Assembly: GCF_001904745.1 (NCBI RefSeq)
Contig: NZ_MRCD01000023.1
Coordinates: forward strand, 1 to 64,000
Source: Calothrix sp. HK-06
GTDB taxonomy: Bacteria; Cyanobacteriota; Cyanobacteriia; Cyanobacteriales; Nostocaceae
DNA: 64,000 nt
Direction of reading: 5' to 3'
In this document: one piece after another, positions 1 through 64,000 of the stretch
Layout of the letters: every line of letters begins with the position of its first letter
Position numbering within the stretch: the stretch's first letter is position 1
Made by a program: the position numbers and the translations under genes
Notes under the pieces: model-generated
Database searches by the model: none
Seen by the model: only the letters and a program-made list of their open reading frames with translations
What the model was told of the DNA's origin: nothing

Positions 1-551
1 AGAAAGTATTTTTTAATAGTATAGCTCAACCAGCCAAAATTAATGACATGGAGTAGTAGTCATTAGTGTTATAAGTTTTGGTTAGTTGGCACGAGTAGTA
101 GGTAGGGCTATGCCTGACTTACTATTAAACTGAACTTCCCCCGGTGCCTATGTACTAAACAGCCCCTTAGCCCTTGCTGCATAAGAAATCTAGCTTTCAA
201 TGCAGATAAATCTGTACCTATGTAAGCTAAATAAATACGCTTGACATCTGTGGTAAGCTAAAAAACGGCGGTTCAACGCCTCAAATTCGCTGAGTCGCAA
301 AGCTATATGCCTCGCGAACGCAAGACCCTTTGGCAATTTGTACCCAGTAAGAGCGAATCAAAAAAGCTGGAAAGTCGCTCTGGTTAACAGTTAGCTCTTT
401 TTGCTTGGGGGGAAGTTCCGATTAAAATAATAATATTTACCTTGCATAACATAATTTTTACAATGGAAAGGGCAAGAGACAGCCCATTCCACTCTTATAA
501 TTCCACAAGATAATTCAACAAGCTAGTTCCACAGGATAAAGTGTTAGATTA
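1..551. other. Intergenic region downstream of purF
   Basis: No gene is supported here. An 11-bp inverted repeat, GAACTTCCCCC at 132-142 and its complement at 408-418, brackets about 265 bp, which could be a small non-autonomous element. A weaker hairpin candidate pairs GAGCGA near 351 with TCGCTC near 375. I see no coding frame with family resemblance and no tRNA-like fold. Confidence 0.3.
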
Positions 552-2048
552 TCAGACTGTGACTTTTTCTAGCACTAGTTTTGTGCGTTTGACTTGTTCG
601 GGTATAGCTATAGGGTAGTCACCTGTGAAACATGCTGAACAAAAGCTGTTTGTGTCTTCTTGGGTTTCTTCTAACATTCCTTCCCAACTAAGGTAAGCAA
701 GACTATCTACTTCTAGTTGTTTGCGAATTTCTTCTACAGATAAGCGTGCGGCAATTAGCTGGTCTTGAGTGTCTGTATCTATACCGTAGAAACAAGGGTG
801 AGTGACTGGGGGTGAGGATATTCGCATATGCACTTCGATGGCGCCTGCGTCACGCAAAGCTTTTACTAGTTTACGGCTAGTTGTACCTCTCACAATCGAG
901 TCATCAATAATTATCACTCTTTTGCCAACCAGAACATCTTTGAGTGGGTTAAGTTTCATTTTGATTCCCGACTCACGCATTGCTTGTGTCGGTTGGATAA
1001 ATGTACGTCCAACGTAGCGGTTTTTAATCAATCCCTCAGCATATTTAACTCCTGATTCTTGGGAGTAACCAATTGCAGCAGGTATTCCTGAGTCTGGTAC
1101 ACCAAATACTATATCCGCTTCTACAGGAGATTCAATAGCAAGTCGGCGCCCTAAGCGCATTCGATAGCTATATAATGTTTCGTTGTGCATTAAGCTATCA
1201 GGACGTGCAAAGTAAATCATTTCAAACACGCATAGCTTTCTTTGTGGCTTTTTGCTCCAATGGTATGATGCTAATCCAGCTTCGGTAATCCATACAACCT
1301 CACCTGGCTCAACATCACGCAAATAATCGGCACCAATTATATCTAAACCACAAGTTTCTGATGATAATACATAGCGAACCGGATTAGAGCCAATTGTACC
1401 TATTACAAGTGGACGAATACCATTGGGGTCACGTACACCCATTATTCCTACTGGTGTACCCACTACTAAACTAAATGCACCTTCACAACGATGAAATGCT
1501 TTAATGGCGCCATCTAACCAGTCTAATCCGGCGCCTACCTCCTGCGCGATTGCATACGCTATCATTTCGGAGTCAGTTGTTGTCACCAAGTTAATACTGT
1601 CTTTTACAAGTTCGTCACGCAATTTTACAGTGTTGACTAAATTGCCATTATGTGCTAAAGCTAATTTACCTAAACGTGTATCTACAACAGCAGGTTGAGC
1701 ATTAACTTTACGACTAGAACCTGTAGTGGAATAGCGCGTGTGACCGACACCAATTGTACCAGGCAGTTCGCTTAAAACCGATTCGTTGAAGACTTGAGAG
1801 ACTAGACCCATGTCTTTGTGTAAGTACACTGTGTCACCCAGAAACGTAGCAATACCTGCTGATTCTTGACCTCGGTGTTGCAGTGCATACAATCCGAAAT
1901 AAGTTAGCTTGGCAACATCCTCATCGGGTGCGTAAATGCCAAAAACTCCACAAGCTTCTTCCGGCTTGTCGGGTCGTTCATGATAGTTGCTATCCTCGTT
2001 GGTAGATTGAGAATCGCAATCCGAAGTGACGGGATGATTGGGAACCAT
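552..2048 (-). CDS. purF: Amidophosphoribosyltransferase (PurF)
   Basis: Catalyses the first committed step of purine synthesis, PRPP plus glutamine to 5-phosphoribosylamine. The 498-residue protein has a class II (Ntn) glutaminase domain whose nucleophile is Cys33 (ACGVFGIYAP), preceded by a 32-residue propeptide that is normally cleaved off. The PRPP-binding loop IIIIDDSIVRGTTS lies in the C-terminal phosphoribosyltransferase domain. Cysteines at CVFEMIY, HPCFYG and CSACF fit the oxygen-sensitive [4Fe-4S] form found in Bacillus and cyanobacteria. Length is normal. It lies about 290 bp downstream of purL on the same strand, the usual cyanobacterial purL-purF order. The ATG at 2046-2048 is followed by a propeptide of typical length, so the start is likely right. 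Confidence 0.96.
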   Translation of the reverse strand: MVPNHPVTSDCDSQSTNEDSNYHERPDKPEEACGVFGIYAPDEDVAKLTYFGLYALQHRGQESAGIATFLGDTVYLHKDMGLVSQVFNESVLSELPGTIGVGHTRYSTTGSSRKVNAQPAVVDTRLGKLALAHNGNLVNTVKLRDELVKDSINLVTTTDSEMIAYAIAQEVGAGLDWLDGAIKAFHRCEGAFSLVVGTPVGIMGVRDPNGIRPLVIGTIGSNPVRYVLSSETCGLDIIGADYLRDVEPGEVVWITEAGLASYHWSKKPQRKLCVFEMIYFARPDSLMHNETLYSYRMRLGRRLAIESPVEADIVFGVPDSGIPAAIGYSQESGVKYAEGLIKNRYVGRTFIQPTQAMRESGIKMKLNPLKDVLVGKRVIIIDDSIVRGTTSRKLVKALRDAGAIEVHMRISSPPVTHPCFYGIDTDTQDQLIAARLSVEEIRKQLEVDSLAYLSWEGMLEETQEDTNSFCSACFTGDYPIAIPEQVKRTKLVLEKVTV

Positions 2049-2219
2049 GCGCTTATATGCTCCTGATGATAAGATGTCGGTCAGTCACAGGGATGAGTAA
2101 TTGTCCAGTTCGGGAAAACTGGCAAAACTTAAGAAATGTGGAAAAATGCAAAAATATTCCGTTGGGTAGTGGTGGAAGAATAATTAAATATTTCTTAACC
2201 ATCCATTAAAACAGTACCG

Positions 2220-2345
2220 CAAAATCAGTTAAAAGTGATGAATTTTTAGTCATGAGTGCTGAGTGCTGAGTGCTGAGTTGGAACTCTTAACTCCTAACTC
2301 TTAACTTATAAATATACTCAGGACTCAGCACTTTCTACTCAGCAC
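2220..2345. repeat. TGCTGAG heptamer tandem repeats and inverted repeat
   Basis: The purL-purF gap contains three tandem copies of the heptamer GAGTGCT/TGCTGAG, then CTCAGCACT copies in the opposite orientation, so the region can fold. Similar CTCAGCACT blocks occur at 8518-8572. Short tandem heptamers of this kind are characteristic of filamentous cyanobacterial intergenic DNA. Confidence 0.7.
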
Positions 2346-4684
2346 TCTATTGAAAGTCTTCGTTCAATAGCGTTAAAAAAGTTTAAGCTGATTTCTTCAA
2401 TCGTAACTCTGATTAAAGTTTGGTTATCAGATGTTGTTACCTGTAAACCTGTATCGCAATTACCGACCTTGCCAAGTTTTTGCCAATGATTAGCCAAGTT
2501 TTTATTTATGTATGATTCCCATTCTATTTGTACTTCTGGTGATACAGAGACTACTATTCTGGCGCCACTTTCTCCAAACAGCAATTCATCAGGGCGTATA
2601 TTAGCTATGTCGTTAGATGGTAATTCTATAGTGGCACCGCAAATGGATGCAATACAACATTCTGCAAGTGCTACAGTTAAACCACCTTCCGCACAGTCAT
2701 GCGCTGAACGTATCCAATTAAGATGAATTCCTTCACGACAAACTTTTTGGACTCGACGTTCTAAATCAAAATCGATACGTGGCGGTTTACCAGCAATAGT
2801 ATTATGAATTGTCGCTAAATATTCTGATGCTCCCAGTTCGGTTTTAGATTGTACGGTTACACCTAATAAATAAATTACATCACCTGCTTTTTGCCAAGCT
2901 TGACCACAAATATTGTTTAAATTGCTAATTGCACCGACCATTCCCACTACAGGTGTTGGATAAATTGCTTGTGGATTTCCCTGTGAATCGAGCGTTTCAT
3001 TATACAAAGAAACGTTTCCACCCGTGACGGGAGTGTCTAATTCGCGGCAACCTTCTGCTAAACCTCGACAAGCTTCTGATAATTGCCAGTAACCTATGGG
3101 TTTTTCTGGACTACCAAAATTTAAGTTATCTGTAACAGCTATTGGTTCGGCACCTACACAGCTAAGATTACGTGCAGCTTCAGCAACAACTGCTTTGGCG
3201 CCTTCATATGGGTCAAGATAAACGTAACGCGGATTGCAGTCAACAGTCGCAGCAACACCCTTATAGAAAGTAGAATTTTTTACTCCTTCCTTGGGACGTA
3301 ATCTTAATATTGCAGCATCGGCGCCACCTGGAAGCATAACCGTATTATTCTGGACTTGATGGTCATATTGACGGTAAACCCAACGTTTCGACGCAATATT
3401 TGGTGTATCGAGCAAAGTTAATAAAACATCGTTCCAAGTTAGTTTTTTACCTTGCACCTCAATACCAGATGCTGTACAGCTAGGTAATTTTTCAGGTGTC
3501 CATTTCCAAGCTTCTTGGGCATATTCTGGTGGTTCTTTAAGTGATGCGCGCTCATATAAAGGGGTATTTTCTGCCAATGCCGAAGCAGGAATTTCGGCGG
3601 CAATTTCTCCCTTGAATAAAATTCTGACTATAGGTTCTTCAATTACGGTACCTGCAACAACTGCATGAAGTCCCCAACGATGGAAAATATCGATTAACTC
3701 TTGTTCGCGTCCTTTGTGTGCCACAAACAACATCCGTTCTTGTGACTCGGAAAGTAGATATTCATATGGCACCATCCCAGTTTCCCGCACTGGTACTTTG
3801 TCTAAATCAAACTCAATGCCCACTCCACCTTTTGCTGCCATTTCGGCAGTGGAACAAGTAATACCTGCTGCTCCCATATCTTGGGCAGCAACTACGGCGC
3901 CTGTTTTGAATGCTTCTAAACAAGCTTCTATTAAAGATTTTTCTAAAAATGGGTCGCCTACCTGTACAGCCGGACGGTCATCCATTGATTGATCGCTAAG
4001 TTCGGCACTAGCAAAACTGGCGCCTCCCATTCCATCGCGTCCTGTTGTCGAGCCAACATATAATACAGGGTTGCCAAATCCGGAGGCGCCGGATTTTACT
4101 ATTTCTGGCGTTTCCATTAACCCTAGTGCCATCACATTAACTAAAGGGTTGCCTGAATAAGCAGGGTCAAAATAAACTTCTCCACCAACAGTGGGGACTC
4201 CAACCGCATTACCGTAGTGAGAAATACCAGCAACTACACCTTGAAATAATCTTTGAGTTCTAGAATCTTCTAATGAACCGAATCGCAGCGAATTTAGTAC
4301 AGCAATGGGACGCGCACCCATTGTAAAAATATCTCTAAGTATACCACCAACACCTGTAGCGGCGCCTTGAAATGGTTCGACGGCAGAAGGGTGATTATGC
4401 GATTCGATTTTAAACGCTAGTTGTAAACCGTCACCAATGTCCACAACACCAGCATTTTCACCAGGACCAACGAGAACGTGCTTACCTGTGGTAGGGAACT
4501 GCTTTAATAAAGGTCGAGAATTTTTATAGCAGCAGTGTTCTGACCACATTACACCAAACATTCCCAACTCAGCTTTATTAGGATGGCGCCCTAATCTATT
4601 AAATATTTCTTGGTATTCTTCGGGCTTAATGCCTTCTTCGGCGATTTCTTGGGGAGAAAACGGAGGTTGTGAGGAGACGGTCAT
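2339..4684 (-). CDS. purL: Phosphoribosylformylglycinamidine synthase subunit PurL
   Basis: ATP-dependent amination of FGAR to FGAM in purine synthesis; this small-type PurL works with separate PurQ and PurS subunits, which are not in this window. The protein is about 781 residues, normal for the class. Conserved segments include [10 protein letters not shown] near the N-terminus, the glycine-rich [14 protein letters not shown], a first AIRS-like half with [20 protein letters not shown], and a second half with [12 protein letters not shown] and [12 protein letters not shown]. The open frame extends 18 codons further upstream to 4738, but family members begin near the [10 protein letters not shown] segment, so I chose the ATG at 4682-4684. 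It precedes purF on the same strand. Confidence 0.95.
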
Positions 4685-5043
4685 ATTGAAGTATGCACCA
4701 TAGCGACAGAGGAATATTCTACCCATTTCTGTCACCACTGTGTTAATTACCTGGGTCTAGAAACCGGGTTTCTACACATTCATTGTCGCAGACAAATCGT
4801 CATTTTTATAACAAACTTCAAATAAGAAACGCGGTTTCTAACTTATTAGCCGTTATTATATAAACTATTGGCATAGCTTATTGATATTGTAACAGTGCTT
4901 ACGGTTCTAAATGACATTATATGCATTGGTACCATAAAAATCGGTATCAAACATAGTGCTAGGTTTTTTAAGGTTAAAACTGAATTTACCTATTCAGGCG
5001 TCCTTGGAGAAGAGGGATACTACGAAATAGCAGGCGCCTGTAT
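4685..5043. other. Intergenic region with AGAAACCNGGTTTCT palindrome
   Basis: The stretch upstream of purL contains one copy of the dispersed palindrome AGAAACCGGGTTTCT at 4759-4773 and a GGCGCC site near 5033. No coding sequence is supported. A promoter for purL must lie here but I cannot place it with confidence. Confidence 0.35.
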
Positions 5044-5059
5044 TGTGATGACAATCACA
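5044..5059. promoter_or_regulatory. CRP-type operator, copy 1
   Basis: TGTGATGACAATCACA is a perfect TGTGA-N6-TCACA palindrome, the consensus bound by cAMP receptor proteins including cyanobacterial SYCRP1 and AnCrpA. It ends 43 nt before an AATAAT -10-like element at 5103-5108. The inferred RNA start near 5115 puts the operator centre at about -63, the class I activator position. The same arrangement recurs in copy 2. Confidence 0.75.
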
Positions 5060-5114
5060 TAGATACATGATTAAGATCGTCTTCTTTAGGTTGTGACACT
5101 GGAATAATAAAGAT

Positions 5115-5190
5115 ACTGAACTCTAGCCGAGTCATTAATAGGGAACACACTAAGCGCCGACAGCCTTTTACCAGACTGTCGGTTTTTTGT
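5115..5190 (+). ncRNA. Small RNA, tandem copy 1, with Rho-independent terminator
   Basis: An approximately 75-nt transcript is inferred. It starts near ACTGAACTC, contains a short hairpin (ACTC-tagcc-GAGT), a linker with AGGGAACACACTAAG, and a terminator stem CCGACAG (5157-5163) pairing with CTGTCGG (5176-5182), followed by a T run. A near-identical copy lies 180 bp downstream. The terminator loop differs between copies (CCTTTTACCAGA against CCTTTGAACAAGA) while the stem is unchanged, as expected for a functional hairpin. I do not recognise the family; tandem layout recalls NsiR1 of Nostoc, but there is no hetF here and I cannot match the sequence from memory. Confidence 0.7.
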
Positions 5191-5221
5191 TTTACACGTA
5201 AATCCGTTTAATTGCTTACAG

Positions 5222-5237
5222 TGTGACGCTAATCACA
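5222..5237. promoter_or_regulatory. CRP-type operator, copy 2
   Basis: TGTGACGCTAATCACA, again a perfect TGTGA-N6-TCACA site, with a spacer different from copy 1. It ends 43 nt before CATAAT at 5281-5286, exactly the same spacing as in copy 1, although the DNA between operator and -10 has diverged. Conserved half-sites and spacing within diverged sequence argue for selection. Confidence 0.78.
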
Positions 5238-5293
5238 AACTTATATGATGTTGGTCGTATCGCTCACAGTATAAGGGGTGCATAATAAAAGAC

Positions 5294-5371
5294 AACTGAA
5301 CTCTAGCCGAGTCATTAATAGGGAACACACTAAGCACCGACAGCCTTTGAACAAGACTGTCGGTTTTTTGT
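5294..5371 (+). ncRNA. Small RNA, tandem copy 2, with Rho-independent terminator
   Basis: This is the second copy of the small RNA. It shares an almost unbroken block with copy 1 from ACTGAACTC through the terminator, with CCGACAG pairing to CTGTCGG before TTTTTTGTTTTT. It is convergent with apcD, which ends at 5522 on the other strand. The T run lies on the plus strand only, so the hairpin terminates plus-strand transcripts and is not simply the apcD terminator. The -10-like CATAAT sits at 5281-5286. Confidence 0.72.
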
Positions 5372-5521
5372 TTTTATAGTTAGGTACATAAAATTTCCCC
5401 ACAGCTCGTTGGTAATTCGACACTAATGCCAAGCTTTCCAACAAGCTGTGGGGAGTTACAATCTTAATAGATGATTTATATCGAGGCTGCAAGCTAGTAC
5501 GCTACTGAAGAAGACGTTTGA

Positions 5522-6007
5522 TTATGACATTCCTTGAATGATGTAATCAAAGTAAGGTGCTGCTTGAGAAGCATCGTCAGCAGTAAGCAAGTCGAGAGAC
5601 GCAGCTTTAAGACAGCCTATCGCTTCTACCATTCCGGGTAGGGGTACACCCAAGGAATTGTACATTTCGCGGGCGCCGACGATACCAATTTTTTCGATTG
5701 GCTCTATGTCACCAGCAAGAACACCGTATGTAACGAGACGTAAGTACCAGCCAAAATCGCGGATACATTGAGCGCGCTCACGTTGTCCGTAAGCATTACC
5801 TCCAGGAGAGATAAAGTCAGGACGCTTACGCCATAATTGTTTAGTTGCTTCTTGAACAATTTTCTTTTCGTTTTCAGAGAGGGTAGAAACAATGCGTACC
5901 CGCTGTGTACCTGTTGTCAAAAAGTCTTTGATACTTTTGAGTTCGCCACTGCTAGGGTAACGCAGTTCGTCGTCGGCTTTGAGAATAACTTGGCTTACTA
6001 CAGTCAT
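5522..6007 (-). CDS. apcD: Allophycocyanin alpha-B subunit (ApcD)
   Basis: Minor phycobilisome core subunit that acts as a terminal emitter and passes excitation energy to the photosystems, particularly photosystem I. The 161 residues match the family length exactly. The chromophore cysteine is Cys81 in [14 protein letters not shown], and the protein has the ApcD-type start [17 protein letters not shown] and end PYFDYIIQ. It stands alone, without linker or other apc genes, as is usual for apcD. Upstream is the divergent rlmD-like gene; downstream lie the tandem small RNAs on the opposite strand. Confidence 0.96.
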
Positions 6008-6136
6008 GATTAATGCAGCATGAAATATTATTAGCTAGTTTAACGAGTCTTGAGTACACAAGTGAAGTCAAAGCAAAAAGTGCTTATTGAAATTATACGT
6101 TTAGTGATGGGTAAAAGTAATACGCAGTAGGTATTT

Positions 6137-7510
6137 ATGACTAATTGGCAGCAGGGTGAATTAATTGAACTTGAAATTACTGACCTTAATGATGATGGGG
6201 ATGGAGTTGGACGGGCATTTAATAGAGTAGTGTTTGTGCCTGACACAGTACCAGGTGATGTTGTAGAAGCGCGTTTAGTTTTCGTTAAACCTAAATATGG
6301 GCACGCAATTCTAAAGAAAATATTAAAATCTTCAATTCATCGGGTTCGACCAAGTTGTATTGTGGCTGATAAGTGTGGGGGGTGTACTTGGCAGCATATT
6401 GATTATGAATATCAACTCGAAGCGAAGCGTAATCAAGTTGTTCAAGCTTTAGAGCGAATTGGGGGTTTTGTGGCGCCACGTGTTGATGAGGTACTGCATT
6501 CGACAGCGCTTGGGTATCGCAATAAGGCAACTTATCCGGTTGGGACATCAGCGACAGGTAACTTTGTGGCTGGTTATTACCAAAAAAATAGTCATCAAAT
6601 TGTCAATATAAATCAGTGTCCTGTGCAAGATGAGCGTTTAAACCCGCTGTTACATAAAGTCAAGCTAGATATACAGTCTAATGGTTGGCAAGGTTATAAT
6701 GAAAAGCTGCATACTGGGTTAATTCGCCATATCGGCTTGCGTATTGGGCGCCGGACAGGAGAAATATTATTAACGCTGGTGGTAAATCAATGGAATATAC
6801 CAGGTATTGAGACAGTAGCGCAAGAGTGGTTAGACAGCACACCCCCACTTGTAGGAGTGATGTTAAACCTGAATGGCGAGCGTACTAATGCCATTTTTGG
6901 GCGAGAAAGTCGTCTAGTTGCTGGCAGAAATTTCTTGCGAGAAGAATTTACCGAGCTGGAATTTCAGGTACGTCCCGACACGTTTTTTCAGGTTTACACA
7001 GAAACAGCAGAAGCGTTGGTACAGCAAATAAAAATGGAATTGGGACTTAAGGGTAAAGAAACTTTACTTGATGCTTATTGTGGAATTGGGACTTTAACTC
7101 TTCCACTAGCAAAGCATGTTGGTCAAGCAATTGGTATAGAGGTACAACCAGAAGCTATAGAACAAGCACGTACAAATGCTCAACATAATGGCATTGATAA
7201 CGTCAAGTTTTATGCTGGAACCGTTGAAAAACTCATTCTTTCAATAGATGTTAAACCAGATATCGTTGTTCTCGACCCACCCCGCAAAGGTTGTGACAAG
7301 AGCGTTATACAAGCTTTTCTTGAGTTGAAACCAAAACGTATTGTTTACGTTAGCTGTAAAGTTGCCACATTGGCACGTGACTTAAAAATACTCTGTCAAG
7401 ATGGAGTATATACCTTAACGCACGTTACTCCCGCCGATTTCTTCCCTCAAACCGCACATGTGGAAGCTGCTGCATATCTTGTGTTATCACAGTTAGATAT
7501 AGGCAGTTAG
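6137..7510 (+). CDS. rlmD: 23S rRNA (uracil-5-)-methyltransferase RlmD/RumA family
   Basis: SAM-dependent methylation of a uracil C5 in 23S rRNA. The 457-residue protein has an N-terminal TRAM RNA-binding domain (about residues 5-60, rich in LNDDGDGVGR-type sequence), a cysteine cluster ADKCGGCTW that with a further Cys would hold a [4Fe-4S] cluster, a Rossmann SAM site DAYCGIGTLTLPLAKHVG, and the catalytic motif VLDPPRKGCD followed by YVSCK with nucleophile Cys407. Family members differ in the exact uridine modified (RlmC, RlmD, RlmCD), so the target base is inferred. The gene is divergent from apcD with about 130 bp between starts. Confidence 0.9.
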   Translation: MTNWQQGELIELEITDLNDDGDGVGRAFNRVVFVPDTVPGDVVEARLVFVKPKYGHAILKKILKSSIHRVRPSCIVADKCGGCTWQHIDYEYQLEAKRNQVVQALERIGGFVAPRVDEVLHSTALGYRNKATYPVGTSATGNFVAGYYQKNSHQIVNINQCPVQDERLNPLLHKVKLDIQSNGWQGYNEKLHTGLIRHIGLRIGRRTGEILLTLVVNQWNIPGIETVAQEWLDSTPPLVGVMLNLNGERTNAIFGRESRLVAGRNFLREEFTELEFQVRPDTFFQVYTETAEALVQQIKMELGLKGKETLLDAYCGIGTLTLPLAKHVGQAIGIEVQPEAIEQARTNAQHNGIDNVKFYAGTVEKLILSIDVKPDIVVLDPPRKGCDKSVIQAFLELKPKRIVYVSCKVATLARDLKILCQDGVYTLTHVTPADFFPQTAHVEAAAYLVLSQLDIGS

Positions 7511-8018
7511 GGATTAAACAACAATCGCCCGAATTTCAAATTTGTAGTCTAGCGCATAGTAAAAATGCTAAAATTGAATTAAGCTAAAAATATAATTCCT
7601 TTTAATTAAAGAAATTGAAGTGGCATTGTCACTTATTACATATGAATGAAGTTGTCAACAACTATAAATCGGTTTTCCTATTGGCGCCTGTGACAGTTGC
7701 TTGGTTCAGTATTGGTTCCATTCAAACGTACTTTTGCTAATGGTCAACTTCAAAAGCATATAAAATTGCTTATAGACTAGTTGAATACGAGTATTTAGTA
7801 GCGCTAAAAATTTAGTGATTAAATATGGGTACTCAGTTGGTGATATAGTTAAATGTTGCAACCCATTAATATTAAGGAGAGACTTTGCTCCCTAGCTATT
7901 TTCAAAATTTAGTTTTAAAGACGCAAGTTTGACAGTGCGACCGTCTCAATATAATCAGGGTGCCTGTGTAACGCAAACTGATGTCTAGAAGACCGAACGA
8001 AAGCTACGGGGTTTACTT
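7511..8018. other. Gene-free region upstream of anti-sigma factor
   Basis: About 500 bp with no supported gene. There is a small GGAG/CTCC hairpin near 7876-7897 and a GGCGCC site near 7683. The last part is presumably the leader of the GTG-started gene at 8019. I could not identify a riboswitch, small RNA or repeat family here. Confidence 0.3.
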
Positions 8019-8507
8019 GTGATTACTATCTCGCTCCGTCCTGTTGGACGCAATTGGGGAACGATTAGTTTCGCCTCCACTCTATATCTCTGTCCTATAT
8101 TAGATTTACTCCTGGCAGAGATTCCCGCGAAAATGCAAGCAGAATTACGATTAGGGCTTCAAGAAGCTCTAGTCAACGCCGCTAAACATGGTAATAATTT
8201 AGACCCTAGTAAGAAAGTTATAGTTCGTTTTTCGCTTATTGATAATCAATACTGGTGGGTCATATCAGACCAAGGTGGAGGTTTTGACGTTAAGTCAGCT
8301 CCTGGTAATATACACGCAGACCCGTTTGAAACATCCTTAAATTGTGATGATGATCCCACTGAATATCTGCCTCCTGACGAAGCAGAAAGTGGTCGGGGTT
8401 TATGTATTCTACATCAAATTTTTGACCAAGTTGAATGGAATCGCAAGGGCACAGAGCTACGGCTTTGTAAACAAGTTGAAACACGACCACGACTATTGAG
8501 AAAATAG
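8019..8507 (+). CDS. RsbW-like anti-sigma factor / ATP-binding protein (HATPase_c_2)
   Basis: A 162-residue GHKL ATPase of the serine/threonine anti-sigma kinase type. The N box (GLQEALVNAAKHGNN), G1 box (ISDQGGGFD) and G2 box (ESGRGLCILHQI) are all present, so ATP binding is likely. Such proteins sequester sigma factors and phosphorylate a STAS-domain antagonist. It starts with GTG at 8019-8021. No sigma factor or STAS gene is adjacent; another partner-switching set lies at 24.5-26.7 kb. Its partner is unknown. Confidence 0.85.
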   Translation: MITISLRPVGRNWGTISFASTLYLCPILDLLLAEIPAKMQAELRLGLQEALVNAAKHGNNLDPSKKVIVRFSLIDNQYWWVISDQGGGFDVKSAPGNIHADPFETSLNCDDDPTEYLPPDEAESGRGLCILHQIFDQVEWNRKGTELRLCKQVETRPRLLRK

Positions 8508-8517
8508 TAAAAAGTGG

Positions 8518-8572
8518 TGAATGCTGAGTAGTAAGTAGTAACTCAGCACTCACCACTCATTACTCAGCACTT
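8518..8572. repeat. CTCAGCACT/TGCTGAG inverted repeat block
   Basis: Between two convergent genes lies a block of TGCTGAGTA and CTCAGCACT copies that can form a long hairpin, related to the block at 2220-2345. It may act as a bidirectional terminator, although no clean T run accompanies it. Confidence 0.6.
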
Positions 8573-8849
8573 ATTTGGTTCCATGTGTTGGACAGGGTGG
8601 CGCCGATATCGAGCGGTCGAGCCAGCCCACAGCTTGTTGTAGCCTTTGTTGTGCTTCTTCCTTTTCGTCTTTCAGTAAAAATACGAGTGCGGCGGCAACT
8701 TGTTCGCTAGCACGCGCTTTTCGATTAGACTTGAGTCGGTGCCAGTCGTTTGGCGAAATACCAAGTCTTTCTAAAAGTGCTTGCGCTAGTTCTAAATCGC
8801 TAAATTCTTGTAGTTGCTTTGTTTTAGGCTGTTGTGTAGATTGAAACAT
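8571..8849 (-). CDS. Small conserved cyanobacterial protein (possibly DUF6439)
   Basis: A 92-residue soluble, helix-rich protein. The middle is a run of predicted helices (LQEFSDLELAQALLERLG, then SEQVAAALVFLLK, then EEAQQRLQQAVGWLDRS). I think it belongs to the cyanobacterial DUF6439 family but cannot confirm that. No function is known. It is divergent from the next gene, and its 3' end abuts the TGCTGAG repeat block at 8518-8572. Confidence 0.7.
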   Translation of the reverse strand: MFQSTQQPKTKQLQEFSDLELAQALLERLGISPNDWHRLKSNRKARASEQVAAALVFLLKDEKEEAQQRLQQAVGWLDRSISAPPCPTHGTK

Positions 8850-8961
8850 AGTAATGTAGAGACGTCATATATCACGTCTTTCTTTATGGGTGGGTAATGA
8901 CTAATCAGTGGTTGTTGTACTATAACCGGATTTATATTTAATTTTAGTTTACAGCCTATCC

Positions 8962-9327
8962 ATGAAGCCGCCGAAAAAACAGAATGAGCCATCGGGTGAT
9001 GATTCATCGCAGTCACAAGAATTCCAGCAAGGACTCTCTGATGTAGAGCAAGCGTTAATTGCGCTTAAAGAACGTTACGAGCAGGTTGAGAATGATTATA
9101 GCTTACAAAATGAACTGAAACGGCGCCGCTCGGAACTTCGCAAAAGTAATTTACCAGAAATGAAAGCGGAGTTAAAGCATATAGAGCAACAGTTAGAAGT
9201 ATTGGAAATTAACCTAGAAAGTCGGTTATTGAACTGGCGCTCGTTTAAAGACCCGTTTTGGCAGATTGTCCGCTTCAGTGGATTGGGCGTTATTATAGGC
9301 TGGTTATTAAAGTCTTACACACTGTGA
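8962..9327 (+). CDS. Coiled-coil membrane-anchored protein, unknown function
   Basis: A 121-residue protein with a polar N-terminus ([17 protein letters not shown]), a long charged coiled-coil (about residues 25-90, heptad-like [14 protein letters not shown] and [16 protein letters not shown]) and one C-terminal membrane segment ([14 protein letters not shown]). This is a tail-anchored layout. The asnS start codon follows only 7 bp after its stop, so the two are probably co-transcribed. I do not recognise a named family. Confidence 0.75.
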
Positions 9328-9334
9328 TAAAAAT

Positions 9335-10738
9335 ATGATTATTAGACGGATTGCGGAAATATTGCGTAGCGGACAACCAGACGAAACTGTAAAAGTACAA
9401 GGTTGGGTACGCACGAAGCGCGAACTTAAGGGTTTTGCTTTTATCGAAGTAAATGATGGTTCATCAATGGCTTCTTTACAAGTTGTCATTAATGAAACCT
9501 TACCCAACTACAGTGAGATTATAAAAAAAGTAAATACAGGCGCCTCAGTAGAAGTAGATGGTGTAGTAGTAGCATCACAAGGTAAAGGGCAACGTATCGA
9601 AGTTAAAGCCGAATCAGTTCAGGTGTACGGTGATGCTGACCCAGAAACATACCCATTGCAAAAAAAGCGTCACTCGTTTGAGTTTTTGCGAACGATTGGA
9701 CATTTACGCGCTCGTACCAACTCGTTTGGCGCCATGTTCCGTGTGCGTAACGCTTGTGCAACAGCTATTCATCAATTTTTCCAAGAACGTGGTTTTTTGT
9801 GGGTACATACTCCAATTATCACAGCTAGTGACTGCGAAGGCGCCGGGGAAATGTTTAGCGTTACGAGTTTTGATTTAAATAAAATACCTCGTAATAAAGA
9901 AGGCGCCATCGATTACAGTAAAGATTTTTTTGCTAGACCAACATATCTAACTGTAAGCGGACAACTCGAAGCTGAAGTGATGGCGATGGCATTTAGTAAT
10001 GTCTATACATTTGGACCAACATTCCGCGCGGAAAACTCCAATACATCGCGTCACCTAGCAGAATTTTGGATGGTAGAGCCAGAAATGGCATTTTGTGACC
10101 TCTTTGAAGACATGAACTTAGCAGAGGCATTTTTAAAACATATCTTTAAATATGTGATGGAAACCTGCCCAGAAGACATGCAATTTTTTAACGAGCGTAT
10201 AGATAATACAGTATTGGCAACGGCTGACAATATAATTAATAATCAGTTTGAACGCATTACATATACTGAAGCAGTCAAGCTTTTAGAAAAAGCCGTCGAA
10301 AAAGCAGATGTTCAATTTGAGTATCCAGTCAGTTGGGGCACAGACTTACAATCAGAACACGAACGTTACTTGTGCGAACAGCTATTCAAAAAGCCGACAA
10401 TTATTACTAATTATCCCGCCCAAATCAAAGCGTTTTACATGCGCTTAGACGAAGATGAAAAAACTGTATCGGCAATGGATATAGTGGCGCCGAAAATAGG
10501 GGAAATTATTGGAGGTTCACAGCGCGAAGAAAGATTAGACGTGCTGCAAAGAAGAATTGCAGCGCAAGGAATGAAAGAAGAAGATTTATGGTGGTACCTT
10601 GACTTACGGAAATTTGGCACAGTTCCCCATGCTGGTTTTGGTTTAGGGTTTGAAAGAGTCGTGCAATTTATGACGGGAATGGCTAATATTCGCGATGTAA
10701 TACCCTTCCCAAGAACACCAGAAAATGCCGAATTTTAA
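9335..10738 (+). CDS. asnS: Asparaginyl-tRNA synthetase
   Basis: Class IIb aminoacyl-tRNA synthetase that charges tRNA-Asn. The 467 residues match the family. An N-terminal OB-fold anticodon-binding domain ([25 protein letters not shown]) is followed by the class II catalytic core, with motif 2-like [21 protein letters not shown] and motif 3 [15 protein letters not shown]. The FPRTP ending is typical of AsnRS and AspRS enzymes, and the overall sequence is AsnRS-like. The gene follows the coiled-coil protein gene closely on the same strand. Confidence 0.96.
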
Positions 10739-10884
10739 TACCCACTCTTAATGTGTGTGGCACAGGCATCCTGCCTGTGCTTACTATGCTTACGTGCCTA
10801 CAATTTGACTGAAAAGGCGCCAACTTATCAGGAATCCTTAATATATAAAATGTAGTATAAATCTACTTGTATAGAATCAAATAT

Positions 10885-11436
10885 ATGAAGACTAAAAAAA
10901 TAATAGCAGGCGCCACAGCAATACTGGTAGCATCTTCGGTTGCAGCTGGTGCTGCAATGGCACAGTTAACAGTAACGCAGTCAAAAATATTTGCCGATGG
11001 ATTTGGGCGTGCTAGGGTTGGTATGACTCCTCAAGAAGTTTCTAAAGTTGCTGGTACACGTTTAGTATCATTATCTGGGGCACCGATTCAAAATAAAGGC
11101 TGTTTTTATGTTAAACCCGCTCATACGCCTACTGGTGTAGAGTTCATGCTTACCGATGGACGTATTTCGAGAATTGATGTAACTAGAAATACCCAAATTA
11201 CAACAGTCAGCGGCGCCAGAATTGGTGATACAGAAAGTCGTATCAAATCACTTTATCCAGGACAAATCAAAGTCACACCCCATAAATACGTTAAAGGTGG
11301 ACACTACCTTACTTTCACATCAAAAGAGCCACTATATAAAAATTATCGTGTTGTCTTTGAAACTGATGGTAAGCGAGTTACCCAGTATCGTGCGGGTAAA
11401 TTACCAGAAGTGGAATTTGTAGAACGTTGCGGTTAA
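10885..11436 (+). CDS. Secreted protein of unknown function
   Basis: The ATG at 10885 gives 183 residues with a clear signal peptide: MKTKK, a hydrophobic alanine-rich stretch, and a likely cleavage site after AAMA. An earlier TTG at 10867 would add six residues and spoil the signal peptide. The mature part contains GMTPQEVSKVAGTRL, a segment resembling SmpA/BamE-like or other small periplasmic folds, and two cysteines (KGCFYV and the penultimate ERCG) that could form a disulphide. It is probably a periplasmic or cell-surface protein. I recognise the general type but no defined function. Confidence 0.8.
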   Translation: MKTKKIIAGATAILVASSVAAGAAMAQLTVTQSKIFADGFGRARVGMTPQEVSKVAGTRLVSLSGAPIQNKGCFYVKPAHTPTGVEFMLTDGRISRIDVTRNTQITTVSGARIGDTESRIKSLYPGQIKVTPHKYVKGGHYLTFTSKEPLYKNYRVVFETDGKRVTQYRAGKLPEVEFVERCG

Positions 11437-11441
11437 TTATT

Positions 11442-11577
11442 AGACATCTCCGAAAAAGATTTAGGGAACCATTATTTTCGCACAGACCTAACCCCCCTGC
11501 CCCCCTTCCCTACGAGGGAATGGGGGTTTTAAGCCCCTGGTTTGGAGAGGGGTCTTTTTCCTTTTCCGGAGATGTCT
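11442..11577. repeat. Inverted-repeat element with AGACATCTCCG ends
   Basis: AGACATCTCCG at 11442-11452 and its exact complement at 11567-11577 bound about 136 bp. Further pairing extends inward (GAAAAAG with CTTTTTCC). The interior is C- and G-rich (CCCCCCTGCCCCCCTT with GGGGGTTTTAAGCCCCT), a composition seen in many dispersed cyanobacterial repeats. It is MITE-like, with no coding capacity. Confidence 0.65.
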
Positions 11578-11591
11578 ATTAACAAACGCTC

Positions 11592-11628
11592 AGATTCCCG
11601 ACTTCCTCAAGAAGTCGGGAATCTTTTT
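11592..11628 (+). terminator. Rho-independent terminator
   Basis: A perfect 13-bp stem, GATTCCCGACTTC with GAAGTCGGGAATC around a CTCAA loop, followed by TTTTTAT. It probably ends transcription from the secreted-protein gene, although it lies about 155 bp downstream, beyond the inverted-repeat element, which may have inserted between gene and terminator. Confidence 0.8.
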
Positions 11629-11764
11629 ATTCATAAATTCGCAATCAGGAGTAACAGTTAAAGATTTTTCTTTCAACACTTTCATTTAACTCCGGTTTGT
11701 TTTCCTTATTTTAGTCTTTCTTTAATTGGCGCCGTTACCTACTCGGAAAACATTATTTATTAAA

Positions 11765-11875
11765 TTACCATTTTCCACCGTCACCCGAACTGTCAATCTG
11801 CTTCCATTTATCCTGATAAACAGGAATCAAATCTTCTTGCTCGCGCGTTAGTTTAATTATTTCCGGATTTGACAT
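11765..11875 (-). pseudogene. 5' remnant resembling DUF6745-family proteins
   Basis: A 36-codon frame begins SNPEIIKLTREQEDLIPVY and continues QDKWKQIDSS before a stop. That opening closely resembles the start of cyanobacterial proteins that open with a LTPEQEALIPVYREKW-type segment (DUF6745, from memory). Those proteins are several hundred residues long, so this looks like a truncated gene remnant in a repeat-rich gap. I cannot exclude a short functional ORF. Confidence 0.4.
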
Positions 11876-12045
11876 ACTCAATTTTCTCAAATATATAGTC
11901 TTGTTTACTCTTGTGGAGCAGGCATCCTTGCCCGTTCATGCTCATAAGCTAAAACCATATAATCAGTAGAAAAGTACAAATAAGAAAATACCTATATAAT
12001 ACTGCACTGTAATGAGTATGCCTAACTAAATAGTTAGTTATCAGG

Positions 12046-12142
12046 ACTTACGCATTTTTACGAAAAACTGTCATTCTGAACGCAGTGAAGAATCTCAGAG
12101 ATGCTTCACTACGTTCAGCATGACAAAATTTTTGCGTAAGTC
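12046..12142. repeat. MITE-like element with GACTTACGCA ends
   Basis: GACTTACGCA at 12046-12055 is matched by TGCGTAAGTC ending at 12142. The interior contains a second nested inverted repeat built on GTCATTCTGAACG / CGTTCAGCATGAC. The element is about 97 bp, non-coding and palindromic, like non-autonomous transposon derivatives common in Nostocales. A related TCAGAATGACA motif recurs at 52912-53000. Confidence 0.65.
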
Positions 12143-12180
12143 ATGGTTATAATAGAATATTTAAATTTTGGGCTAAAATT

Positions 12181-13203
12181 ATGAAAGATAGACAAATTAA
12201 GTTTATGAGTCGTATAGCATTAATTCGACTTGGTTTTTTAGCAACGATTTTAATTATATCTATTCTTTGGCTTTGGTGGACACTGTTTCAAATGCCCGAA
12301 AAAACTTATGAAGGGGAATTATTGTCACTGTCTACAAGCGAAACAATTCTTCGAGATTCTTTACAAAAAGAGATTAAAATTATAGGTAGTGATATTGGAA
12401 AGCGCAATTATAGTTATTATGAGAATCTCCAAGCAACAGCAAGCTTTTTGAAATCAGGGTTTCAGAATGCTAGATATACAGTTAATGAACAGAAATATAA
12501 TATTGGTAATCAAACTTATTCTAACTTAGAAGTCGAAATACGCGGTTCAAAACGTCCTAACGAAATAGTTATTATCGGCGCCCATTATGACTCAGCTTTT
12601 ACAAGTAATGGCGCCAATGATAATGGTTCGGGTGCTGCTGCTGTATTGGAACTTGGGCGCCGCTTTGTAGATAAAAAACCTAGTCGTACACTACGGTTTG
12701 TTGAGTTTGTTAATGAAGAACCACCTTTTTTCTGGACAGATAATATGGGTAGCTTGGTTTATGCAAAGCGTTGTAAAGAACGTAAGGAAAATATTGTTGC
12801 TATGCTGAGTTTGGAAACAATGGGATATTTCTCAGATACAGCTAATTCTCAAAAGTACCCTTTCCCGCTTAACTATATATATCCTTCTACAGGAAACTTT
12901 ATTGCTTTTATTGGTAATGTTAAATCAAGTGGGTTTGTGAAAAATGTTATAAAAATGTTTCGTAACTCTACGAAGTTTCCTTCTCAAGGCGCCGCTTTAC
13001 CTGCACAAGTACCTGGTGCGGGATGGTCTGACCAGTGGTCATTTTGGCAGCAAGGATATTCTGGTGTTATGGTTACTGATACTGCTCCTTTCCGCTATCC
13101 TTATTATCATACTCAAGAAGATACTCCTAATAAAATTGATTATGCAAGGTTAAGCAGAGTTGTTTATGGTTTGGAGCAGGTTATTGATAAGCTTGTTGAA
13201 TAA
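12181..13203 (+). CDS. M28 family zinc peptidase, membrane-anchored
   Basis: A 340-residue metallopeptidase of the M28 aminopeptidase clan. One N-terminal membrane segment (about residues 11-32) suggests a periplasm-facing enzyme. Metal ligands are visible in order: His and Asp of GAHYDS, the bridging Asp of NDNGSG, Glu-Glu of FVNEEPP, the Glu of SLETMGY, and the His of YYHTQEDTP. All zinc-site motifs are intact, so activity is likely. The substrate is unknown. It sits alone between repeat-rich gaps and is convergent with a PepSY-like remnant whose stop codon begins one base after its own. Confidence 0.88.
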   Translation: MKDRQIKFMSRIALIRLGFLATILIISILWLWWTLFQMPEKTYEGELLSLSTSETILRDSLQKEIKIIGSDIGKRNYSYYENLQATASFLKSGFQNARYTVNEQKYNIGNQTYSNLEVEIRGSKRPNEIVIIGAHYDSAFTSNGANDNGSGAAAVLELGRRFVDKKPSRTLRFVEFVNEEPPFFWTDNMGSLVYAKRCKERKENIVAMLSLETMGYFSDTANSQKYPFPLNYIYPSTGNFIAFIGNVKSSGFVKNVIKMFRNSTKFPSQGAALPAQVPGAGWSDQWSFWQQGYSGVMVTDTAPFRYPYYHTQEDTPNKIDYARLSRVVYGLEQVIDKLVE

Positions 13204-13204
13204 T

Positions 13205-13411
13205 TTAAGCATCTTCATGAAAATTTGCCGCCTCGTTTCCACGGCTATCAAAATATAATTCTACCTCGTTACCGTTATCTACAACTTCCACTTCGTAAAA
13301 AATACCTTGCGGTGTAATTTCAATTTCTCGTTTTTTAATTGTACCGCTTGGGTATTGCGCTCTAACTTTATCAAGCACTACAGATGAAAACGCGCCAGCT
13401 AGATAATGAAG
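13205..13411 (-). pseudogene. PepSY-like domain fragment
   Basis: The minus-strand frame encodes about 68 residues, including LDKVRAQYPSGTIKKREIEI and a YEVEVVDNGNEVELYFDSRG ending, the pattern of PepSY-like domains. Those proteins normally have a signal peptide and one or two such units. Here the frame is closed by a stop just upstream of the match and has only a GTG (13376-13378) as a possible start. I read it as the 3' remnant of a secreted PepSY-like gene, though a short GTG-started gene is possible. Confidence 0.5.
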
Positions 13412-13683
13412 TTAACACCCTAAGCAAATGCTTACTACTCTCCAAAGTTAAATACTGCATTATATGTATATATACTGAGATAATAAATTTGATAAAAGCT
13501 TGGATTAAAGCATTATATACTCTTTTTATTTTAAATCTATTAACCCAGTAAGAGCAGTTAAGAATACATTGAACAACTGTTCCATACTTAGGAAAATTAT
13601 GGAATGAAGTCCGGCACCTCCTAGAACAAATTTATTCATGTGGCTTTAAAGCTGTAGCGAAACAAAATTGTAAAATATATATC

Positions 13684-15162
13684 ATGATTGCAAATACCAT
13701 TGAGCGAAAAATAACAGTACCTGGCCCGCGCGTGTCTCCACTGTTCGGACACATTACTCAGGTTTTAAATTTTGTTGGCGACTCTATTAAGTTGTCGAGT
13801 CGGTTGTTTGAAAAATATGGCTCGGTTGTTGCTTTGGCGGAAGGGGGTGGTACTAATGTATATTCGCCATATCCTAATTGTCCTGGTACGGTTTTAGGTT
13901 ATGGCGCCGAAGTTGTTCGGGAAGTAACTAGCCAACATGATATTTATCATAAGTGCCCTCTGACTGCACGTATTTACAGCAAGCGGAATAACTCAACTCG
14001 TACTCAACCTCTTAGACATTTTCTTGTTGGGTTATTTGGTGTTAACGGCGCCGACCATCGTCAACACCGACAATTATTAATGCCTGCTTTTCATAAATCA
14101 CGTATCGAAGCTTACCGCGACGAAATGGCGGTCATTACAGAATCTGAGCTTGAAAGCTTACAAGTAGGTGAGGTTGTAAATACTCTTGAACTGATGCGGC
14201 GCCTGACGATGCGTATTGCCACTAAAACCTTATTTGGAATGGATTTTAGTGAAAATGGTGGTAGGTTTACAACGCTGTTAAAAGAAGTTTTTGGTAAATT
14301 TGGTAGTCCAGCAGTTCTTGCTCTTCCGTTTGATGTTCCTGGTTTTCCTTTTCATAAACTGCTCAACGACATGGTTGAGCTTGATGCTACTATGCGGGAT
14401 ACCATTCAGCAAAAGCGCTCTGCTGGTATTGATAGCGGTGATGTTCTCGATATGCTTATTCAAGCTAGAGATGCCGAAACTGGGATGACGCTAACTGATG
14501 ATGAGTTACTGGGACATCTTGGTGTCATATATTTTGCTGGGCATGATACAAGTGCAAATGCATTAACTTGGACTTTATTTCTACTTTCCCAACATCCCCA
14601 AGTTGCCGCTGACTTACTTGATGAACTTGATGGTGTGTTGCATGGTGAGGCGCCAAGTATTGAGCAATTACAACAGTTACCTTTATTAGAGCGTATTATT
14701 AAAGAAAGTATGCGCGTACTATCTCCTGTTCCTTGGAATGGTCGTGTGATTTCGCAGGACACCACATTAAGTGGTTATGATTTGCCAAAGGGTACAGAAG
14801 TTTTTGTAAGTATTTATCATACTAATCGGGCGCCTGAAATATATTCCGAACCGGAGCGTTTTATCCCTCAGCGTTGGGAGCAAATTCAGCCAAGTATATA
14901 CGAATATAATCCTTTTAGTTCAGGGTCGCGCGTTTGTATCGGCGCCGGTTTTGCCATGATGGAAATCAAAATTATCTTGGCAATGCTATTAATGCGTTAC
15001 CGTTTAGAGTTACTACCACAAAAAATTGAGGCAAAAGGATTAATTGTGTTAAGTGCTGAAAATGGTCTATCGATGCGAGTATGCGAACAAGACCGTGAAT
15101 TTAATCAAGGTGTAGGTGGTGTAAGTGGGAATGTCCGTGAAATGGTCGATTTAGTGAAATAA
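13684..15162 (+). CDS. Cytochrome P450 (first of tandem pair)
   Basis: A 492-residue haem monooxygenase with the I-helix oxygen-activation motif AGHDTSAN, the K-helix ExxR (ESMR), the PERF-type segment (EPERFIPQRW) and the haem loop FSSGSRVCIGAGF with axial Cys418. There is no membrane anchor; it starts with the proline-rich VPGPRVSPLFGH. It is related to cyanobacterial P450s of the CYP110/CYP120 kind, but I cannot assign a subfamily. A close paralogue starts 9 bp after its stop and a CrtI-type desaturase follows, so a role in oxidising a terpenoid or carotenoid product is a reasonable inference. Redox partners are not in the window. Confidence 0.92.
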   Translation: MIANTIERKITVPGPRVSPLFGHITQVLNFVGDSIKLSSRLFEKYGSVVALAEGGGTNVYSPYPNCPGTVLGYGAEVVREVTSQHDIYHKCPLTARIYSKRNNSTRTQPLRHFLVGLFGVNGADHRQHRQLLMPAFHKSRIEAYRDEMAVITESELESLQVGEVVNTLELMRRLTMRIATKTLFGMDFSENGGRFTTLLKEVFGKFGSPAVLALPFDVPGFPFHKLLNDMVELDATMRDTIQQKRSAGIDSGDVLDMLIQARDAETGMTLTDDELLGHLGVIYFAGHDTSANALTWTLFLLSQHPQVAADLLDELDGVLHGEAPSIEQLQQLPLLERIIKESMRVLSPVPWNGRVISQDTTLSGYDLPKGTEVFVSIYHTNRAPEIYSEPERFIPQRWEQIQPSIYEYNPFSSGSRVCIGAGFAMMEIKIILAMLLMRYRLELLPQKIEAKGLIVLSAENGLSMRVCEQDREFNQGVGGVSGNVREMVDLVK

Positions 15163-15171
15163 TTTAAGATA

Positions 15172-16650
15172 ATGATTACAATTAGCAAGCCAAAATTAAC
15201 AGTACCTGGGCCGCGCTTTGCTCCGGTGTTTGGACGCATTGCTCAAACTATAAACTTTGTTAGTGACTCTGTTGGTGTATCGAGTCAATTATTTAAAGCT
15301 TATGGTTCAGTAGTTTCTTTAGTTCAGGGTGGAGGTACTAATGTTTACTCACCTCACGCGAATTGTCCAGGAACTGTGGTAGCTTATGGACCAGATATTG
15401 TCCGTGAAGTTACGACCCAACACAATGTTTATCATAAATGTCCTCTTATTGGTAGCTTATACAGTAGACGTAATGATTCAGAGCGTACAGAACCTTTCGG
15501 TCATTTTCTAGTTGGTTTATTTGGTGTTAATAATGACTTACATCGCCAGCATCGGCAGCTTTTAATGCCCGCATTTCATAAGCAGCGTATAGAATCTTAC
15601 CGTGATGATATGGTAAAAATCGTTCTTTCTGAGTTAGAACAGTTGAAAGTTGGCGAAGTTGTAAATATAGCTGAATTTATGCAGCGCTTAACGATGCGTG
15701 TTGCCACTAAAACCTTGTTTGGAAAAGATGTTAACGAAGATAATGGTAATTTAATTAGGCTATTAAAACGATTTGGGAAACAACTAACAAACCCTTTATC
15801 TACAGTATTACCAATAGATTTTCCTGGCTTTCCTTACCATAATTTGCTCAATGCAATGCAGTTACTCGATGAGGAAATGCGTTCTATTATTCGTGAAAGA
15901 TATGCAAGCAGCGTTGACGGTGGTGATATTATCTCAATGCTCGTTCAAGCCAAAGATGCAGAGAGTGGTTTAACTTTAAGCGAAGATGAGTTGCTTGGAC
16001 ATGTGACTGCTATTTTTGTTGCTGGACATGACACTAGTGCTAATGAACTAACTTGGATTTTATTTTTACTTTCACAACATCCTGATATTGCTGCTGACTT
16101 ACTTGATGAACTTGAAAATGTTTTGGGTGGTGAGGCGCCAACTGTTGAAAAATTACAGAAGCTACCATTATTAGACCGTGTTGTAAAAGAAAGTTTGCGG
16201 GTACTTACATCAATACCTTGGAACGGTCGTGTTACTTCACAACCAACAACATTAGGTGGTTATGAATTACCAGCAGGCACTGAAGTATGGGTGAGTATTT
16301 ATCATACACACCAAATGCCGGAAATTTATCCTGAACCAGAAAGATTTTTACCTCAACGTTGGGAAACAATTCAACCGACGATGTATGAGTATAACCCTTT
16401 TAGTACAGGGTCGCGCGTTTGTATCGGCGCCGGATTTGCGATGATGGAAATCAAAATTGTTTTGGCAATGCTACTAATGCGTTATCGCTTGCAATTAATT
16501 ACAGAAAAACCAGTAAATGCTAAAGGTTTTATTGTGATGGCGCCTGAAAATGGAATGTTTATGAAAGTTCATAAACAAGACCGTCAATTTAATCAAGGTG
16601 TAGGTGGTGTAAGCGGAAATATTCGTAAAATGGTGAATTTGATCGATTAA
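15172..16650 (+). CDS. Cytochrome P450 (second of tandem pair)
   Basis: Also 492 residues and clearly a duplicate of the preceding gene: same start (KLTVPGPRFAPVFGR), AGHDTSANELTW, ESLR, EPERFLPQRW and the haem loop FSTGSRVCIGAGF with Cys417, ending NQGVGGVSGN. The two share most of the fold-defining blocks but have diverged in the F-G region (about residues 190-260), where substrate specificity is usually set, so they probably act on different positions or substrates. It is co-directional with the first P450 (9-bp gap) and with crtI (96-bp gap). Confidence 0.92.
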   Translation: MITISKPKLTVPGPRFAPVFGRIAQTINFVSDSVGVSSQLFKAYGSVVSLVQGGGTNVYSPHANCPGTVVAYGPDIVREVTTQHNVYHKCPLIGSLYSRRNDSERTEPFGHFLVGLFGVNNDLHRQHRQLLMPAFHKQRIESYRDDMVKIVLSELEQLKVGEVVNIAEFMQRLTMRVATKTLFGKDVNEDNGNLIRLLKRFGKQLTNPLSTVLPIDFPGFPYHNLLNAMQLLDEEMRSIIRERYASSVDGGDIISMLVQAKDAESGLTLSEDELLGHVTAIFVAGHDTSANELTWILFLLSQHPDIAADLLDELENVLGGEAPTVEKLQKLPLLDRVVKESLRVLTSIPWNGRVTSQPTTLGGYELPAGTEVWVSIYHTHQMPEIYPEPERFLPQRWETIQPTMYEYNPFSTGSRVCIGAGFAMMEIKIVLAMLLMRYRLQLITEKPVNAKGFIVMAPENGMFMKVHKQDRQFNQGVGGVSGNIRKMVNLID

Positions 16651-16714
16651 TTGTTTAATCCCCCAACAGAGCGCCCATTGAGTAATAATCAAATTAAAGG
16701 TTAGGTTTAATAGC

Positions 16715-16735
16715 GAATTTAATCAAGGTGTAGGT
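16715..16735 (+). repeat. 21-bp copy of the P450 3' coding end upstream of crtI
   Basis: This exactly repeats 21 bp of the first P450 gene (15097-15117, coding the EFNQGVG region) and 20 bp of the second. It sits in the short gap before crtI and is out of any gene. It looks like the scar of a recombination or deletion involving another P450 copy. Confidence 0.75.
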
Positions 16736-16746
16736 ACAAGTAATCA

Positions 16747-18213
16747 ATGAATATTGTAGTGATAGGCGCCGGGTTTGGTGGAATAGCCACAGCGATACGT
16801 TTACAAGCACATGGGCATCAAGTCACGTTGATTGATAAGCGTGATAAGTTAGGGGGACGTGCTTATGTATATGAGCAAGAAGGATTTAAGTTTGATGCTG
16901 GCCCTACTATTATTACGGCGCCGTGGTTAATTGAGGAGCTGTTTGATGTGTCGGGTAAACCGATGCAGGATTACGTCAAGCTTGTACAACTCAATCCGTT
17001 TTATAATATTCGCTTTGAAGATGGCTCTGTTTTTCACTATAATAACGACGCTGATTATCTAATTGAACAAATCCGTGCGTTTAACCCGAATGATGTTGCT
17101 GGCTACGAACGTTTTTACCAAGCGAGTCAAGCTGTTTTTAATAAGGGTTTGCCTTTAATGACTAAACCATTCGGTAGTATTGCTGATATGGTACTCGTGG
17201 CGCCTGATATGGTGGAGTTACAGTCTTTTAAATCTGTAGCTGGATTTGTTAATCAGTATATTCAAGATGAACGACTACGACAGGTGTTTAGCTTTCATCC
17301 GTTGTTAATTGGTGGCAACCCGTTTCAGAGTACTTCGATTTATGCAATGATTCATAAGCTGGAGCAGGCTTTTGGTATTTGGTTTGCTATGGGTGGTACG
17401 GGGGCCTTGGTTGAGGGTTTAGGAAAGTTGTTTGTTGATATTGGTGGTAAGGTTTTACTGAATACAGAAGTTACAGAAATCGTTATTGACGCAAAAACAA
17501 AGCGTGCAACTGGTGTTAATACAAATAATAATGGGTATATTAGCGCCGAAGCTGTTGTTAGTAATGCGGATGTGGCGTTTACATATTTAAATTTGATTCC
17601 AGCAAAGTACCGTAGAAAATGGAGTGATAAGAGAATTAAAAGCTTGCGCTACTCAATGTCTTTGTTTGTACTTTACTTTGGGACTAATCGTCAATATGAA
17701 CATATGGCGCATCATGAAATTCTAATGGGTAAGCGCTATCGAGATTGGATTGAAGATATATTTACGCGCAAATATTTACCTGATGATTTTTCTCTATACT
17801 TGCATCGACCAACTGCTACTGATGCTTCGCTGGCGCCATCTGGTTGTGATTGTTTTTATGTTTTAGCGCCTGTACCTCATTTGGGTGGTGATGTAGATTG
17901 GAAGATAATGGCAAAACCCTTCCGCGATAGGATAGTTAAATATTTGGAAGAAAAATATTTACCTGATTTGTCGCAGCATATTGTTACAGAGCATTATATA
18001 GACCCTTTACATTTTCGTGATACCCTAAATAGCTATTTGGGAAGCGCGTTTTCTATTGAACCTACTTTGTTTCAATCTGCTTATTTTCGTCCCCATAACC
18101 AAAGTGAGGATATATCTAATTTATATTTTGTTGGCGCCGGTACACATCCTGGTGCGGGAATTCCTGGGGTGTTGAGTTCGAGTAAGATTGTGGCAGATAT
18201 TTGCAACGGATAG
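16747..18213 (+). CDS. crtI: CrtI-type phytoene desaturase
   Basis: FAD-dependent carotenoid desaturase, 488 residues. The N-terminal dinucleotide fold is VIGAGFGGIATAIRLQAHG followed by GGRAYVYEQEGFKFDAGPT; the C-terminal signature YFVGAGTHPGAGIPGVLSS is that of bacterial CrtI. The sequence follows proteobacterial CrtI along its whole length (SFHPLLIGGNPFQSTSIY, LYLHRPTATDASLAPSGC, APVPHLG). CrtI converts phytoene to lycopene or neurosporene, whereas most cyanobacteria use CrtP, CrtQ and CrtH, so this suggests transfer or a special carotenoid or C30 pathway. The last two residues and the stop codon lie in a GCAACGGAT repeat element. Confidence 0.88.
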   Translation: MNIVVIGAGFGGIATAIRLQAHGHQVTLIDKRDKLGGRAYVYEQEGFKFDAGPTIITAPWLIEELFDVSGKPMQDYVKLVQLNPFYNIRFEDGSVFHYNNDADYLIEQIRAFNPNDVAGYERFYQASQAVFNKGLPLMTKPFGSIADMVLVAPDMVELQSFKSVAGFVNQYIQDERLRQVFSFHPLLIGGNPFQSTSIYAMIHKLEQAFGIWFAMGGTGALVEGLGKLFVDIGGKVLLNTEVTEIVIDAKTKRATGVNTNNNGYISAEAVVSNADVAFTYLNLIPAKYRRKWSDKRIKSLRYSMSLFVLYFGTNRQYEHMAHHEILMGKRYRDWIEDIFTRKYLPDDFSLYLHRPTATDASLAPSGCDCFYVLAPVPHLGGDVDWKIMAKPFRDRIVKYLEEKYLPDLSQHIVTEHYIDPLHFRDTLNSYLGSAFSIEPTLFQSAYFRPHNQSEDISNLYFVGAGTHPGAGIPGVLSSSKIVADICNG

Positions 18214-18271
18214 AACGGATGTAACGGATAGAGAAATAAACCATCCGTTACATCTGTTAATAATCCGTTGC
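18203..18271. repeat. GCAACGGAT palindromic element, copy 1
   Basis: An inverted repeat starting GCAACGGAT with internal AACGGATGTAACGGAT heptad-like units and ending ATCCGTTGC. It overlaps the end of crtI, supplying its final NG codons and TAG stop. Three further copies are at 31556, 34550 and 44605. Confidence 0.8.
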
Positions 18272-18892
18272 ACTTAGTATCAATTCACTAAAGCGTTTTA
18301 ATACGCTTAACACCTGTTGTAGTTCATGTTCTTTTTCTATTGATAAAGCATAAGAACCTGCGTATTTTGGTTGTTGTTTAATCAATTTTATAAAGACAAA
18401 CTCTCTAACGTTAAGCAGTAAACCAAAAGTTGGCTTTTCAATATTGGGAGTGTCAAGCATATAAGCTAATGCCTGGGGTAATGCGGTTATTACGTCAAAT
18501 TTAATACTTTTTGATTCTATGACTAAAACCCAGAGACGCTTTTGTATAACTAATACATCAATATTACCTTTGACTATAATGCCTTCATCTTCAGCAGATA
18601 TTTGAGTGGAGGTTTCTGTTTCAATTTCGTAAGGCGCCTGATATAATCCTGCTAAATCTAATAGTCTTGATAATACTACCATTTTAACGGCTTCTTGTGA
18701 CATTGAGCGCCGTTTTGTTAAATTTAAGTAGTTGCTTTTAATTCGTTCTAATGCTAGTTTTTCTTCGTTTGTTAGTATTGGTAAATTCTCTACCCATTCT
18801 GGGAAAAAGTCAGGGTTTGTAATTAATTCTAAGTCAAATTTTTCTTCTAATTCGTAAAGACTTATATCGCGCGCTTGGATTGTTTGTATCAT
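18257..18892 (-). CDS. Solitary HsdR-N-like (type I restriction R subunit N-terminal) protein
   Basis: A 211-residue protein with the PD-(D/E)xK-like core of the HsdR N-terminal nuclease domain: GNIDVLVIQKRLWVLVIESK gives the D...ExK pattern (about residues 108-130). It lacks the helicase part of true HsdR, and no HsdM or HsdS genes are nearby. Such stand-alone proteins are very common in filamentous cyanobacteria, often annotated as restriction subunit R; their role is unknown. Its 3' end lies within the repeat that also ends crtI. Confidence 0.8.
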   Translation of the reverse strand: MIQTIQARDISLYELEEKFDLELITNPDFFPEWVENLPILTNEEKLALERIKSNYLNLTKRRSMSQEAVKMVVLSRLLDLAGLYQAPYEIETETSTQISAEDEGIIVKGNIDVLVIQKRLWVLVIESKSIKFDVITALPQALAYMLDTPNIEKPTFGLLLNVREFVFIKLIKQQPKYAGSYALSIEKEHELQQVLSVLKRFSELILSATDY

Positions 18893-18963
18893 AATTACTG
18901 GAAAATAATCAATACATTAGTATTGTATTTTATCTGCCATAGCTTATGTTAATCAATGTCAGC

Positions 18964-20106
18964 TTAAAACTTGACGCGCAGTTGTCCTGTTATGGAGTTA
19001 CTATTGTAGGCACTTGTGCCAGTATCTTGATTACGGACGTTAGAAAAATTATAACCTAGGTCTGTTTCTATATTGGGTGAGAGTTTTACTGTACAGCGCG
19101 CTTGATAAGTATTGGCGTTGTCAAATTCCCCTTTAAGTCTCTGTCTTCCTAGGTTAGCAGCAAGCCGACATCTTAGGAATTTAGTAACATCTCCCTCCCA
19201 ACCTGCTTCAGCATTGTAGACTAGAAAGTCTTGCGGTGAAAAATAGCCGCTTTTGCGCTCGAAGTTATCTGCATAGTTCCAAGTAAACAAGTTTGTTGCT
19301 ACGAAAAATTGTCCAATTTTGCGCTCTAGTCTGCTGAAAGATTGAACTTCGGAATTACCATCGTTGTAATTACCCAAGCGTAATGATGAAAATAAGCTGG
19401 TGTTACGGTCTATTTGCCAGTATAAGTCGGGTCCATAACGCCAAGCTGTAATTTGATTTTCTAAAGTTCGGGCATTGAATTTGTACGGCGCCTGTTCTAA
19501 GTTAGCTGATAGTATAACAGCCGATAGTAGTTTGCCTGATGGTGAAACTTTTGTCCGTGTAATAGGAGTTTCTGCCTTAGCATTAAAATTAATAGCTGGA
19601 GTTAGACGGTCAAATATATCTATCCCTGCTGCTGTTTGCAATGTCACTTCGCCTATTTTTCCTTGCCATCCGAGTTGAAAGGGTATGTTGGTTATGGGTT
19701 TTACACTGCGTTGGTCAAAGTAATTTACACCTGTTTTGAATTTGATTTTATTGCCGTTATTTAATCTAAATTGAGCGGTTGGTTCGATGAATAAATTACG
19801 TTGACCAAAGTTATCTGTTTCGTTACGGAAGTCTGTTTGGATGTTTTCTAAGACTCCCAACGGTTTTAGTGCTTCGCTCGATGTTGACGGTGTTGTGTTT
19901 TCTGGTGGTTTTAGTTTAGGCTTCGGTGGTGGGGGTTGTAAACCAGGATTGAAATTTTCGGGCGCCGCCATTAGCTTAGTTTCAGATAAAGTTAAAATAC
20001 TTATGCTGCCTACTACTGCTAATAGTAGGCGTAGATGTATACAAATAAAATTGTTATGAAAATTACAATGCGCGATAGAAAGATCAGGTCTAAAATAGCT
20101 TGCCAT
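18964..20106 (-). CDS. Predicted outer-membrane beta-barrel protein
   Basis: A 380-residue protein with an N-terminal hydrophobic segment (LLLAVVGSISILTLS) ending near MAAPENF, a proline-rich linker (PPPPKPKLKPPEN), then about 300 residues of alternating polar/hydrophobic strands, many ending in aromatic residues, and a C-terminal phenylalanine (LRVKF), the usual outer-membrane insertion signal. I do not recognise a family. The mature N-terminus, PENFNPGLQ then a Pro/Lys stretch, resembles that of the DUF3131 protein at 29695-31155, which hints at a shared envelope or exopolysaccharide context. Confidence 0.65.
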   Translation of the reverse strand: MASYFRPDLSIAHCNFHNNFICIHLRLLLAVVGSISILTLSETKLMAAPENFNPGLQPPPPKPKLKPPENTTPSTSSEALKPLGVLENIQTDFRNETDNFGQRNLFIEPTAQFRLNNGNKIKFKTGVNYFDQRSVKPITNIPFQLGWQGKIGEVTLQTAAGIDIFDRLTPAINFNAKAETPITRTKVSPSGKLLSAVILSANLEQAPYKFNARTLENQITAWRYGPDLYWQIDRNTSLFSSLRLGNYNDGNSEVQSFSRLERKIGQFFVATNLFTWNYADNFERKSGYFSPQDFLVYNAEAGWEGDVTKFLRCRLAANLGRQRLKGEFDNANTYQARCTVKLSPNIETDLGYNFSNVRNQDTGTSAYNSNSITGQLRVKF

Positions 20107-20356
20107 TAGTTATTAATACTTAATATAAATGTATCATTAAATCCTCTACCAAAAGAAAATATTTATTGTTGCTTTAAGGTTTGGACTTGATTTTATAATT
20201 CCCAAATAATTCTCAAAATCTAGATTCCCGATAACTTTTACGAAGTTTGGAATCTGAATGAACTGCTATTTTCAGTAGAATTACCGTAACGGTTTGAAGT
20301 CAAATATTGTTATTACTTAAAATGATTCTGTTGACTTCAAATCAAGATACACAAGG

Positions 20357-23300
20357 ATGAAAGCACCACTACCTGATGACGAGGCACAGAGAATCGAAGC
20401 TCTTAATGAGTATAAAATCCTTGATACTCCATCTGAAGCGGCTTTTGATGACATTACCCGTATAGCTTCGTATATTTGTGGAACTCCGATTGCCCTAATC
20501 AGTTTAGTGGATAGCGATCGCCAGTGGTTTAAATCCAAAATTGGTATAGAAGTCTCAGAAACACACCGCGATGTTGCCTTTTGCGCTCACGCTATTTTAC
20601 AAACTGACGTTTTTATTGTGCCTGATGCTACATCTGACGAACGATTTGCCGCAAATCCACTGGTAACATCTAACCCTAATATCCGATTTTATGCTGGTGT
20701 CCCTATAATAAATCCAGAGGGTCACGCTATCGGAACACTTTGCACTATAGATTATGTACCGCGCGAATTGACTTCTGAACAAATCGAAGCATTACGAGCA
20801 TTAGGGCGCCAAGTTATTAAGCAACTGGAAATGCGCCGTAATTTAGCTTCCTTAGAACTGGCAAATAATAAAGGTAAGCAAGCTTCTAAGTTACGCAAAC
20901 GATTTTTTAAAAGGATTGCTTCTGGGTTTGGGGTAGGGTCGGCAATTTTAGTTTTCATTGGAATGATTTCGTACCATAATACCCAGGTTTTGATTAATAC
21001 TTATAATCAGGTGAGAAAAAGCCAAGATAAAATTAATTCGCTACAACAACTATTTTTGGTCATAAATGACGCTGAAACCGGACAACGCGGTTATATTCTG
21101 ACTGGGCAAAATATTTATTTAGAACCGTATCGAACAGCACAGGTAAAGATTGAGCAAGAAATCAAAGAACTTAAGAGCTTAGTAATAGATAGTCGCTACC
21201 AAAAAAAGCAGATTGAAACCTTAGAATCTCTAATTACTAAAAAACTAGCAGAACTCAAGCAGACTATCGAATTACGCCAAAATAAAGGATTTGGTGCATC
21301 GTTGCAAGTGGTTCAAACAAATCAGGGAAAAAACCTGATGGATGATATTCGTGAGCTACTATTGAAGATGGAGAATGAACAAAGGCAAGAGCTTAATAAA
21401 GAGTCTCAAGCTGCACAAACGAGCGCGCGTAAATCATTTTTAACACTAGCGATTGCGATTATTTTAAGTTTTATTATCATTGTAACACTTTACTACTTCG
21501 TATACCGTGAAATTACTGAGCGAAAGTTAGCAGAGGAATCACTAAATAAAGAACGCAATTTTATCTCAGCAGTTCTAGATACAGCTAGTGCCTTAGTTGT
21601 AGTTCTTAATTCTCAAGGGCAAATTGTCCGTTTTAATCAAGCTTGTGAGCTAACAACGGGTTACTCGTTCGATGAAGTTAGAGGTAGATATTTCTGGAAT
21701 ATTTTCCTCGTTCCTGAAGAGATAGAACCAGTTAAAGCTGTTTTTACACAGATACAAAGTGGACAAATTGTTAAAGAATATGAAAACTACTGGGTAACAA
21801 AAGATGGTAGTAAACGGCTAATTGCATGGTCAAATACCATATTGAAAGATTATGAAGGAGCGATAGAATACATTATTGGTACTGGGGTTGACATTACTGC
21901 TCGCAGACGAGATGAACAGCATCTAGCGGCACAACATTCTACCACGCGCGTGTTAGCAGATTCCTCTACCATTGCCGAAGCGACTCCAAGAATTCTGTCT
22001 TCAATTTGTGAAAGTTTAGAATGGGATTTGGCGGAAATTTGGATGGTAGACACAACCGCAAATGTTCTACGTTGCCTTGATATATGGCATAAAGAATGTA
22101 TTGAGGTACAAGAATTTAAAGCCATAACTAAAGAAATGACATTTGCACCCCAGGTTGGGTTGCCAGGTCGTGTCTGGGCTGATAATGAACCTGTTTGGTT
22201 TACTAATGTTGTTGATAATCCGAAGTTTTTGAGAGGAAAAATTGCTGCTGAAGTTGGATTACATGGAGCTTTTGGTTTTCCGATTCGTAGTGGAAACAAT
22301 GTTCTGGGTGTGATTACCTGCTTTAATCGTCAAACTCAGCAACCTGATTCAAATTTGGTAAAGATGCTGATTTCTTTAGGTGAACAAATAGGACAATTTA
22401 TTGAGCGCAACCAAGCCAAGGAAGAACTTAAACAATTGCTAAAAGCGGAAAGGGAGCAGCGACAAGAGTTAGAAGTAGCTCGTCGTCAAGCGGAGTTAGC
22501 TTCTCAAACCAAAAGTGCTTTTTTAGCCAACATGAGTCATGAAATCCGCACCCCAATGAACGCTGTATTGGGGATGACTGGACTTTTATTAGAAACTAAC
22601 TTGACATCAGAGCAACGAGATTTTGTTGAAACAGTCCGCGTTAGTGGAGACGCGCTGTTAACCCTAATCAATGAGATTTTGGATTTATCTAAACTTGAAG
22701 CTGGGGAAATGACTTTAGAGATTTTAGACTTTAATTTGTCTACCTGTGTAGAAGAAGTATTAGATTTACTGGCGCCTACTGCTCACCAAAAAGGGTTAGA
22801 GATTGCCGCTTTAATTTATCGTAACGTTCCGATTTACCTCAAAGGGGATGTTAGCCGCTTACGGCAAATTCTCATGAATTTGATTGGAAACGCAATCAAG
22901 TTTACTAGTAATGGAGAAGTGATAGTACGGGCAGATGTAAAAGAGCTTTCTTCCAATACAGTTACAATTCATTTTAGCGTTACAGATACTGGTCTTGGCA
23001 TTACCTTAGAAGACCAAAGTAAACTGTTTACGCCATTTACCCAAGTAGATGCTTCCACTACCCGTAAGTATGGTGGTACTGGTTTAGGATTAGCTATTTG
23101 CAAACAACTTATTAGCTTAATGTCAGGAGAAATTGGAGTAGAAAGTCAATTGGGGAAAGGTTCAACGTTTTGGTTTGATGTGAGTTTCGCACTGGCAAAA
23201 GAACCAGTTTCGACCACATGCCCTCAAAAACTTCCTAGTAATCTACGTTTATTAGTGGTAGATGACAACGCTACAAATCGCAAAATTGTTTACCATCAAG

Positions 23301-24493
23301 CAACCCGTTGGGGAATGTTTGTAGATCAAGCTTCAAGTGCAGTAGAAGCACTCGAAGCAATGTTGAATGCACGCGCGCAAAACAAACCCTATGATATCGC
23401 TTTAATTGACATGCAAATGCCAGAAACAGACGGTATTACTTTGGGAAAACAAATTAAAGCAAATTCTGCCATTGCTAAAATACCCTTGATTATGCTCACC
23501 TCTACAAATCAGCGTGATGAAGTGCAAAAAGCGCTCAAAATTGGATTTGCAGCTTATTTAGTTAAACCCATTAAACCATCTCGACTGCTCGACACTATGA
23601 TGAATATTTTAGAAACTATGTCAGGAGGCAGAATTCAGGTGTCAGGAGAAGTAAGTCAAAATTTTGAAATGAAAAATACAGAAAATAACCCCTGCCTCCT
23701 AACTCCTGACCCCCATCCTTCCCCTACCAAACCCAAATTAAGAATTCTACTGACCGAAGATAACTTAGTTAATCAAAAAGTCGCCTTAAAAATACTTCAA
23801 AGTCTTGGATACCAAGCTGATGTAGCTGCTAATGGCCAAGAAGCGCTGGATTTATTAGAGAAAATTCCTTATGATTTGATATTAATGGACTGCCAAATGC
23901 CAATTCTTGATGGTTTCGATACCACAAAAGAAATTCATCGTTGGCAAGAGAGCAAATTTCTTAACCATCGGCGCCCTGTAATCATTGCCATGACTGCTAA
24001 TGCAATGAAAGAAGACAAACAAATGTGTTTGGATGCTGGAATGAATGACTATATAAGCAAGCCAGTATCAAAAGACAAATTAGCAGCAGCACTAGAACAT
24101 TGGGAGAATTTTATATTTACCAAACAAACAGATACTATTAATGATTCACTGGAGTTACCTATTGATTGGGAACACTTACATCAGCTTTCAGAAAATAACC
24201 CTGAATTTGAATTAGAACTATTGCAAATCTTTGTTGAAGATACTCAACCTCGTTTAGAAGCAGTGAAACTAGCAATTGAACTTTCAGACTTTGAGCAAGT
24301 TTTGAGCCAAGCTCATCACCTTAAAGGCGCCAGTGGTAATGTTGGCGCCACAGTTATGCAAAAAGCCGCAGAAAAACTTGAACAATTAGCTCAAAAAAGC
24401 GAGCGTCGAGGTACTGCCGATTTAATTGTAGATTTGGAAGCATTTGTTAATCGCATTCAAACGTTTTTAATTCAAACACCTTTTAAATCCTAA
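20357..24493 (+). CDS. Hybrid sensor histidine kinase (GAF-CHASE3-PAS-GAF-HK-REC-REC-Hpt)
   Basis: A 1378-residue signalling protein. Domains in order: GAF (about 25-165), membrane segment (about 192-212), CHASE3 extracytoplasmic domain (about 215-355), second membrane segment (about 366-385), PAS (400-510), GAF (540-690), HisKA with phosphoryl-accepting His728 in [10 protein letters not shown], HATPase (about 830-945), receiver 1 with Asp1018 (LIDMQMP), receiver 2 with Asp1178 (LMDCQMP), and Hpt with His1320 in [10 protein letters not shown]. All phosphorelay residues are intact. A cytoplasmic GAF before the first membrane segment is unusual. The signal and output are unknown; the partner-switching genes follow directly. 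Confidence 0.93.
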
Positions 24494-24497
24494 TTAC

Positions 24498-24551
24498 GGG
24501 CGGGTTTATCTATATCCTAGTAAATAATGGAAAATTTAGGTGAACCCGCCC
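24498..24551. repeat. GGGCGGGTTTATCTATAT inverted repeat, copy 1
   Basis: GGGCGGGTT pairs with GAACCCGCCC across about 35 bp containing GAAAATTTAGG. Other copies lie at 27489-27542 and, in reverse orientation, 54026-54081. The right end encodes the last residues (GGFT) and stop codon of the minus-strand gene at 24536. Confidence 0.8.
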
Positions 24552-24970
24552 CTACTTATATTTTTACGAATAAATAAACAATAACGATTATCTGTTGTGC
24601 GCTCATAGCTTAACTTATCTGCTATTGCTGACATAATCCTTAAACCCCTTCCGCGCTCTTGTTCGTTCTCCTCAAATTCGCATATCTCTTGTAATTTATT
24701 TTCTAAGTCAAAGAATTGACCTTGTGACCAAATACGAATTTCTATTTCTTGACTTGACCTGATAGCTTCAAGCTCAACTAAAGTTGATGGTGGCAAACTT
24801 TTATGGGCATGTTCTATGATATTTGTAAATCCTTCTATCAGAAGAGTTTGACATTTCCACCAAATTTCTGGTTCTGAAATAGGAGGTTCGTTTATCTGCT
24901 CAAACCATGACAAAACCTGAGATGAAGCAGTAAGGTCTGTGTTAACTTGTAAATTAATTTTTTTAGTCAC
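24536..24970 (-). CDS. RsbW-like anti-sigma kinase (HATPase_c_2)
   Basis: A 144-residue GHKL-type ATPase. The N box (CQTLLIEGFTNIIEHAH) and G2 box (ERGRGLRIMSAIAD) are present. In the G1 box the usual Asp of a WDQG-type motif is Ser (RIWSQGQFF), which may weaken adenine binding. It is divergent from a REC-PP2C phosphatase gene with a perfect 37-bp palindrome between them, and a STAS antagonist gene follows, so together they form a partner-switching set. The last four residues come from a dispersed repeat. Confidence 0.82.
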   Translation of the reverse strand: MTKKINLQVNTDLTASSQVLSWFEQINEPPISEPEIWWKCQTLLIEGFTNIIEHAHKSLPPSTLVELEAIRSSQEIEIRIWSQGQFFDLENKLQEICEFEENEQERGRGLRIMSAIADKLSYERTTDNRYCLFIRKNISRGGFT

Positions 24971-24997
24971 TTTTCTAAATATAAAATAATTGTTATC

Positions 24998-25034
24998 ATA
25001 GTATAAAAGACAATTTAATTGTCTTTTATACTAT
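24998..25034. promoter_or_regulatory. Perfect 37-bp palindrome between divergent signalling genes
   Basis: Two 18-bp perfect arms around a single T. Each arm reads ATAGTATAAAAGACAATT outward to centre. It lies between the divergent starts at 24970 (minus) and 25053 (plus), ending 18 bp before the plus-strand ATG. It could be a dimeric operator shared by both promoters or a leader hairpin. The right arm lies just where a ribosome binding site would be expected. Confidence 0.6.
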
Positions 25035-25052
25035 TTCCTAAAGCTGTAATTC

Positions 25053-26243
25053 ATGTTTAAAATCCTGATTATTGATGATGACCCAATTGTGCGCGCGGCG
25101 TTAAAAAGAACACTTCAAAACCAAGGTTATGATGTTAGTGTTGCTAGTGATGGGGAAGAAGGAATTGTACTAGCAAAGCAGTTACATCCAGCTTTAATTA
25201 TCTGCGATTGGATGATGTCAAATTTAGATGGGCTAGAAGTCTGTCGCCAAATTAAAGCAGATTCAGGTATGACATCTACTTTTTTCATTCTCCTAACTGC
25301 TAAAGGAGCAGCTAAGGGTGAGGAAGAAGATAGAATTCGGGGACTTGACGCTGGTGCAGATGAATTTATCTCTAAACCCATCGAGATGAACGAATTAAAA
25401 GCACGGGTTCGAGCAGGGTTAAGGTTACACCAGCTAAATCAGGATTTACACAACCAAAAACAAGCTTTAGAAGTATTAAATCAGGATTTGCAAACCCAAA
25501 AGCAAATTTTAGAAGCAGAATTAGCCGAAGCTGCTGATTATGTGCGATCGCTTTTACCCTCACCAGTTGTTGGAACAGTAACTACAGAAGCTTTATTTAT
25601 TCCCTCAACACAGTTAGGGGGTGATTGTTTCGACTATTACTGGCTCAATGATGAAAATTTAGTCATCTATTTATTAGACGTATCGGGACATGGAGTAGGT
25701 TCAGCTCTACTATCTGTATCCGTACTTAACGTCTTGCGTTCCCAGTCTCTCCCCAATACTAACTTTCTGGTGCCTAGCGAAGTTTTGAAAGCACTTAATA
25801 ATGCTTTTCAGATGAGCAATCACGGTGATAAATACTTCACAATTTGGTATGGAGTTTATAACCGTCGAAAACGTCAACTAACTTATGCTAGTGCTGGACA
25901 CCCACAAGCTATACTTCTATCTCATACATCTACAAATAAAATCCAAGTTCAACAGCTAGGTTCTTTAGATTTACCAATTGGCTTTGTACCTAATATTGAA
26001 TTTGAGAATGCAGCCTTTGATGTTGAAGAAAATAGCACTTTATACATCTTTAGTGATGGCGCCTACGAAATTAACCAGCCAGACGGTACAATTTGGGGTA
26101 TTAACGCTTTTATTGATTATCTCATCAACCATAGTCACAAAGAAACGCGCGATTTCAATCAAATCTTAGCGCATATCATGAAATTAAATCAGAAACCCAA
26201 TTTGGATGATGATTTGTCTTTACTTCAAATTAACTTTGGCTAA
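25053..26243 (+). CDS. Response regulator with PP2C/SpoIIE-type serine phosphatase output (RsbU-like)
   Basis: A 396-residue protein: an N-terminal receiver domain with phospho-acceptor Asp52 (IICDWMMSNLDG) and Lys in FISKPIE, a heptad-rich coiled coil (about 130-170, with HNQKQALEVLNQDLQTQKQ), and a PP2C phosphatase domain with GGDCFDYY, LLDVSGHGVGSALLS, SAGHPQAIL and SDGAYE, which carry the metal-binding Asp residues. By family, it would dephosphorylate a STAS antagonist in response to phosphorylation by a histidine kinase; the hybrid kinase upstream and the STAS protein downstream are obvious candidates. Confidence 0.92.
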   Translation: MFKILIIDDDPIVRAALKRTLQNQGYDVSVASDGEEGIVLAKQLHPALIICDWMMSNLDGLEVCRQIKADSGMTSTFFILLTAKGAAKGEEEDRIRGLDAGADEFISKPIEMNELKARVRAGLRLHQLNQDLHNQKQALEVLNQDLQTQKQILEAELAEAADYVRSLLPSPVVGTVTTEALFIPSTQLGGDCFDYYWLNDENLVIYLLDVSGHGVGSALLSVSVLNVLRSQSLPNTNFLVPSEVLKALNNAFQMSNHGDKYFTIWYGVYNRRKRQLTYASAGHPQAILLSHTSTNKIQVQQLGSLDLPIGFVPNIEFENAAFDVEENSTLYIFSDGAYEINQPDGTIWGINAFIDYLINHSHKETRDFNQILAHIMKLNQKPNLDDDLSLLQINFG

Positions 26244-26307
26244 CGCAGTTTAAGTGGAATGTACTTTGTATGAAATTGCGCTCAAATTATGCTCAAAATC
26301 AAGTAAA

Positions 26308-26652
26308 TTATTGTACTGCCAGTACTTGGCGATGAAATTCATCTTGGTCATCAAAAACTTGAAAAATTCTATCCATTTTAGTTAGTTCAAAGAGCATTCT
26401 AACTTGGTCGCTAACGGAGCATAAAAATAGTTTACCGTTGGCATTTCGCACCATTTGCATTGATGATACTAAAGCTCCTAAACCTGAACTGTCAATAAAC
26501 TTAACCTCTTTTAAGTCAATCAATACAATTTCTGCTTCATTAGCTACAATATCACTGATTTCACGGCGAAGTTGATTACCTCTAATTCCATCTAAAATTC
26601 CTGAAGGTTCAAGTATTTTAACGTTAATATTCATAGTTTTTGTATACTCCAA
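26308..26652 (-). CDS. STAS-domain anti-sigma factor antagonist
   Basis: A 114-residue SpoIIAA/RsbV-like protein. The phosphorylation site is visible in KFIDSSGLGALVSS (Asp-Ser-Ser-Gly). In the family, the dephosphorylated form binds the anti-sigma kinase and frees the sigma factor; phosphorylation reverses this. It is convergent with the PP2C gene and close to the kinase gene, completing the module. The frame begins MEYTKTMNINVKILEP; the Met at residue 7 (26634) is an equally good start. Confidence 0.9.
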   Translation of the reverse strand: MEYTKTMNINVKILEPSGILDGIRGNQLRREISDIVANEAEIVLIDLKEVKFIDSSGLGALVSSMQMVRNANGKLFLCSVSDQVRMLFELTKMDRIFQVFDDQDEFHRQVLAVQ

Positions 26653-26766
26653 TTTGGGTTATTACCTACACATCGCTATTCTGGCACTGACTTAATAAAA
26701 ATGGCAAGGCTTACATGTATAAATTTTGCAAGAAAGAGGGTTGGGGAGAGGTATTTTTAACTCACA

Positions 26767-27468
26767 TTAATTCAACACTAATTTTTTACTATTAGACAAA
26801 GCAGTAAAATAAATAGCATCAACACATTGACGAGAAGTTTCAAAAGCTTCAAAATAGCCATCTTGCTGACCCAACTCTCGCGCTCAAAAACGAGAGAGAA
26901 CGAGTATAGCGTCGAGTTGCATAAATGCTTTTGATTGTTCAGATTCATAACAGCCAATAGCGGCAATTTTTTCTTCGATAACTGAGATAATATCTACAAA
27001 AAAGTTTGGCTCAAACCCGCGTAGAAAAACGGGTGGCGCCGAATACCACAAAGGAATGTTTTTGCGAGTCGCAACATTAGAAACAGCAACAGCACAGACT
27101 TCATGGTCTCTATGACCATATTTTTCTGGCTGTGGTGCATGAGTAATAATCAAATCTGGCTAGTAAACTTTAATTGCTTCTTCAGTAACTTTGATTACTG
27201 CTTGTGTAGAAAAATTACATTCTTCAAAAGCATAAAAATCGTAAGTTGCACCTATTATTTTACCAGCGGCTTCTGCTTCTTGATGACGTGTACCTTTAAC
27301 TGACGAACTAGAAAGACTACCATCAGTCAAAATTAAGCAGTGAACGCTCCATCCAGCTTTAGACATTAGGGTAAGAGTACCCGCAGCAGGTAACACTTCA
27401 TCATCTGCATGAGAATAAATTGTCAAAACGGTTCGTTGAGCAAAATTAGCATCCAAATAAGTGTTCAT
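26767..27468 (-). pseudogene. PIG-L family deacetylase broken by two in-frame stops
   Basis: One reading frame of about 234 codons encodes a LmbE/PIG-L deacetylase: TIYSHADDEVLPAAGTL holds the zinc-binding AHxDDE-type motif (here SHADDE), then HQEAEAAGKIIGA, ITHAPQPEKYGHRDHE with further zinc histidines, and a C-terminal LGQQDGYFEAFE stretch. The frame is interrupted by TAG at 27160-27162 and TGA at 26884-26886, with no frameshift. PIG-L enzymes deacetylate N-acetylglucosaminyl groups. Conservation around both stops suggests recent inactivation. Confidence 0.85.
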
Positions 27469-27488
27469 AGAAGTTAGGAGGGGCGGAG

Positions 27489-27542
27489 GGGCGGGTTTAT
27501 CTATATGCTGCGTTCATAACGAAAATTTAGGTGAACCCGCCC
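27489..27542. repeat. GGGCGGGTTTATCTATAT inverted repeat, copy 2
   Basis: Nearly identical to the copy at 24498-24551 (GGGCGGGTTTATCTATAT...GAAAATTTAGGTGAACCCGCCC), located between the PIG-L pseudogene start and the GT2 gene stop. It is non-coding here. Confidence 0.8.
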
Positions 27543-27594
27543 GTACAGTCGGGGCGAAGTTAGAAATTTTGTAATTCTGTCTCCTGAATTCTGT

Positions 27595-29616
27595 TTAAGC
27601 GTTTTTTGGTGGTTGCCACACGGCTGCGCGGATAATAGCAGACAGAAGGAATAAGTTGTAAATTGCCCAAGCACTGTTAAGCAAGTGAACCCAAGGTTCG
27701 TTTAAATGACCAGTTGCAAAACGAATTAGAGTCCATAATATTCCAAGAATGGTGAGGGTAAAGACAATTAATTGGGGTACAATTAAGCGCAGGTAAATCC
27801 CAGATTGTCGCTGTTTGGGCGTTACTTGGAATTTGAGCGCTTGCCCTGAAAATACGCTCCATACAGCTTGGATTAGCAAAGGAAATAATGCGATTGCATA
27901 CTGTTCGGAACGCCAAACCTCACTAGCAGGAATACCCCAAGTAGCTGCAAGGAATGTTAGTCTGTTAATAACAAAAGCTGGGAAAAAGTGGATGGCAAAA
28001 TCTGGCCCGTAGCTTTTCACTGGCACTATTTCCGTGAAAAAGTAGATGATTGGGCAAGAAATGAATATAAGAGTAGAAAAACCAGAAAAATAGCTGTACA
28101 TCGTCTTGAAATAGTGCAAACGCTGCCAAAAAGATAGTCCTGGTTTAGTAAGTGGATTTTCTCGTACTAACACTTGGATAGTTCCTTGCGCCCATCGTAA
28201 CCGCTGTTTCAAAGTAGAACTTAAATCATCAGGCGCCAAACCTTCTGCCAAAGATTCATTATGGTAAACAGACTTCCAGCCAGCACTATGTAGACGCATA
28301 GCTGTATTCATATCTTCTGTAATACTGTTACTGGATACACCTCCAACTAAATCAAACTCATCTAAACGTTTTGCATCTTTAGCATACTCATCAGAAAAAT
28401 TTTGCAGTCCGACACTAACTAAAGCTTCACGCCTTAGCATCGCATTTGTACCTGTATAAAAAGCGGCATTCATGCCATCTTTACCTTGTTGCAGCGGCCC
28501 ATAAAATAAATTAGCTCTATGTGCAAATGGGTCGCCTGTAGGAATGTTATAAAAATCTTGACGAGTCTGAACAAAAGCAATGCGATTTGACTCATATTTT
28601 CCGGCGAGTACATTATAGGTATAGAAATATGGCAAGACTCGCTTGAGAAATTGGGGCTTAGGAATATGATCAGCATCTAGAGTAACAATAAACTCTCCCG
28701 ATGTTTCTCCAGAGAAAATTGCATAATTGATATTACCTGCTTTTGCATGATGGGGTACACCAGGGACTTTAGGACGGGCAATATAGCGAAAACGCGCGAT
28801 TTCTAGTAATGAGTGTTCTTTTTGACGAATTGCTTCTTCTAATTTATGCCGTTCATCTGTTAAAAGACGTGAAATTGTATTTGAATCCAAATTGCTACTA
28901 TCTTGATTTTTATTTAGCCAAACAAACAACTGTTGCATACTCTGCAATAATTCAGCGGCTTTTTTGTCTGTTGTCTCAACATGACCCTCGGATAAGTCTA
29001 AGAGCCATTGTTCAGATGCTATCGAATTGAGCGTTAGACTTTCTAGTTGCTTTAGTCGTTCCAACAAACCCGAAAGTTCTGCGTCAATGCGATTACTTTC
29101 TTGTTGTAATTTTGGTGACTGTAAATCCTCTATACAGAGTTTTTCCGTCATCGCGCGCATTTCAGGCGAATTACCATCATCCAGCACATAAACCCGTAGC
29201 TTTGTTGGTGGATAATCCATTGCTAGAGCGGCTTTAGCTGTTTGCTCGACAATAGACGGCGCCTCGTTGTAACAGGTAACAAAAACATCGACAGTAGGAT
29301 AATCTGAACTAGGAATAGCTGGTGTTAGCTGGTCGAGCGACTTAACTTGTCGAACTAGTGGGCGCCACAACCCAATTACAAACATCATGCCGCCAAAATA
29401 GCTGTAAATCTCAGCTAGCATCAAGGGAATAGACAGCCATAACGCATCCATATTAATCGAATGAGTTAGACGCCATTGTAAATACCAGGCGCCGAAAATT
29501 AAATTTATTTCTGCCAGGTAGCGAAACAGCAGCGTTCTTTCTTTCAGCCTTGAGCGACTGTTACCTGAAAAACTTGATGTATTAGCCAAATTATTAGAAA
29601 TGGGAATAGAAGTCAT
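27595..29616 (-). CDS. Cellulose-synthase-like GT2 glycosyltransferase
   Basis: A 673-residue inner-membrane processive glycosyltransferase. Two N-terminal membrane segments precede the GT2 core: VDVFVTCYNE, the DxD motif LDADHIP (about residue 314), TEDMNTAM (about 432) and QRLRW (about 472), which is the D, DxD, TED, QxxRW set of BcsA-type enzymes. Four or more C-terminal membrane helices follow. There is no PilZ domain for cyclic di-GMP. About 120 residues rich in Glu, Leu and Gln (roughly 165-280) are inserted between the first and second motifs and look coiled-coil. The product may be cellulose or a related beta-glycan. Three DUF3131 genes lie upstream on the same strand. Confidence 0.9.
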   Translation of the reverse strand: MTSIPISNNLANTSSFSGNSRSRLKERTLLFRYLAEINLIFGAWYLQWRLTHSINMDALWLSIPLMLAEIYSYFGGMMFVIGLWRPLVRQVKSLDQLTPAIPSSDYPTVDVFVTCYNEAPSIVEQTAKAALAMDYPPTKLRVYVLDDGNSPEMRAMTEKLCIEDLQSPKLQQESNRIDAELSGLLERLKQLESLTLNSIASEQWLLDLSEGHVETTDKKAAELLQSMQQLFVWLNKNQDSSNLDSNTISRLLTDERHKLEEAIRQKEHSLLEIARFRYIARPKVPGVPHHAKAGNINYAIFSGETSGEFIVTLDADHIPKPQFLKRVLPYFYTYNVLAGKYESNRIAFVQTRQDFYNIPTGDPFAHRANLFYGPLQQGKDGMNAAFYTGTNAMLRREALVSVGLQNFSDEYAKDAKRLDEFDLVGGVSSNSITEDMNTAMRLHSAGWKSVYHNESLAEGLAPDDLSSTLKQRLRWAQGTIQVLVRENPLTKPGLSFWQRLHYFKTMYSYFSGFSTLIFISCPIIYFFTEIVPVKSYGPDFAIHFFPAFVINRLTFLAATWGIPASEVWRSEQYAIALFPLLIQAVWSVFSGQALKFQVTPKQRQSGIYLRLIVPQLIVFTLTILGILWTLIRFATGHLNEPWVHLLNSAWAIYNLFLLSAIIRAAVWQPPKNA

Positions 29617-29694
29617 GCTGAAACCAAAAATAAAATTATCAATTCAAAACTAAGAACTATAGAATTCAGAAGACGGAATTCCCTAAGGGAAATG

Positions 29695-31155
29695 CTACGC
29701 ATTACAGGAGGGAGGATTTTTTGTCTTGAATTCTCCCTCCTGAATTAACGGGTGCCTACCTCTAACTTGGTAAAGTAAACTCTCTAGAATAATTGCATTG
29801 GTATTGACGTCAACTGATTTATTTACTCCTATTTTTCGATTTTCATATAGTCCTGAGAAATAACCGCGTTTTTCATCGGTTAAATTTTGCACAGAGTCTC
29901 GGAGTTTTTTTGTGTAAGAGTTATCTGGCATGAGGGCAAACCAAGAAAATGCAGCTTTCGTGCTGAGAAACCGAAATTGAGGATAGGCTTTTCCTCTAGT
30001 ATTCACAGCTTGCCAAGGTTCGTCATTAGCATAAATACTGTAATATAGAAAATAAGGTACACGGTCTAGAGAATCTTCGTTCACAGCAGTTAAAATGCCT
30101 GTACGCTGAAATCTTTGTGCTTGAACTTTTAAAATATTTTTAACTTGAGGTTTTATAGCGTTTGTCCAACCTAATTCTAAACCCCAAAGGAGATAAGGGT
30201 CATTTGTCAAGTAGTTGGTAGCCCCCGAATTTTTGAAATTACGTTCATCTATTTGTAATGTGATACCATCGACTATCCTAGGTTTGACTGGTGGATTTTT
30301 TAATGCGTTTGGCGCCTGAATATTCCATAGTTTAAGGCTAAGGGCAGCGTATTGTTCATAGCCGAAACGTCCTTCTTGTACTTCAATAATTTGCCCGTTT
30401 GCTCCTGTAATTCCACCGTTTAACCAACCATCTTTCACGAGTTTGGATAAATTCCAGCGAGCCACAATACGGTTAACATCAGCGCTATATTCGGGATAAT
30501 GCGAACGTATAACATGCAGCGCTACCAATAATCTTGCCATATCCAAAGCCGACCAACCACTTATACCTTTAGGGTCAGGGGTATTATTGAGTTGGCGCAT
30601 TTGGGCTGTATGAGTACTATAAGCTTTGTTTGGTAGACCTGTTGCAGCGCGCGGCAGTTTTTCTAACGTGTGCAGCAAAGTGCTTATTCGTTTGTGAAAC
30701 ACATCGTTAGGCACTAATCCCAACTCGTAAGCCGCGTGAGTTCCTAATATTGCACTACCCTGATCCCACCAAGTTGTCCACGGTATATTATCTGATGAAT
30801 TCACCAACCCTGTTTGAGGATTCCAGTTGCGCTCAAAATACTTCCAAGCACGTTTAGCTGCAATCAAATCCGCTTCTTGCGTTAATCGTGGTGGGGAATT
30901 CGGAAAAGAAGGAACGTTTATTTCTTGAGTCGCCGGTAATTGAGGCGCCGTTGGTTGTATTACAGGCTTTTGTATCGGCTTGGGTGGAATTACAGGGCTA
31001 GGTTTAGGACTAGGTAATGGTTTTGGTGAGTCTAAGTCAGGATTAAAGTTATTAGGCGAAGCAATTATCACATTAGAACATTGCCATACCTGTGTACTTT
31101 GACAAACCAGTGGTTGCTGTATCGTTGTGTAATACAAAATAGATGGCAGAATCAC
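29695..31155 (-). CDS. DUF3131 protein with one domain
   Basis: A 486-residue protein with a GTG start, a hydrophobic N-terminus, a Pro/Lys/Ser-rich linker (DSPKPLPSPKPSPVIPPKP) and one DUF3131 domain (about residues 95-470). Conserved elements shared with the neighbours are AKRAWKYFERNWN, TTWWDQGSAI, GWSALDMARLL, EGRFGYEQYAA, TAVNEDSLDRVPYFLY and the C-terminal NTNAIILESLLYQ. DUF3131 proteins have an alpha/alpha-barrel appearance like glucoamylases and occur in exopolysaccharide loci; enzymatic activity is not established. It is probably exported and acts with the GT2 enzyme. Confidence 0.85.
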   Translation of the reverse strand: MILPSILYYTTIQQPLVCQSTQVWQCSNVIIASPNNFNPDLDSPKPLPSPKPSPVIPPKPIQKPVIQPTAPQLPATQEINVPSFPNSPPRLTQEADLIAAKRAWKYFERNWNPQTGLVNSSDNIPWTTWWDQGSAILGTHAAYELGLVPNDVFHKRISTLLHTLEKLPRAATGLPNKAYSTHTAQMRQLNNTPDPKGISGWSALDMARLLVALHVIRSHYPEYSADVNRIVARWNLSKLVKDGWLNGGITGANGQIIEVQEGRFGYEQYAALSLKLWNIQAPNALKNPPVKPRIVDGITLQIDERNFKNSGATNYLTNDPYLLWGLELGWTNAIKPQVKNILKVQAQRFQRTGILTAVNEDSLDRVPYFLYYSIYANDEPWQAVNTRGKAYPQFRFLSTKAAFSWFALMPDNSYTKKLRDSVQNLTDEKRGYFSGLYENRKIGVNKSVDVNTNAIILESLLYQVRGRHPLIQEGEFKTKNPPSCNA

Positions 31156-31179
31156 AATTTTTATACCTCTGCTCGTTAT

Positions 31180-31320
31180 CTATATCTTTTTTGCCAAATC
31201 AACAGGAGATACATAGCCAAAAGCTGGATTAGCTACTGCGTCTTTATACCCAGTAGATTTGGCGCCACTACTATACAGTCCCCAATCACACTCCTTATTA
31301 ATGTTGAAATAGTAGCTCAT
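31180..31320 (-). CDS. Possible 46-residue small protein
   Basis: A short frame beginning MSYYFNINKECDWGLYSSG and ending SPVDLAKKI, 25 bp upstream of the DUF3131 gene and on the same strand. It has plausible amino-acid composition but no good ribosome binding site and no family I recognise. It may be a gene fragment or chance frame. Confidence 0.3.
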   Translation of the reverse strand: MSYYFNINKECDWGLYSSGAKSTGYKDAVANPAFGYVSPVDLAKKI

Positions 31321-31766
31321 GTGATTAATTTCTCATAATTAAGTAAAACACTGGTGTCTATTTCATTAGTTTTGAAGATAATTACCACAGAGACACAGAG
31401 TAGACTCCAGAAGGATTATCAGAGGTTTAAATTAGTGCCACACTTCAGATTTAATGACGCAGAAGATTCGTATTTTATGTGATTAATTCTGAAGGGTAGG
31501 CATTCGTTGGCAACTAGTAGTCCATGTCATAAGTTTTGGTTGGTAGGGAAAATTGGCAACGGATGATGAACGGATGTAGCGGATAGGTAATTTTACATAG
31601 CCAAGACTTGTTTGACTTGTTTATAACAAAAAAATCATCCGTTACATCCGTTGTATCCGTTGCAAACGAACCCCACAAAATTAATGGCACAGACCACTAG
31701 ATTGTTCTATAGATTAGTATTCCCAATTAAAATTGATTACTAACAAATGTGGCTTGCTCTGGAACA
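31321..31766. other. Intergenic region between DUF3131 genes
   Basis: Apart from the GCAACGGAT element at 31556-31663 I see no gene, terminator or recognisable RNA here. Confidence 0.3.
31556..31663. repeat. GCAACGGAT palindromic element, copy 2
   Basis: GCAACGGATGATGAACGGAT at the left is mirrored by ATCCGTTACATCCGTTGTATCCGTTGC at the right in shorter units, with about 50 bp of AT-rich interior. It lies about 100 bp beyond the stop of the double-DUF3131 gene and encodes nothing visible. Confidence 0.8.
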
Positions 31767-34526
31767 CTATGTGTCATCTTGATTTGAAATCCAGTAACTT
31801 CCGAAGCTGTCGGACACTAGCTTGGCTTTTTGCTCGGTAGTATAGGGTAAGCCTCGGCCTGAATCTTTCTTTTGTGCTGCTTGCCACCAAGGAGAGTTCA
31901 TCGCAGTAATAGGACGAATTAGCGGTTGTCGATTTATGGCACTGTACAGCAAGGATTGTAAAATCATGCTGTTGGTGCTGCTAGTAAAACCAATTGCTGT
32001 TTTACCAGTTTTTTCATAAAAGCCTTCGTAAAAACCTAGTGCAGGGTTATACACGTCTGTTGCTGCCCGTATTAGCTCTTGAGCGTATTTATCTTCTGGA
32101 AGTAGAGCATGATAAGCAAATGCCACTGCGGTACTTACTAATCGTTCATTTGATAAAGTACCATCATCGCTTAAAGCTACCCAAGGTGTACCTTGTCCAG
32201 TAATTGTGCTGTGGACAGTGTATGGTTTGCGGTCAATTAAAGTAGTTGCTGAAGCAGTGAGAATACCAGTGCGTTTGTAACGTTTACCTTGAACTGAGAG
32301 AATTGGTAGCACTAGCGCGCGCATCTGCGGATCGAGACCAAATTCCAACCCATAAAGTAAAAACGGATTACTGACAATATACTTATTTACTTTGGAGTTA
32401 GTATCCAAACGACGGCGCCCAATTGGCACTTTCAAGCCTTCTACTACAGCAGTTTGATATTCACCTCCTACAGCAGAGCGTTCAACATCAAAACCCCACA
32501 ATTGAAAAGCGCGCGCTGCATATTCCTCGTAACCCAGGCGAGTTTCTGGGTTTATACGGCTAAGTAGGCGCCCTTCTTTATCTTTTGTGACAACGGCACT
32601 TGCAAGAATTCCATCCCGTACAACTCGCAGGTAAGACCAATCTAAGACGACTTTATCGACTGCCTCGGTGTACTCTGGATAATTGCTCTTTAAGTTATAA
32701 AGCGCTGCTAACATCCGTCCGACATCTAAAGATGACCAACCGTTACCTTCGGGAACTGTATTACCTGCATAATCGATTGGTTGGAGTGTTCGCGTATCAT
32801 AACCCCGACTTGGTAATTCATTAGCATATAGAGGTAGTTTCTTGATGGCACCTAAAAGATGGCGGGTACGTTGGTCAAATTCTTTTGCAGAAATAATATC
32901 AAGCGAACGTGCGGCATTGAGTGCTGCCAGATAATCTCCTAATCCCCATAAGGTGGCACCCTTAAAATCACTGCGGTCGTCAATTAATCCACTTTTTGAA
33001 TGATAATTTGCTTTAAAATAACCCCATGCTGCCTCTGCATAACGCCGTTCAATTACTGATAAGGGTCGAGTTAGCTTAATTGTAGATGTTGGTTCTTGAT
33101 TACTAACTGGTGGTATGGGCGCCACACTTACCTCTGTAATTTTAGGAGTCGTCACACTACTGGCAGGAGGATTTGCGGTTGTTGTTGTTGGTGGTGTATT
33201 TGATGTTGTATTTAATGTTGGAGTAGGAGACTGAGAACCAGAAGCAATTAAAGGACGATTTCCCCTAGCTTTGTAATACAAAATCTCTAAAATTAATCCG
33301 TTTGTATTACCAGTCAAGGATTTATTCGCTTGCTTTGTTTCCTCATAAATACCAGCATAGTAACCACTGTCATCTGGACTTTTAAGGTCTTTTACAGCAT
33401 CAAAGAGTTTTTGAGCATAGGCATTATCTGGGAAAAGATAACGCCAACCAAAAGCTGCTTTTGTACTAACGCTGCGTAACTGTGGGTAAGGCTGGTTGTT
33501 GTCAGTGATAGTTGCCCATTTCTCACCGTTAGCGTAAATCGTGTTATAGAGAAAATAAGGTTCCCTATCAATATTGTCTTCTGTCACCGCAGTTAACTGA
33601 CCCGTGCTATCGTGGCGCCGCTTTTGCACATCTAATACCCTCGCAGCATAATCAGCCAACTCGCCTTTTAATCCAAACTCAATTCCATCTAAAATATAAG
33701 ACTCGCTAACAACATAATTATTAGCGTTAGTACTTTTGAAGTCACGAGTATCAACCGGAATTTGTACACCATTAATTTCAACAAACTTAAACGGCTGCAA
33801 ATCAAGTGCCTTGGGTGCTTTATAACCCCAAAGTTCATAACCCCTAGCAGCATATTCCTCATAACCAAGTCTTCCTTCTTGCACCAGTAAAGTTTTGTTA
33901 TCTGCTAGAACAGTGGCGCCGTATAGTTGTTCATCTTTAACTGAGCGAGCGACTTGCCACTTTTTCACAATTCCTTCTAACCAATCTTTATATTGGGGAT
34001 GACAAGTGCGAATCACATCAAATGCAGCTAGCATCCGACCAATATCTAAAGCCGACCAACCAATACCGCGCTCAATTGGTTTATTTCCATAATCTACCAT
34101 TTCTCCGGTAGCTGCGTTGTAGACTTTATTTGGTAAAGCACCATCAAATAGCTTCAGGTTACTAAGGCTAGTCAAAAACTTATTGAGTCGAGCATCAAAG
34201 TCAGCTTGGTCAGTTAAATTTAGCGCACGCGCTGCATGTAGCGCCATCAGGTAATTACCCATATCCCAGAGTGTACCCGAAGGATAACCACCAGTCGAAT
34301 TAGTAAATCCAGTTGCAGGTTGATAATTCTTGAGAAAATATTGCCAAGCAGTACGCGCGTAGTTTTGTTCTTCTGGCGTCAGTGGAACTGTAATACTATT
34401 ACAAGCAGCACTAGGAGTTTGGGATAACACTGAGGTTGGGATGTAGAACCAAAATTGTATAACTGTCCCTACAAGAAACAATGCAAACCATCTCAACAGT
34501 TTTTTCTTTATGCGTTTGTGAATCAT
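31767..34526 (-). CDS. Large protein with two DUF3131 domains
   Basis: The Met at 34524-34526 gives 919 residues with a good signal/anchor: MIHKRIKKKLLRW then a hydrophobic stretch. The frame is open 32 codons further, but that extension is translated repeat DNA. Two DUF3131 domains (about residues 45-440 and 525-900) are joined by a Thr/Pro-rich linker (TTSNTPPTTTTANPPASS). Each repeats the block order RTAWQYFLKNYQP/EAAWGYFKANYHS, LWDMGNYL/LWGLGDYL, GWSALDIGRML/GWSSLDVGRML, EGRLGYEEYAARGYELWG/ETRLGYEEYAARAFQLWG. It is likely periplasmic and part of the exopolysaccharide locus. The internal duplication is evident. Confidence 0.87.
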   Translation of the reverse strand: MIHKRIKKKLLRWFALFLVGTVIQFWFYIPTSVLSQTPSAACNSITVPLTPEEQNYARTAWQYFLKNYQPATGFTNSTGGYPSGTLWDMGNYLMALHAARALNLTDQADFDARLNKFLTSLSNLKLFDGALPNKVYNAATGEMVDYGNKPIERGIGWSALDIGRMLAAFDVIRTCHPQYKDWLEGIVKKWQVARSVKDEQLYGATVLADNKTLLVQEGRLGYEEYAARGYELWGYKAPKALDLQPFKFVEINGVQIPVDTRDFKSTNANNYVVSESYILDGIEFGLKGELADYAARVLDVQKRRHDSTGQLTAVTEDNIDREPYFLYNTIYANGEKWATITDNNQPYPQLRSVSTKAAFGWRYLFPDNAYAQKLFDAVKDLKSPDDSGYYAGIYEETKQANKSLTGNTNGLILEILYYKARGNRPLIASGSQSPTPTLNTTSNTPPTTTTANPPASSVTTPKITEVSVAPIPPVSNQEPTSTIKLTRPLSVIERRYAEAAWGYFKANYHSKSGLIDDRSDFKGATLWGLGDYLAALNAARSLDIISAKEFDQRTRHLLGAIKKLPLYANELPSRGYDTRTLQPIDYAGNTVPEGNGWSSLDVGRMLAALYNLKSNYPEYTEAVDKVVLDWSYLRVVRDGILASAVVTKDKEGRLLSRINPETRLGYEEYAARAFQLWGFDVERSAVGGEYQTAVVEGLKVPIGRRRLDTNSKVNKYIVSNPFLLYGLEFGLDPQMRALVLPILSVQGKRYKRTGILTASATTLIDRKPYTVHSTITGQGTPWVALSDDGTLSNERLVSTAVAFAYHALLPEDKYAQELIRAATDVYNPALGFYEGFYEKTGKTAIGFTSSTNSMILQSLLYSAINRQPLIRPITAMNSPWWQAAQKKDSGRGLPYTTEQKAKLVSDSFGSYWISNQDDT

Positions 34527-34549
34527 GATTATAGAACAATGAAAGATTG

Positions 34550-34681
34550 GCAACGGATTATGAACGGATGTAACGGATAAGTTATTTGTTATAAACAGCA
34601 ACAAATAACAAACAACAAACAACTTTTTTAAGGCGCCATTAAAACAAATTAACCATCCGTTGCATCCGTTTTATCCGTTGC
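34550..34681. repeat. GCAACGGAT palindromic element, copy 3
   Basis: The arms extend to AAAGATTGGCAACGGAT (from 34542) and its complement (to 34689). The interior carries CAACAAATAACAAACAACAA and a GGCGCC. The right arm encodes the last eleven residues and the stop codon of the DUF3131 gene at 34649; the left arm sits in the upstream region of the double-DUF3131 gene. Confidence 0.82.
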
Positions 34682-36127
34682 CAATCTTTTCACCCCAGCC
34701 CAAACAACAAGCGGTTTTCCAACTTTCTTATACAGCAAACTTTGCAGAATTACACCATTATTGTTAGCAGTCAAAGCTTTATTTGGCTCGCGCAAAGACT
34801 CGTAATAGCCGTTATACCAGCCTTTTTCAGACTTTAGATTGGTGTAAACAAAATCAGATAAAGCGCGCGTGTAATCGGTGTCATAAAGCACATGCCAGCC
34901 AATTGCTGCTTTGGCACTGAGGAAGCGTAAATTATTGTGTTTTTCTCCGGTGTCGGTGATGGTTGCCCAAGGTTGTCCGTTGACAAATAAGCTGCTGTAA
35001 ACGAAATATGGAGCGCGGTCAAGATTATCTTCGGTGACAGCGGTTAATACTTTTGTCGCTTGATAACGAGCTTCTTGAGCAGCTAATATTCTGTCTGCAT
35101 AAGCTTTTGGTAATGCTTGAAACCCTGTTTCTATACCATCGAGAATATACGGTTCACTTAGAACGTAATTATTTGCACCAGAGTTTTTAGAGTCGCGCTT
35201 GTCATAAGGAACTCCTTGTCCGTAAAGATTGACAAATGCTGTGTTAGATTCATAATCCAAAGCTTGTTTAACATCTAAACCCCATAGCTTTAGACCATAT
35301 GCAGCGTAATTCTCGTAGCCCAGGCGCCCTTCTTGGTTGTACTGTTCTTTGCCGTTAACAACAGCAGTACCGTACATTTGCCCTTTTTTAGTTAAACGGT
35401 CTACTTGCCAGTGTCTCCATACGGCTTTGGTGCGCGCTCGCATTTGTGGATATTTTGTCTCAACAATCTTTAACCAGATTGCCATACGCCCCAAATCTAG
35501 AGCTGACCAACCAATTTCTTCTCGTTTGTCTAATTGACCATAATTAACAGGGGTAAGAGTTTTACTGTTGTAGACTTTATTAGGCAATTCATCTTTATAT
35601 AAAGGCATTGAAGCTAAAGTCTTCAACATTCTGGTCATTTTTTTATCAAATTCTGTCGCTGTGATGATGTCCAGTTCTTTTGCACTGACTAAAGCGGCAA
35701 TAGCAGCAGCTTGATCCCACATTGTTACAGAAGTAAAGCCATCAACCGAATTTACCAAGCCTGTTTCTTCATTCCAGTTGCGCTCAAAATATGACCATGC
35801 TTGACGTGCAATCAATGCTTCATCGTTTGTGAGTGTTCCAACTCCAGGGGCAATATAAGCAGTTGTGGTTGTAACATTAGTAGTAATTGGTGTCCCTTGC
35901 AAGCTCACAGATTGAGCATCCAGTTTTGCAACTACTTCCGCTCTTATTTCGGTCTTTTTCTCAAGGGAAGTAGTTGTGGTTGATTGTGACGGTTTTTGTG
36001 CAGAAGTTAAAGAAAGTTGCTTAGACCAAGAGTTGAGAAGCACAATTGTAACAACTGCGGTAACAACTCCTCCTACAGAAGCCAGTATAGACCAGCTTTT
36101 TGGTGGCGGCTCAAAATCAGAATTCAT
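34649..36127 (-). CDS. DUF3131 protein with one domain, membrane-anchored
   Basis: A 492-residue protein with one N-terminal membrane segment (WSILASVGGVVTAVVTIVLL), a Ser/Thr-rich stem and one DUF3131 domain (about 100-475): ARQAWSYFERNWNEETGLV, MWDQAAAIAAL, GWSALDLGRM, EGRLGYENYAAYGLKLWG, TAVTEDNLDRAPYFVY and NNNGVILQSLLYK. It is likely the first gene of the exopolysaccharide group, read from 36127 leftward. The C-terminal tail LATDKTDATDG is encoded by the GCAACGGAT repeat and would not be expected in relatives. Confidence 0.87.
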   Translation of the reverse strand: MNSDFEPPPKSWSILASVGGVVTAVVTIVLLNSWSKQLSLTSAQKPSQSTTTTSLEKKTEIRAEVVAKLDAQSVSLQGTPITTNVTTTTAYIAPGVGTLTNDEALIARQAWSYFERNWNEETGLVNSVDGFTSVTMWDQAAAIAALVSAKELDIITATEFDKKMTRMLKTLASMPLYKDELPNKVYNSKTLTPVNYGQLDKREEIGWSALDLGRMAIWLKIVETKYPQMRARTKAVWRHWQVDRLTKKGQMYGTAVVNGKEQYNQEGRLGYENYAAYGLKLWGLDVKQALDYESNTAFVNLYGQGVPYDKRDSKNSGANNYVLSEPYILDGIETGFQALPKAYADRILAAQEARYQATKVLTAVTEDNLDRAPYFVYSSLFVNGQPWATITDTGEKHNNLRFLSAKAAIGWHVLYDTDYTRALSDFVYTNLKSEKGWYNGYYESLREPNKALTANNNGVILQSLLYKKVGKPLVVWAGVKRLATDKTDATDG

Positions 36128-36447
36128 AGTTAGTTATTTAAAGGTTCTTGTACAAACTTTATTCTTCCCAGCTAGTTGAGCTAACTAACAAATGTTGTAA
36201 AAAAGTATCGCGGATTAGGTAGTTTTGCTAGCCAAAGTTGTACAACTCAGCCTTTTTATCATATTTTCCTTGAAGATGGGTTGGTTTTTCATGACAATAA
36301 TAATGATTATTTGAGCAAATAAATTTGTGCCTATAATTTACTTGCTCTTGCTTTCCGTAAATGCCGTAAGGTTACAAGAGTTCAATTCAAGCTAAAGTGG
36401 AGTAAAAATTTTGCAAAGTTTTTGATATTTAAAGGGAATTATTTTTC
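36128..36447. other. Divergent gene-free region
   Basis: About 320 bp between the DUF3131 gene and the ketoacyl synthase remnant. It ends in AAAGGGA, a good ribosome binding site 11 bp before the remnant's ATG. No repeat family or RNA recognised. Confidence 0.3.
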
Positions 36448-36839
36448 ATGCACAATCCTGTTGGTATTCGCTCGCTTTCAGTTAACTTTCCCAGCGTAGT
36501 CCGCACGAATGATTACTACAAAGAAAAGTATCCTAATTTAGTTGCTCAAGCTGAAAAAAAAGCTTGGCAAGACTCTTTTCGCTAGTTGAATCTGCTCCTA
36601 GCAATGAGTTTGAATTAGAGATGATGCCATATCTTCAAGACCCATTTCGTGGCACAGTTGAGCGGCGAGTACTGGGTCTGGGAGAGTCATCGCTGACGCT
36701 AGAATATAAAGCAGCTAAAGATGCACTATTATCGGCAAAGTTTTCCCCAAATGATGTAGATTTGTTAATTGTTTCTTCGTTTTTGCCCGAACAAATTGGA
36801 TTTGGTAATGCTGCTTTTCTTGCTCGTTTGGCAGAATGA
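36448..36839 (+). pseudogene. Beta-ketoacyl-ACP synthase III (FabH-like), frameshifted and truncated
   Basis: The ATG at 36448 opens a frame beginning HNPVGIRSLSVNFPSVVRTN that runs into an A8 run and then a stop. Adding one A restores continuity with the next frame (LARLFSLVESAPSNEFELEM, then LGESSLTLEYKAAKDAL and LPEQIGFGNAAFLAR). Full-length relatives are about 330-370 residues; here everything after residue ~130, including the catalytic Cys-His-Asn region, is missing. It is therefore a decayed gene even if the homopolymer shift were corrected. The M48 gene now ends 76 bp beyond it on the other strand. Confidence 0.82.
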
Positions 36840-36914
36840 ATTTATCCAAGAAGATTAAACCTAAAATTAATAGTAGATTCTCATGATGTTGAGACGCTTC
36901 GGTTCCTCGCCTCT

Positions 36915-38798
36915 CTATTTGTACGATAATATACATGCGCCTTGAACGCGAGTAACGGCGCCGTATAATTTCATATTCGTTTGGTTAAAAATTATTACAT
37001 GCACTTGACTAGATAGGTTGATTTCGGCGTTGATTTGTTCTATTAGTTCTGCGTCTGGTTGGTAGTTGGCGCCTGTTCCTCGAACAAAACGACGAATAAT
37101 TCCAAGTACATATAAAGGTTTATCTGGAAAAATTTTTGTTCGCTTTCTAACTAAATACGCTTTACCCACAGATAAATAATTCGATAACTGTTCAGTAATT
37201 TGCTGCACTTCAACTGGTAATAAGTCATGGGCAATAAATTTATCGGTGTGGTTGACGTGCTGACGTTCTAGTTGAAATAGTTTGAATGATGGTTGATACT
37301 GTTGACGAAGTAATAAATATTTGTTCGCTTGGTCGGGTTGTGAACAGCGCATATAGAAACCGTAAAGTATTTCGCAGCTTGGTATTACTAACTCTGGGTC
37401 GAGGTCTATAGCTTTGTTCAGGTAGTCAATACCTTTACCATCATAGTTTTGCAGCAATATTCTCCCTAACTCGTAATTCGCTTTAGCATGGTTAGGGTCA
37501 GATGCTAGCAACGAGGAAAATATTTTTATAGCAGCTTCTTGAGATTGAAACTTTTCTGTTAAAACACCCTGTTTCCATGCTTGTTCGGGAGTTAAAGTAT
37601 ATTTATATGCTTTTGCTTCTAATGCCGTTAAGTTTTGCCGTTGATACAGTAGTCTAACGTGCATTTTTTGCCAATATGAAGCAATTTCTCGCTTCCACTG
37701 CTCATCTAGATATGCAGCAAAGCTAAATAATGTCTCGTCAAAGAAGTATTCTGCTGCTGTTTCTTCAATATATGCAGGTAGTTTATTAGTATTATCTGCA
37801 TTGATGAGATATGCCATTGCTTCAAGACGTTCTGATAAGCAAGGGTGAGTATCATCGTTATTGGTAATGTCTGAACAAGCTAACCCTAACCATTTAACTG
37901 CGTCATGAGTTTTAATATCTGTTCTCAAAGCTTGCAGCAGTTTAGTTATTGTACCATTCGGCGCCTCGGAGCTATGAATTGCTTTTTCATAAATATTTTT
38001 CCAGAATACTTCATGTAAAAACGAGTTATGTATATATATATTAATTAATTCTTCTGCTGAAGTTTCAATGCCACATATTTCAACCGAACGTCTATCTGCT
38101 TCGTACTCTTGTGCGCGTGCGAGTGCGAAAGAATAAGCGTTAAAATATGGTTCGTACCATTGAAAAAAATACTTAAATAGAAAAAAGTCCCCAGTAGAAG
38201 CTAATTGATACCAAGTTCGTCGCACTCGGTAAACCCATCCAGAAAAGCGACTGTGGTTTCCAGATAAATGTCCTAACTCATGAGCTATTGTCGAACGAAA
38301 CTGTTCAACACTCAATGATTGTAGTAACGGCAACCCTAATAATAAGTAGTTTTTCTGCCAACCCAGAAAACCTAAACGCGGTATTTGTAAAACACCCGCA
38401 TTATGCTCATAAGTTAATAATATATGGTGAATTCGAGGCGCCTTTAATATTTCTCTAATTTCATCAATAATCGCAAACAGGTCTGGTAGCTGTTGACGGT
38501 ATAATTCTAAACCCTTTGGACGCTGGAATTTCACCCAAAATAATCGAATAATGCCAATTATTAATATAATAATTATATAGTCAATACGTTTAACTAAATA
38601 ATCTAATTGCGTTGATACAATAAAATTTCTTAAAGTCCATATCCCACCGCACATTAATAAAAATACAGATGTAATATAAGCATACCCTAGTATTGCTAGC
38701 AAAAAAACGCGCAGCTTATAGTAAGAAGGGTTTTGCCGAGCATATTTCTCTATTTTCTGAACTATTACGTTAAATTGCTCTCGCTGTTGAATATTCAT
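36915..38798 (-). CDS. M48 family metalloprotease with TPR-like repeats
   Basis: A 627-residue membrane protease. Two N-terminal membrane segments (about residues 30-50 and 70-90) precede the peptidase domain with zinc motif HELGHLSGNH and the third ligand Glu in AQEYEADRRS. The C-terminal half contains TPR-like repeats (EAAIKIFSSLLASDPNHAKANYELG, GIDYLNKAIDLDPELVIPS in shorter blocks). The M48 family includes HtpX and related membrane-protein quality-control proteases. Its ATG overlaps the stop of a short upstream frame (ATGA). Confidence 0.87.
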   Translation of the reverse strand: MNIQQREQFNVIVQKIEKYARQNPSYYKLRVFLLAILGYAYITSVFLLMCGGIWTLRNFIVSTQLDYLVKRIDYIIIILIIGIIRLFWVKFQRPKGLELYRQQLPDLFAIIDEIREILKAPRIHHILLTYEHNAGVLQIPRLGFLGWQKNYLLLGLPLLQSLSVEQFRSTIAHELGHLSGNHSRFSGWVYRVRRTWYQLASTGDFFLFKYFFQWYEPYFNAYSFALARAQEYEADRRSVEICGIETSAEELINIYIHNSFLHEVFWKNIYEKAIHSSEAPNGTITKLLQALRTDIKTHDAVKWLGLACSDITNNDDTHPCLSERLEAMAYLINADNTNKLPAYIEETAAEYFFDETLFSFAAYLDEQWKREIASYWQKMHVRLLYQRQNLTALEAKAYKYTLTPEQAWKQGVLTEKFQSQEAAIKIFSSLLASDPNHAKANYELGRILLQNYDGKGIDYLNKAIDLDPELVIPSCEILYGFYMRCSQPDQANKYLLLRQQYQPSFKLFQLERQHVNHTDKFIAHDLLPVEVQQITEQLSNYLSVGKAYLVRKRTKIFPDKPLYVLGIIRRFVRGTGANYQPDAELIEQINAEINLSSQVHVIIFNQTNMKLYGAVTRVQGACILSYK

Positions 38799-38974
38799 CT
38801 ATCTTCTTCTTTGTAAGTCATACAGGACTTTTTCTTTGCATACCAACGTTTAGGTTTACCAGGATTTTTTCTTTTAGCTAGCACAATTAATCTTTCTGCT
38901 GTATCTTGTGATACCAGTTTTAATAATTTTTGCTGTAGTGGCACACATTCAATATCAATACGTGTTTCTTTATA
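38796..38974 (-). pseudogene. Short 3' gene fragment upstream of the M48 protease gene
   Basis: A minus-strand frame of about 58 codons, including CVPLQQKLLKLVSQDTAERL and a lysine-rich tail, ends with TGA overlapping the protease ATG. It has no ATG or suitably placed GTG and is closed upstream by a TAG, so it looks like the surviving end of an older gene once translationally coupled to the protease. I do not recognise its family. Confidence 0.35.
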
Positions 38975-39206
38975 CTAAGCATTAATTTAATAACGATATG
39001 TATATATAAAGATGAATAAGCCAATAAAGATAATAAATCCAATCGACGTAAGCATTTCTAGCACCCGGTAATACGTTCATAAGATAAAAAGAATATTCAT
39101 TTGTTGAGCAATTAACTATGCCCGTAAATATAATGATTCACTATTATTGAGTCAAATTTATTAAGTAGATGTATGTAATTGCAGTTTCAATATGAAGAGT
39201 ATAAAA

Positions 39207-39239
39207 AGAATCCCGGTTTCTTGAAAAAACCGGGATTCT
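39207..39239 (-). terminator. Rho-independent terminator of the MscS gene
   Basis: AGAATCCCGGTTT pairs with AAACCGGGATTCT; read on the minus strand it is followed by a T run. It lies 19 bp beyond the stop of the channel gene. The core resembles the dispersed AGAAACCNGGTTTCT palindrome, which may have been recruited here. Confidence 0.8.
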
Positions 39240-39257
39240 AAATGTAAATGATAATAA

Positions 39258-40124
39258 TTATGAGGGTATTAATGCGGCACCATTAGACCCTTTAGTTAGT
39301 CCATTCAGGCTAAATGCTTCAACAGGAACTGGATATTCAGCTTGAGTGAATGTTTCGCGAATTGTCTTATTAGTATCGAAGTACACTTGCCAGTAATGGT
39401 CATTATTGCAATAAGGACGTACTACCAAGACTGGGCCAGCAGCCTCAAATTTCAGAATTTCGATGTCGGGTGCAGGAGAGCTAAGAACGTTTGGAATAGT
39501 GCTAACTCGTTCTCTCAAGCGCCGAATTGCGTCGTTATGGTCTACGCTATGGTTTAGTTGAGCTACTAAATCAACACGTCGATAGGCATTGGTAGAGAAG
39601 TTTTGGATGTTATCGGAGAAAATTTTGTTATTACCGACAATTGTCATCACGTTGTCAGGGGTATTAATAGAAGTGGCAAACAATCCAATTTCGTGGACAG
39701 TTCCCGTTACACCACCTGCACAAATAAAATCACCAACTTTGAATGGACGGAAGAGTACTAGGAATGCACCAGCAGCAAAGTTTGCTAGTAGTCCACCCCA
39801 TGCGGCGCCAATTGCTACACCTGCTGCTGCGAGTAATGCAGCAAATGATGTGGTTTCAATTCCGAAGAAACCTAGTAAAGCGACAATTAATATCACCCGT
39901 AATGTTACGGAGATAATGTTAGTTAGGTAACTAATGAGTGTCGCATCTACATGTTGATTACGGAATACACGCCGTAATAGTCTTGTCGCAAAGTCTATAA
40001 GCTTTTGACCGACTATCCACAGTGCGATAGCGCCTAAAATTTTCAGTCCAAACGTGGTCAATAGTGAAACAGCCACTGTACCAATTTGATTGATATCCAT
40101 AAATACAAAAGATACGAATCTCAT
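39258..40124 (-). CDS. Small-conductance mechanosensitive channel (MscS family)
   Basis: About 288 residues from the Met at 40124 (or 280 from that at 40100); the longer frame to 40160 adds an unlikely polar tail. Three membrane segments precede the pore-lining TM3 with the Ala/Gly-rich FAALLAAAGVAIGAAWGGLLANFAAGAFLVLFRPF, given here as the key feature at roughly residues 95-130. The beta domain follows (GDFICAGGVTGTVHEIGLFAT) and an alpha/beta cytoplasmic end. It releases solutes on hypo-osmotic shock. A terminator follows immediately. Confidence 0.9.
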   Translation of the reverse strand: MRFVSFVFMDINQIGTVAVSLLTTFGLKILGAIALWIVGQKLIDFATRLLRRVFRNQHVDATLISYLTNIISVTLRVILIVALLGFFGIETTSFAALLAAAGVAIGAAWGGLLANFAAGAFLVLFRPFKVGDFICAGGVTGTVHEIGLFATSINTPDNVMTIVGNNKIFSDNIQNFSTNAYRRVDLVAQLNHSVDHNDAIRRLRERVSTIPNVLSSPAPDIEILKFEAAGPVLVVRPYCNNDHYWQVYFDTNKTIRETFTQAEYPVPVEAFSLNGLTKGSNGAALIPS

Positions 40125-40349
40125 GATGTCTTTATTAAGACAATACATAAAATTTGTCACATCAGCGCAAAATTACTTATTTTTTTTATTAAATAAATGT
40201 TAAATCAATTTGGCTAAATATTAAAAAAATATTAAAAAATTTAATATTTTTTTGTAAAGTTTCTGCACTTTCTACTGAGTTTGTGCAGTCAAGTACTAGT
40301 ACCTAGATGATAAAGGTGCGATACTTCAAAAAAGTAATTTCAAAGCATT

Positions 40350-41603
40350 ATGGAAATCAAACTTTTTGGTCTGCCCGCTGAAAAAGGTAGATGGTTATTT
40401 ATACCTCTTGGTTTAACGGTACTATTGTGTTTGGGTACGGTGTATTCGTGGAGTATTTTCAGAAAACCTCTTGAAAAATTACTTAACATTGGCGCCACAG
40501 AAAGTTTGTTACCTTTTACTGTACTATTGGTAGTTTTTGCAGTATTAATGCCAATTACAGGATTTTACATCAATCGCTTTGGCGCCCGTTTAATTACAGC
40601 AGTTGGAGGGGTAATAACCGGGTTGGGTTATATTCTTTCGAGTTTTGAAGGTAATATAACTACATTAACTTTTACTTACGGTGTGATTGCTGGTGTAGGA
40701 GTTGGAATTGTATATGGTGTACCGTTAGCGGTAGTAGCTAAATGGTTTCCTGATAAAAAGGGTTTGGCTGTTGGGTTAACTGTAATTGGGTTTGGTTTGT
40801 CTCCGTTAATTACAGCACCTTTAGCAAAATCACTTATTGACACAAATGGTGTTAGGCAAACCTTTGTAATTCTAGGTGTTGCTTTTACTGTAATAATTCT
40901 GGCAATTTCAACAGTTTTACAAACACCACCGACAGGTTGGAAACCTCAAGGTTTTCATGCTTCTGCTAAAACAACCAGTACAGTTAACGAAAGAGTACCA
41001 ATGCTCTCTAGTGGCTCATTTTATGGGTTATGGTTGTGCTACGCTATCGGTTCCTTTGCTGGACTTGCTGCAATTGGTATTGCTAGTCCCCTCGCACAAG
41101 AAATTGTCAAGCTCGATGCGGCAACTGCTGCTTCGTTAGTATCTTTGTTTGCTATATTTAACGGCGTCGGCAGACCTTTCTTTGGTTGGTTCACTGACCG
41201 CTTCAGTCCTAAATATGGAGCAATATTAGCATTTGTACTAATATTAATCGCTTCGATTATGATGTTGAAGGTTGGGCCAGGTGATGCTTTGACTTATAAG
41301 CTCGCTTTTGCACTGTTTTATTTTTCGTTAGGAGGGTGGTTGGCAATTGCACCAACTTCTACGTTAACTTTGTTTAATCCTGAAAATTATGCCAAGAATT
41401 ATGGGATTGTTTTTACCGCGTATGGAGTGGGCGCCTTGGGTGGGACTTTACTCGCTGGTAGAATTAGAGATATTTTTGGTAGTTATACTAGTTTCTTTTA
41501 CCCTACTGCCGGTTTGGCGGTTTTGGGGATTGTGTTGGCTTTGTTTACTTTGAAGCGTAGTTCGGTTGTTGTAGGAAAAGACGTTGAGCGGATTGGTTTG
41601 TAA
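40350..41603 (+). CDS. OFA-family MFS transporter
   Basis: A 417-residue, 12-helix major facilitator of the oxalate/formate antiporter type. Recognisable are the N-terminal TVYSWSIFRKPLEKLL, the loop 2-3 motif INRFGARLITAVGG, VPLAVVAKWFPDKKGLAVGLT in the TM4-5 region, and the second-half loop GRPFFGWFTDRFSPKYG. OFA members move monocarboxylates or dicarboxylates; the substrate cannot be predicted. It stands alone and is convergent with the Yfr2-like RNA copy at 41645. Confidence 0.9.
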   Translation: MEIKLFGLPAEKGRWLFIPLGLTVLLCLGTVYSWSIFRKPLEKLLNIGATESLLPFTVLLVVFAVLMPITGFYINRFGARLITAVGGVITGLGYILSSFEGNITTLTFTYGVIAGVGVGIVYGVPLAVVAKWFPDKKGLAVGLTVIGFGLSPLITAPLAKSLIDTNGVRQTFVILGVAFTVIILAISTVLQTPPTGWKPQGFHASAKTTSTVNERVPMLSSGSFYGLWLCYAIGSFAGLAAIGIASPLAQEIVKLDAATAASLVSLFAIFNGVGRPFFGWFTDRFSPKYGAILAFVLILIASIMMLKVGPGDALTYKLAFALFYFSLGGWLAIAPTSTLTLFNPENYAKNYGIVFTAYGVGALGGTLLAGRIRDIFGSYTSFFYPTAGLAVLGIVLALFTLKRSSVVVGKDVERIGL

Positions 41604-41644
41604 AGGGTAAGGACTGAAGTCCTCATTACAAAAAGGGGGAAAAG

Positions 41645-41719
41645 CAAAAAGCGCTTGGACGTGTGACCGTGTTTCCACTCCAAGCGCTTTCTGTTTTCAA
41701 CTTACTCCTCACACACTCC
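41645..41719 (-). ncRNA. Yfr2-like small RNA, copy 1
   Basis: On the minus strand a ~75-nt RNA would begin AGGAGTGTGTGAGGAGTAAG, then form a stem AAAGCGCTTGGA / TCCAAGCGCTTT whose loop contains GTGGAAACAC, and end in TTTTTGCTTTT. The GGAAACA loop is the hallmark of the cyanobacterial Yfr2 family. Two more copies (42405, 42635) conserve the 5' end, the loop and terminator; stem changes are compensated (a U-A pair here is C-G in copy 3). It overlaps nothing and is convergent with the MFS gene. Confidence 0.8.
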
Positions 41720-41722
41720 TAA

Positions 41723-41751
41723 AGAATATCCCTTGTTGTCGAATATGGCAA
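41723..41751 (-). promoter_or_regulatory. Promoter of Yfr2-like copy 1
   Basis: TTGCCA (-35, 41746-41751) and TATTCT (-10, 41723-41728) on the minus strand with a 17-bp spacer, two bases before the conserved AGGAGTG. The same arrangement precedes the other copies. Confidence 0.75.
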
Positions 41752-41817
41752 GTGTTTCTGACAACTTTTTGTAAAATCTTTCAAACCACTGTATAATCAT
41801 GTAACGATAGGCACCGT

Positions 41818-42051
41818 TTATCGTTTCTGGATAACTATATCGGGGTAACCTTGGTGTACTACAACATACTGCTCAATCCCAATATCCAGATTTGCGATGG
41901 CATCTGCATCCTTAGAAATAGTCGTCCTCTTGGCCGGAGTCTGACAATAAAAATATAAAGTTTTTTGCTTAGGGTCAAATTGTAGCTGACAAATACCCCA
42001 AAAAGGAAACCGATGCGCCCAAAATTGACAAATTAAATGAATGTAACTCAT
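41818..42051 (-). CDS. Small hypothetical protein
   Basis: A 77-residue soluble protein, with aromatic-rich N-terminus (IHLICQFWAHRFPFWGICQL) and a C-terminal VVVHQGYPDIVIQKR. The composition and the block LQFDPKQKTLYFYCQTP look like a real protein, and I believe similar ORFs occur in other cyanobacteria, but I cannot name a family. It lies between copies 1 and 2 of the Yfr2-like RNA on the same strand. Confidence 0.6.
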   Translation of the reverse strand: MSYIHLICQFWAHRFPFWGICQLQFDPKQKTLYFYCQTPAKRTTISKDADAIANLDIGIEQYVVVHQGYPDIVIQKR

Positions 42052-42404
42052 GCCTTACAGCTACTCCAGGAAAGGTGTAGATTTGTGAATCGCAATAATT
42101 AGTAAAAATTTTGTTTGATAGGCGCCATAAGAAAGCGCTAGGCTTTTGATTAAGGCTAACGCTAGAAAATATGGTGCATTCATTGAGAAAATTCCAAACT
42201 CCGAGTCTTTATCTAAAGCGACCCGTTTGAGTGCAGAGTTTTTAACTAGCTTTTAGATTCGCATCAAATACGCCTGTCTAATCGAACTTTAAGACTTTTT
42301 TCAGAATTGGGAACTTTATGTAGAGATATTACGTCCTCAATTTGCTGGAAATATTTTATACAAGTAAGTTGCTAAATATCAGATTTTTATATTTGTAGAA
42401 AGCA

Positions 42405-42477
42405 AAAAGCGCCTGGACGTGTGACCGTGTTTCCACTCCAAGCGCTTTCTGTTCTCAACTTACTCCTCACACACTCC
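42405..42477 (-). ncRNA. Yfr2-like small RNA, copy 2
   Basis: Same architecture as copy 1: 5' AGGAGTGTGTGAGGAGTAAG, stem GCGCTTGGA with TCCAGGCGC (one G-U wobble), loop with GGAAACA, and a terminal TTTTTGCTTT. The two copies are almost identical from the 5' end through the loop, whereas flanking DNA is unrelated. Confidence 0.82.
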
Positions 42478-42480
42478 TAT

Positions 42481-42509
42481 ATAATAGAGTGTTTTTAAAA
42501 TAAAACAAG
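42481..42509 (-). promoter_or_regulatory. Promoter of Yfr2-like copy 2
   Basis: CTTGTT (or TTGTTT) and TATTAT on the minus strand, 16-17 bp apart, two bases before AGGAGTG. Confidence 0.65.
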
Positions 42510-42542
42510 TAATGCTGGTGACACTTTGCTAACTGTACACCC

Positions 42543-42610
42543 AGAAACCGGGTTTATTATTACAACCTATACTAAAAAACCAAGTCTCTCAACAGAAACC
42601 CGGTTTCTCA
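42543..42610. repeat. Paired AGAAACCNGGTTTCT palindromes
   Basis: An incomplete AGAAACCGGGTTTATT at about 42543 and a complete AGAAACCCGGTTTCT near 42595 face each other across 40 bp. Other family members are at 4759, 48323, 51714, 58041, 58059 and 61328. Confidence 0.65.
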
Positions 42611-42634
42611 TTTCTCACATTTAAATAAAATACA

Positions 42635-42710
42635 AAAAGCGCCTGGACGTGTGACCGTGTTTCCACTCCAGACGCTTTATGTATTTTTCAACTTACTCCT
42701 CACACACTCC
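42635..42710 (-). ncRNA. Yfr2-like small RNA, copy 3
   Basis: The most divergent copy, with stem GCGTCTGGA pairing with TCCAGGCGC. Relative to copy 1 it has a U-A to C-G compensatory change plus a C-G to U-G wobble, so the stem is maintained. The 5' leader and the GGAAACA loop are unchanged, and it ends TTTTTG. It lies 60 bp downstream of the purH stop and has its own promoter. Confidence 0.82.
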
Positions 42711-42713
42711 TAT

Positions 42714-42742
42714 AGAATACTCTGGTTTTTTTCAAACCGCAA
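42714..42742 (-). promoter_or_regulatory. Promoter of Yfr2-like copy 3
   Basis: TTGCGG and TATTCT on the minus strand with exactly 17 bp between, two bases before AGGAGTG. Confidence 0.75.
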
Positions 42743-42770
42743 GTGTTATGCGTGACAGTTTTAAAATTGG

Positions 42771-44309
42771 CTAATGCATGAAATGCCTAATTCCTGTGAA
42801 CACCATTATTAAACCTAGTTCGTTTGCGGCTTTGATAGAGTCTTCATCGCGGACACTGCCACCAGGTTGAACGATGGCTTTAATTCCAGCAGAAGCAGCA
42901 GTACGCACCGAGTCATCAAACGGAAAGAACGCATCACTGGCAAGGAATGCATTTTCGGCGCCACCGAGAGCTTGTTCGAGAGCAATTTTCACAGAACCAA
43001 CACGGTTCATTTGTCCGGCGCCAATACCAAGGGTAGTATAGTCGCGTGCGATAACGATGGCGTTTGATTTAACGTGTTTACAAACTTTCCAGGCAAATAG
43101 TAATTCTTCGAGTTCTGTGTCAGATGGTTTTTTATCGGTGACGACATTCCATTTACTTGTGTCCGCAATAATATCATCGGCGCCTTGAACAAGAAAACCA
43201 CCTGCAACAGCTTTGATGGTTTGCTTCGGACCTGTGAGCAAGTCAGGTAAAATTAATACCCTCACATTTGCCTTTTTTGCCAATATCTCTTGTGCTTCGT
43301 TATCACACCCTGGTGCAACTACACATTCTAAGAATATCTTTGTTAACTCAGTAGCGGTTGCCGCATCAATTGGTTGGTTGAGTGCGACAATTCCACCAAA
43401 CGCGGATACTGCATCAGCGTTATAAGCTTTTGTATATGCTTCGTGGATTGTATTTCCAATAGCGGTACCACAAGGATTTGTATGTTTAATGATTGTCGCA
43501 GCAGGTTTATCGGTAAATTCAGCGATAATTTGGCGTGCAGCTTCTAAATCAACCAAATTATTGTAGCTAAGTTCCTTTCCTTGAAGTTTACTCGCTGCTG
43601 CCCATCCAGTTGCTGTGCTAGCAGTTTGATACCATCCAGCTTGTTGATGGGGGTTTTCTCCGTAGCGTAAAGCTTGAATTTGCTTGCCGGAAATACTGTA
43701 TTGTTGTGGTAATGTTTCGGTTGAAGTTAGATTACCAAGATATTCTGATATGGCTTGGTCGTAACTCGAAGTATGTAAAAATCCTTTGAGCGCACATTTT
43801 TGACGAAACTCTAACGATGAGGCGCCATTTTGTCGTAATTCTTGTAGATACTCATTATATTGAGCGGGGTCACATAAAACAGTTAAATGAGCAAAATTTT
43901 TCGATGCTGCTCGTAACATCGCAGGGCCACCAATATCAATTTGTTCTACAGCATCAGCTAAAGTTACACCCGGTTTTGCAATGGTTTCTTCAAAAGGGTA
44001 AAGATTTACTACAACTAAATCAATAGGACGAATTTGATTTTCTTCTAAATCTGTTACATCCTGGGGAATGTCACGACGTGCTAATATTCCACCGTGAATA
44101 CGTGGATGCAGTGTTTTAACTCTTCCACCTAATATTTCTGGTGAACCAGTATAATCAGCAACTTTAGTTACTGGTAAACCTGCATCCTTTAAAGCTTTAG
44201 CGGTACCTCCACTGCTAACTATATCAAAGCCAAATTCTTCTACTAAACTTTTTGCTAGGTCGATTAAACCTGTTTTATTCGATACACTCAGCAGTGCTAG
44301 AGGCGCCAT
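42771..44309 (-). CDS. purH: Bifunctional AICAR transformylase / IMP cyclohydrolase
   Basis: Last two steps of IMP synthesis. About 512 residues from the ATG at 44307-44309, which has AGGAAG ten bases upstream; the in-frame TTG at 44318 is too close to that site. The N-terminal IMP cyclohydrolase domain has LLSVSNKTGL, SSGGTAKALKDAG, and GGRVKTLHPRIHGGIL; the C-terminal transformylase has LRYGENPHQQAGWY, IIKHTNPCGTA, and KHVKSNAIVIAR, ending with the typical FTGIRHF-MH. Length is normal. Three Yfr2-like RNAs follow on the same strand, each with its own promoter. Confidence 0.95.
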   Translation of the reverse strand: MAPLALLSVSNKTGLIDLAKSLVEEFGFDIVSSGGTAKALKDAGLPVTKVADYTGSPEILGGRVKTLHPRIHGGILARRDIPQDVTDLEENQIRPIDLVVVNLYPFEETIAKPGVTLADAVEQIDIGGPAMLRAASKNFAHLTVLCDPAQYNEYLQELRQNGASSLEFRQKCALKGFLHTSSYDQAISEYLGNLTSTETLPQQYSISGKQIQALRYGENPHQQAGWYQTASTATGWAAASKLQGKELSYNNLVDLEAARQIIAEFTDKPAATIIKHTNPCGTAIGNTIHEAYTKAYNADAVSAFGGIVALNQPIDAATATELTKIFLECVVAPGCDNEAQEILAKKANVRVLILPDLLTGPKQTIKAVAGGFLVQGADDIIADTSKWNVVTDKKPSDTELEELLFAWKVCKHVKSNAIVIARDYTTLGIGAGQMNRVGSVKIALEQALGGAENAFLASDAFFPFDDSVRTAASAGIKAIVQPGGSVRDEDSIKAANELGLIMVFTGIRHFMH

Positions 44310-44371
44310 AATTCTCAAGCTTCCTTTGTCAAATTTAAATTAGGAGCAAAGAATATTTTACAGAGTAACGG

Positions 44372-44530
44372 TTACTGTGGCTTTTTTTGCTGATTTTTGG
44401 CGCCGTTGTTATCATTATCTTTTGCTTTTGCGTCTTGGCAACAGCCACCATCATCCCAATCATCACCATGATTATGATTACGGTTGCAAATCTTAACGTT
44501 CCCTTTAGCTGTTTTGTCGATATCAGACAT
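44372..44530 (-). CDS. 52-residue Cys/His/Asp-rich small protein
   Basis: A small frame from ATG (44528-44530) encodes MSDIDKTAKGNVKICNRNHN then HGDDWDDGGCCQDAKAKDND and a Gln/Lys tail. The centre holds three Cys, two His and a run of Asp, suggesting metal binding or a precursor-type peptide; the GG-CC step recalls double-glycine leader peptides but there is no processing gene nearby. It lies 63 bp upstream of purH on the same strand. No family recognised; the translation start lacks a strong ribosome binding site. Confidence 0.5.
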   Translation of the reverse strand: MSDIDKTAKGNVKICNRNHNHGDDWDDGGCCQDAKAKDNDNNGAKNQQKKPQ

Positions 44531-44604
44531 GGCTAAATTTTACCTACTGTTGAGATGCACAATGCCAAGTATAAACGATAAACGGCAATTAGCGGCAATT
44601 AGCG

Positions 44605-44681
44605 GCAACGGATGATGAACGGATGTAACGGATAAGTTACTCGTCAAATCAACTATCCGTTACATCCGTTGTATCCGTTGC
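44605..44681. repeat. GCAACGGAT palindromic element, copy 4
   Basis: GCAACGGATGATGAACGGAT to ATCCGTTGC, preceded by AATTAGCGGCAATTAGCGGC units. The right arm supplies the last residues (LQRIQRM) and stop of the antiporter gene at 44660. Confidence 0.82.
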
Positions 44682-45724
44682 AAGAATACCTTGCGGTCTA
44701 GTAGAAAATTAGTACTAAAGTAAAACAGTGCAATTAAGATAATTGCGGGTAATGTCACCGCTAATAAATCTTCAGTCCTATCAAACCCTGATAGTTCTAT
44801 TGCTACAGTTAGCAAAATAGCTGTCATACCGTTTTGATGACCGAACATGACTTTGAGCTTATCTGCCATTGAGTCTTTTATAAATAGTACAGTAACCAGT
44901 ACTTGAGCCATAAAAAACATGGAAAACGCTAATATTCCACCCGATAGCCAATCTAAGCTGATATTAGTGCATAACAGACCTATAACTACGACGCTAAAGT
45001 AAAAGATTACTGAAATTACTGGTTCTAATTTTTCTGGAGAAAATGGTCTAAGGAAAAACCCTACGAATGCAGGTAAAAGGAAAGACCCAGTGATGAGACT
45101 GTAAATCATTATGGCTACTAGACAAGTAACTTCGATTGTGGTTTTTGCACTGTCACTCAATAAACTTACTCGTCTGTTATCTATATATAGTCTGTGCAAG
45201 TAATAAGCTAATGCAGAACTTAATATATCGGTAGCTATTTTGACTACGTATTCACTGATGTTGGAATTTTGAAAAACGATTAGAGGTAGAAATATATAGA
45301 AGGCAAATAGTACGGTAACTGGGTCATCGAAGCTTGACCATGCTCGTAAGATTGTTTCAGATTTTGGGCTAACTTTGGTTGTTTGAAGCGATTTTGATGC
45401 GGCAATTGGGTCAATTTGAGCTATTACTGTAGCACATAAATACGCGATAGGCGCCAGTTTTGGAGAAAATGAAGCGAGAAGAAAACCTGGTAAAAGAATT
45501 TTGACGGGTACTCCTACACATATAACTGTAATAACGGAACCCAAACACGTTTTTAATAAAGTTGTGTCAATACTTAATACGTTGATGTATAGCCCAATTA
45601 TGATGGCAATATTCATCAATGTTTGTAGATAAGGAATGTGAGCAGCATCGATATTGAATAAGGCGCCAAACCAGTAGGATGTTAATCCTAAAATAGCCGA
45701 AATAATGCTGAGTCTTATTAGCAT
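44660..45724 (-). CDS. Cation/proton antiporter (CPA family), short form
   Basis: A 354-residue polytopic protein with 10-11 predicted membrane helices. The CPA signature is visible: the paired acidic region AQIDPIAASKSL and SSFDDPVTVLFAF contain the carboxylates normally used for proton-coupled Na+ or K+ exchange. There is no cytoplasmic regulatory (TrkA/KefC) domain. It is shorter than typical NhaP proteins (over 380), and its C-terminus FLQRIQRM is repeat-derived, so it may be slightly truncated. It is adjacent to the NACHT gene, on the same strand. Confidence 0.8.
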   Translation of the reverse strand: MLIRLSIISAILGLTSYWFGALFNIDAAHIPYLQTLMNIAIIIGLYINVLSIDTTLLKTCLGSVITVICVGVPVKILLPGFLLASFSPKLAPIAYLCATVIAQIDPIAASKSLQTTKVSPKSETILRAWSSFDDPVTVLFAFYIFLPLIVFQNSNISEYVVKIATDILSSALAYYLHRLYIDNRRVSLLSDSAKTTIEVTCLVAIMIYSLITGSFLLPAFVGFFLRPFSPEKLEPVISVIFYFSVVVIGLLCTNISLDWLSGGILAFSMFFMAQVLVTVLFIKDSMADKLKVMFGHQNGMTAILLTVAIELSGFDRTEDLLAVTLPAIILIALFYFSTNFLLDRKVFLQRIQRM

Positions 45725-45777
45725 TATTAATACACCAGCTTTAACAATTTCGATTTTACCATTATTTGCTGTATATA

Positions 45778-45857
45778 GAATCCCCCCAACCCCCCTTATT
45801 AAGGGGGACTTAAAAATTCTCTTTTCCCCCCGAATTAGCGGGGAGGTAGGGGGGATT
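45778..45857. repeat. C/G-rich inverted repeat between antiporter and NACHT genes
   Basis: AATCCCCCCAACCCCCCTTA is mirrored by GGGGAGGTAGGGGGGATTA, with AAGGGGGACTT between. This is a common intergenic palindrome type in filamentous cyanobacteria. Its right edge lies at the NACHT stop codon. Confidence 0.7.
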
Positions 45858-48225
45858 ACAATTTATCCGCAGGCAATAGCATATTATCAACAATTTGTTC
45901 GCGTAATTCTTTTGAAGAATAGTTTTCGCCGGATATACACTCTAATAATAGATGATTGGCGTAGATGTAATCATACAAAAGTTTGATATCTTGTTCATCA
46001 AGCTCTACTTGATAACCTACGTCAAGATAATTTAACATCGCTTGTCGTAAATCTTCTGACCATTTTTGCCAGTCGTCAGCAGATGCTGTGCTTAATGGAC
46101 AGCTTTTTTGAAATTCGATTAAAGCTTCAGTTAATAAAGTATCATTTATTTCTTGTGCTTTTTCTATTGCGTCGTTTAGTTTCTCGGTGATGTCAACTTC
46201 TATGTCTTCGCTAATTTTGAGCATTTGACTGCTAAAGCTTCTTGCACTAAGACTTATATATGAGTTACGAGTCGCTTCGTTTGACATATCTTCAGCTAAT
46301 GCATGAGTTGCTGCTAGTCGAGAAATAAGTAAACTTCTTGGTTGTGGAGAAGTTAATTGGCGCCGTTTAATATTAAAATTTCTTATGTCAGTTGCAAATT
46401 TCGCAAAAAGCGCACGTTCAATTTTGATATTGCGACTAATATATAAGTCTACATCTAAGTCAATTGCTAAATAATAAGCTCTCCAACCACTCGTTCCAAT
46501 ACCCGATGCGGTTGTCATTCTATCTAACCAAGTTAGCATACTCTGCAAACCCGCACTGTCTTTGACTATATTATTAACGCATTTGAACATGAGTTTGAGA
46601 AATTCGTCAGCACTACTTAAACGTTCCGTAACCAGAACAAATACTTCTCTCCATTGCTTTGCTGTGAAATTTTTTTCTACAAAGTTCTTTAAAAACTCCT
46701 GCTCACGATTTTCTACTACATATTCCGCAGCAAAATACTCTTGAAATGTCAAGTGTGAAAACGAATATATATTTTTAGCTTGCTGAATTAATAGTCCATA
46801 GTTAGATTCTATCAGTTTTAAAATTTGCTGTGAGTCTATATCAGTGGTAATATTTTGCATGAATTCAGAAATTTGCTCTAACAGTTCCCACTGATGCCAT
46901 AACACTTTTGAAGGTTTATTATCTAAACCTTGATAAGCGATTTGGCTGAACATACTAATTTTTCGTTGCCGAGATATATTAAAGCTGGTTCTACGCTCGA
47001 TTCGACGACTAGCATCCCATTTTTTTAATAGTGTATCTACAGCATCGTTATATATTGCATAACGATTTAATGAAAAGTCATAGGTATTTTCAAAAGTTAA
47101 ACATAGAATTGTTAACAATAAGGGATTTGTTGCTAACTCTTTGACTGCTTCGTTGTCTTCTAACTTTTTTAAAAACACATCACAAGTTTCTGCTTCACCT
47201 CTTTCTCTAAACCAGTTGTAAGCAAACGCTTCTATTTCAGCGCGCTCAAAATCAGCTATTTCAACTTCGGTAAAGTCATTAAAGACATAATCTGAAGCTG
47301 TAGTACGACAGGTGATTATAAAACGGTTATCGGGAAATGTATTAACTAAATTGTCAATTTCTCTATATATATTGTAAATATTTTCGTTATTTTTATCAGC
47401 TTTTACCTCGTCTAAACCATCAAGTAAAATAAAGCACTGTCCCTGAAGCAACAGTTCACGGACCTTAAATTCTGAGTTTGGTATCCTGTTAGTAAATTCT
47501 TTGGTAACTACGTTTGTTAAACTACCAAATGGCTCATCATAAATATCTCGTAAACGAATAAATACTGGTATAATTTTATTTTCTAATTCCCCTGTAGAAA
47601 AATTCATCGCCAGGTATTTTAAAAATGTAGTTTTGCCTGCTCCTGGTTTACCAAGAACCATTAGCTTTCTGTAGCGCATTACAGCTTCTAATGCTGGAAT
47701 ATGCGTTTCGTTATCAGAAAATGGTAATCTTCTATAGCTGGGGTTTTCTTCTGGAATTGAGTTGAAACCATCAAGTAATAAATTTATTGTTTGTTGTCGG
47801 CGCCCTTGAATGTTCTTTAAAATTTGAAATTTTACATAAATATTATTTATCGATACTGGCTCGTTCATATCCAATATCCTCATAGTGCTACATTTTCGAG
47901 CTAAATGATTCCAGTAAGGTGCTAGCCAATCTTGCGCTAATTCTGTATGAGCAAATTGTCTGACAGCTTCTTGGTAAGAAGACTGCTCTAATAAAACTTG
48001 ACAAAAATAATTAAGATTTTTTTCTAAAGTTTTCGGTGGTTCTGTACTATTAAAGAAAGACCTTATTGTTCTTTCAGCTATTAAATTTTCTGAGTTAGTA
48101 TCAATTTCTTGTTTAAAAGCATTATTTAATCTATTTATCAACGAACGAGGCGAACTACCAAACTTTTCTGAGTACGCCTGCTTTAACAGCTTAAAAATTT
48201 CCGGATGGACTGGAATAGCTGCCAT
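45856..48225 (-). CDS. NACHT-domain NTPase (STAND family), candidate conflict protein
   Basis: About 789 residues from the ATG at 48223-48225, which has GGAG seven bases upstream; the track-length start eight codons earlier lacks one. An N-terminal helical domain (1-150) is followed by NACHT: Walker A GKPGAGKTT (about residue 193-201), Walker B ILLDGLDEV, sensor FIITCRT, and the downstream NPLLLTILC and FSHLTFQEYFAAEYV blocks typical of NACHT proteins. The C-terminal 270 residues are all-helical. Bacterial NACHT proteins include antiphage ATPases that sense invaders and trigger an effector; no nuclease or TIR domain is visible here, so the effector would be the N-terminal helical part or another protein. 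Confidence 0.88.
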   Translation of the reverse strand: MAAIPVHPEIFKLLKQAYSEKFGSSPRSLINRLNNAFKQEIDTNSENLIAERTIRSFFNSTEPPKTLEKNLNYFCQVLLEQSSYQEAVRQFAHTELAQDWLAPYWNHLARKCSTMRILDMNEPVSINNIYVKFQILKNIQGRRQQTINLLLDGFNSIPEENPSYRRLPFSDNETHIPALEAVMRYRKLMVLGKPGAGKTTFLKYLAMNFSTGELENKIIPVFIRLRDIYDEPFGSLTNVVTKEFTNRIPNSEFKVRELLLQGQCFILLDGLDEVKADKNNENIYNIYREIDNLVNTFPDNRFIITCRTTASDYVFNDFTEVEIADFERAEIEAFAYNWFRERGEAETCDVFLKKLEDNEAVKELATNPLLLTILCLTFENTYDFSLNRYAIYNDAVDTLLKKWDASRRIERRTSFNISRQRKISMFSQIAYQGLDNKPSKVLWHQWELLEQISEFMQNITTDIDSQQILKLIESNYGLLIQQAKNIYSFSHLTFQEYFAAEYVVENREQEFLKNFVEKNFTAKQWREVFVLVTERLSSADEFLKLMFKCVNNIVKDSAGLQSMLTWLDRMTTASGIGTSGWRAYYLAIDLDVDLYISRNIKIERALFAKFATDIRNFNIKRRQLTSPQPRSLLISRLAATHALAEDMSNEATRNSYISLSARSFSSQMLKISEDIEVDITEKLNDAIEKAQEINDTLLTEALIEFQKSCPLSTASADDWQKWSEDLRQAMLNYLDVGYQVELDEQDIKLLYDYIYANHLLLECISGENYSSKELREQIVDNMLLPADKL

Positions 48226-48698
48226 TTCTAACTCCTGTGTTTTTATCATAATTATTAACCCAATATAAAGAATCTGAAGGACATCAAGCTATATAAAGCA
48301 ATACAAAGTACTAAAATTAACCAGAAACCTGGTTTCTTGTAACAATCTGCACTAAAAAACAAAATTTCTCATATATAAACCAGGTTTCTTAATCTCATAT
48401 TGTAGCCAAAAAATGTGACAATATTTAAAATTGCCGCTGATTGCCGCTAATTGCCGTTAATTACTTTAAATGTCGAAAAAGCTATTTGTAAAAACTATAA
48501 AATTTGATTATATCTATAATTTGAATCAATAAAATAAATTGCTATATTCAATATATATACCACATACCCCGTTTCTGCATCTCGGCGCCTCTATGGTTAA
48601 ATAGGCATTTGTATTAAATTTATCAGGTTAATATCAGTAATTCCTGCATAACAGTGTGAAGTTTAGAAGTATAAGAAGTATAGTTACCTGTAACAACC
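48226..48698. promoter_or_regulatory. Divergent control region between NACHT and TIR genes
   Basis: About 470 bp. It contains AGAAACCTGGTTTCT at 48323-48337, a related half at about 48379, and three tandem ATTGCCGCTA-like decamers at 48431-48463 that resemble units next to the repeat at 44581-44605. Both genes must be transcribed from here, but no clear -10/-35 pair was identified. Confidence 0.45.
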
Positions 48699-51600
48699 AT
48701 GAGCAACCAGGAAGATATACGCACGATTCCACCCGGTTGGCAATTAGAACGCACCATGACGGGACACAATGGATTGATTAGTCGAGTTGAATGGGCGCCT
48801 AATGGTAAAATCTTGGCCTCACCGTCGTTTGACCGAACTATAAAACTTTGGGATTTAGATACTGGTGAGTGCATCCACACGTTGAAGGGTCACGATGGTC
48901 GAGTATGGGCTGTCGCTTGGTCTCCAGATAGTAAACTTATAGCTTCTGGGTCAACTGATAATACTGTCCGATTATGGCATACAAGTACAGGTGAACTAAA
49001 GCATAAGTTTGATGTACATGGTGGTACCTGTTTAAATATGGCATGGTCTCCTGACAGCGAGTTAATAGCGGCTGGTGGAATAGGAGACAATTGGTCGATA
49101 ATAATTGGGCATGTTAAAACGCAAAAAAGCCAAGTTCTTGAAGGACACACCGGACAGGTAAATAGTGTGGCATGGTCTCCTGATGGAAATATACTGGCAT
49201 CTGTTTCTCACGATACGACGGTTCGTTTGTGGGACAGAGAAACTTTAGAACTTAAAAAAATCTTGACAGGACACGACGCTGATGTTCATAGTGTTAATTG
49301 GGCGCCTGATGGAAATCTGCTAGCAACCGCTTCGCTTGATAACACTATTCGTTTGTGGAATCCGCACACAGGGCAAACAATATTTATATTAGAAGGACAT
49401 ACAGCATCAGTTAACTGCGTTGAATTTTCCTATGATGGCAAGTTTTTGGCTTCTAAATCCTCTGATGGGACTGTGCGTTTATGGCGATGCGATACGTGGG
49501 AGACAGTGACAATATTATCTGAGGAAACTTTTAAGTCTTTGCCGTTTGGACTTGCTTTTCACCCAACGCAAGCAATATTGGCAACTTTAGGAGAAGCTGA
49601 TATTGCAATTAGGATTTGGAAACTTGACGAAGAAGCTTTGCTTAATCAGTCTCCAGCAAATCCCTCTGATTTATATAGAAATGCCAAAGTTGTATTAGTC
49701 GGTGAAAGTGGTGTAGGTAAATCTGGTTTAAGTTTGGTGTTGACAAATAAACAGTTTCGTCCCACCGAATCTACTCATGGTCGCTATGTTTGGACTTTTG
49801 ACCGAAAGGAATTGAATTTAAGCGACAATCGTAAAGAGTTACGAGAAATATTATTATGGGACTTAGCGGGACAACCCGGTTATCGTTTAATTCATCAACT
49901 GTATTTAAATGAGTTAGCGGTAGCGCTGATAGTTTGTGATGCCCGTAGCGAAACAGACCCGTTTGCTGGAGTATACTATTGGAACCGCGCCCTGCGGCAA
50001 GCTGAAAAATTACAGGGAGATTCGGCGCCGAAGTTAAAAAAGTTTTTGGTTACTGCTCGTGCAGATAGAGGTAGCGTTAGCGTTACTCCTGCACGTCTTA
50101 ATGAAGTAGTTGAAAAGCTGGGATTAGATGGTCATTTTGAAACTAGCGCCAAAGAAGGATGGAATATCAAAGAACTAGCACAGGCAATTTGTCAAGCTGT
50201 CGAATGGGACAATCTACCACAAGTAATTTCTACAGAACTATTTCAAAGAATCAAAGTTTTTTTAATACAAGAAAAACAGGAGGAAAGATTATTATCTCCG
50301 GTAGATGATTTATTTCGTTCTTTTGTAAAAACTTTAGATGACTCTAATTCTAAACAAACACGTCAAGAATTTGATACTTGTATACGACTCGTTGAATCAC
50401 GCGATTTAATTCGGAGACTAAGTTTTGGTAATCTTATATTACTACAGCCAGAATTATTAGATGCTTATGCCTCAGCAATAATTAACGCTGCCAAAGAGCA
50501 ACCAGAAGGTTTAGGTTGTATCGCTGAAGATTCGGTGCTTGCAGGCAAGTTTCGGATGCCTTCTTCCGAACGTATCAAAGACAAACAACAAGAAAAATTA
50601 CTGTTAATTGCCACAGTTGAAGAATTATTCGCTCGTGAAATAGCTTTACGCGAACAAAGCGAAACTGGTTCTTTGTTAGTATTTCCTTCTCAAATGACCA
50701 GGGAATGGCCAGAGGCGCCTGACCCTGAAGGAAAAGCTGTAATATTAGGATTTGAGGGGGCCATAGTAGGTATATACACTACATTAACAGTACGTTTATC
50801 AAGGAGCGCATTTTTTAAGTCTAAAGGAATGTGGAAAAATGCTGCCATCTTTGAAGCGCAAGTCGGTGGAGAATGTGGAATATGGTTACGACACATTGGT
50901 AATGTAGATGAAGGCAAAGCAGAATTAACGCTTTTCTTTAAACCAGAAGCAAGCGAACAAACACGACTACAATTTGAAGAGTACGTACATACCCACTTAA
51001 AACGTCGTGCATTACCAGAAACTATTCAGCGTAGACGAATACTAGTATGTACTGAATGTGGCGCCTCTGTAAATGAATCGCACGTAACACTAAGAAAAAA
51101 ACGTGGTTTCGATTGGATTAATTGTAGCGTCTGCGATGCCAGAATTTCTTTACTTGATGGCGATAGTAGTTTAAGTAGTCAACGCGCTGAAATTCCACAA
51201 ATTCTAAAAATGGATATAGCTGCCGATAAAGGACGCGAAATTGAAACGGCAACTTCTATAATTAAAGGCAAAGAAGCTACAAATGATTTCGATGTATTTC
51301 TATCTCACAATAGTAAAGATAAACCTTTTGTAGAAAGAATAGCCGAGCTTTTACGGCAGCACGGTTTAAACCCTTGGCTAGATAAAGCAGAAATTCCTCC
51401 AGGAATGTCATTTCAAAAATATATAATAAATGGAATTAAACAATCAAAATCGGCGGCTGTTTTCATTAGTACTAATGGTTTAGGAGATTGGCAAGAGCAA
51501 GAGCTACTAATTCTCAACAACCGCAGAGTCAAAAAAAATTTACCCATAATTCCCGTTTTATTACCAGGTCTCAATGTAATACCAGATGAACCAGATGTAC

Positions 51601-51707
51601 TACTATTTTTCAGTGAATTAAACTGGATAAATTTTAAGGAAAATGTTGACGAGCCAGAACCCTTAGAAAAGTTAATACAGGGAATTAAATGTTTACATAA
51701 AGACTAA
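48699..51707 (+). CDS. WD40-Roc-zinc ribbon-TIR multidomain protein
   Basis: A 1002-residue protein. Residues about 15-315 form seven WD40 blades (each with GH...WSPDG...LASxSxDxTVRLW). At about 329-490 is a Ras-of-complex (Roc) GTPase with P-loop GESGVGKSGL, G3 DLAGQPGY and G5 SAKEG; the G4 NKxD is replaced by TARAD. A COR-like helical and winged-helix region follows to about 780. Next is a zinc ribbon (CTECGAS about 784, CSVC about 809), then a TIR domain (about 863-985: FDVFLSHNSKDKPFVERIAE, WLDKAEIPPG, WQEQEL with the candidate catalytic Glu). TIR domains of this kind are often NADases. A sensor-GTPase switch-effector layout suggests an abortive-infection-type immune receptor. Confidence 0.9.
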   Translation: MSNQEDIRTIPPGWQLERTMTGHNGLISRVEWAPNGKILASPSFDRTIKLWDLDTGECIHTLKGHDGRVWAVAWSPDSKLIASGSTDNTVRLWHTSTGELKHKFDVHGGTCLNMAWSPDSELIAAGGIGDNWSIIIGHVKTQKSQVLEGHTGQVNSVAWSPDGNILASVSHDTTVRLWDRETLELKKILTGHDADVHSVNWAPDGNLLATASLDNTIRLWNPHTGQTIFILEGHTASVNCVEFSYDGKFLASKSSDGTVRLWRCDTWETVTILSEETFKSLPFGLAFHPTQAILATLGEADIAIRIWKLDEEALLNQSPANPSDLYRNAKVVLVGESGVGKSGLSLVLTNKQFRPTESTHGRYVWTFDRKELNLSDNRKELREILLWDLAGQPGYRLIHQLYLNELAVALIVCDARSETDPFAGVYYWNRALRQAEKLQGDSAPKLKKFLVTARADRGSVSVTPARLNEVVEKLGLDGHFETSAKEGWNIKELAQAICQAVEWDNLPQVISTELFQRIKVFLIQEKQEERLLSPVDDLFRSFVKTLDDSNSKQTRQEFDTCIRLVESRDLIRRLSFGNLILLQPELLDAYASAIINAAKEQPEGLGCIAEDSVLAGKFRMPSSERIKDKQQEKLLLIATVEELFAREIALREQSETGSLLVFPSQMTREWPEAPDPEGKAVILGFEGAIVGIYTTLTVRLSRSAFFKSKGMWKNAAIFEAQVGGECGIWLRHIGNVDEGKAELTLFFKPEASEQTRLQFEEYVHTHLKRRALPETIQRRRILVCTECGASVNESHVTLRKKRGFDWINCSVCDARISLLDGDSSLSSQRAEIPQILKMDIAADKGREIETATSIIKGKEATNDFDVFLSHNSKDKPFVERIAELLRQHGLNPWLDKAEIPPGMSFQKYIINGIKQSKSAAVFISTNGLGDWQEQELLILNNRRVKKNLPIIPVLLPGLNVIPDEPDVLLFFSELNWINFKENVDEPEPLEKLIQGIKCLHKD

Positions 51708-51753
51708 AATCCGAGAAACCGGGTTTCTATAACTTCTACCAATAATTATTTTT

Positions 51754-52263
51754 ATGGCTAAACACGACGCACCCAAGTTAAAGAAAATATCTGTCAACTT
51801 GCCTTTTGGTATTGGGGGGACAGAATGGGAACCAGATGTCAGCGAAGCGAAAGCTGCTTGGTCGTTATATGTTGAACTCGTTACACGCATTGCTATTCAA
51901 CCTTTAAGTATTGAACAAGACCAAGGTTTGCTTCGCGAAGCGCTTACATCTTTACACAGTTTGTTTGCGACTACACGTCAAATTTTACGTGAAGCTGGAC
52001 CTGGTGTTGGCGCCTCAAAACAGTCAGTAGGTGCCATTGCTATTGCCGTACTCAACAGAGGTTTACGACCTTTTTTATCTAAATGGCATCCTTTATTACA
52101 AGCTTGGGAAGCTTTGAGGGCGCCGGACGTTAACCCTGTAGAATATGAGCGTAGCTGGGAAAAAGAAGAACAATTACGACACGAGTTAGAATTGCTGAGG
52201 CAAGATTTAGAGCAATATGCCATTGCGTTATCTGTAATTGCAGGTGTTGATTATTACCAATAG
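51754..52263 (+). CDS. Helical protein of unknown function, linked to the TIR gene
   Basis: A 169-residue soluble protein starting 46 bp after the TIR gene stop. After a short N-terminal strand region (ISVNLPFGIGGTEWEPD) it appears all-helical: KAAWSLYVELVTRIA, REALTSLHSLFATTRQILRE, AIAIAVLNRGLRPFLSKWHP with conserved Trp-His-Pro, and a C-terminal coiled stretch (EEQLRHELELLRQDLEQY). No catalytic motif is visible. I do not recognise a named family, though I think similar proteins accompany other bacterial conflict genes. It may be a regulator or scaffold for the TIR protein. Confidence 0.75.
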   Translation: MAKHDAPKLKKISVNLPFGIGGTEWEPDVSEAKAAWSLYVELVTRIAIQPLSIEQDQGLLREALTSLHSLFATTRQILREAGPGVGASKQSVGAIAIAVLNRGLRPFLSKWHPLLQAWEALRAPDVNPVEYERSWEKEEQLRHELELLRQDLEQYAIALSVIAGVDYYQ

Positions 52264-52461
52264 GTGTTGGAACTTTGGGACGGGAAGTGTTGAAATTTTG
52301 GGACGGGCAAGGATGCCCATCCCACAAGAGTCATATATCCTAAAAAGCAATAAATTAGGTTAAATTAGTGTTCTCAGCCTGCTTCCGGCAGGCTTTGTCC
52401 GTGTAGCCACACCCTTCGAGGGTGTAAATTCGAGGGTGTAAATCAATTGATAAATAAACAA
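52264..52461. other. Intergenic palindromes
   Basis: Contains GGGACGGGCAAGGATGCCCATCCC (in parts a hairpin) and AGCCTGC-ttcc-GGCAGGCT near 52378-52396, then tandem GAGGGTGTAAATTC units. The AGCCTGC hairpin is followed by only TT, so terminator function is doubtful. Confidence 0.4.
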
Positions 52462-52920
52462 ATGAATAAGTATATAGAACCATTAGAAGAATATGACGGT
52501 GAAGGCAAAGCAATATTTTTAGCAGGAGGAATAAGTAATTGTCCGGATTGGCAAGCAGAAATAGTAGAATTACTCAAACCTTCAACTTGGACAATATTAA
52601 ATCCTCGGCGCCATAATTTCCCCATTCATGACCCAGATGCTTCGCTTAAACAAATAGAGTGGGAACACAAACACCTGCGACTTGCATGCACAATACTCTT
52701 TTGGTTCCCCCAAGAGAGTATATGCCCAATTGCACTTTATGAGTTAGGCGCCTGGTCAATGACCGATAAACCTATATTTATTGGAATGCACGCAAATTAC
52801 CCAAGAAGGCAAGATGTGGAAATTCAAACGAAATTGGTACGTCCTGAAATCAAAATTGTTTATTCTTTAGAAGAGTTAGCGCAGCAAATCGTTATAGATT
52901 CTTCCCTGCGCTCAGAATGA
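52462..52920 (+). CDS. Nucleoside 2-deoxyribosyltransferase-like protein
   Basis: About 152 residues from the ATG at 52462 (a TTG at 52447 is the alternative). AIFLAGGISNCPDWQAEIVE, ILNPRRHNFP, WEHKHLRLACTILFWFP and ALYELGAWS give the nucleoside deoxyribosyltransferase fold: the Asp/Glu nucleophile region is in the final block, Glu of YELGAW. Relatives cleave or exchange glycosidic bonds of deoxynucleosides, and the superfamily is related to TIR and SLOG domains found in bacterial immunity. It is the third gene downstream of the TIR gene in the same direction, 198 bp after the helical protein. Confidence 0.82.
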   Translation: MNKYIEPLEEYDGEGKAIFLAGGISNCPDWQAEIVELLKPSTWTILNPRRHNFPIHDPDASLKQIEWEHKHLRLACTILFWFPQESICPIALYELGAWSMTDKPIFIGMHANYPRRQDVEIQTKLVRPEIKIVYSLEELAQQIVIDSSLRSE

Positions 52921-53005
52921 CATTGGAGGTTCTAGCCTGCGGCAAATGCTCCGCATTACGCTACGCTCAGAATGACAACCAAGATGCTCAGAATGACAGT
53001 TTTTT
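52912..53005. repeat. CAGAATGACA repeat units
   Basis: CTCAGAATGACA occurs three times in 95 bp (near 52913, 52966 and 52988), with a TAGCCTGCGGCAAATGCTCCGC stretch in shorter palindromic pieces. The first unit overlaps the stop codon of the deoxyribosyltransferase-like gene. Confidence 0.6.
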
Positions 53006-53015
53006 GGTATAAACG

Positions 53016-53651
53016 ATGACATTAGAAGCTATTACTGTTCCGCCACAAACGAAACAAACTCCTAGGCAACAAATTATTATGCTGCATGGGTGGGGCGCCA
53101 ATGCTGAAGATTTAGTATCACTGGCGCCTTATTTGAATTTACCTGATTACCAATTTATCTTTCCTTCGGCACCATTTCCTTACCCCTATTCCCCTGGTGG
53201 TAGGGCGTGGTACGACTTAAGGTCAGATAATATGTATAAAGGATTACCAGAATGTGAAGAAATATTAAGACAGTGGATACTCTCTTTAGAGGGAAGTACT
53301 GAGGTGCCGTTATCGCGCACAATCTTGAGTGGTTTCTCACAAGGGGGTGCGATGACTTTGGATGTAGGCTCAAATTTGCCTCTGGCTGGTTTAGTGTCTA
53401 TAAGCGGTTATTGGCATGATATGAAAACCAGTAGTAATGATATTAATGACATGAATCGGGCGCCGACTTTAATAATGCATGGTAAGCAGGACTCTGTAGT
53501 TCCACTTGCTGCGGCAGTTAGAGCGCGAGAAGCCCTACTGGCATTAGGCGTTGAGGTAGAATATGAAGAGTTTGATGCCGAACATGAAATCAATGTAGAA
53601 ATGTTAGAGGTATTACGGAACTTTATTTTAAAAACACTTCCGCTATCTTAG
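53016..53651 (+). CDS. Alpha/beta hydrolase, carboxylesterase/phospholipase family (YpfH-like)
   Basis: A 211-residue serine esterase. The oxyanion/His-Gly block is IIMLHGWGANAEDL, the nucleophile elbow GFSQGGAM, the acid is in HGKQDSVVP and the catalytic His in DAEHEI. The length and motif order match the small carboxylesterase family (COG0400). There is no signal peptide, so it is cytoplasmic. The substrate is unknown. It lies between repeat blocks and is not clearly operonic. Confidence 0.88.
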   Translation: MTLEAITVPPQTKQTPRQQIIMLHGWGANAEDLVSLAPYLNLPDYQFIFPSAPFPYPYSPGGRAWYDLRSDNMYKGLPECEEILRQWILSLEGSTEVPLSRTILSGFSQGGAMTLDVGSNLPLAGLVSISGYWHDMKTSSNDINDMNRAPTLIMHGKQDSVVPLAAAVRAREALLALGVEVEYEEFDAEHEINVEMLEVLRNFILKTLPLS

Positions 53652-53799
53652 TTACAGAATTTTTACAAAATTGCGTAGAAATCCAGACAAAATTCACGAA
53701 AATCATCTCCGACAGTGAGTAATATATATTGGGTGGGTTAATTAAAGTAACCAACCGTTTCCTGATTGCGAATGCAGAATACTGGGAGGGGCAAGCATA

Positions 53800-54012
53800 A
53801 TGATGACTTTAAGCATTTCTAAAAATAAAATTGCTACCATGACTGCACAAGATGTGGAAACACTAGCTACACGTCTTGAACAGGATAACTATGGTAACGC
53901 TTTCGAGGGGTTGAACGATTGGCACTTACTACGTGCTGTTGCGTTTCAGCGTCCTGAGTTGGTTGAGTCCTACGTCCATCTTTTAGATTTAGAACCCTAC
54001 GACGAAGCGTAA
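53800..54012 (+). CDS. DUF2555 small cyanobacterial protein
   Basis: About 70 residues with the cyanobacterial DUF2555 pattern: TAQDVETLATRLEQDNYGNA, FEGLNDWHLLRAVAFQRPEL and the ending HLLDLEPYDEA. Function unknown, but it is widely conserved and commonly found upstream of coaBC, as here. Two consecutive ATG codons begin the frame, with GGGAGGGG upstream as ribosome binding site. Confidence 0.88.
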   Translation: MMTLSISKNKIATMTAQDVETLATRLEQDNYGNAFEGLNDWHLLRAVAFQRPELVESYVHLLDLEPYDEA

Positions 54013-54025
54013 AATATTAGTTAGG

Positions 54026-54081
54026 TGGGGCAGGTTAACCAAAATTTCCCGTTATATACCAGGATATAGGTAAACCCGCCC
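54026..54081. repeat. GGGCGGGTTTATCTATAT inverted repeat, copy 3 (reverse orientation)
   Basis: The reverse complement reads GGGCGGGTTTACCTATATCC then GGGAAATTTTGGTTAACCTGCCCC. It is a diverged copy of the elements at 24498 and 27489, lying between DUF2555 and coaBC. Confidence 0.7.
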
Positions 54082-54186
54082 GTACAGGAGTTATGAGTTA
54101 TAAGTTAAGAAATTAGGGAATTTTATTGTTACCCTAACTCGTAAGGTGGGCACTGCCCACCCTACTATAGCTCCTAACTTTAATTT

Positions 54187-55431
54187 ATGAATTCAAAACT
54201 ACGTAGGGTGTTAATTGGTGTTGGTGGTGGTATTGCTGCTTACAAAGTTTGCGAAGTTGTTTCTACACTTTTCAAACAAGGTATAGAAATAAGAGTCATT
54301 CTTACTAATTCCGCGCAGCAGTTCGTTACACCATTAACATTCGCAACGCTATCACGTCATCGCGCTTACACCGACGATGATTTTTGGCAGTCTAACAACC
54401 CACGTCCCTTACATATTGAGCTAGGGGAGTGGGCAGATATTTTTTTAGTAGCACCTCTAACTGCCAACACTACCGCGAAGTTAGCTCAGGGAATGGCAGA
54501 TAATTTGCTAACCAACACTGTACTTGCTTCCAAGTGTCCCATATTATTGGCGCCTGCCATGAACACCGACATGTGGGAACAAGTTGCTGTACAGAGAAAT
54601 TGGCAAACGCTTTTAACTGACCAACGCTATCACAGTATAAATACCACATCAGGGTTACTCGCTTGTGACCGAGTTGGTAAGGGTCGGATGGCAGAACCCA
54701 AAGAAATAGTTTCTTACATTCAATCTTTGTTACATACCTCTGGCAAACGTGACTTGGTAGAGAAAAATATTTTAATTAGTGCGGGTGGTACTCGTGAGTT
54801 TCTTGACCCAGTAAGATTTATTGGTAATCCCTCTACTGGCAAAATGGGGTTAAGTTTAGCTGTTTCGGCTTTACATCGAGGCGCCAATGTTACGCTTGTA
54901 CATGGAGTATCTTCTTTACAAGTGCCACCAGAAATAAAAGCAATACCCATAGTCACAGCAGAGGAAATGCGGCAAATCATGCTGCAAGAATTACCTAATT
55001 CTGATGTAATAATTATGTCAGCCGCTGTCGCTGATATGAAACCGCGTGATTATAATCCTGAAAAACTACCCAAAAAAGCACTACCAGAAAATCTAGCATT
55101 GGCGCCAGTACCTGATATCATCTCAGAGTTAGCGCACTACAAACAGCCACATCAAAAGTTAATTGGATTTGCCGCACAAACAGGAGATATTGTCACTCCA
55201 GCATTAGATAAACTACATCGTAAAAAATTAGACGCTATCATTGCAAACCCAGTATACAAGCAAGACAGCGGATTTGGGAGCGATAACAATCAAGCTATAT
55301 ATATAGATAAAAACAACCAAATAGAAATACCACCTTGTTCCAAATTAGAAATGGCGCATCATATATTTGATATTATTAATCAGCATTTAATTCATCATAA
55401 TTCACTTCAAAAGTTTGTCCATCCACTGTAA
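54187..55431 (+). CDS. coaBC: Phosphopantothenoylcysteine decarboxylase / phosphopantothenate-cysteine ligase
   Basis: Bifunctional coenzyme A synthesis enzyme, 414 residues. The N-terminal flavoprotein decarboxylase (CoaC) has [15 protein letters not shown], the active-site His region [23 protein letters not shown], and [10 protein letters not shown]; the C-terminal ligase (CoaB) has [25 protein letters not shown] and AAVADMKP with the KLPKK-type nucleotide site. Length is normal. The last 56 bp overlap the S4-domain gene on the other strand, so both C-termini share DNA. Confidence 0.95.
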
Positions 55432-55576
55432 CTTTATCACCCTCAGCTAACTGGCGCTTACGTCGAGTTTCAAGCTCTCCATTAACCTCGACTTCACCAC
55501 CTTGAATCATCACCTTAGCTTGTCCTCCGGTCGCAGCTACACCTGTTAACTTTAAAAACTGGTCAAGTTTAATCAT
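55376..55576 (-). CDS. S4-domain RNA-binding protein (YbcJ/YaaA type)
   Basis: From the ATG at 55574-55576 it is a 66-residue single S4 domain: [20 protein letters not shown] and [20 protein letters not shown], then [13 protein letters not shown]. The earlier TTG at 55585 adds three residues. Such proteins bind structured RNA, probably ribosomal. It is convergent with coaBC and overlaps its 3' end by 56 bp in an antisense frame. Confidence 0.85.
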
Positions 55577-55756
55577 CGCTCTCAATAACTCTATGAACTC
55601 TGTGTCTCCGTGTCCACCGAACTTTGCTGGGACGGAAACCTACCCCAGCAAGTTCTCTTTGTGGTAAAAAACCCACATTCAGCCATTTGTCAGATGTAAC
55701 GCCTCACATCATTAATATATCTTAATATAATATTAAAATTTTCCTTCACACATAAA

Positions 55757-56659
55757 ATGGTACTCAAAAAACTCTTCGTTTGCCTGCTGTCAATCAGCTT
55801 AATGACAGCTTGTGAGTCAATAAAAGCAATGGAAACAATACCCCAGCAAAAACTTATATATGGTGACAGTTCTGGAGAATTAACAGACCAAGGTATATCG
55901 CGTAGCTACTATATATATACACCAAAATCTTACAATCCCCGGCGCCCAATGCCTTTAGTATTAGTATTTCACGGTGATGGTGGTAGCGGAAAATCGATAA
56001 GCGAAGTTTCTGAATTTAACAAAAAAGCAGAAAAACAAGGTTTTATTGCAGTTTATCCAGATGGTATAGACCATAAGTGGCATTTGAGCAAAAATAATAC
56101 AAATAATATTGATGATATTGCGTTTGTAAATAACTTAATTAATCATCTACAACAAATTAGAAATATTGATACAGCAAAAATTTATGCCACGGGTTTTTCT
56201 AAAGGTGGAATTTTAACTCAAGCATTAGCATGTACTATGAGCGACAAATTTGCAGCTTTTGCTTCTGTTGCTGGTTCTCTTCCATACATATTTGAACAAC
56301 AATGTCAACCGAAATCACCTGTATCAATGTTGATGATTAATGGCACAAACGACCATGCAGTATTATATCAAGGTGATAAACCAAACCAAAAAGGTGCCTT
56401 AGCTGCAATTCCTGAAGTTACAGATTTTTGGCGATATCAAAATAATTGCCGTGATAATAAAAATTATCAGAATAATTCAATTAACACCTATTCTTACTCT
56501 AATTGCAGCGAAGGAAGTGAAGTTGTACAGTTAGCTATAGTTAATGGTGGACATATCTGGTACGGTGGCGCCTCCAATGATGAAAGCATAAATAAGTTTA
56601 ACCAAAAGATAGGGCTAAACTCTACAGAAGAAATTTGGAGTTTCTTTAAACGCCACTAA
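55757..56659 (+). CDS. Lipoprotein esterase, LpqC / PHB-depolymerase-like family
   Basis: A 300-residue exported hydrolase. The N-terminus KKLFVCLLSISLMTACES is a lipoprotein signal peptide with lipobox LMTAC. The alpha/beta hydrolase core has VLVFHGDGGSG (oxyanion), ATGFSKGGIL (nucleophile Ser), NGTNDHAV (acid) and NGGHIWYGG (His). Relatives are feruloyl esterases and polyhydroxybutyrate depolymerase-like enzymes (COG3509). It is convergent with the HAD gene and overlaps it by 14 bp. Confidence 0.87.
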   Translation: MVLKKLFVCLLSISLMTACESIKAMETIPQQKLIYGDSSGELTDQGISRSYYIYTPKSYNPRRPMPLVLVFHGDGGSGKSISEVSEFNKKAEKQGFIAVYPDGIDHKWHLSKNNTNNIDDIAFVNNLINHLQQIRNIDTAKIYATGFSKGGILTQALACTMSDKFAAFASVAGSLPYIFEQQCQPKSPVSMLMINGTNDHAVLYQGDKPNQKGALAAIPEVTDFWRYQNNCRDNKNYQNNSINTYSYSNCSEGSEVVQLAIVNGGHIWYGGASNDESINKFNQKIGLNSTEEIWSFFKRH

Positions 56660-57389
56660 TTTTAATTTCAGAAAGCTGGTTTATGATAACATCGGCGCCT
56701 TTCACATGGTCGGGTTTATTTATCCAGGTAATACCAATACATCCAGCAGCACCAGCATTTATTGCCATCTGCATGTCACCAATTGCATCACCTACCATTA
56801 AAGTCGCACTGCTTTCTACCCCCAGTTGTTCACAAGCTTGTAAAAATAACCTAGGGTCAGGTTTGCCCACTCCACCATCTACACCCATAGAAAGCTGAAT
56901 ATATTTACTTAACTCGTTAAATTTTACAAATTCACACACCTCTTTAGTTGTTGCTGCAGAAAGAATACCAAGCTTTAAACCCGCTTGCGATAAATTTTCT
57001 AGTACTTCTAAACTACCTGGAAATAGGGGTGAAGCTGTTTGTCCCATATACTTATCAGCTTCATCTAACGAAGAACGTGCGATAGAAACAGACTCATGCC
57101 AACTTCTACCCGTTTCTGCAATGTAAGCTGCTGCGGCAACTTCAGTATCGCGTCTACTTGCGACAGAAATTAACCCTGCGGGGTCAAGAGTATTATTATT
57201 AACACCAAATGCCATTAATAATGGTTCCCCGGTACCAGGTATTTGAGCATCTATAATACGCGCACAGCGTTTTGCCAAGAGTAATAAATGTGACTCTGAA
57301 TCTTCTAACGTGCCGTTCTTATCAAATAAAATTGCCTGGATATTAGTGAAGGTGACTTCCCTGCATCTAATGTCAACCATGTTTGTCAT
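56646..57389 (-). CDS. HAD-family hydrolase with altered catalytic motif
   Basis: A 247-residue phosphoglycolate-phosphatase-like HAD protein: motif I ILFDKNGTLEDSE, motif II LSAATTK, motif III Lys in GVGKPDPRLF, and motif IV MVGDAIGDMQMA. In motif I the second Asp, which acts as general acid/base in phosphatases, is Asn (codon AAC), so the enzyme may be slow or inactive, or have a different role. Sequence and length are otherwise normal for the cyanobacterial group. It is convergent with the esterase gene. Confidence 0.85.
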   Translation of the reverse strand: MTNMVDIRCREVTFTNIQAILFDKNGTLEDSESHLLLLAKRCARIIDAQIPGTGEPLLMAFGVNNNTLDPAGLISVASRRDTEVAAAAYIAETGRSWHESVSIARSSLDEADKYMGQTASPLFPGSLEVLENLSQAGLKLGILSAATTKEVCEFVKFNELSKYIQLSMGVDGGVGKPDPRLFLQACEQLGVESSATLMVGDAIGDMQMAINAGAAGCIGITWINKPDHVKGADVIINQLSEIKISGV

Positions 57390-57544
57390 GACCCCATGTG
57401 TCAGCCTGATAGTAGTAGAATATTACAGCGACTTTGAGACAAAATTCTTGATTTATATTGATTGATGGTAAAGTCTCAGGTATGGTTACTAAAGTGCTAA
57501 ATATTATAAATTAAGTACATTAGTTTTATTTTTTGTAAAAGCCT

Positions 57545-58039
57545 GTGAATTCTGATATTGCTAAAGAACTCGAATCAACAGAAGTTGAAGACCTTGATGT
57601 CGAAGAACAACAAGGTAAAATTTGGGGAAACTTAGAAGATTACCTGCGAAGATTTTCTAAACTTGTTGAAAATGTTACGGAAGCGGCAAATCTAACCGAA
57701 ACCGATTCACCCTCTGAAATGGCGCCAATTTATGCAAGTCAAATTGCCCAAGCGCTGAGTATCACTGAAAGTAACGCTCACATTTGGAGAAAGCGGTGGC
57801 TAAATTTGGGTTGGATAGAACCAACTCCCGACAAAAAGAGGGGTTGTTACCAGGTTACAGAAGAAGGGCGCCTGCGACTTAAAGATTGGGCAGAAAAAGC
57901 TGCATTAGAAACGGGTAAGGAATTGTGGTTGACTATTCCCCGCAGCAACTCCAAAAAAGCAGCAGAACTTTTGGTTAAATATATTGACACCGAACAACTC
58001 AAAGAAATTTATCAACTTGTAGGGGAATCACTTGGTTAA
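57545..58039 (+). CDS. Winged-helix-like cyanobacterial protein
   Basis: A 164-residue protein with a GTG start. An acidic N-terminus (about 1-30) precedes a helical segment and a probable winged-helix domain (about 65-125): APIYASQIAQALSITESNAH, then WRKRWLNLGWIEPTPDKKRG with a wing-like turn and YQVTEEGRLRLKDWAEK. The pattern suggests DNA binding. The target is unknown and no named family is recognised. A hairpin terminator follows its stop. Confidence 0.72.
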   Translation: MNSDIAKELESTEVEDLDVEEQQGKIWGNLEDYLRRFSKLVENVTEAANLTETDSPSEMAPIYASQIAQALSITESNAHIWRKRWLNLGWIEPTPDKKRGCYQVTEEGRLRLKDWAEKAALETGKELWLTIPRSNSKKAAELLVKYIDTEQLKEIYQLVGESLG

Positions 58040-58040
58040 A

Positions 58041-58073
58041 AGAAACCTGGTTTCTTCAAGAAACCAGGTTTCT
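58041..58073. terminator. Bidirectional hairpin from two AGAAACCNGGTTTCT palindromes
   Basis: AGAAACCTGGTTTCT (58041-58055) and AGAAACCAGGTTTCT (58059-58073) sit in tandem around TCA and can form one 15-bp hairpin. They lie between the convergent stops of the winged-helix and kinase genes, so they probably terminate both. No long T run is present. Confidence 0.6.
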
Positions 58074-58076
58074 ATA

Positions 58077-59213
58077 TCAACCAGCAGGTAAATAAACGGT
58101 AAAAGTACTACCTTTACCCAATTCAGAAACTACTTCAATTTTTCCACCATGGGTTTCAACGATGCGACGCGATAAGTGTAACCCTAAACCGCTACCTGCA
58201 CGCTTGTGTTTTCCTTGCCGAAATCTTTCAAAAAGGTGTGGAAGGTCTTCTTCGGCAATACCGTAACCAGTATCTGAAACTTCCAACACTACCCATTCTT
58301 TATCATCAGGTGATTCACTATTAGATTTACCACTAGATTTACTACGATAAAGGCGAACATGAATACTACCTAAGTCTGTAAATTTGATGGCATTACCAAT
58401 TAAATTACCAATTACTCGTCGCAGTTCCAAGCGGTCACCAATAACAGATAGTTCATTAACAGGATGTTCTGACTCTTTACCAGTATCTATTTTGATAGTT
58501 AAATTTTTCTCTTGTGCAAGTGTATTGAGTTCTTGTACGACTTCTTGAATTATTTCTAAGAGATTATAGCTTTCAAACCTCATGGTCTTTTGACCTGCTT
58601 CAAAGCGTGAGACTTCAAGAAGGGTGTTTACCATCTCTAATAAGTTATGGTTGCTGCGAACCATTGCACTTACTGCTTGTTTCATTTCATCCGATGTTGG
58701 ACAAAATATATCTTGCAGAAATAAATTTAGCATTCGGTCGGCTGCAACGAGCGGTGTTCGTAAATCGTGAGTCAAACGTGATACAAAATCTTCGCGTGCG
58801 CGTGACATTGATCGTTGTGCGTCTAAACTATGCTTTAAACGCAACAAAGACCTAACTCTTGCCATTAACTCATCTTGGTCGAATGGTTTGCGAATAAAAT
58901 CATCGGCGCCAGCATCGAGTCCTTCTACAACACTAGCATCGTTAAACGCCGTCAATAGCAAAATTGGAATGTAGGGTGTTGAACTGCTACGAATTCGACG
59001 TGTAACTTCATAACCATCCATTAACGGCATCATCACGTCAAGCAATATTAAATCAGGTGGCGATTCTTCGACATATTGAAGTGCAGCGGCACCGTCAGCT
59101 ACCAAGTCAATCTCATAACCTTCTACTTCTAAAATTGTTTGAAGCAAGATGAGGTTATCAGGAGTGTCATCGACGGCGAGGATGCGGTCTTTAGTTATTT
59201 CATCAGAAAGCAT
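58077..59213 (-). CDS. Receiver-histidine kinase (REC-HisKA-HATPase)
   Basis: A 378-residue soluble protein. The N-terminal receiver has Asp59 (LILLDVMMPLMDG) and Lys in FIRKPFD; then HisKA with His149 (SRLTHDLRTPL), and HATPase with the N box ([13 protein letters not shown]), G1 (DTGYGIAEEDL) and G2 (GSGLGLHLSRRIV). In this layout, phosphorylation of the receiver normally controls the attached kinase, so it is an intermediate in a relay. It lies next to another REC-kinase gene and a stand-alone receiver on the same strand. Confidence 0.92.
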   Translation of the reverse strand: MLSDEITKDRILAVDDTPDNLILLQTILEVEGYEIDLVADGAAALQYVEESPPDLILLDVMMPLMDGYEVTRRIRSSSTPYIPILLLTAFNDASVVEGLDAGADDFIRKPFDQDELMARVRSLLRLKHSLDAQRSMSRAREDFVSRLTHDLRTPLVAADRMLNLFLQDIFCPTSDEMKQAVSAMVRSNHNLLEMVNTLLEVSRFEAGQKTMRFESYNLLEIIQEVVQELNTLAQEKNLTIKIDTGKESEHPVNELSVIGDRLELRRVIGNLIGNAIKFTDLGSIHVRLYRSKSSGKSNSESPDDKEWVVLEVSDTGYGIAEEDLPHLFERFRQGKHKRAGSGLGLHLSRRIVETHGGKIEVVSELGKGSTFTVYLPAG

Positions 59214-59320
59214 AATTTATCACTTTACTTTTTAAGAAAAATAATATTTTTAAATATTGCCTTATTTTTAGGCGTAAACCTATAGTCATGTCTTCTATCA
59301 AATGGCTTATGCCTTTTTAT

Positions 59321-60622
59321 TTATCCTCTGTCGGAAGGACGGGATAAAACATCTGGCTGTGTAGAGATGTTCTTTTTTGTTACAAATTTATCCATTAATT
59401 GAGCATCCAAGGCGCCATCACTGTAAACTTGACGAGGTATTTCAATACGAAATGTAGAGCCTTGTCCTAACTGACTTTCAACATGAATTGTACCTGACAT
59501 CATATTAACAAGCGCTTTCACAATTGCTAATCCTAAACCTGTACCTGGATATTCTCTGTTAATAGCTTGGTCGATTTGCCGAAACACTTCAAATATATTA
59601 TCTGTTTCGTTATGATCTATACCAATACCCGTATCATGAACCGAAATTGCAATTCTGTTTTCGTTAACAGCTTCAACCTCAATGTTAATTCCCCCAACTT
59701 TTGTAAACTTAATTGCGTTGGAGAGTAAATTCGCTAATATTTGCTTGACTCGAAGCGGGTCATTATAAACAATTGAGTCATCTAGTTTATTTGTAACAGA
59801 CAAAGACAGGTTTTTCATCGAAGCTTGCGCCATCATTTCTCCAACTGTACTGTTAACCACGGTTAAAATATCATATATTTGGGGCTTCAATTCGAGTTGC
59901 CCTGATTCAATTTTAGAAAAATCCAACACCTCGTTCAGTAAACCTAACAAATGCTTACCATTATTGAGGATACGTTGAACCATATCGCGTTGAGAGTCAG
60001 AAAGTATGCCAAACTTGGGACGGAGTAAGAATTGTGAAAACCCAATAATGGCATTCATTGGTGTTCGTAGTTCGTGCGAAATTGTGGCAAGAAATTTTGA
60101 CTTGAGTTGCGACGCTTCTTTTAGTTTAATGTTTTGCTGCTGAATAAGCTTTTGTTGTTGTTCTAACTCTTGATTTTTCTGAACTAATATTTTATTACTT
60201 TCGCGTAGTTGTAGCATTGCTTGTTCTGCTTGCATTTCGGCACGATAAACTCGAATCGCATTCCGCAACACCTGAGCTAACGTTTCTGATGACACTTGTG
60301 ACTTAGAAAGATAATCATTAGCGCCTGCTTTCATCAACTCAACTGCAATCAGCTCATCACTTTGTCCGGTTAGCACAACCAAAGGAAGCTTGATATTTTC
60401 TGCACGCAGTTGAGAAATTAGCGTCAAACCATCTCCATCTGGTAAGCGATAGTCGAGAAAAATACAGTCGTATGAGTTAGCATGAACTAATTTAATCGCT
60501 TCGGAGCAAGTATCTACCTCCGACAATACAGCTAGTACGCCCGCATTATAAAGTGCGCGACGTACTGTCATCCGATCAACTTCGTCATCATCTACAACTA
60601 GTATTTTTAGCGTTTTTTCCAT
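59321..60622 (-). CDS. Receiver-histidine kinase with coiled-coil linker
   Basis: A 433-residue soluble kinase: receiver with Asp57 (CIFLDYRLPDGDG), a coiled-coil linker (about 125-175, rich in Gln and Glu), HisKA with His183 (TISHELRTPMNAI) and HATPase with ILANLLSNAIKF, DTGIGIDHNE and [12 protein letters not shown]. All phosphotransfer residues are intact. It is followed 107 bp downstream by the other REC-kinase gene and preceded by a small receiver, a probable signalling operon read right to left. Confidence 0.92.
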   Translation of the reverse strand: MEKTLKILVVDDDEVDRMTVRRALYNAGVLAVLSEVDTCSEAIKLVHANSYDCIFLDYRLPDGDGLTLISQLRAENIKLPLVVLTGQSDELIAVELMKAGANDYLSKSQVSSETLAQVLRNAIRVYRAEMQAEQAMLQLRESNKILVQKNQELEQQQKLIQQQNIKLKEASQLKSKFLATISHELRTPMNAIIGFSQFLLRPKFGILSDSQRDMVQRILNNGKHLLGLLNEVLDFSKIESGQLELKPQIYDILTVVNSTVGEMMAQASMKNLSLSVTNKLDDSIVYNDPLRVKQILANLLSNAIKFTKVGGINIEVEAVNENRIAISVHDTGIGIDHNETDNIFEVFRQIDQAINREYPGTGLGLAIVKALVNMMSGTIHVESQLGQGSTFRIEIPRQVYSDGALDAQLMDKFVTKKNISTQPDVLSRPSDRG

Positions 60623-60672
60623 TCTTACTTGGTTGACTCATTTAAATTAGTACATTAATAAATTAATGATTA

Positions 60673-61098
60673 CTAAGGCATCTCGCATAGCATCCAGTAA
60701 CTATTTAATGTAGCTATTAGTTCAGTGAAACTAGCGAAAGTAACTGGTTTAAGAAGATAACCAGCGATATTCAAGTGATATGCTTCTAATCGGTCTTTGT
60801 CTTGATTTGAAGTCGTCATTACTACTACAGGTGTTGCACGAAGCTGTTGGTCAGACCGTAATTCCTGCAAAAATTCAATACCACCCATTTTAGGCATATT
60901 CAAGTCGAGTAACACTAGGCGCCTTTCAGCAGGCATTTTGGTGTCGCTAGTATCCTTCAAAATTTCAAGAGCTTCATACCCATTGCTAGCTGTAAAAATA
61001 GGATTCTTGATATTTGCTTTCTTAAATGCCCGTCTTACGTTCATTACATCAACTTCGTCATCCTCCACGAGTAGTATATTGATGGTTTGTTCTGGCAT
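60673..61098 (-). CDS. Single-domain response regulator (Rcp1-like)
   Basis: A 141-residue stand-alone receiver. Acidic pocket EDDEVD, phospho-acceptor Asp65 (LVLLDLNMPKMGG), and conserved Thr/Lys in MTTSNQ and YLLKPVTF. The LDLNMPKMGGIEFL form is that of cyanobacterial Rcp1-type regulators that pair with phytochrome-like or hybrid kinases. It has no output domain. It lies 50 bp upstream of the REC-kinase gene in the same direction and is probably its partner. Confidence 0.92.
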   Translation of the reverse strand: MPEQTINILLVEDDEVDVMNVRRAFKKANIKNPIFTASNGYEALEILKDTSDTKMPAERRLVLLDLNMPKMGGIEFLQELRSDQQLRATPVVVMTTSNQDKDRLEAYHLNIAGYLLKPVTFASFTELIATLNSYWMLCEMP

Positions 61099-61600
61099 GG
61101 TCTTTCAACTCAAAATAGTATTATTCTGCTTTTAGTAAATAATGTTAGCAAACACTGATACAAAGTCATTTACTTCTAGCTGACTCAACTATCGTAGCTC
61201 GCTCCACAGATTCGTACTTATCAGTATACACAAAAATATGTGTTAAATTCAATACATATATTTAGTTATAAACGAATTATAAATGATTTGTGGTTATTTT
61301 GGCTTCAATCGATACTGTAAGCTCGCTAGAAACCGGGTTTTTGACGTTTCTAAAATAAAAAGATTTGACAGAAGTAAATAAAGAGCTGCATTATTAAATC
61401 ATAATTATGAGAGATATTACCATATACCTAGAGCTAGATTTGCATTATCGAGAGTAGCAATAGTGCCAGACACCCGTTATTTCCATTGGTGGATGCTTTA
61501 TAGGGAGAATATCATCTATCTTTAGGGTTGAAAAATCATAAAAGAAATAGGGCAAAAATCAGTTTGTAGCTGATGTCATTAAATTAGAGAGAGTATAGAA
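61099..61600. other. Divergent gene-free region
   Basis: About 500 bp between the leftward signalling genes and the rightward NarL-type regulator. It contains an incomplete AGAAACCGGGTTT palindrome at 61328. No RNA, repeat or operator is otherwise evident. Confidence 0.3.
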
Positions 61601-62320
61601 ATGAGCGAAATAAGTATAGTATTAATCGAAGACCATGATTTAACCCGCATGGGGTTAAAGGCCGCACTTCAGTCGAACAATGGACTTCAAGTCATTGGTG
61701 AAGCAGGCAATGCGACCAAAGGTTTAAAATTATTAGAGACAGCGAAACCTGACGTAGCAGTAGTCGATATTGGGTTGCCCGACATGGACGGGATAGAGTT
61801 AACGCGAAGATTTCGTGCGTTTCAACACGAAAGTGGAGATACCTCGACAAAAATTTTAGTATTAACAATGAATCATAGCGAAGATACTGTATTAGCGGCA
61901 TTTGCAGCGGGTGCAGACTCTTACTATATGAAAGACACTAGCATTGATAAGTTAACAGAAGCAATTCATGCGACTTATTCAGGTAACTCATGGATAGACC
62001 CAGCAATTGCCAACGTGGTACTACGGCAAATGCGTCACGTACTACCCGAAAACGAAGTAGCGAGCCAAACAAAGACAGTTAAAATAGAAGCACTCGATAG
62101 TGAGTACGAGCAAGTACTAGAGACTTACCCATTAACACAGCGTGAATTAGAAATATTAGAGTTGATTGTAGCTGGATGTAGCAACGGGCAAATTGCCGAA
62201 AAGCTATACATTACCGTAGGTACAGTTAAAACTCACGTTCGTAATATTCTCAATAAACTCTGCGCTGATGACCGTACACAAGCAGCAGTACGTGCATTAC
62301 GTTCTGGTTTAGTAGCATAG
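61601..62320 (+). CDS. NarL/LuxR-type response regulator transcription factor
   Basis: A 239-residue two-domain regulator. The receiver has Asp56 (VAVVDIGLPDMDGIEL) and an atypical SYYMKDTSIDKL block with conserved Lys; the linker (about 140-170) is acidic; the C-terminal LuxR HTH is LTQRELEILELIVAGCSNGQ, IAEKLYITVGTVKTHVRNIL. Members of this group are phosphorylated dimeric DNA-binding regulators. Divergent from the kinase cluster, it could be the output of those kinases, but this is inference. Ribosome binding site GAGAGAG is 10 bp upstream. Confidence 0.92.
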   Translation: MSEISIVLIEDHDLTRMGLKAALQSNNGLQVIGEAGNATKGLKLLETAKPDVAVVDIGLPDMDGIELTRRFRAFQHESGDTSTKILVLTMNHSEDTVLAAFAAGADSYYMKDTSIDKLTEAIHATYSGNSWIDPAIANVVLRQMRHVLPENEVASQTKTVKIEALDSEYEQVLETYPLTQRELEILELIVAGCSNGQIAEKLYITVGTVKTHVRNILNKLCADDRTQAAVRALRSGLVA

Positions 62321-62616
62321 ATGTTGTATGAAGGGAGATTTAATCAAAACTTAAATAACATCGTTTTTTGCTATTTATAATATACATATTTCTTCACAAA
62401 TGTTGTAGAGACTAAACATGTTTAGTCTCTACATTTATATTTATACATTTGTAATTGGCGCCTAATGGGATTATACCGATATGTTTATTCAATTCGACTG
62501 GCTGGATATCTCTAAAGGTTTGTTATACATTATCACCGTTGATAGACGCACATAACGTTTGCAGTTGATACTATTAAATCAAGGTAGAGAAACACAAAAG
62601 TTTAGAGGAAAAATAA

Positions 62617-62889
62617 ATGAATCTTTTAGCATGGATTGTATTAGGTATTATTGCAGGTGCGATTGCTAAGGCTATTTATCCAGGGCGCCAAGGTGGCGGT
62701 ATACTTGCAACAATGATTTTGGGTATAATTGGTGCATTCTTAGGAGGTAGTTTAGTTACCTTCTTCGAGACGGGAACGTTACAGTTAACAGCCGCAACAC
62801 TCAGCATACCTGGTTTAGTAGTAGCAGTAATCGGCGCCTTGGTTGCAATTTTCCTTTGGGGTCTATTTACTCGTAGTAATGCAGTATAA
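62617..62889 (+). CDS. GlsB/YeaQ/YmgE family membrane protein
   Basis: A 90-residue protein with three predicted membrane helices and the glycine-rich signature GIIAGAIAKAIYPGRQGGGI and GIIGAFLGGSLV of the transglycosylase-associated / YeaQ family, generally linked to general stress response. AGAGG lies upstream of the ATG. It stands alone between the regulator and the TIGR02587 gene. Confidence 0.92.
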   Translation: MNLLAWIVLGIIAGAIAKAIYPGRQGGGILATMILGIIGAFLGGSLVTFFETGTLQLTAATLSIPGLVVAVIGALVAIFLWGLFTRSNAV

Positions 62890-63032
62890 TAAGTAATAAA
62901 CAGTTTTAAGCGATAGTAGAAATTGATGAACGTCCCTAAAGCGAGATAAGCGGTTGTTAACAGAACGAAATATTACAACAGGGTACAGCTTAACCGTTGT
63001 GCCCATCATTTTATGTGTAGCAAAAACCGAAT

Positions 63033-63905
63033 ATGAAAATAGAACAATCAAAAAAAGGAATATGGTCAAACGAGCTAAATGAGATTATTAGAGGCGCCTG
63101 CGGTGGTTTTTTATTTGGTATTCCACTAATTTATACAATGGAAGTTTGGTGGATAGGGTCATTAGTAGAACTGCCAATGATATTAGTCGCACTTATCATA
63201 ACTTTTTTTGTTGTATATTTACTCAACCGTACCGAAGGTTTTCGTAAGTACCAAAAAAGTCACAGACCATATGAAGCGGTCGTAGATACAGTTGAAGCAA
63301 TGGCTATTGGCATAATTTGCGCGACATTTATGTTAATACTATTGCGCGAGATAACATTTGATAACTTTTTAAAAGAGTCTATTGGTAAAATTGTATATGA
63401 AAGCGTTCCATTTACGCTTGGTGTTGCGCTATCAAATCAGTTTTTAGCAGGAGATAAAAAAGGTAATTCTGCTAAACAAAATAAGCAAACGAATAATCAA
63501 GATGATTTACATGCTACTTTAAGTGATATAGGTGGAACATTAATAGGCGCCACAGTAATAGCGTTTAATATTGCACCAACAGACGAAATACCAATGTTGG
63601 CAGCAGCAGCTTCACCAAATTGGCTATTAGCGGTGATTGCCACATCTTTATTATTAACTTATGGAATAGTATTTGAAGCAGGATTTGCCAATCAGCAAAA
63701 ACGTTTTCGTCAACGCGGAATTTTTCAGCGACCATTGGGAGAAACAATCATGGCTTACTTAGTTTCATTAATAGCTGGTATGTTTATGCTGTGGTTTTTC
63801 CAGAAGTTGACGTTTAGTGACCCTTGGACAATGTGGTTAGACCATACATTATTACTAGGATTACCAGCAAGTATTGGTGGTGCAGCAGGTAGGTTAGCGA
63901 TATGA
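63033..63905 (+). CDS. TIGR02587-family integral membrane protein
   Basis: A 290-residue protein with seven or eight predicted membrane helices. The start NEIIRGACGGFLFGIPLIYTMEVWW in blocks and the later AMAIGIICATFMLILLREI and FTLGVALSNQFLAG are typical of the TIGR02587 family. A hydrophilic Lys/Asn/Gln-rich loop (about 147-165) divides the protein. Function unknown. Its TGA overlaps the ATG of the next gene (ATGA), and the next gene is of the TIGR02588 family, the usual partner. Confidence 0.87.
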   Translation: MKIEQSKKGIWSNELNEIIRGACGGFLFGIPLIYTMEVWWIGSLVELPMILVALIITFFVVYLLNRTEGFRKYQKSHRPYEAVVDTVEAMAIGIICATFMLILLREITFDNFLKESIGKIVYESVPFTLGVALSNQFLAGDKKGNSAKQNKQTNNQDDLHATLSDIGGTLIGATVIAFNIAPTDEIPMLAAAASPNWLLAVIATSLLLTYGIVFEAGFANQQKRFRQRGIFQRPLGETIMAYLVSLIAGMFMLWFFQKLTFSDPWTMWLDHTLLLGLPASIGGAAGRLAI

Positions 63906-64000
63906 ATCAAGCTCAACAAGAATTTAATAATACAAACGAACAGCCAAAACGTACAATTGCTGAATGGATAACTTTCGGCGCCGCAACATGTATTTTATCA
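63902..64000 (+). CDS. TIGR02588-family protein, 5' part only
   Basis: The frame starts at the ATG overlapping the stop of the TIGR02587 gene and runs to the window edge (33 codons). After a polar N-terminus it reads PKRTIAEWITFGAATCILS, the opening of the single membrane segment in TIGR02588 proteins. The rest is outside the window. The overlap implies translational coupling with its upstream partner. Confidence 0.8.
   Translation, partial: MNQAQQEFNNTNEQPKRTIAEWITFGAATCILS

Follow-up and report, generated by a model that had tools for sequence, protein, structure and literature searches.

The interval between purL and a gene for an allophycocyanin-alpha-type protein in Calothrix sp. HK-06 (genome G000) carries two tandem copies of a short unit, which are most probably stand-alone genes for a regulatory small RNA (sRNA) that is activated by CRP-cAMP and acts in trans by base-pairing. 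This reading was drawn from the sequence of the units, their sites and spacing, their conservation, the lack of start codons and the presence of a CRP gene in the same genome. All coordinates without a contig label refer to the window, i.e. the whole stretch of 64 000 nucleotides that was analysed.

The two units were direct repeats on the plus strand, 180 bp apart, with sRNA starts at 5115 and 5295. In each repeat, a perfect TGTGA-N6-TCACA operator was followed after 43 bp by an [A/C]ATAAT element and then by a unit of ~75 nt that ended in a GC-rich hairpin and a T run. In copy 1, the upstream CRP-type operator TGTGATGACAATCACA (5044–5059, plus strand), recognized by its sequence and conserved position, was centred at approximately −63.5 and was followed by a second, degenerate CRP-like site, CATGATTAAGATCGTC (5066–5081, plus strand), which was centred at approximately −41.5 and lay 21 bp before the −10 element AATAAT (5103–5108, plus strand). 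The sRNA of copy 1 spanned 5115–5188 on the plus strand, its 5′ end being placed from the −10 element and conservation and its 3′ end from the T run. It contained the motif GGGAACACAC (5141–5150, plus strand), unpaired or weakly paired as judged from the fold, the alignments and the count, and a terminator hairpin (5156–5183, plus strand; fold and covariation) followed by the T run. The corresponding parts of copy 2, all on the plus strand, were the operator TGTGACGCTAATCACA (5222–5237), a second site TATGATGTTGGTCGTA (5244–5259) that was more degenerate than that of copy 1, the −10 element CATAAT (5281–5286), the sRNA (5295–5369), delimited by repeat comparison, fold and homology search, the motif GGGAACACAC (5321–5330; fold and exact search) and the terminator hairpin (5336–5364; fold) followed by a T run. 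The preliminary description had reported tandem units of ~75 nt with a terminator hairpin and T run, 180 bp apart, and a perfect operator exactly 43 bp before the [A/C]ATAAT element at both copies; both statements were confirmed.

Copies 1 and 2 were identical across their first 41 nt (ACTGAACT...CTAAGC) and differed in the terminator, by a single base at its foot and by a few bases in the loop; in both folds the terminator stem comprised eight outer pairs immediately 5′ of the T run. No ATG, GTG or TTG was found in copy 1 in any frame, so peptide coding is unlikely. At the level of sequence this is a short non-coding unit with an intrinsic terminator, as in CRP-activated sRNAs. Generic promoter and terminator scans reported neither unit, an absence that carries no evidential weight. 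The motif GGGAACACAC was exact in 138 of the 146 copies that were read, and in 101 of 109 in a more distant set. It was the 5′ part of the RNA, not the terminator, that was most conserved, changing slowly from ACTGAACTC... to ACTCAACTC..., and the terminator pairs were those that covaried best. In 500 shuffles, the value observed for the whole structure was never reached on any of five measures; the alignment (A3), in which one pair of the 5′ hairpin was broken in 83 of 101 rows, had been fitted to the model.

A search with copy 1 recovered the RNA in 27 of 41 genomes, including the window genome with two copies and six congeners with three copies each. In the best 20 loci by score, all from the window's family, a 34-nt core was identical in 37 copies. 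Within the named collection, at least 116 contigs contained an exact 29-nt core, and of the 80 for which titles were listed nearly all came from Nostoc, Calothrix, Fischerella, Scytonema and similar genera. The preliminary description had proposed a covariance search of cyanobacterial genomes. A first covariance model (R1), built from 18 sequences, was run on 388 genomes of the class and identified the RNA in 177 of them, some lying well outside the window's order. A second model (R2) was run on 40 genomes that were positive for CRP and negative with R1, and gave matches with E ≤ 4e-5 in four of them (G060, G169, G194 and G253); the copy from G060 (L248), which had E 0.002 with R1, was part of the R2 training set. 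The copies found by R2 outside the training set (L315, L316, L317 and L320) each had an exact GTGA-N6-TCAC upstream. Weak R2 matches were left uncounted: L318 as a decayed copy, L319 as a chance match and L321 for an E value of 0.02 with no motif near its centre. In L318 (G392:C109:10447-10499) the terminator was absent by eye, and the genome retains CRP. Five-copy tandem arrays of the sRNA were observed in two genomes of different families (L016 and L221), every copy of the L016 array having its own GTGA-N6-TCAC operator. Neither the window units nor eight loci tested across the class matched Rfam 15 at the gathering score, and the matches obtained at low threshold were all far under the gathering scores and were taken as chance. 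The family seems to be old and apparently undescribed, and its distribution, together with the retention of the same switch, suggests an RNA arm of cyclic-AMP signalling in cyanobacteria.

An apcD-like gene was found in 98 of the 116 contigs with the 29-nt core, always downstream of and convergent with the RNA, and purL in 71 of the 116, always upstream and divergent; the loci were cut at 8 kb, so absences of neighbours are partly due to truncation. In the window these synteny partners are the allophycocyanin-alpha-type gene (5522–6007, minus strand) and purL (2339–4738, minus strand). The neighbour that the preliminary description had called apcD was present; the nearest NCBIfam model for its product was ApcA, with a score below the cut-off of that model, and the protein is presumably ApcD. 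Both purL and the apcD-like gene adjoined the RNA in three loci outside the window's order (L215, L223 and L231, two of them from one genus), which suggests that the purL–apcD locus is old. Most of the 91 distant loci had other neighbours within 900 bp. A recurring ORF family (representative of 246 aa) stood beside the sRNA in 31 of the 91 (e.g. L225, L154 and L221) and was downstream of and convergent with it in 28 of the 31 placements.

In Nostocales the element keeps its place between purL and the apcD-like gene, which raises the question of whether it is cis-acting or structural DNA, such as a terminator of either gene or a repeat, and not an RNA gene. That the terminator covaries better than the other parts would suit this explanation, as would the folding energies: the plus-strand folds were modestly more stable than shuffles (z approximately −1.9; 8 and 11 of 200 shuffles were as good), and the minus strand of the units folded somewhat better than the plus strand (z −2.75 and −3.85). 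However, a terminator for these neighbours is hard to reconcile with an element that is convergent with the one gene and divergent from the other, has its own −10 element and operators, lies beside other genes in other families and is most conserved in its 5′ part, and we regard a purely cis-acting or structural role as very improbable.

The promoters of the sRNA genes were compared after being gathered via the RNA alone, frequently several per genome. The operator GTGA-N6-TCAC (at least 7 of 8 bases, window −85 to −66) was present in 131 of 145 promoters, in 124 of them exactly, and nearly always started at −73 to −70. Another palindrome, GATN4ATC (at least 5 of 6 bases; conserved start −48 to −46), stood approximately 22 bp downstream, near −47, in 124 of the 145. 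In a second, overlapping set drawn from contigs with the 29-nt core, which shares genomes with the first and from which 6 of 134 copies with fewer than 200 upstream bases were omitted, both sites were retained in 128 of 128 copies, compared with 1–3 (first site) and 2–8 (second site) in shifted-window controls and a mean of 0.6 of 128 for the first site in a shuffle control. The pairing of operator and hairpin, whose absence from related genomes the preliminary description had named as evidence against its reading, was therefore conserved in relatives in both sets. In 101 loci that had been picked for their first site, the bases flanking the two sites and those separating them were near random, which favours selection over recent common ancestry alone. 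The preliminary description had called the stretch from operator to −10 element diverged; this held for the spacer bases but not for the second element, which was conserved across genomes. Similarly, the operator had been placed near −63 and assigned to class I. Its centre of approximately −63.5 stood, but the conserved second site near −41.5 makes this a promoter with tandem CRP-like sites (−63.5 and −41.5) and not one with a single class I site.

In 14 of the 145 promoters, no operator was present between −85 and −66. Among these, L237, L238, L242 and L245 had a GTGA-N6-TCAC closer to the start, which would fit a single site at approximately −41.5 with a true start a few bases away from the assumed one. 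No obvious operator was seen in L159, L195 and L233, and the remaining exceptions had degenerate or displaced sites, or none. The full TGTGA-N6-TCACA motif was not enriched in the 10 Mb of G000 (eight exact sites, two of them the window operators, versus 10 for a backwards control), so it is placement and conservation that decide. A further exact CRP-type palindrome in this genome, TGTGATTAAAATCACA (L309, G000:C123:87215), lay ~450 bp upstream of an ORF, which is presumably STAS-like. Judged by sequence and position, the promoter of the sRNA itself has CRP-type sites where they would activate. Published cyanobacterial CRP promoters are described as having TGTGAN6TCACA sites with the −10 element ~22 bp downstream (PMC2633013), a spacing that resembles that of the window −41.5 site, 21 bp before its −10 element. 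The promoter logic and the RNA identity proposed here are well supported at the level of sequence.

In G000, nine ORFs matched the Pfam CRP DNA-binding family above the cut-off. Only one of the nine, L171, had the CRP-type recognition helix RETVTR, the others having TRVTVTR, TRVTITR or similar, and the closest solved relatives of L171 were CRP-family proteins, with NtcA far lower. The CRP orthologue of this genome, a relative of AnCrpA/SyCRP1, lies at G000:C111:34472-35170. A strong CRP orthologue (E ≤ 1e-60) was present in 282 of the 388 genomes of the class, and the RNA was found in 167 of these 282 compared with 10 of the 106 others. Viewed from the RNA, a strong orthologue was present in 167 of 177 RNA-positive versus 115 of 211 RNA-negative genomes, a comparison that is confounded by phylogeny; the Fisher test of this co-occurrence takes no account of phylogeny, and its result does not give a probability of function. 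As the RNA was absent at the threshold used in 115 of the 388 genomes despite the presence of CRP, CRP does not require the RNA. Seven of the 10 RNA-positive genomes that lacked a strong orthologue were drafts less than 90 % complete (G118, G130, G292, G315, G317, G397 and G411) and two were fragmented assemblies (G192 and G368). In the last, G319 (two contigs), the CRP orthologue was reduced to its C-terminal ~92 codons, interrupted by one stop (L328, G319:C1:2550404-2550688), although the sRNA with its operator (L146) is still present there. A second match was also seen in most genomes listed in the orthologue search, and the RET helix was absent from the three weaker relatives compared (L322, L324 and L326).

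With nine members of the DNA-binding family in G000, the main driver of the same sRNA might be another regulator of the CRP/FNR family, such as NtcA, CRP having no part or only a modulating one. The −41.5 site (TGAT-N4-ATCG), placed 22 bp after each operator, departs from the CRP consensus, and a strong CRP orthologue is missing from the 10 RNA-positive genomes considered above. The −63.5 operators themselves fit the relaxed NtcA pattern GT-N10-AC (PMC6166021), so NtcA might also bind there. The stricter site GTA-N8-TAC, however, was found neither in 5020–5130 nor in 5200–5310, the −63.5 site is a full CRP consensus, the recognition helix of CRP type is unique to L171 among the nine ORFs, and eight of the 10 exceptions are incomplete drafts (seven) or have a broken CRP gene (one). 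Control chiefly by another family member therefore seems quite unlikely. Control by CRP, as claimed in the preliminary description, is supported by the motif, by its spacing and by the tendency of RNA and CRP gene to occur in the same genomes; transcription and binding are what these would imply.

Under the preferred reading, that of a CRP-cAMP-activated sRNA, high cAMP would lead CRP, the AnCrpA/SyCRP1 relative, to occupy a strong site at approximately −63.5 and, 22 bp away and in phase with it, a weaker site at approximately −41.5 that would substitute for a −35 element. CRP would then recruit RNA polymerase to the −10 element, and transcription would end at the intrinsic terminator. In the predicted fold of the RNA, a short hairpin at the 5′ end and the terminator hairpin flank a stretch that is largely unpaired and contains GGGAACACAC. 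This motif would most likely base-pair with mRNAs, extending the cAMP response to the post-transcriptional level. The presence of two copies in tandem, under separate operators, may serve to raise the dose. We infer from the features described above that the units are transcribed, that CRP-cAMP binds and activates their promoters and that the RNA works by pairing with targets.

Exact-complement searches yielded no conserved mRNA target, either with GTGTGTTCCC in nine genomes of one genus with genomes of 2.4–2.8 Mb (24 matches, nine of them the sRNA genes) or with GTGTGTTCCCT in eight genomes from the same family as the window (32 matches, including 17 sRNA genes; two without a locus were left out of inspection). 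Matches that recurred in several genomes fell in the 3′ UTR of a RecJ-like gene (three genomes), inside a coding frame (two genomes; L261 and L274), where that strand had no ORF (two genomes; L265 and L276), or between genes in three congeners (L299, L304 and L306) with no long ORF after them on that strand. In the window genome, GTGTGTTCCCT, an 11-base complement of the sRNA motif, occurred in a 5′ UTR, 52 nt before an ATG (L293, G000:C172:73189), and this was not repeated among the matches of relatives; the protein encoded downstream is presumably of CAP/SCP type. When duplex energies were computed for the starts of 43 window ORFs, no gene stood out: the best was a PurF-like ORF at 552–2048 (−14.8 kcal/mol, the 5 % level of shuffles being −14.7), and purL and the apcD-like gene gave −13.7 and −10.6 kcal/mol against a shuffled median of −9.8. 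No specific mRNA target is claimed here.

Just 3′ of the RecJ-like ORF, three genomes of one genus with genomes of ~2.5 Mb (L255, L271 and L275), by inference Thermosynechococcus, carried two to three repeats of GGGAACACAC, GGAACACAC or GGGGAAACACAC with CGAGCCGACAG, which resemble the sRNA core plus half of its terminator. The preceding ORF is one that we take to be RecJ, and the repeats may be a binding site for a protein, a sponge or the remnant of an sRNA array.

Since no conserved mRNA target was found, the RNA might instead be a decoy for a protein that recognizes GGGAACACAC, in the manner of CsrB but with a different protein. The whole 5′ part, including the loop of the hairpin, is near-invariant in the window's family, GGGAACACAC recurs in the RecJ-like 3′ UTR of the three genomes above, and its AGGGA fits the ANGGA motif that has been pointed out in Yfr2 (PMC2662882). 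Each copy of the RNA carries a single such motif, however, and CsrA, the known reader of motifs of this type, was found in none of 145 genomes, with E. coli, B. subtilis and T. maritima positive as controls, by which identity with a CsrB-type decoy of CsrA was rejected. A protein decoy of another kind is unlikely, and pairing with mRNAs is preferred.

A broader picture, which we consider rather doubtful, is that of an ancient core of cyanobacterial cAMP signalling: a near-invariant sRNA behind tandem CRP sites, housed in a purL–apcD locus inherited from an early ancestor, lost or decaying where CRP is lost, and acting as a global regulator through GGGAACACAC, perhaps via an RNA-binding protein whose motif recurs in the RecJ-like 3′ UTR of one small-genome genus.

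In cyanobacteria, cAMP has been linked to light-controlled motility and CRP to nitrogen-related gene control (PMC4284465, PMC2633013). The CRP regulon of this group has so far been hard to define, and a 2009 survey reports no high-scoring sites before AnCrpA-regulated nitrogen-fixation genes (PMC2633013). A conserved sRNA behind tandem CRP-like sites would give this regulon a strong direct target together with a post-transcriptional route, and the alignment and covariance model make the family directly testable in laboratory cyanobacteria. No published description of the RNA family was found among the open-licence papers searched, and Table S3 of PMC4734099 may list it unnamed in Nostoc PCC 7120; the name apcD does not occur in the main text of that paper. 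The words CRP and cAMP are absent from a review of cyanobacterial sRNAs (PMC6202907), as are ‘small RNA’ and ‘non-coding’ from the survey of CRP sites (PMC2633013).

Several known cyanobacterial sRNAs were compared with the window RNA. Yfr1 is likewise short, with a presumably unpaired invariant motif, CACUCCUCACACC, and is present in all 89 genomes analysed (PMC4734099). The window RNA resembles it in having a largely unpaired conserved motif, but this motif is GGGAACACAC, and identity with Yfr1 was rejected because CACUCCUCACACC is missing from the RNA sequence; the Yfr1 locus also differs, lying between guaB and trxA in Synechococcus (PMC6202907). Identity with Yfr2/Cyano-1 (RF01701) was rejected as well, since the units were unmatched at the gathering score and the only RF01701 matches of the window lay within 41643–42709. 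There, three Cyano-1 RNAs were observed on the minus strand over ~1.1 kb. Each contained GTGTGAGGAGT, which is complementary to the Yfr1 motif; that the Yfr1 and Yfr2 motifs are nearly complementary has already been published (PMC6778093). Ncr0700/PmgR1 is dark-induced, but was set aside on the grounds that its orthologues overlap over 195 nt and the main text describing it does not contain ‘CRP’ (PMC5386190).

NsiR4 and NsrR1 are likewise cyanobacterial sRNAs under a protein of the CRP/FNR family, namely NtcA, whose activator sites lie around −41.5 (PMC6166021). They differ from the window RNA in having NtcA sites and a nitrogen signal, and NsrR1 is described only from heterocystous strains (PMC6166021), whereas the window RNA reaches beyond the window's order. 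Membership of the NtcA-controlled sRNAs is unlikely, the strict site GTA-N8-TAC occurring in neither promoter. NsiR1, a tandem-repeat sRNA of heterocystous cyanobacteria, is set apart by its description as HetR-dependent. It is located upstream of hetF.

The window RNA represents a new family of a kind that is already known, that of CRP-controlled sRNAs. A study of Yersinia reportedly also concerns sRNAs under such control. CyaR and Spot 42 are further CRP-controlled sRNAs (PMC6166021), and the enterobacterial CyaR, a short sRNA gene induced by CRP (PMC6166021) and an RNA arm of the cAMP-CRP regulon, is comparable to the genes proposed here. The window genes differ from CyaR in belonging to another phylum and in having tandem sites at −63.5 and −41.5 and tandem gene copies; the likeness proposed is one of working.
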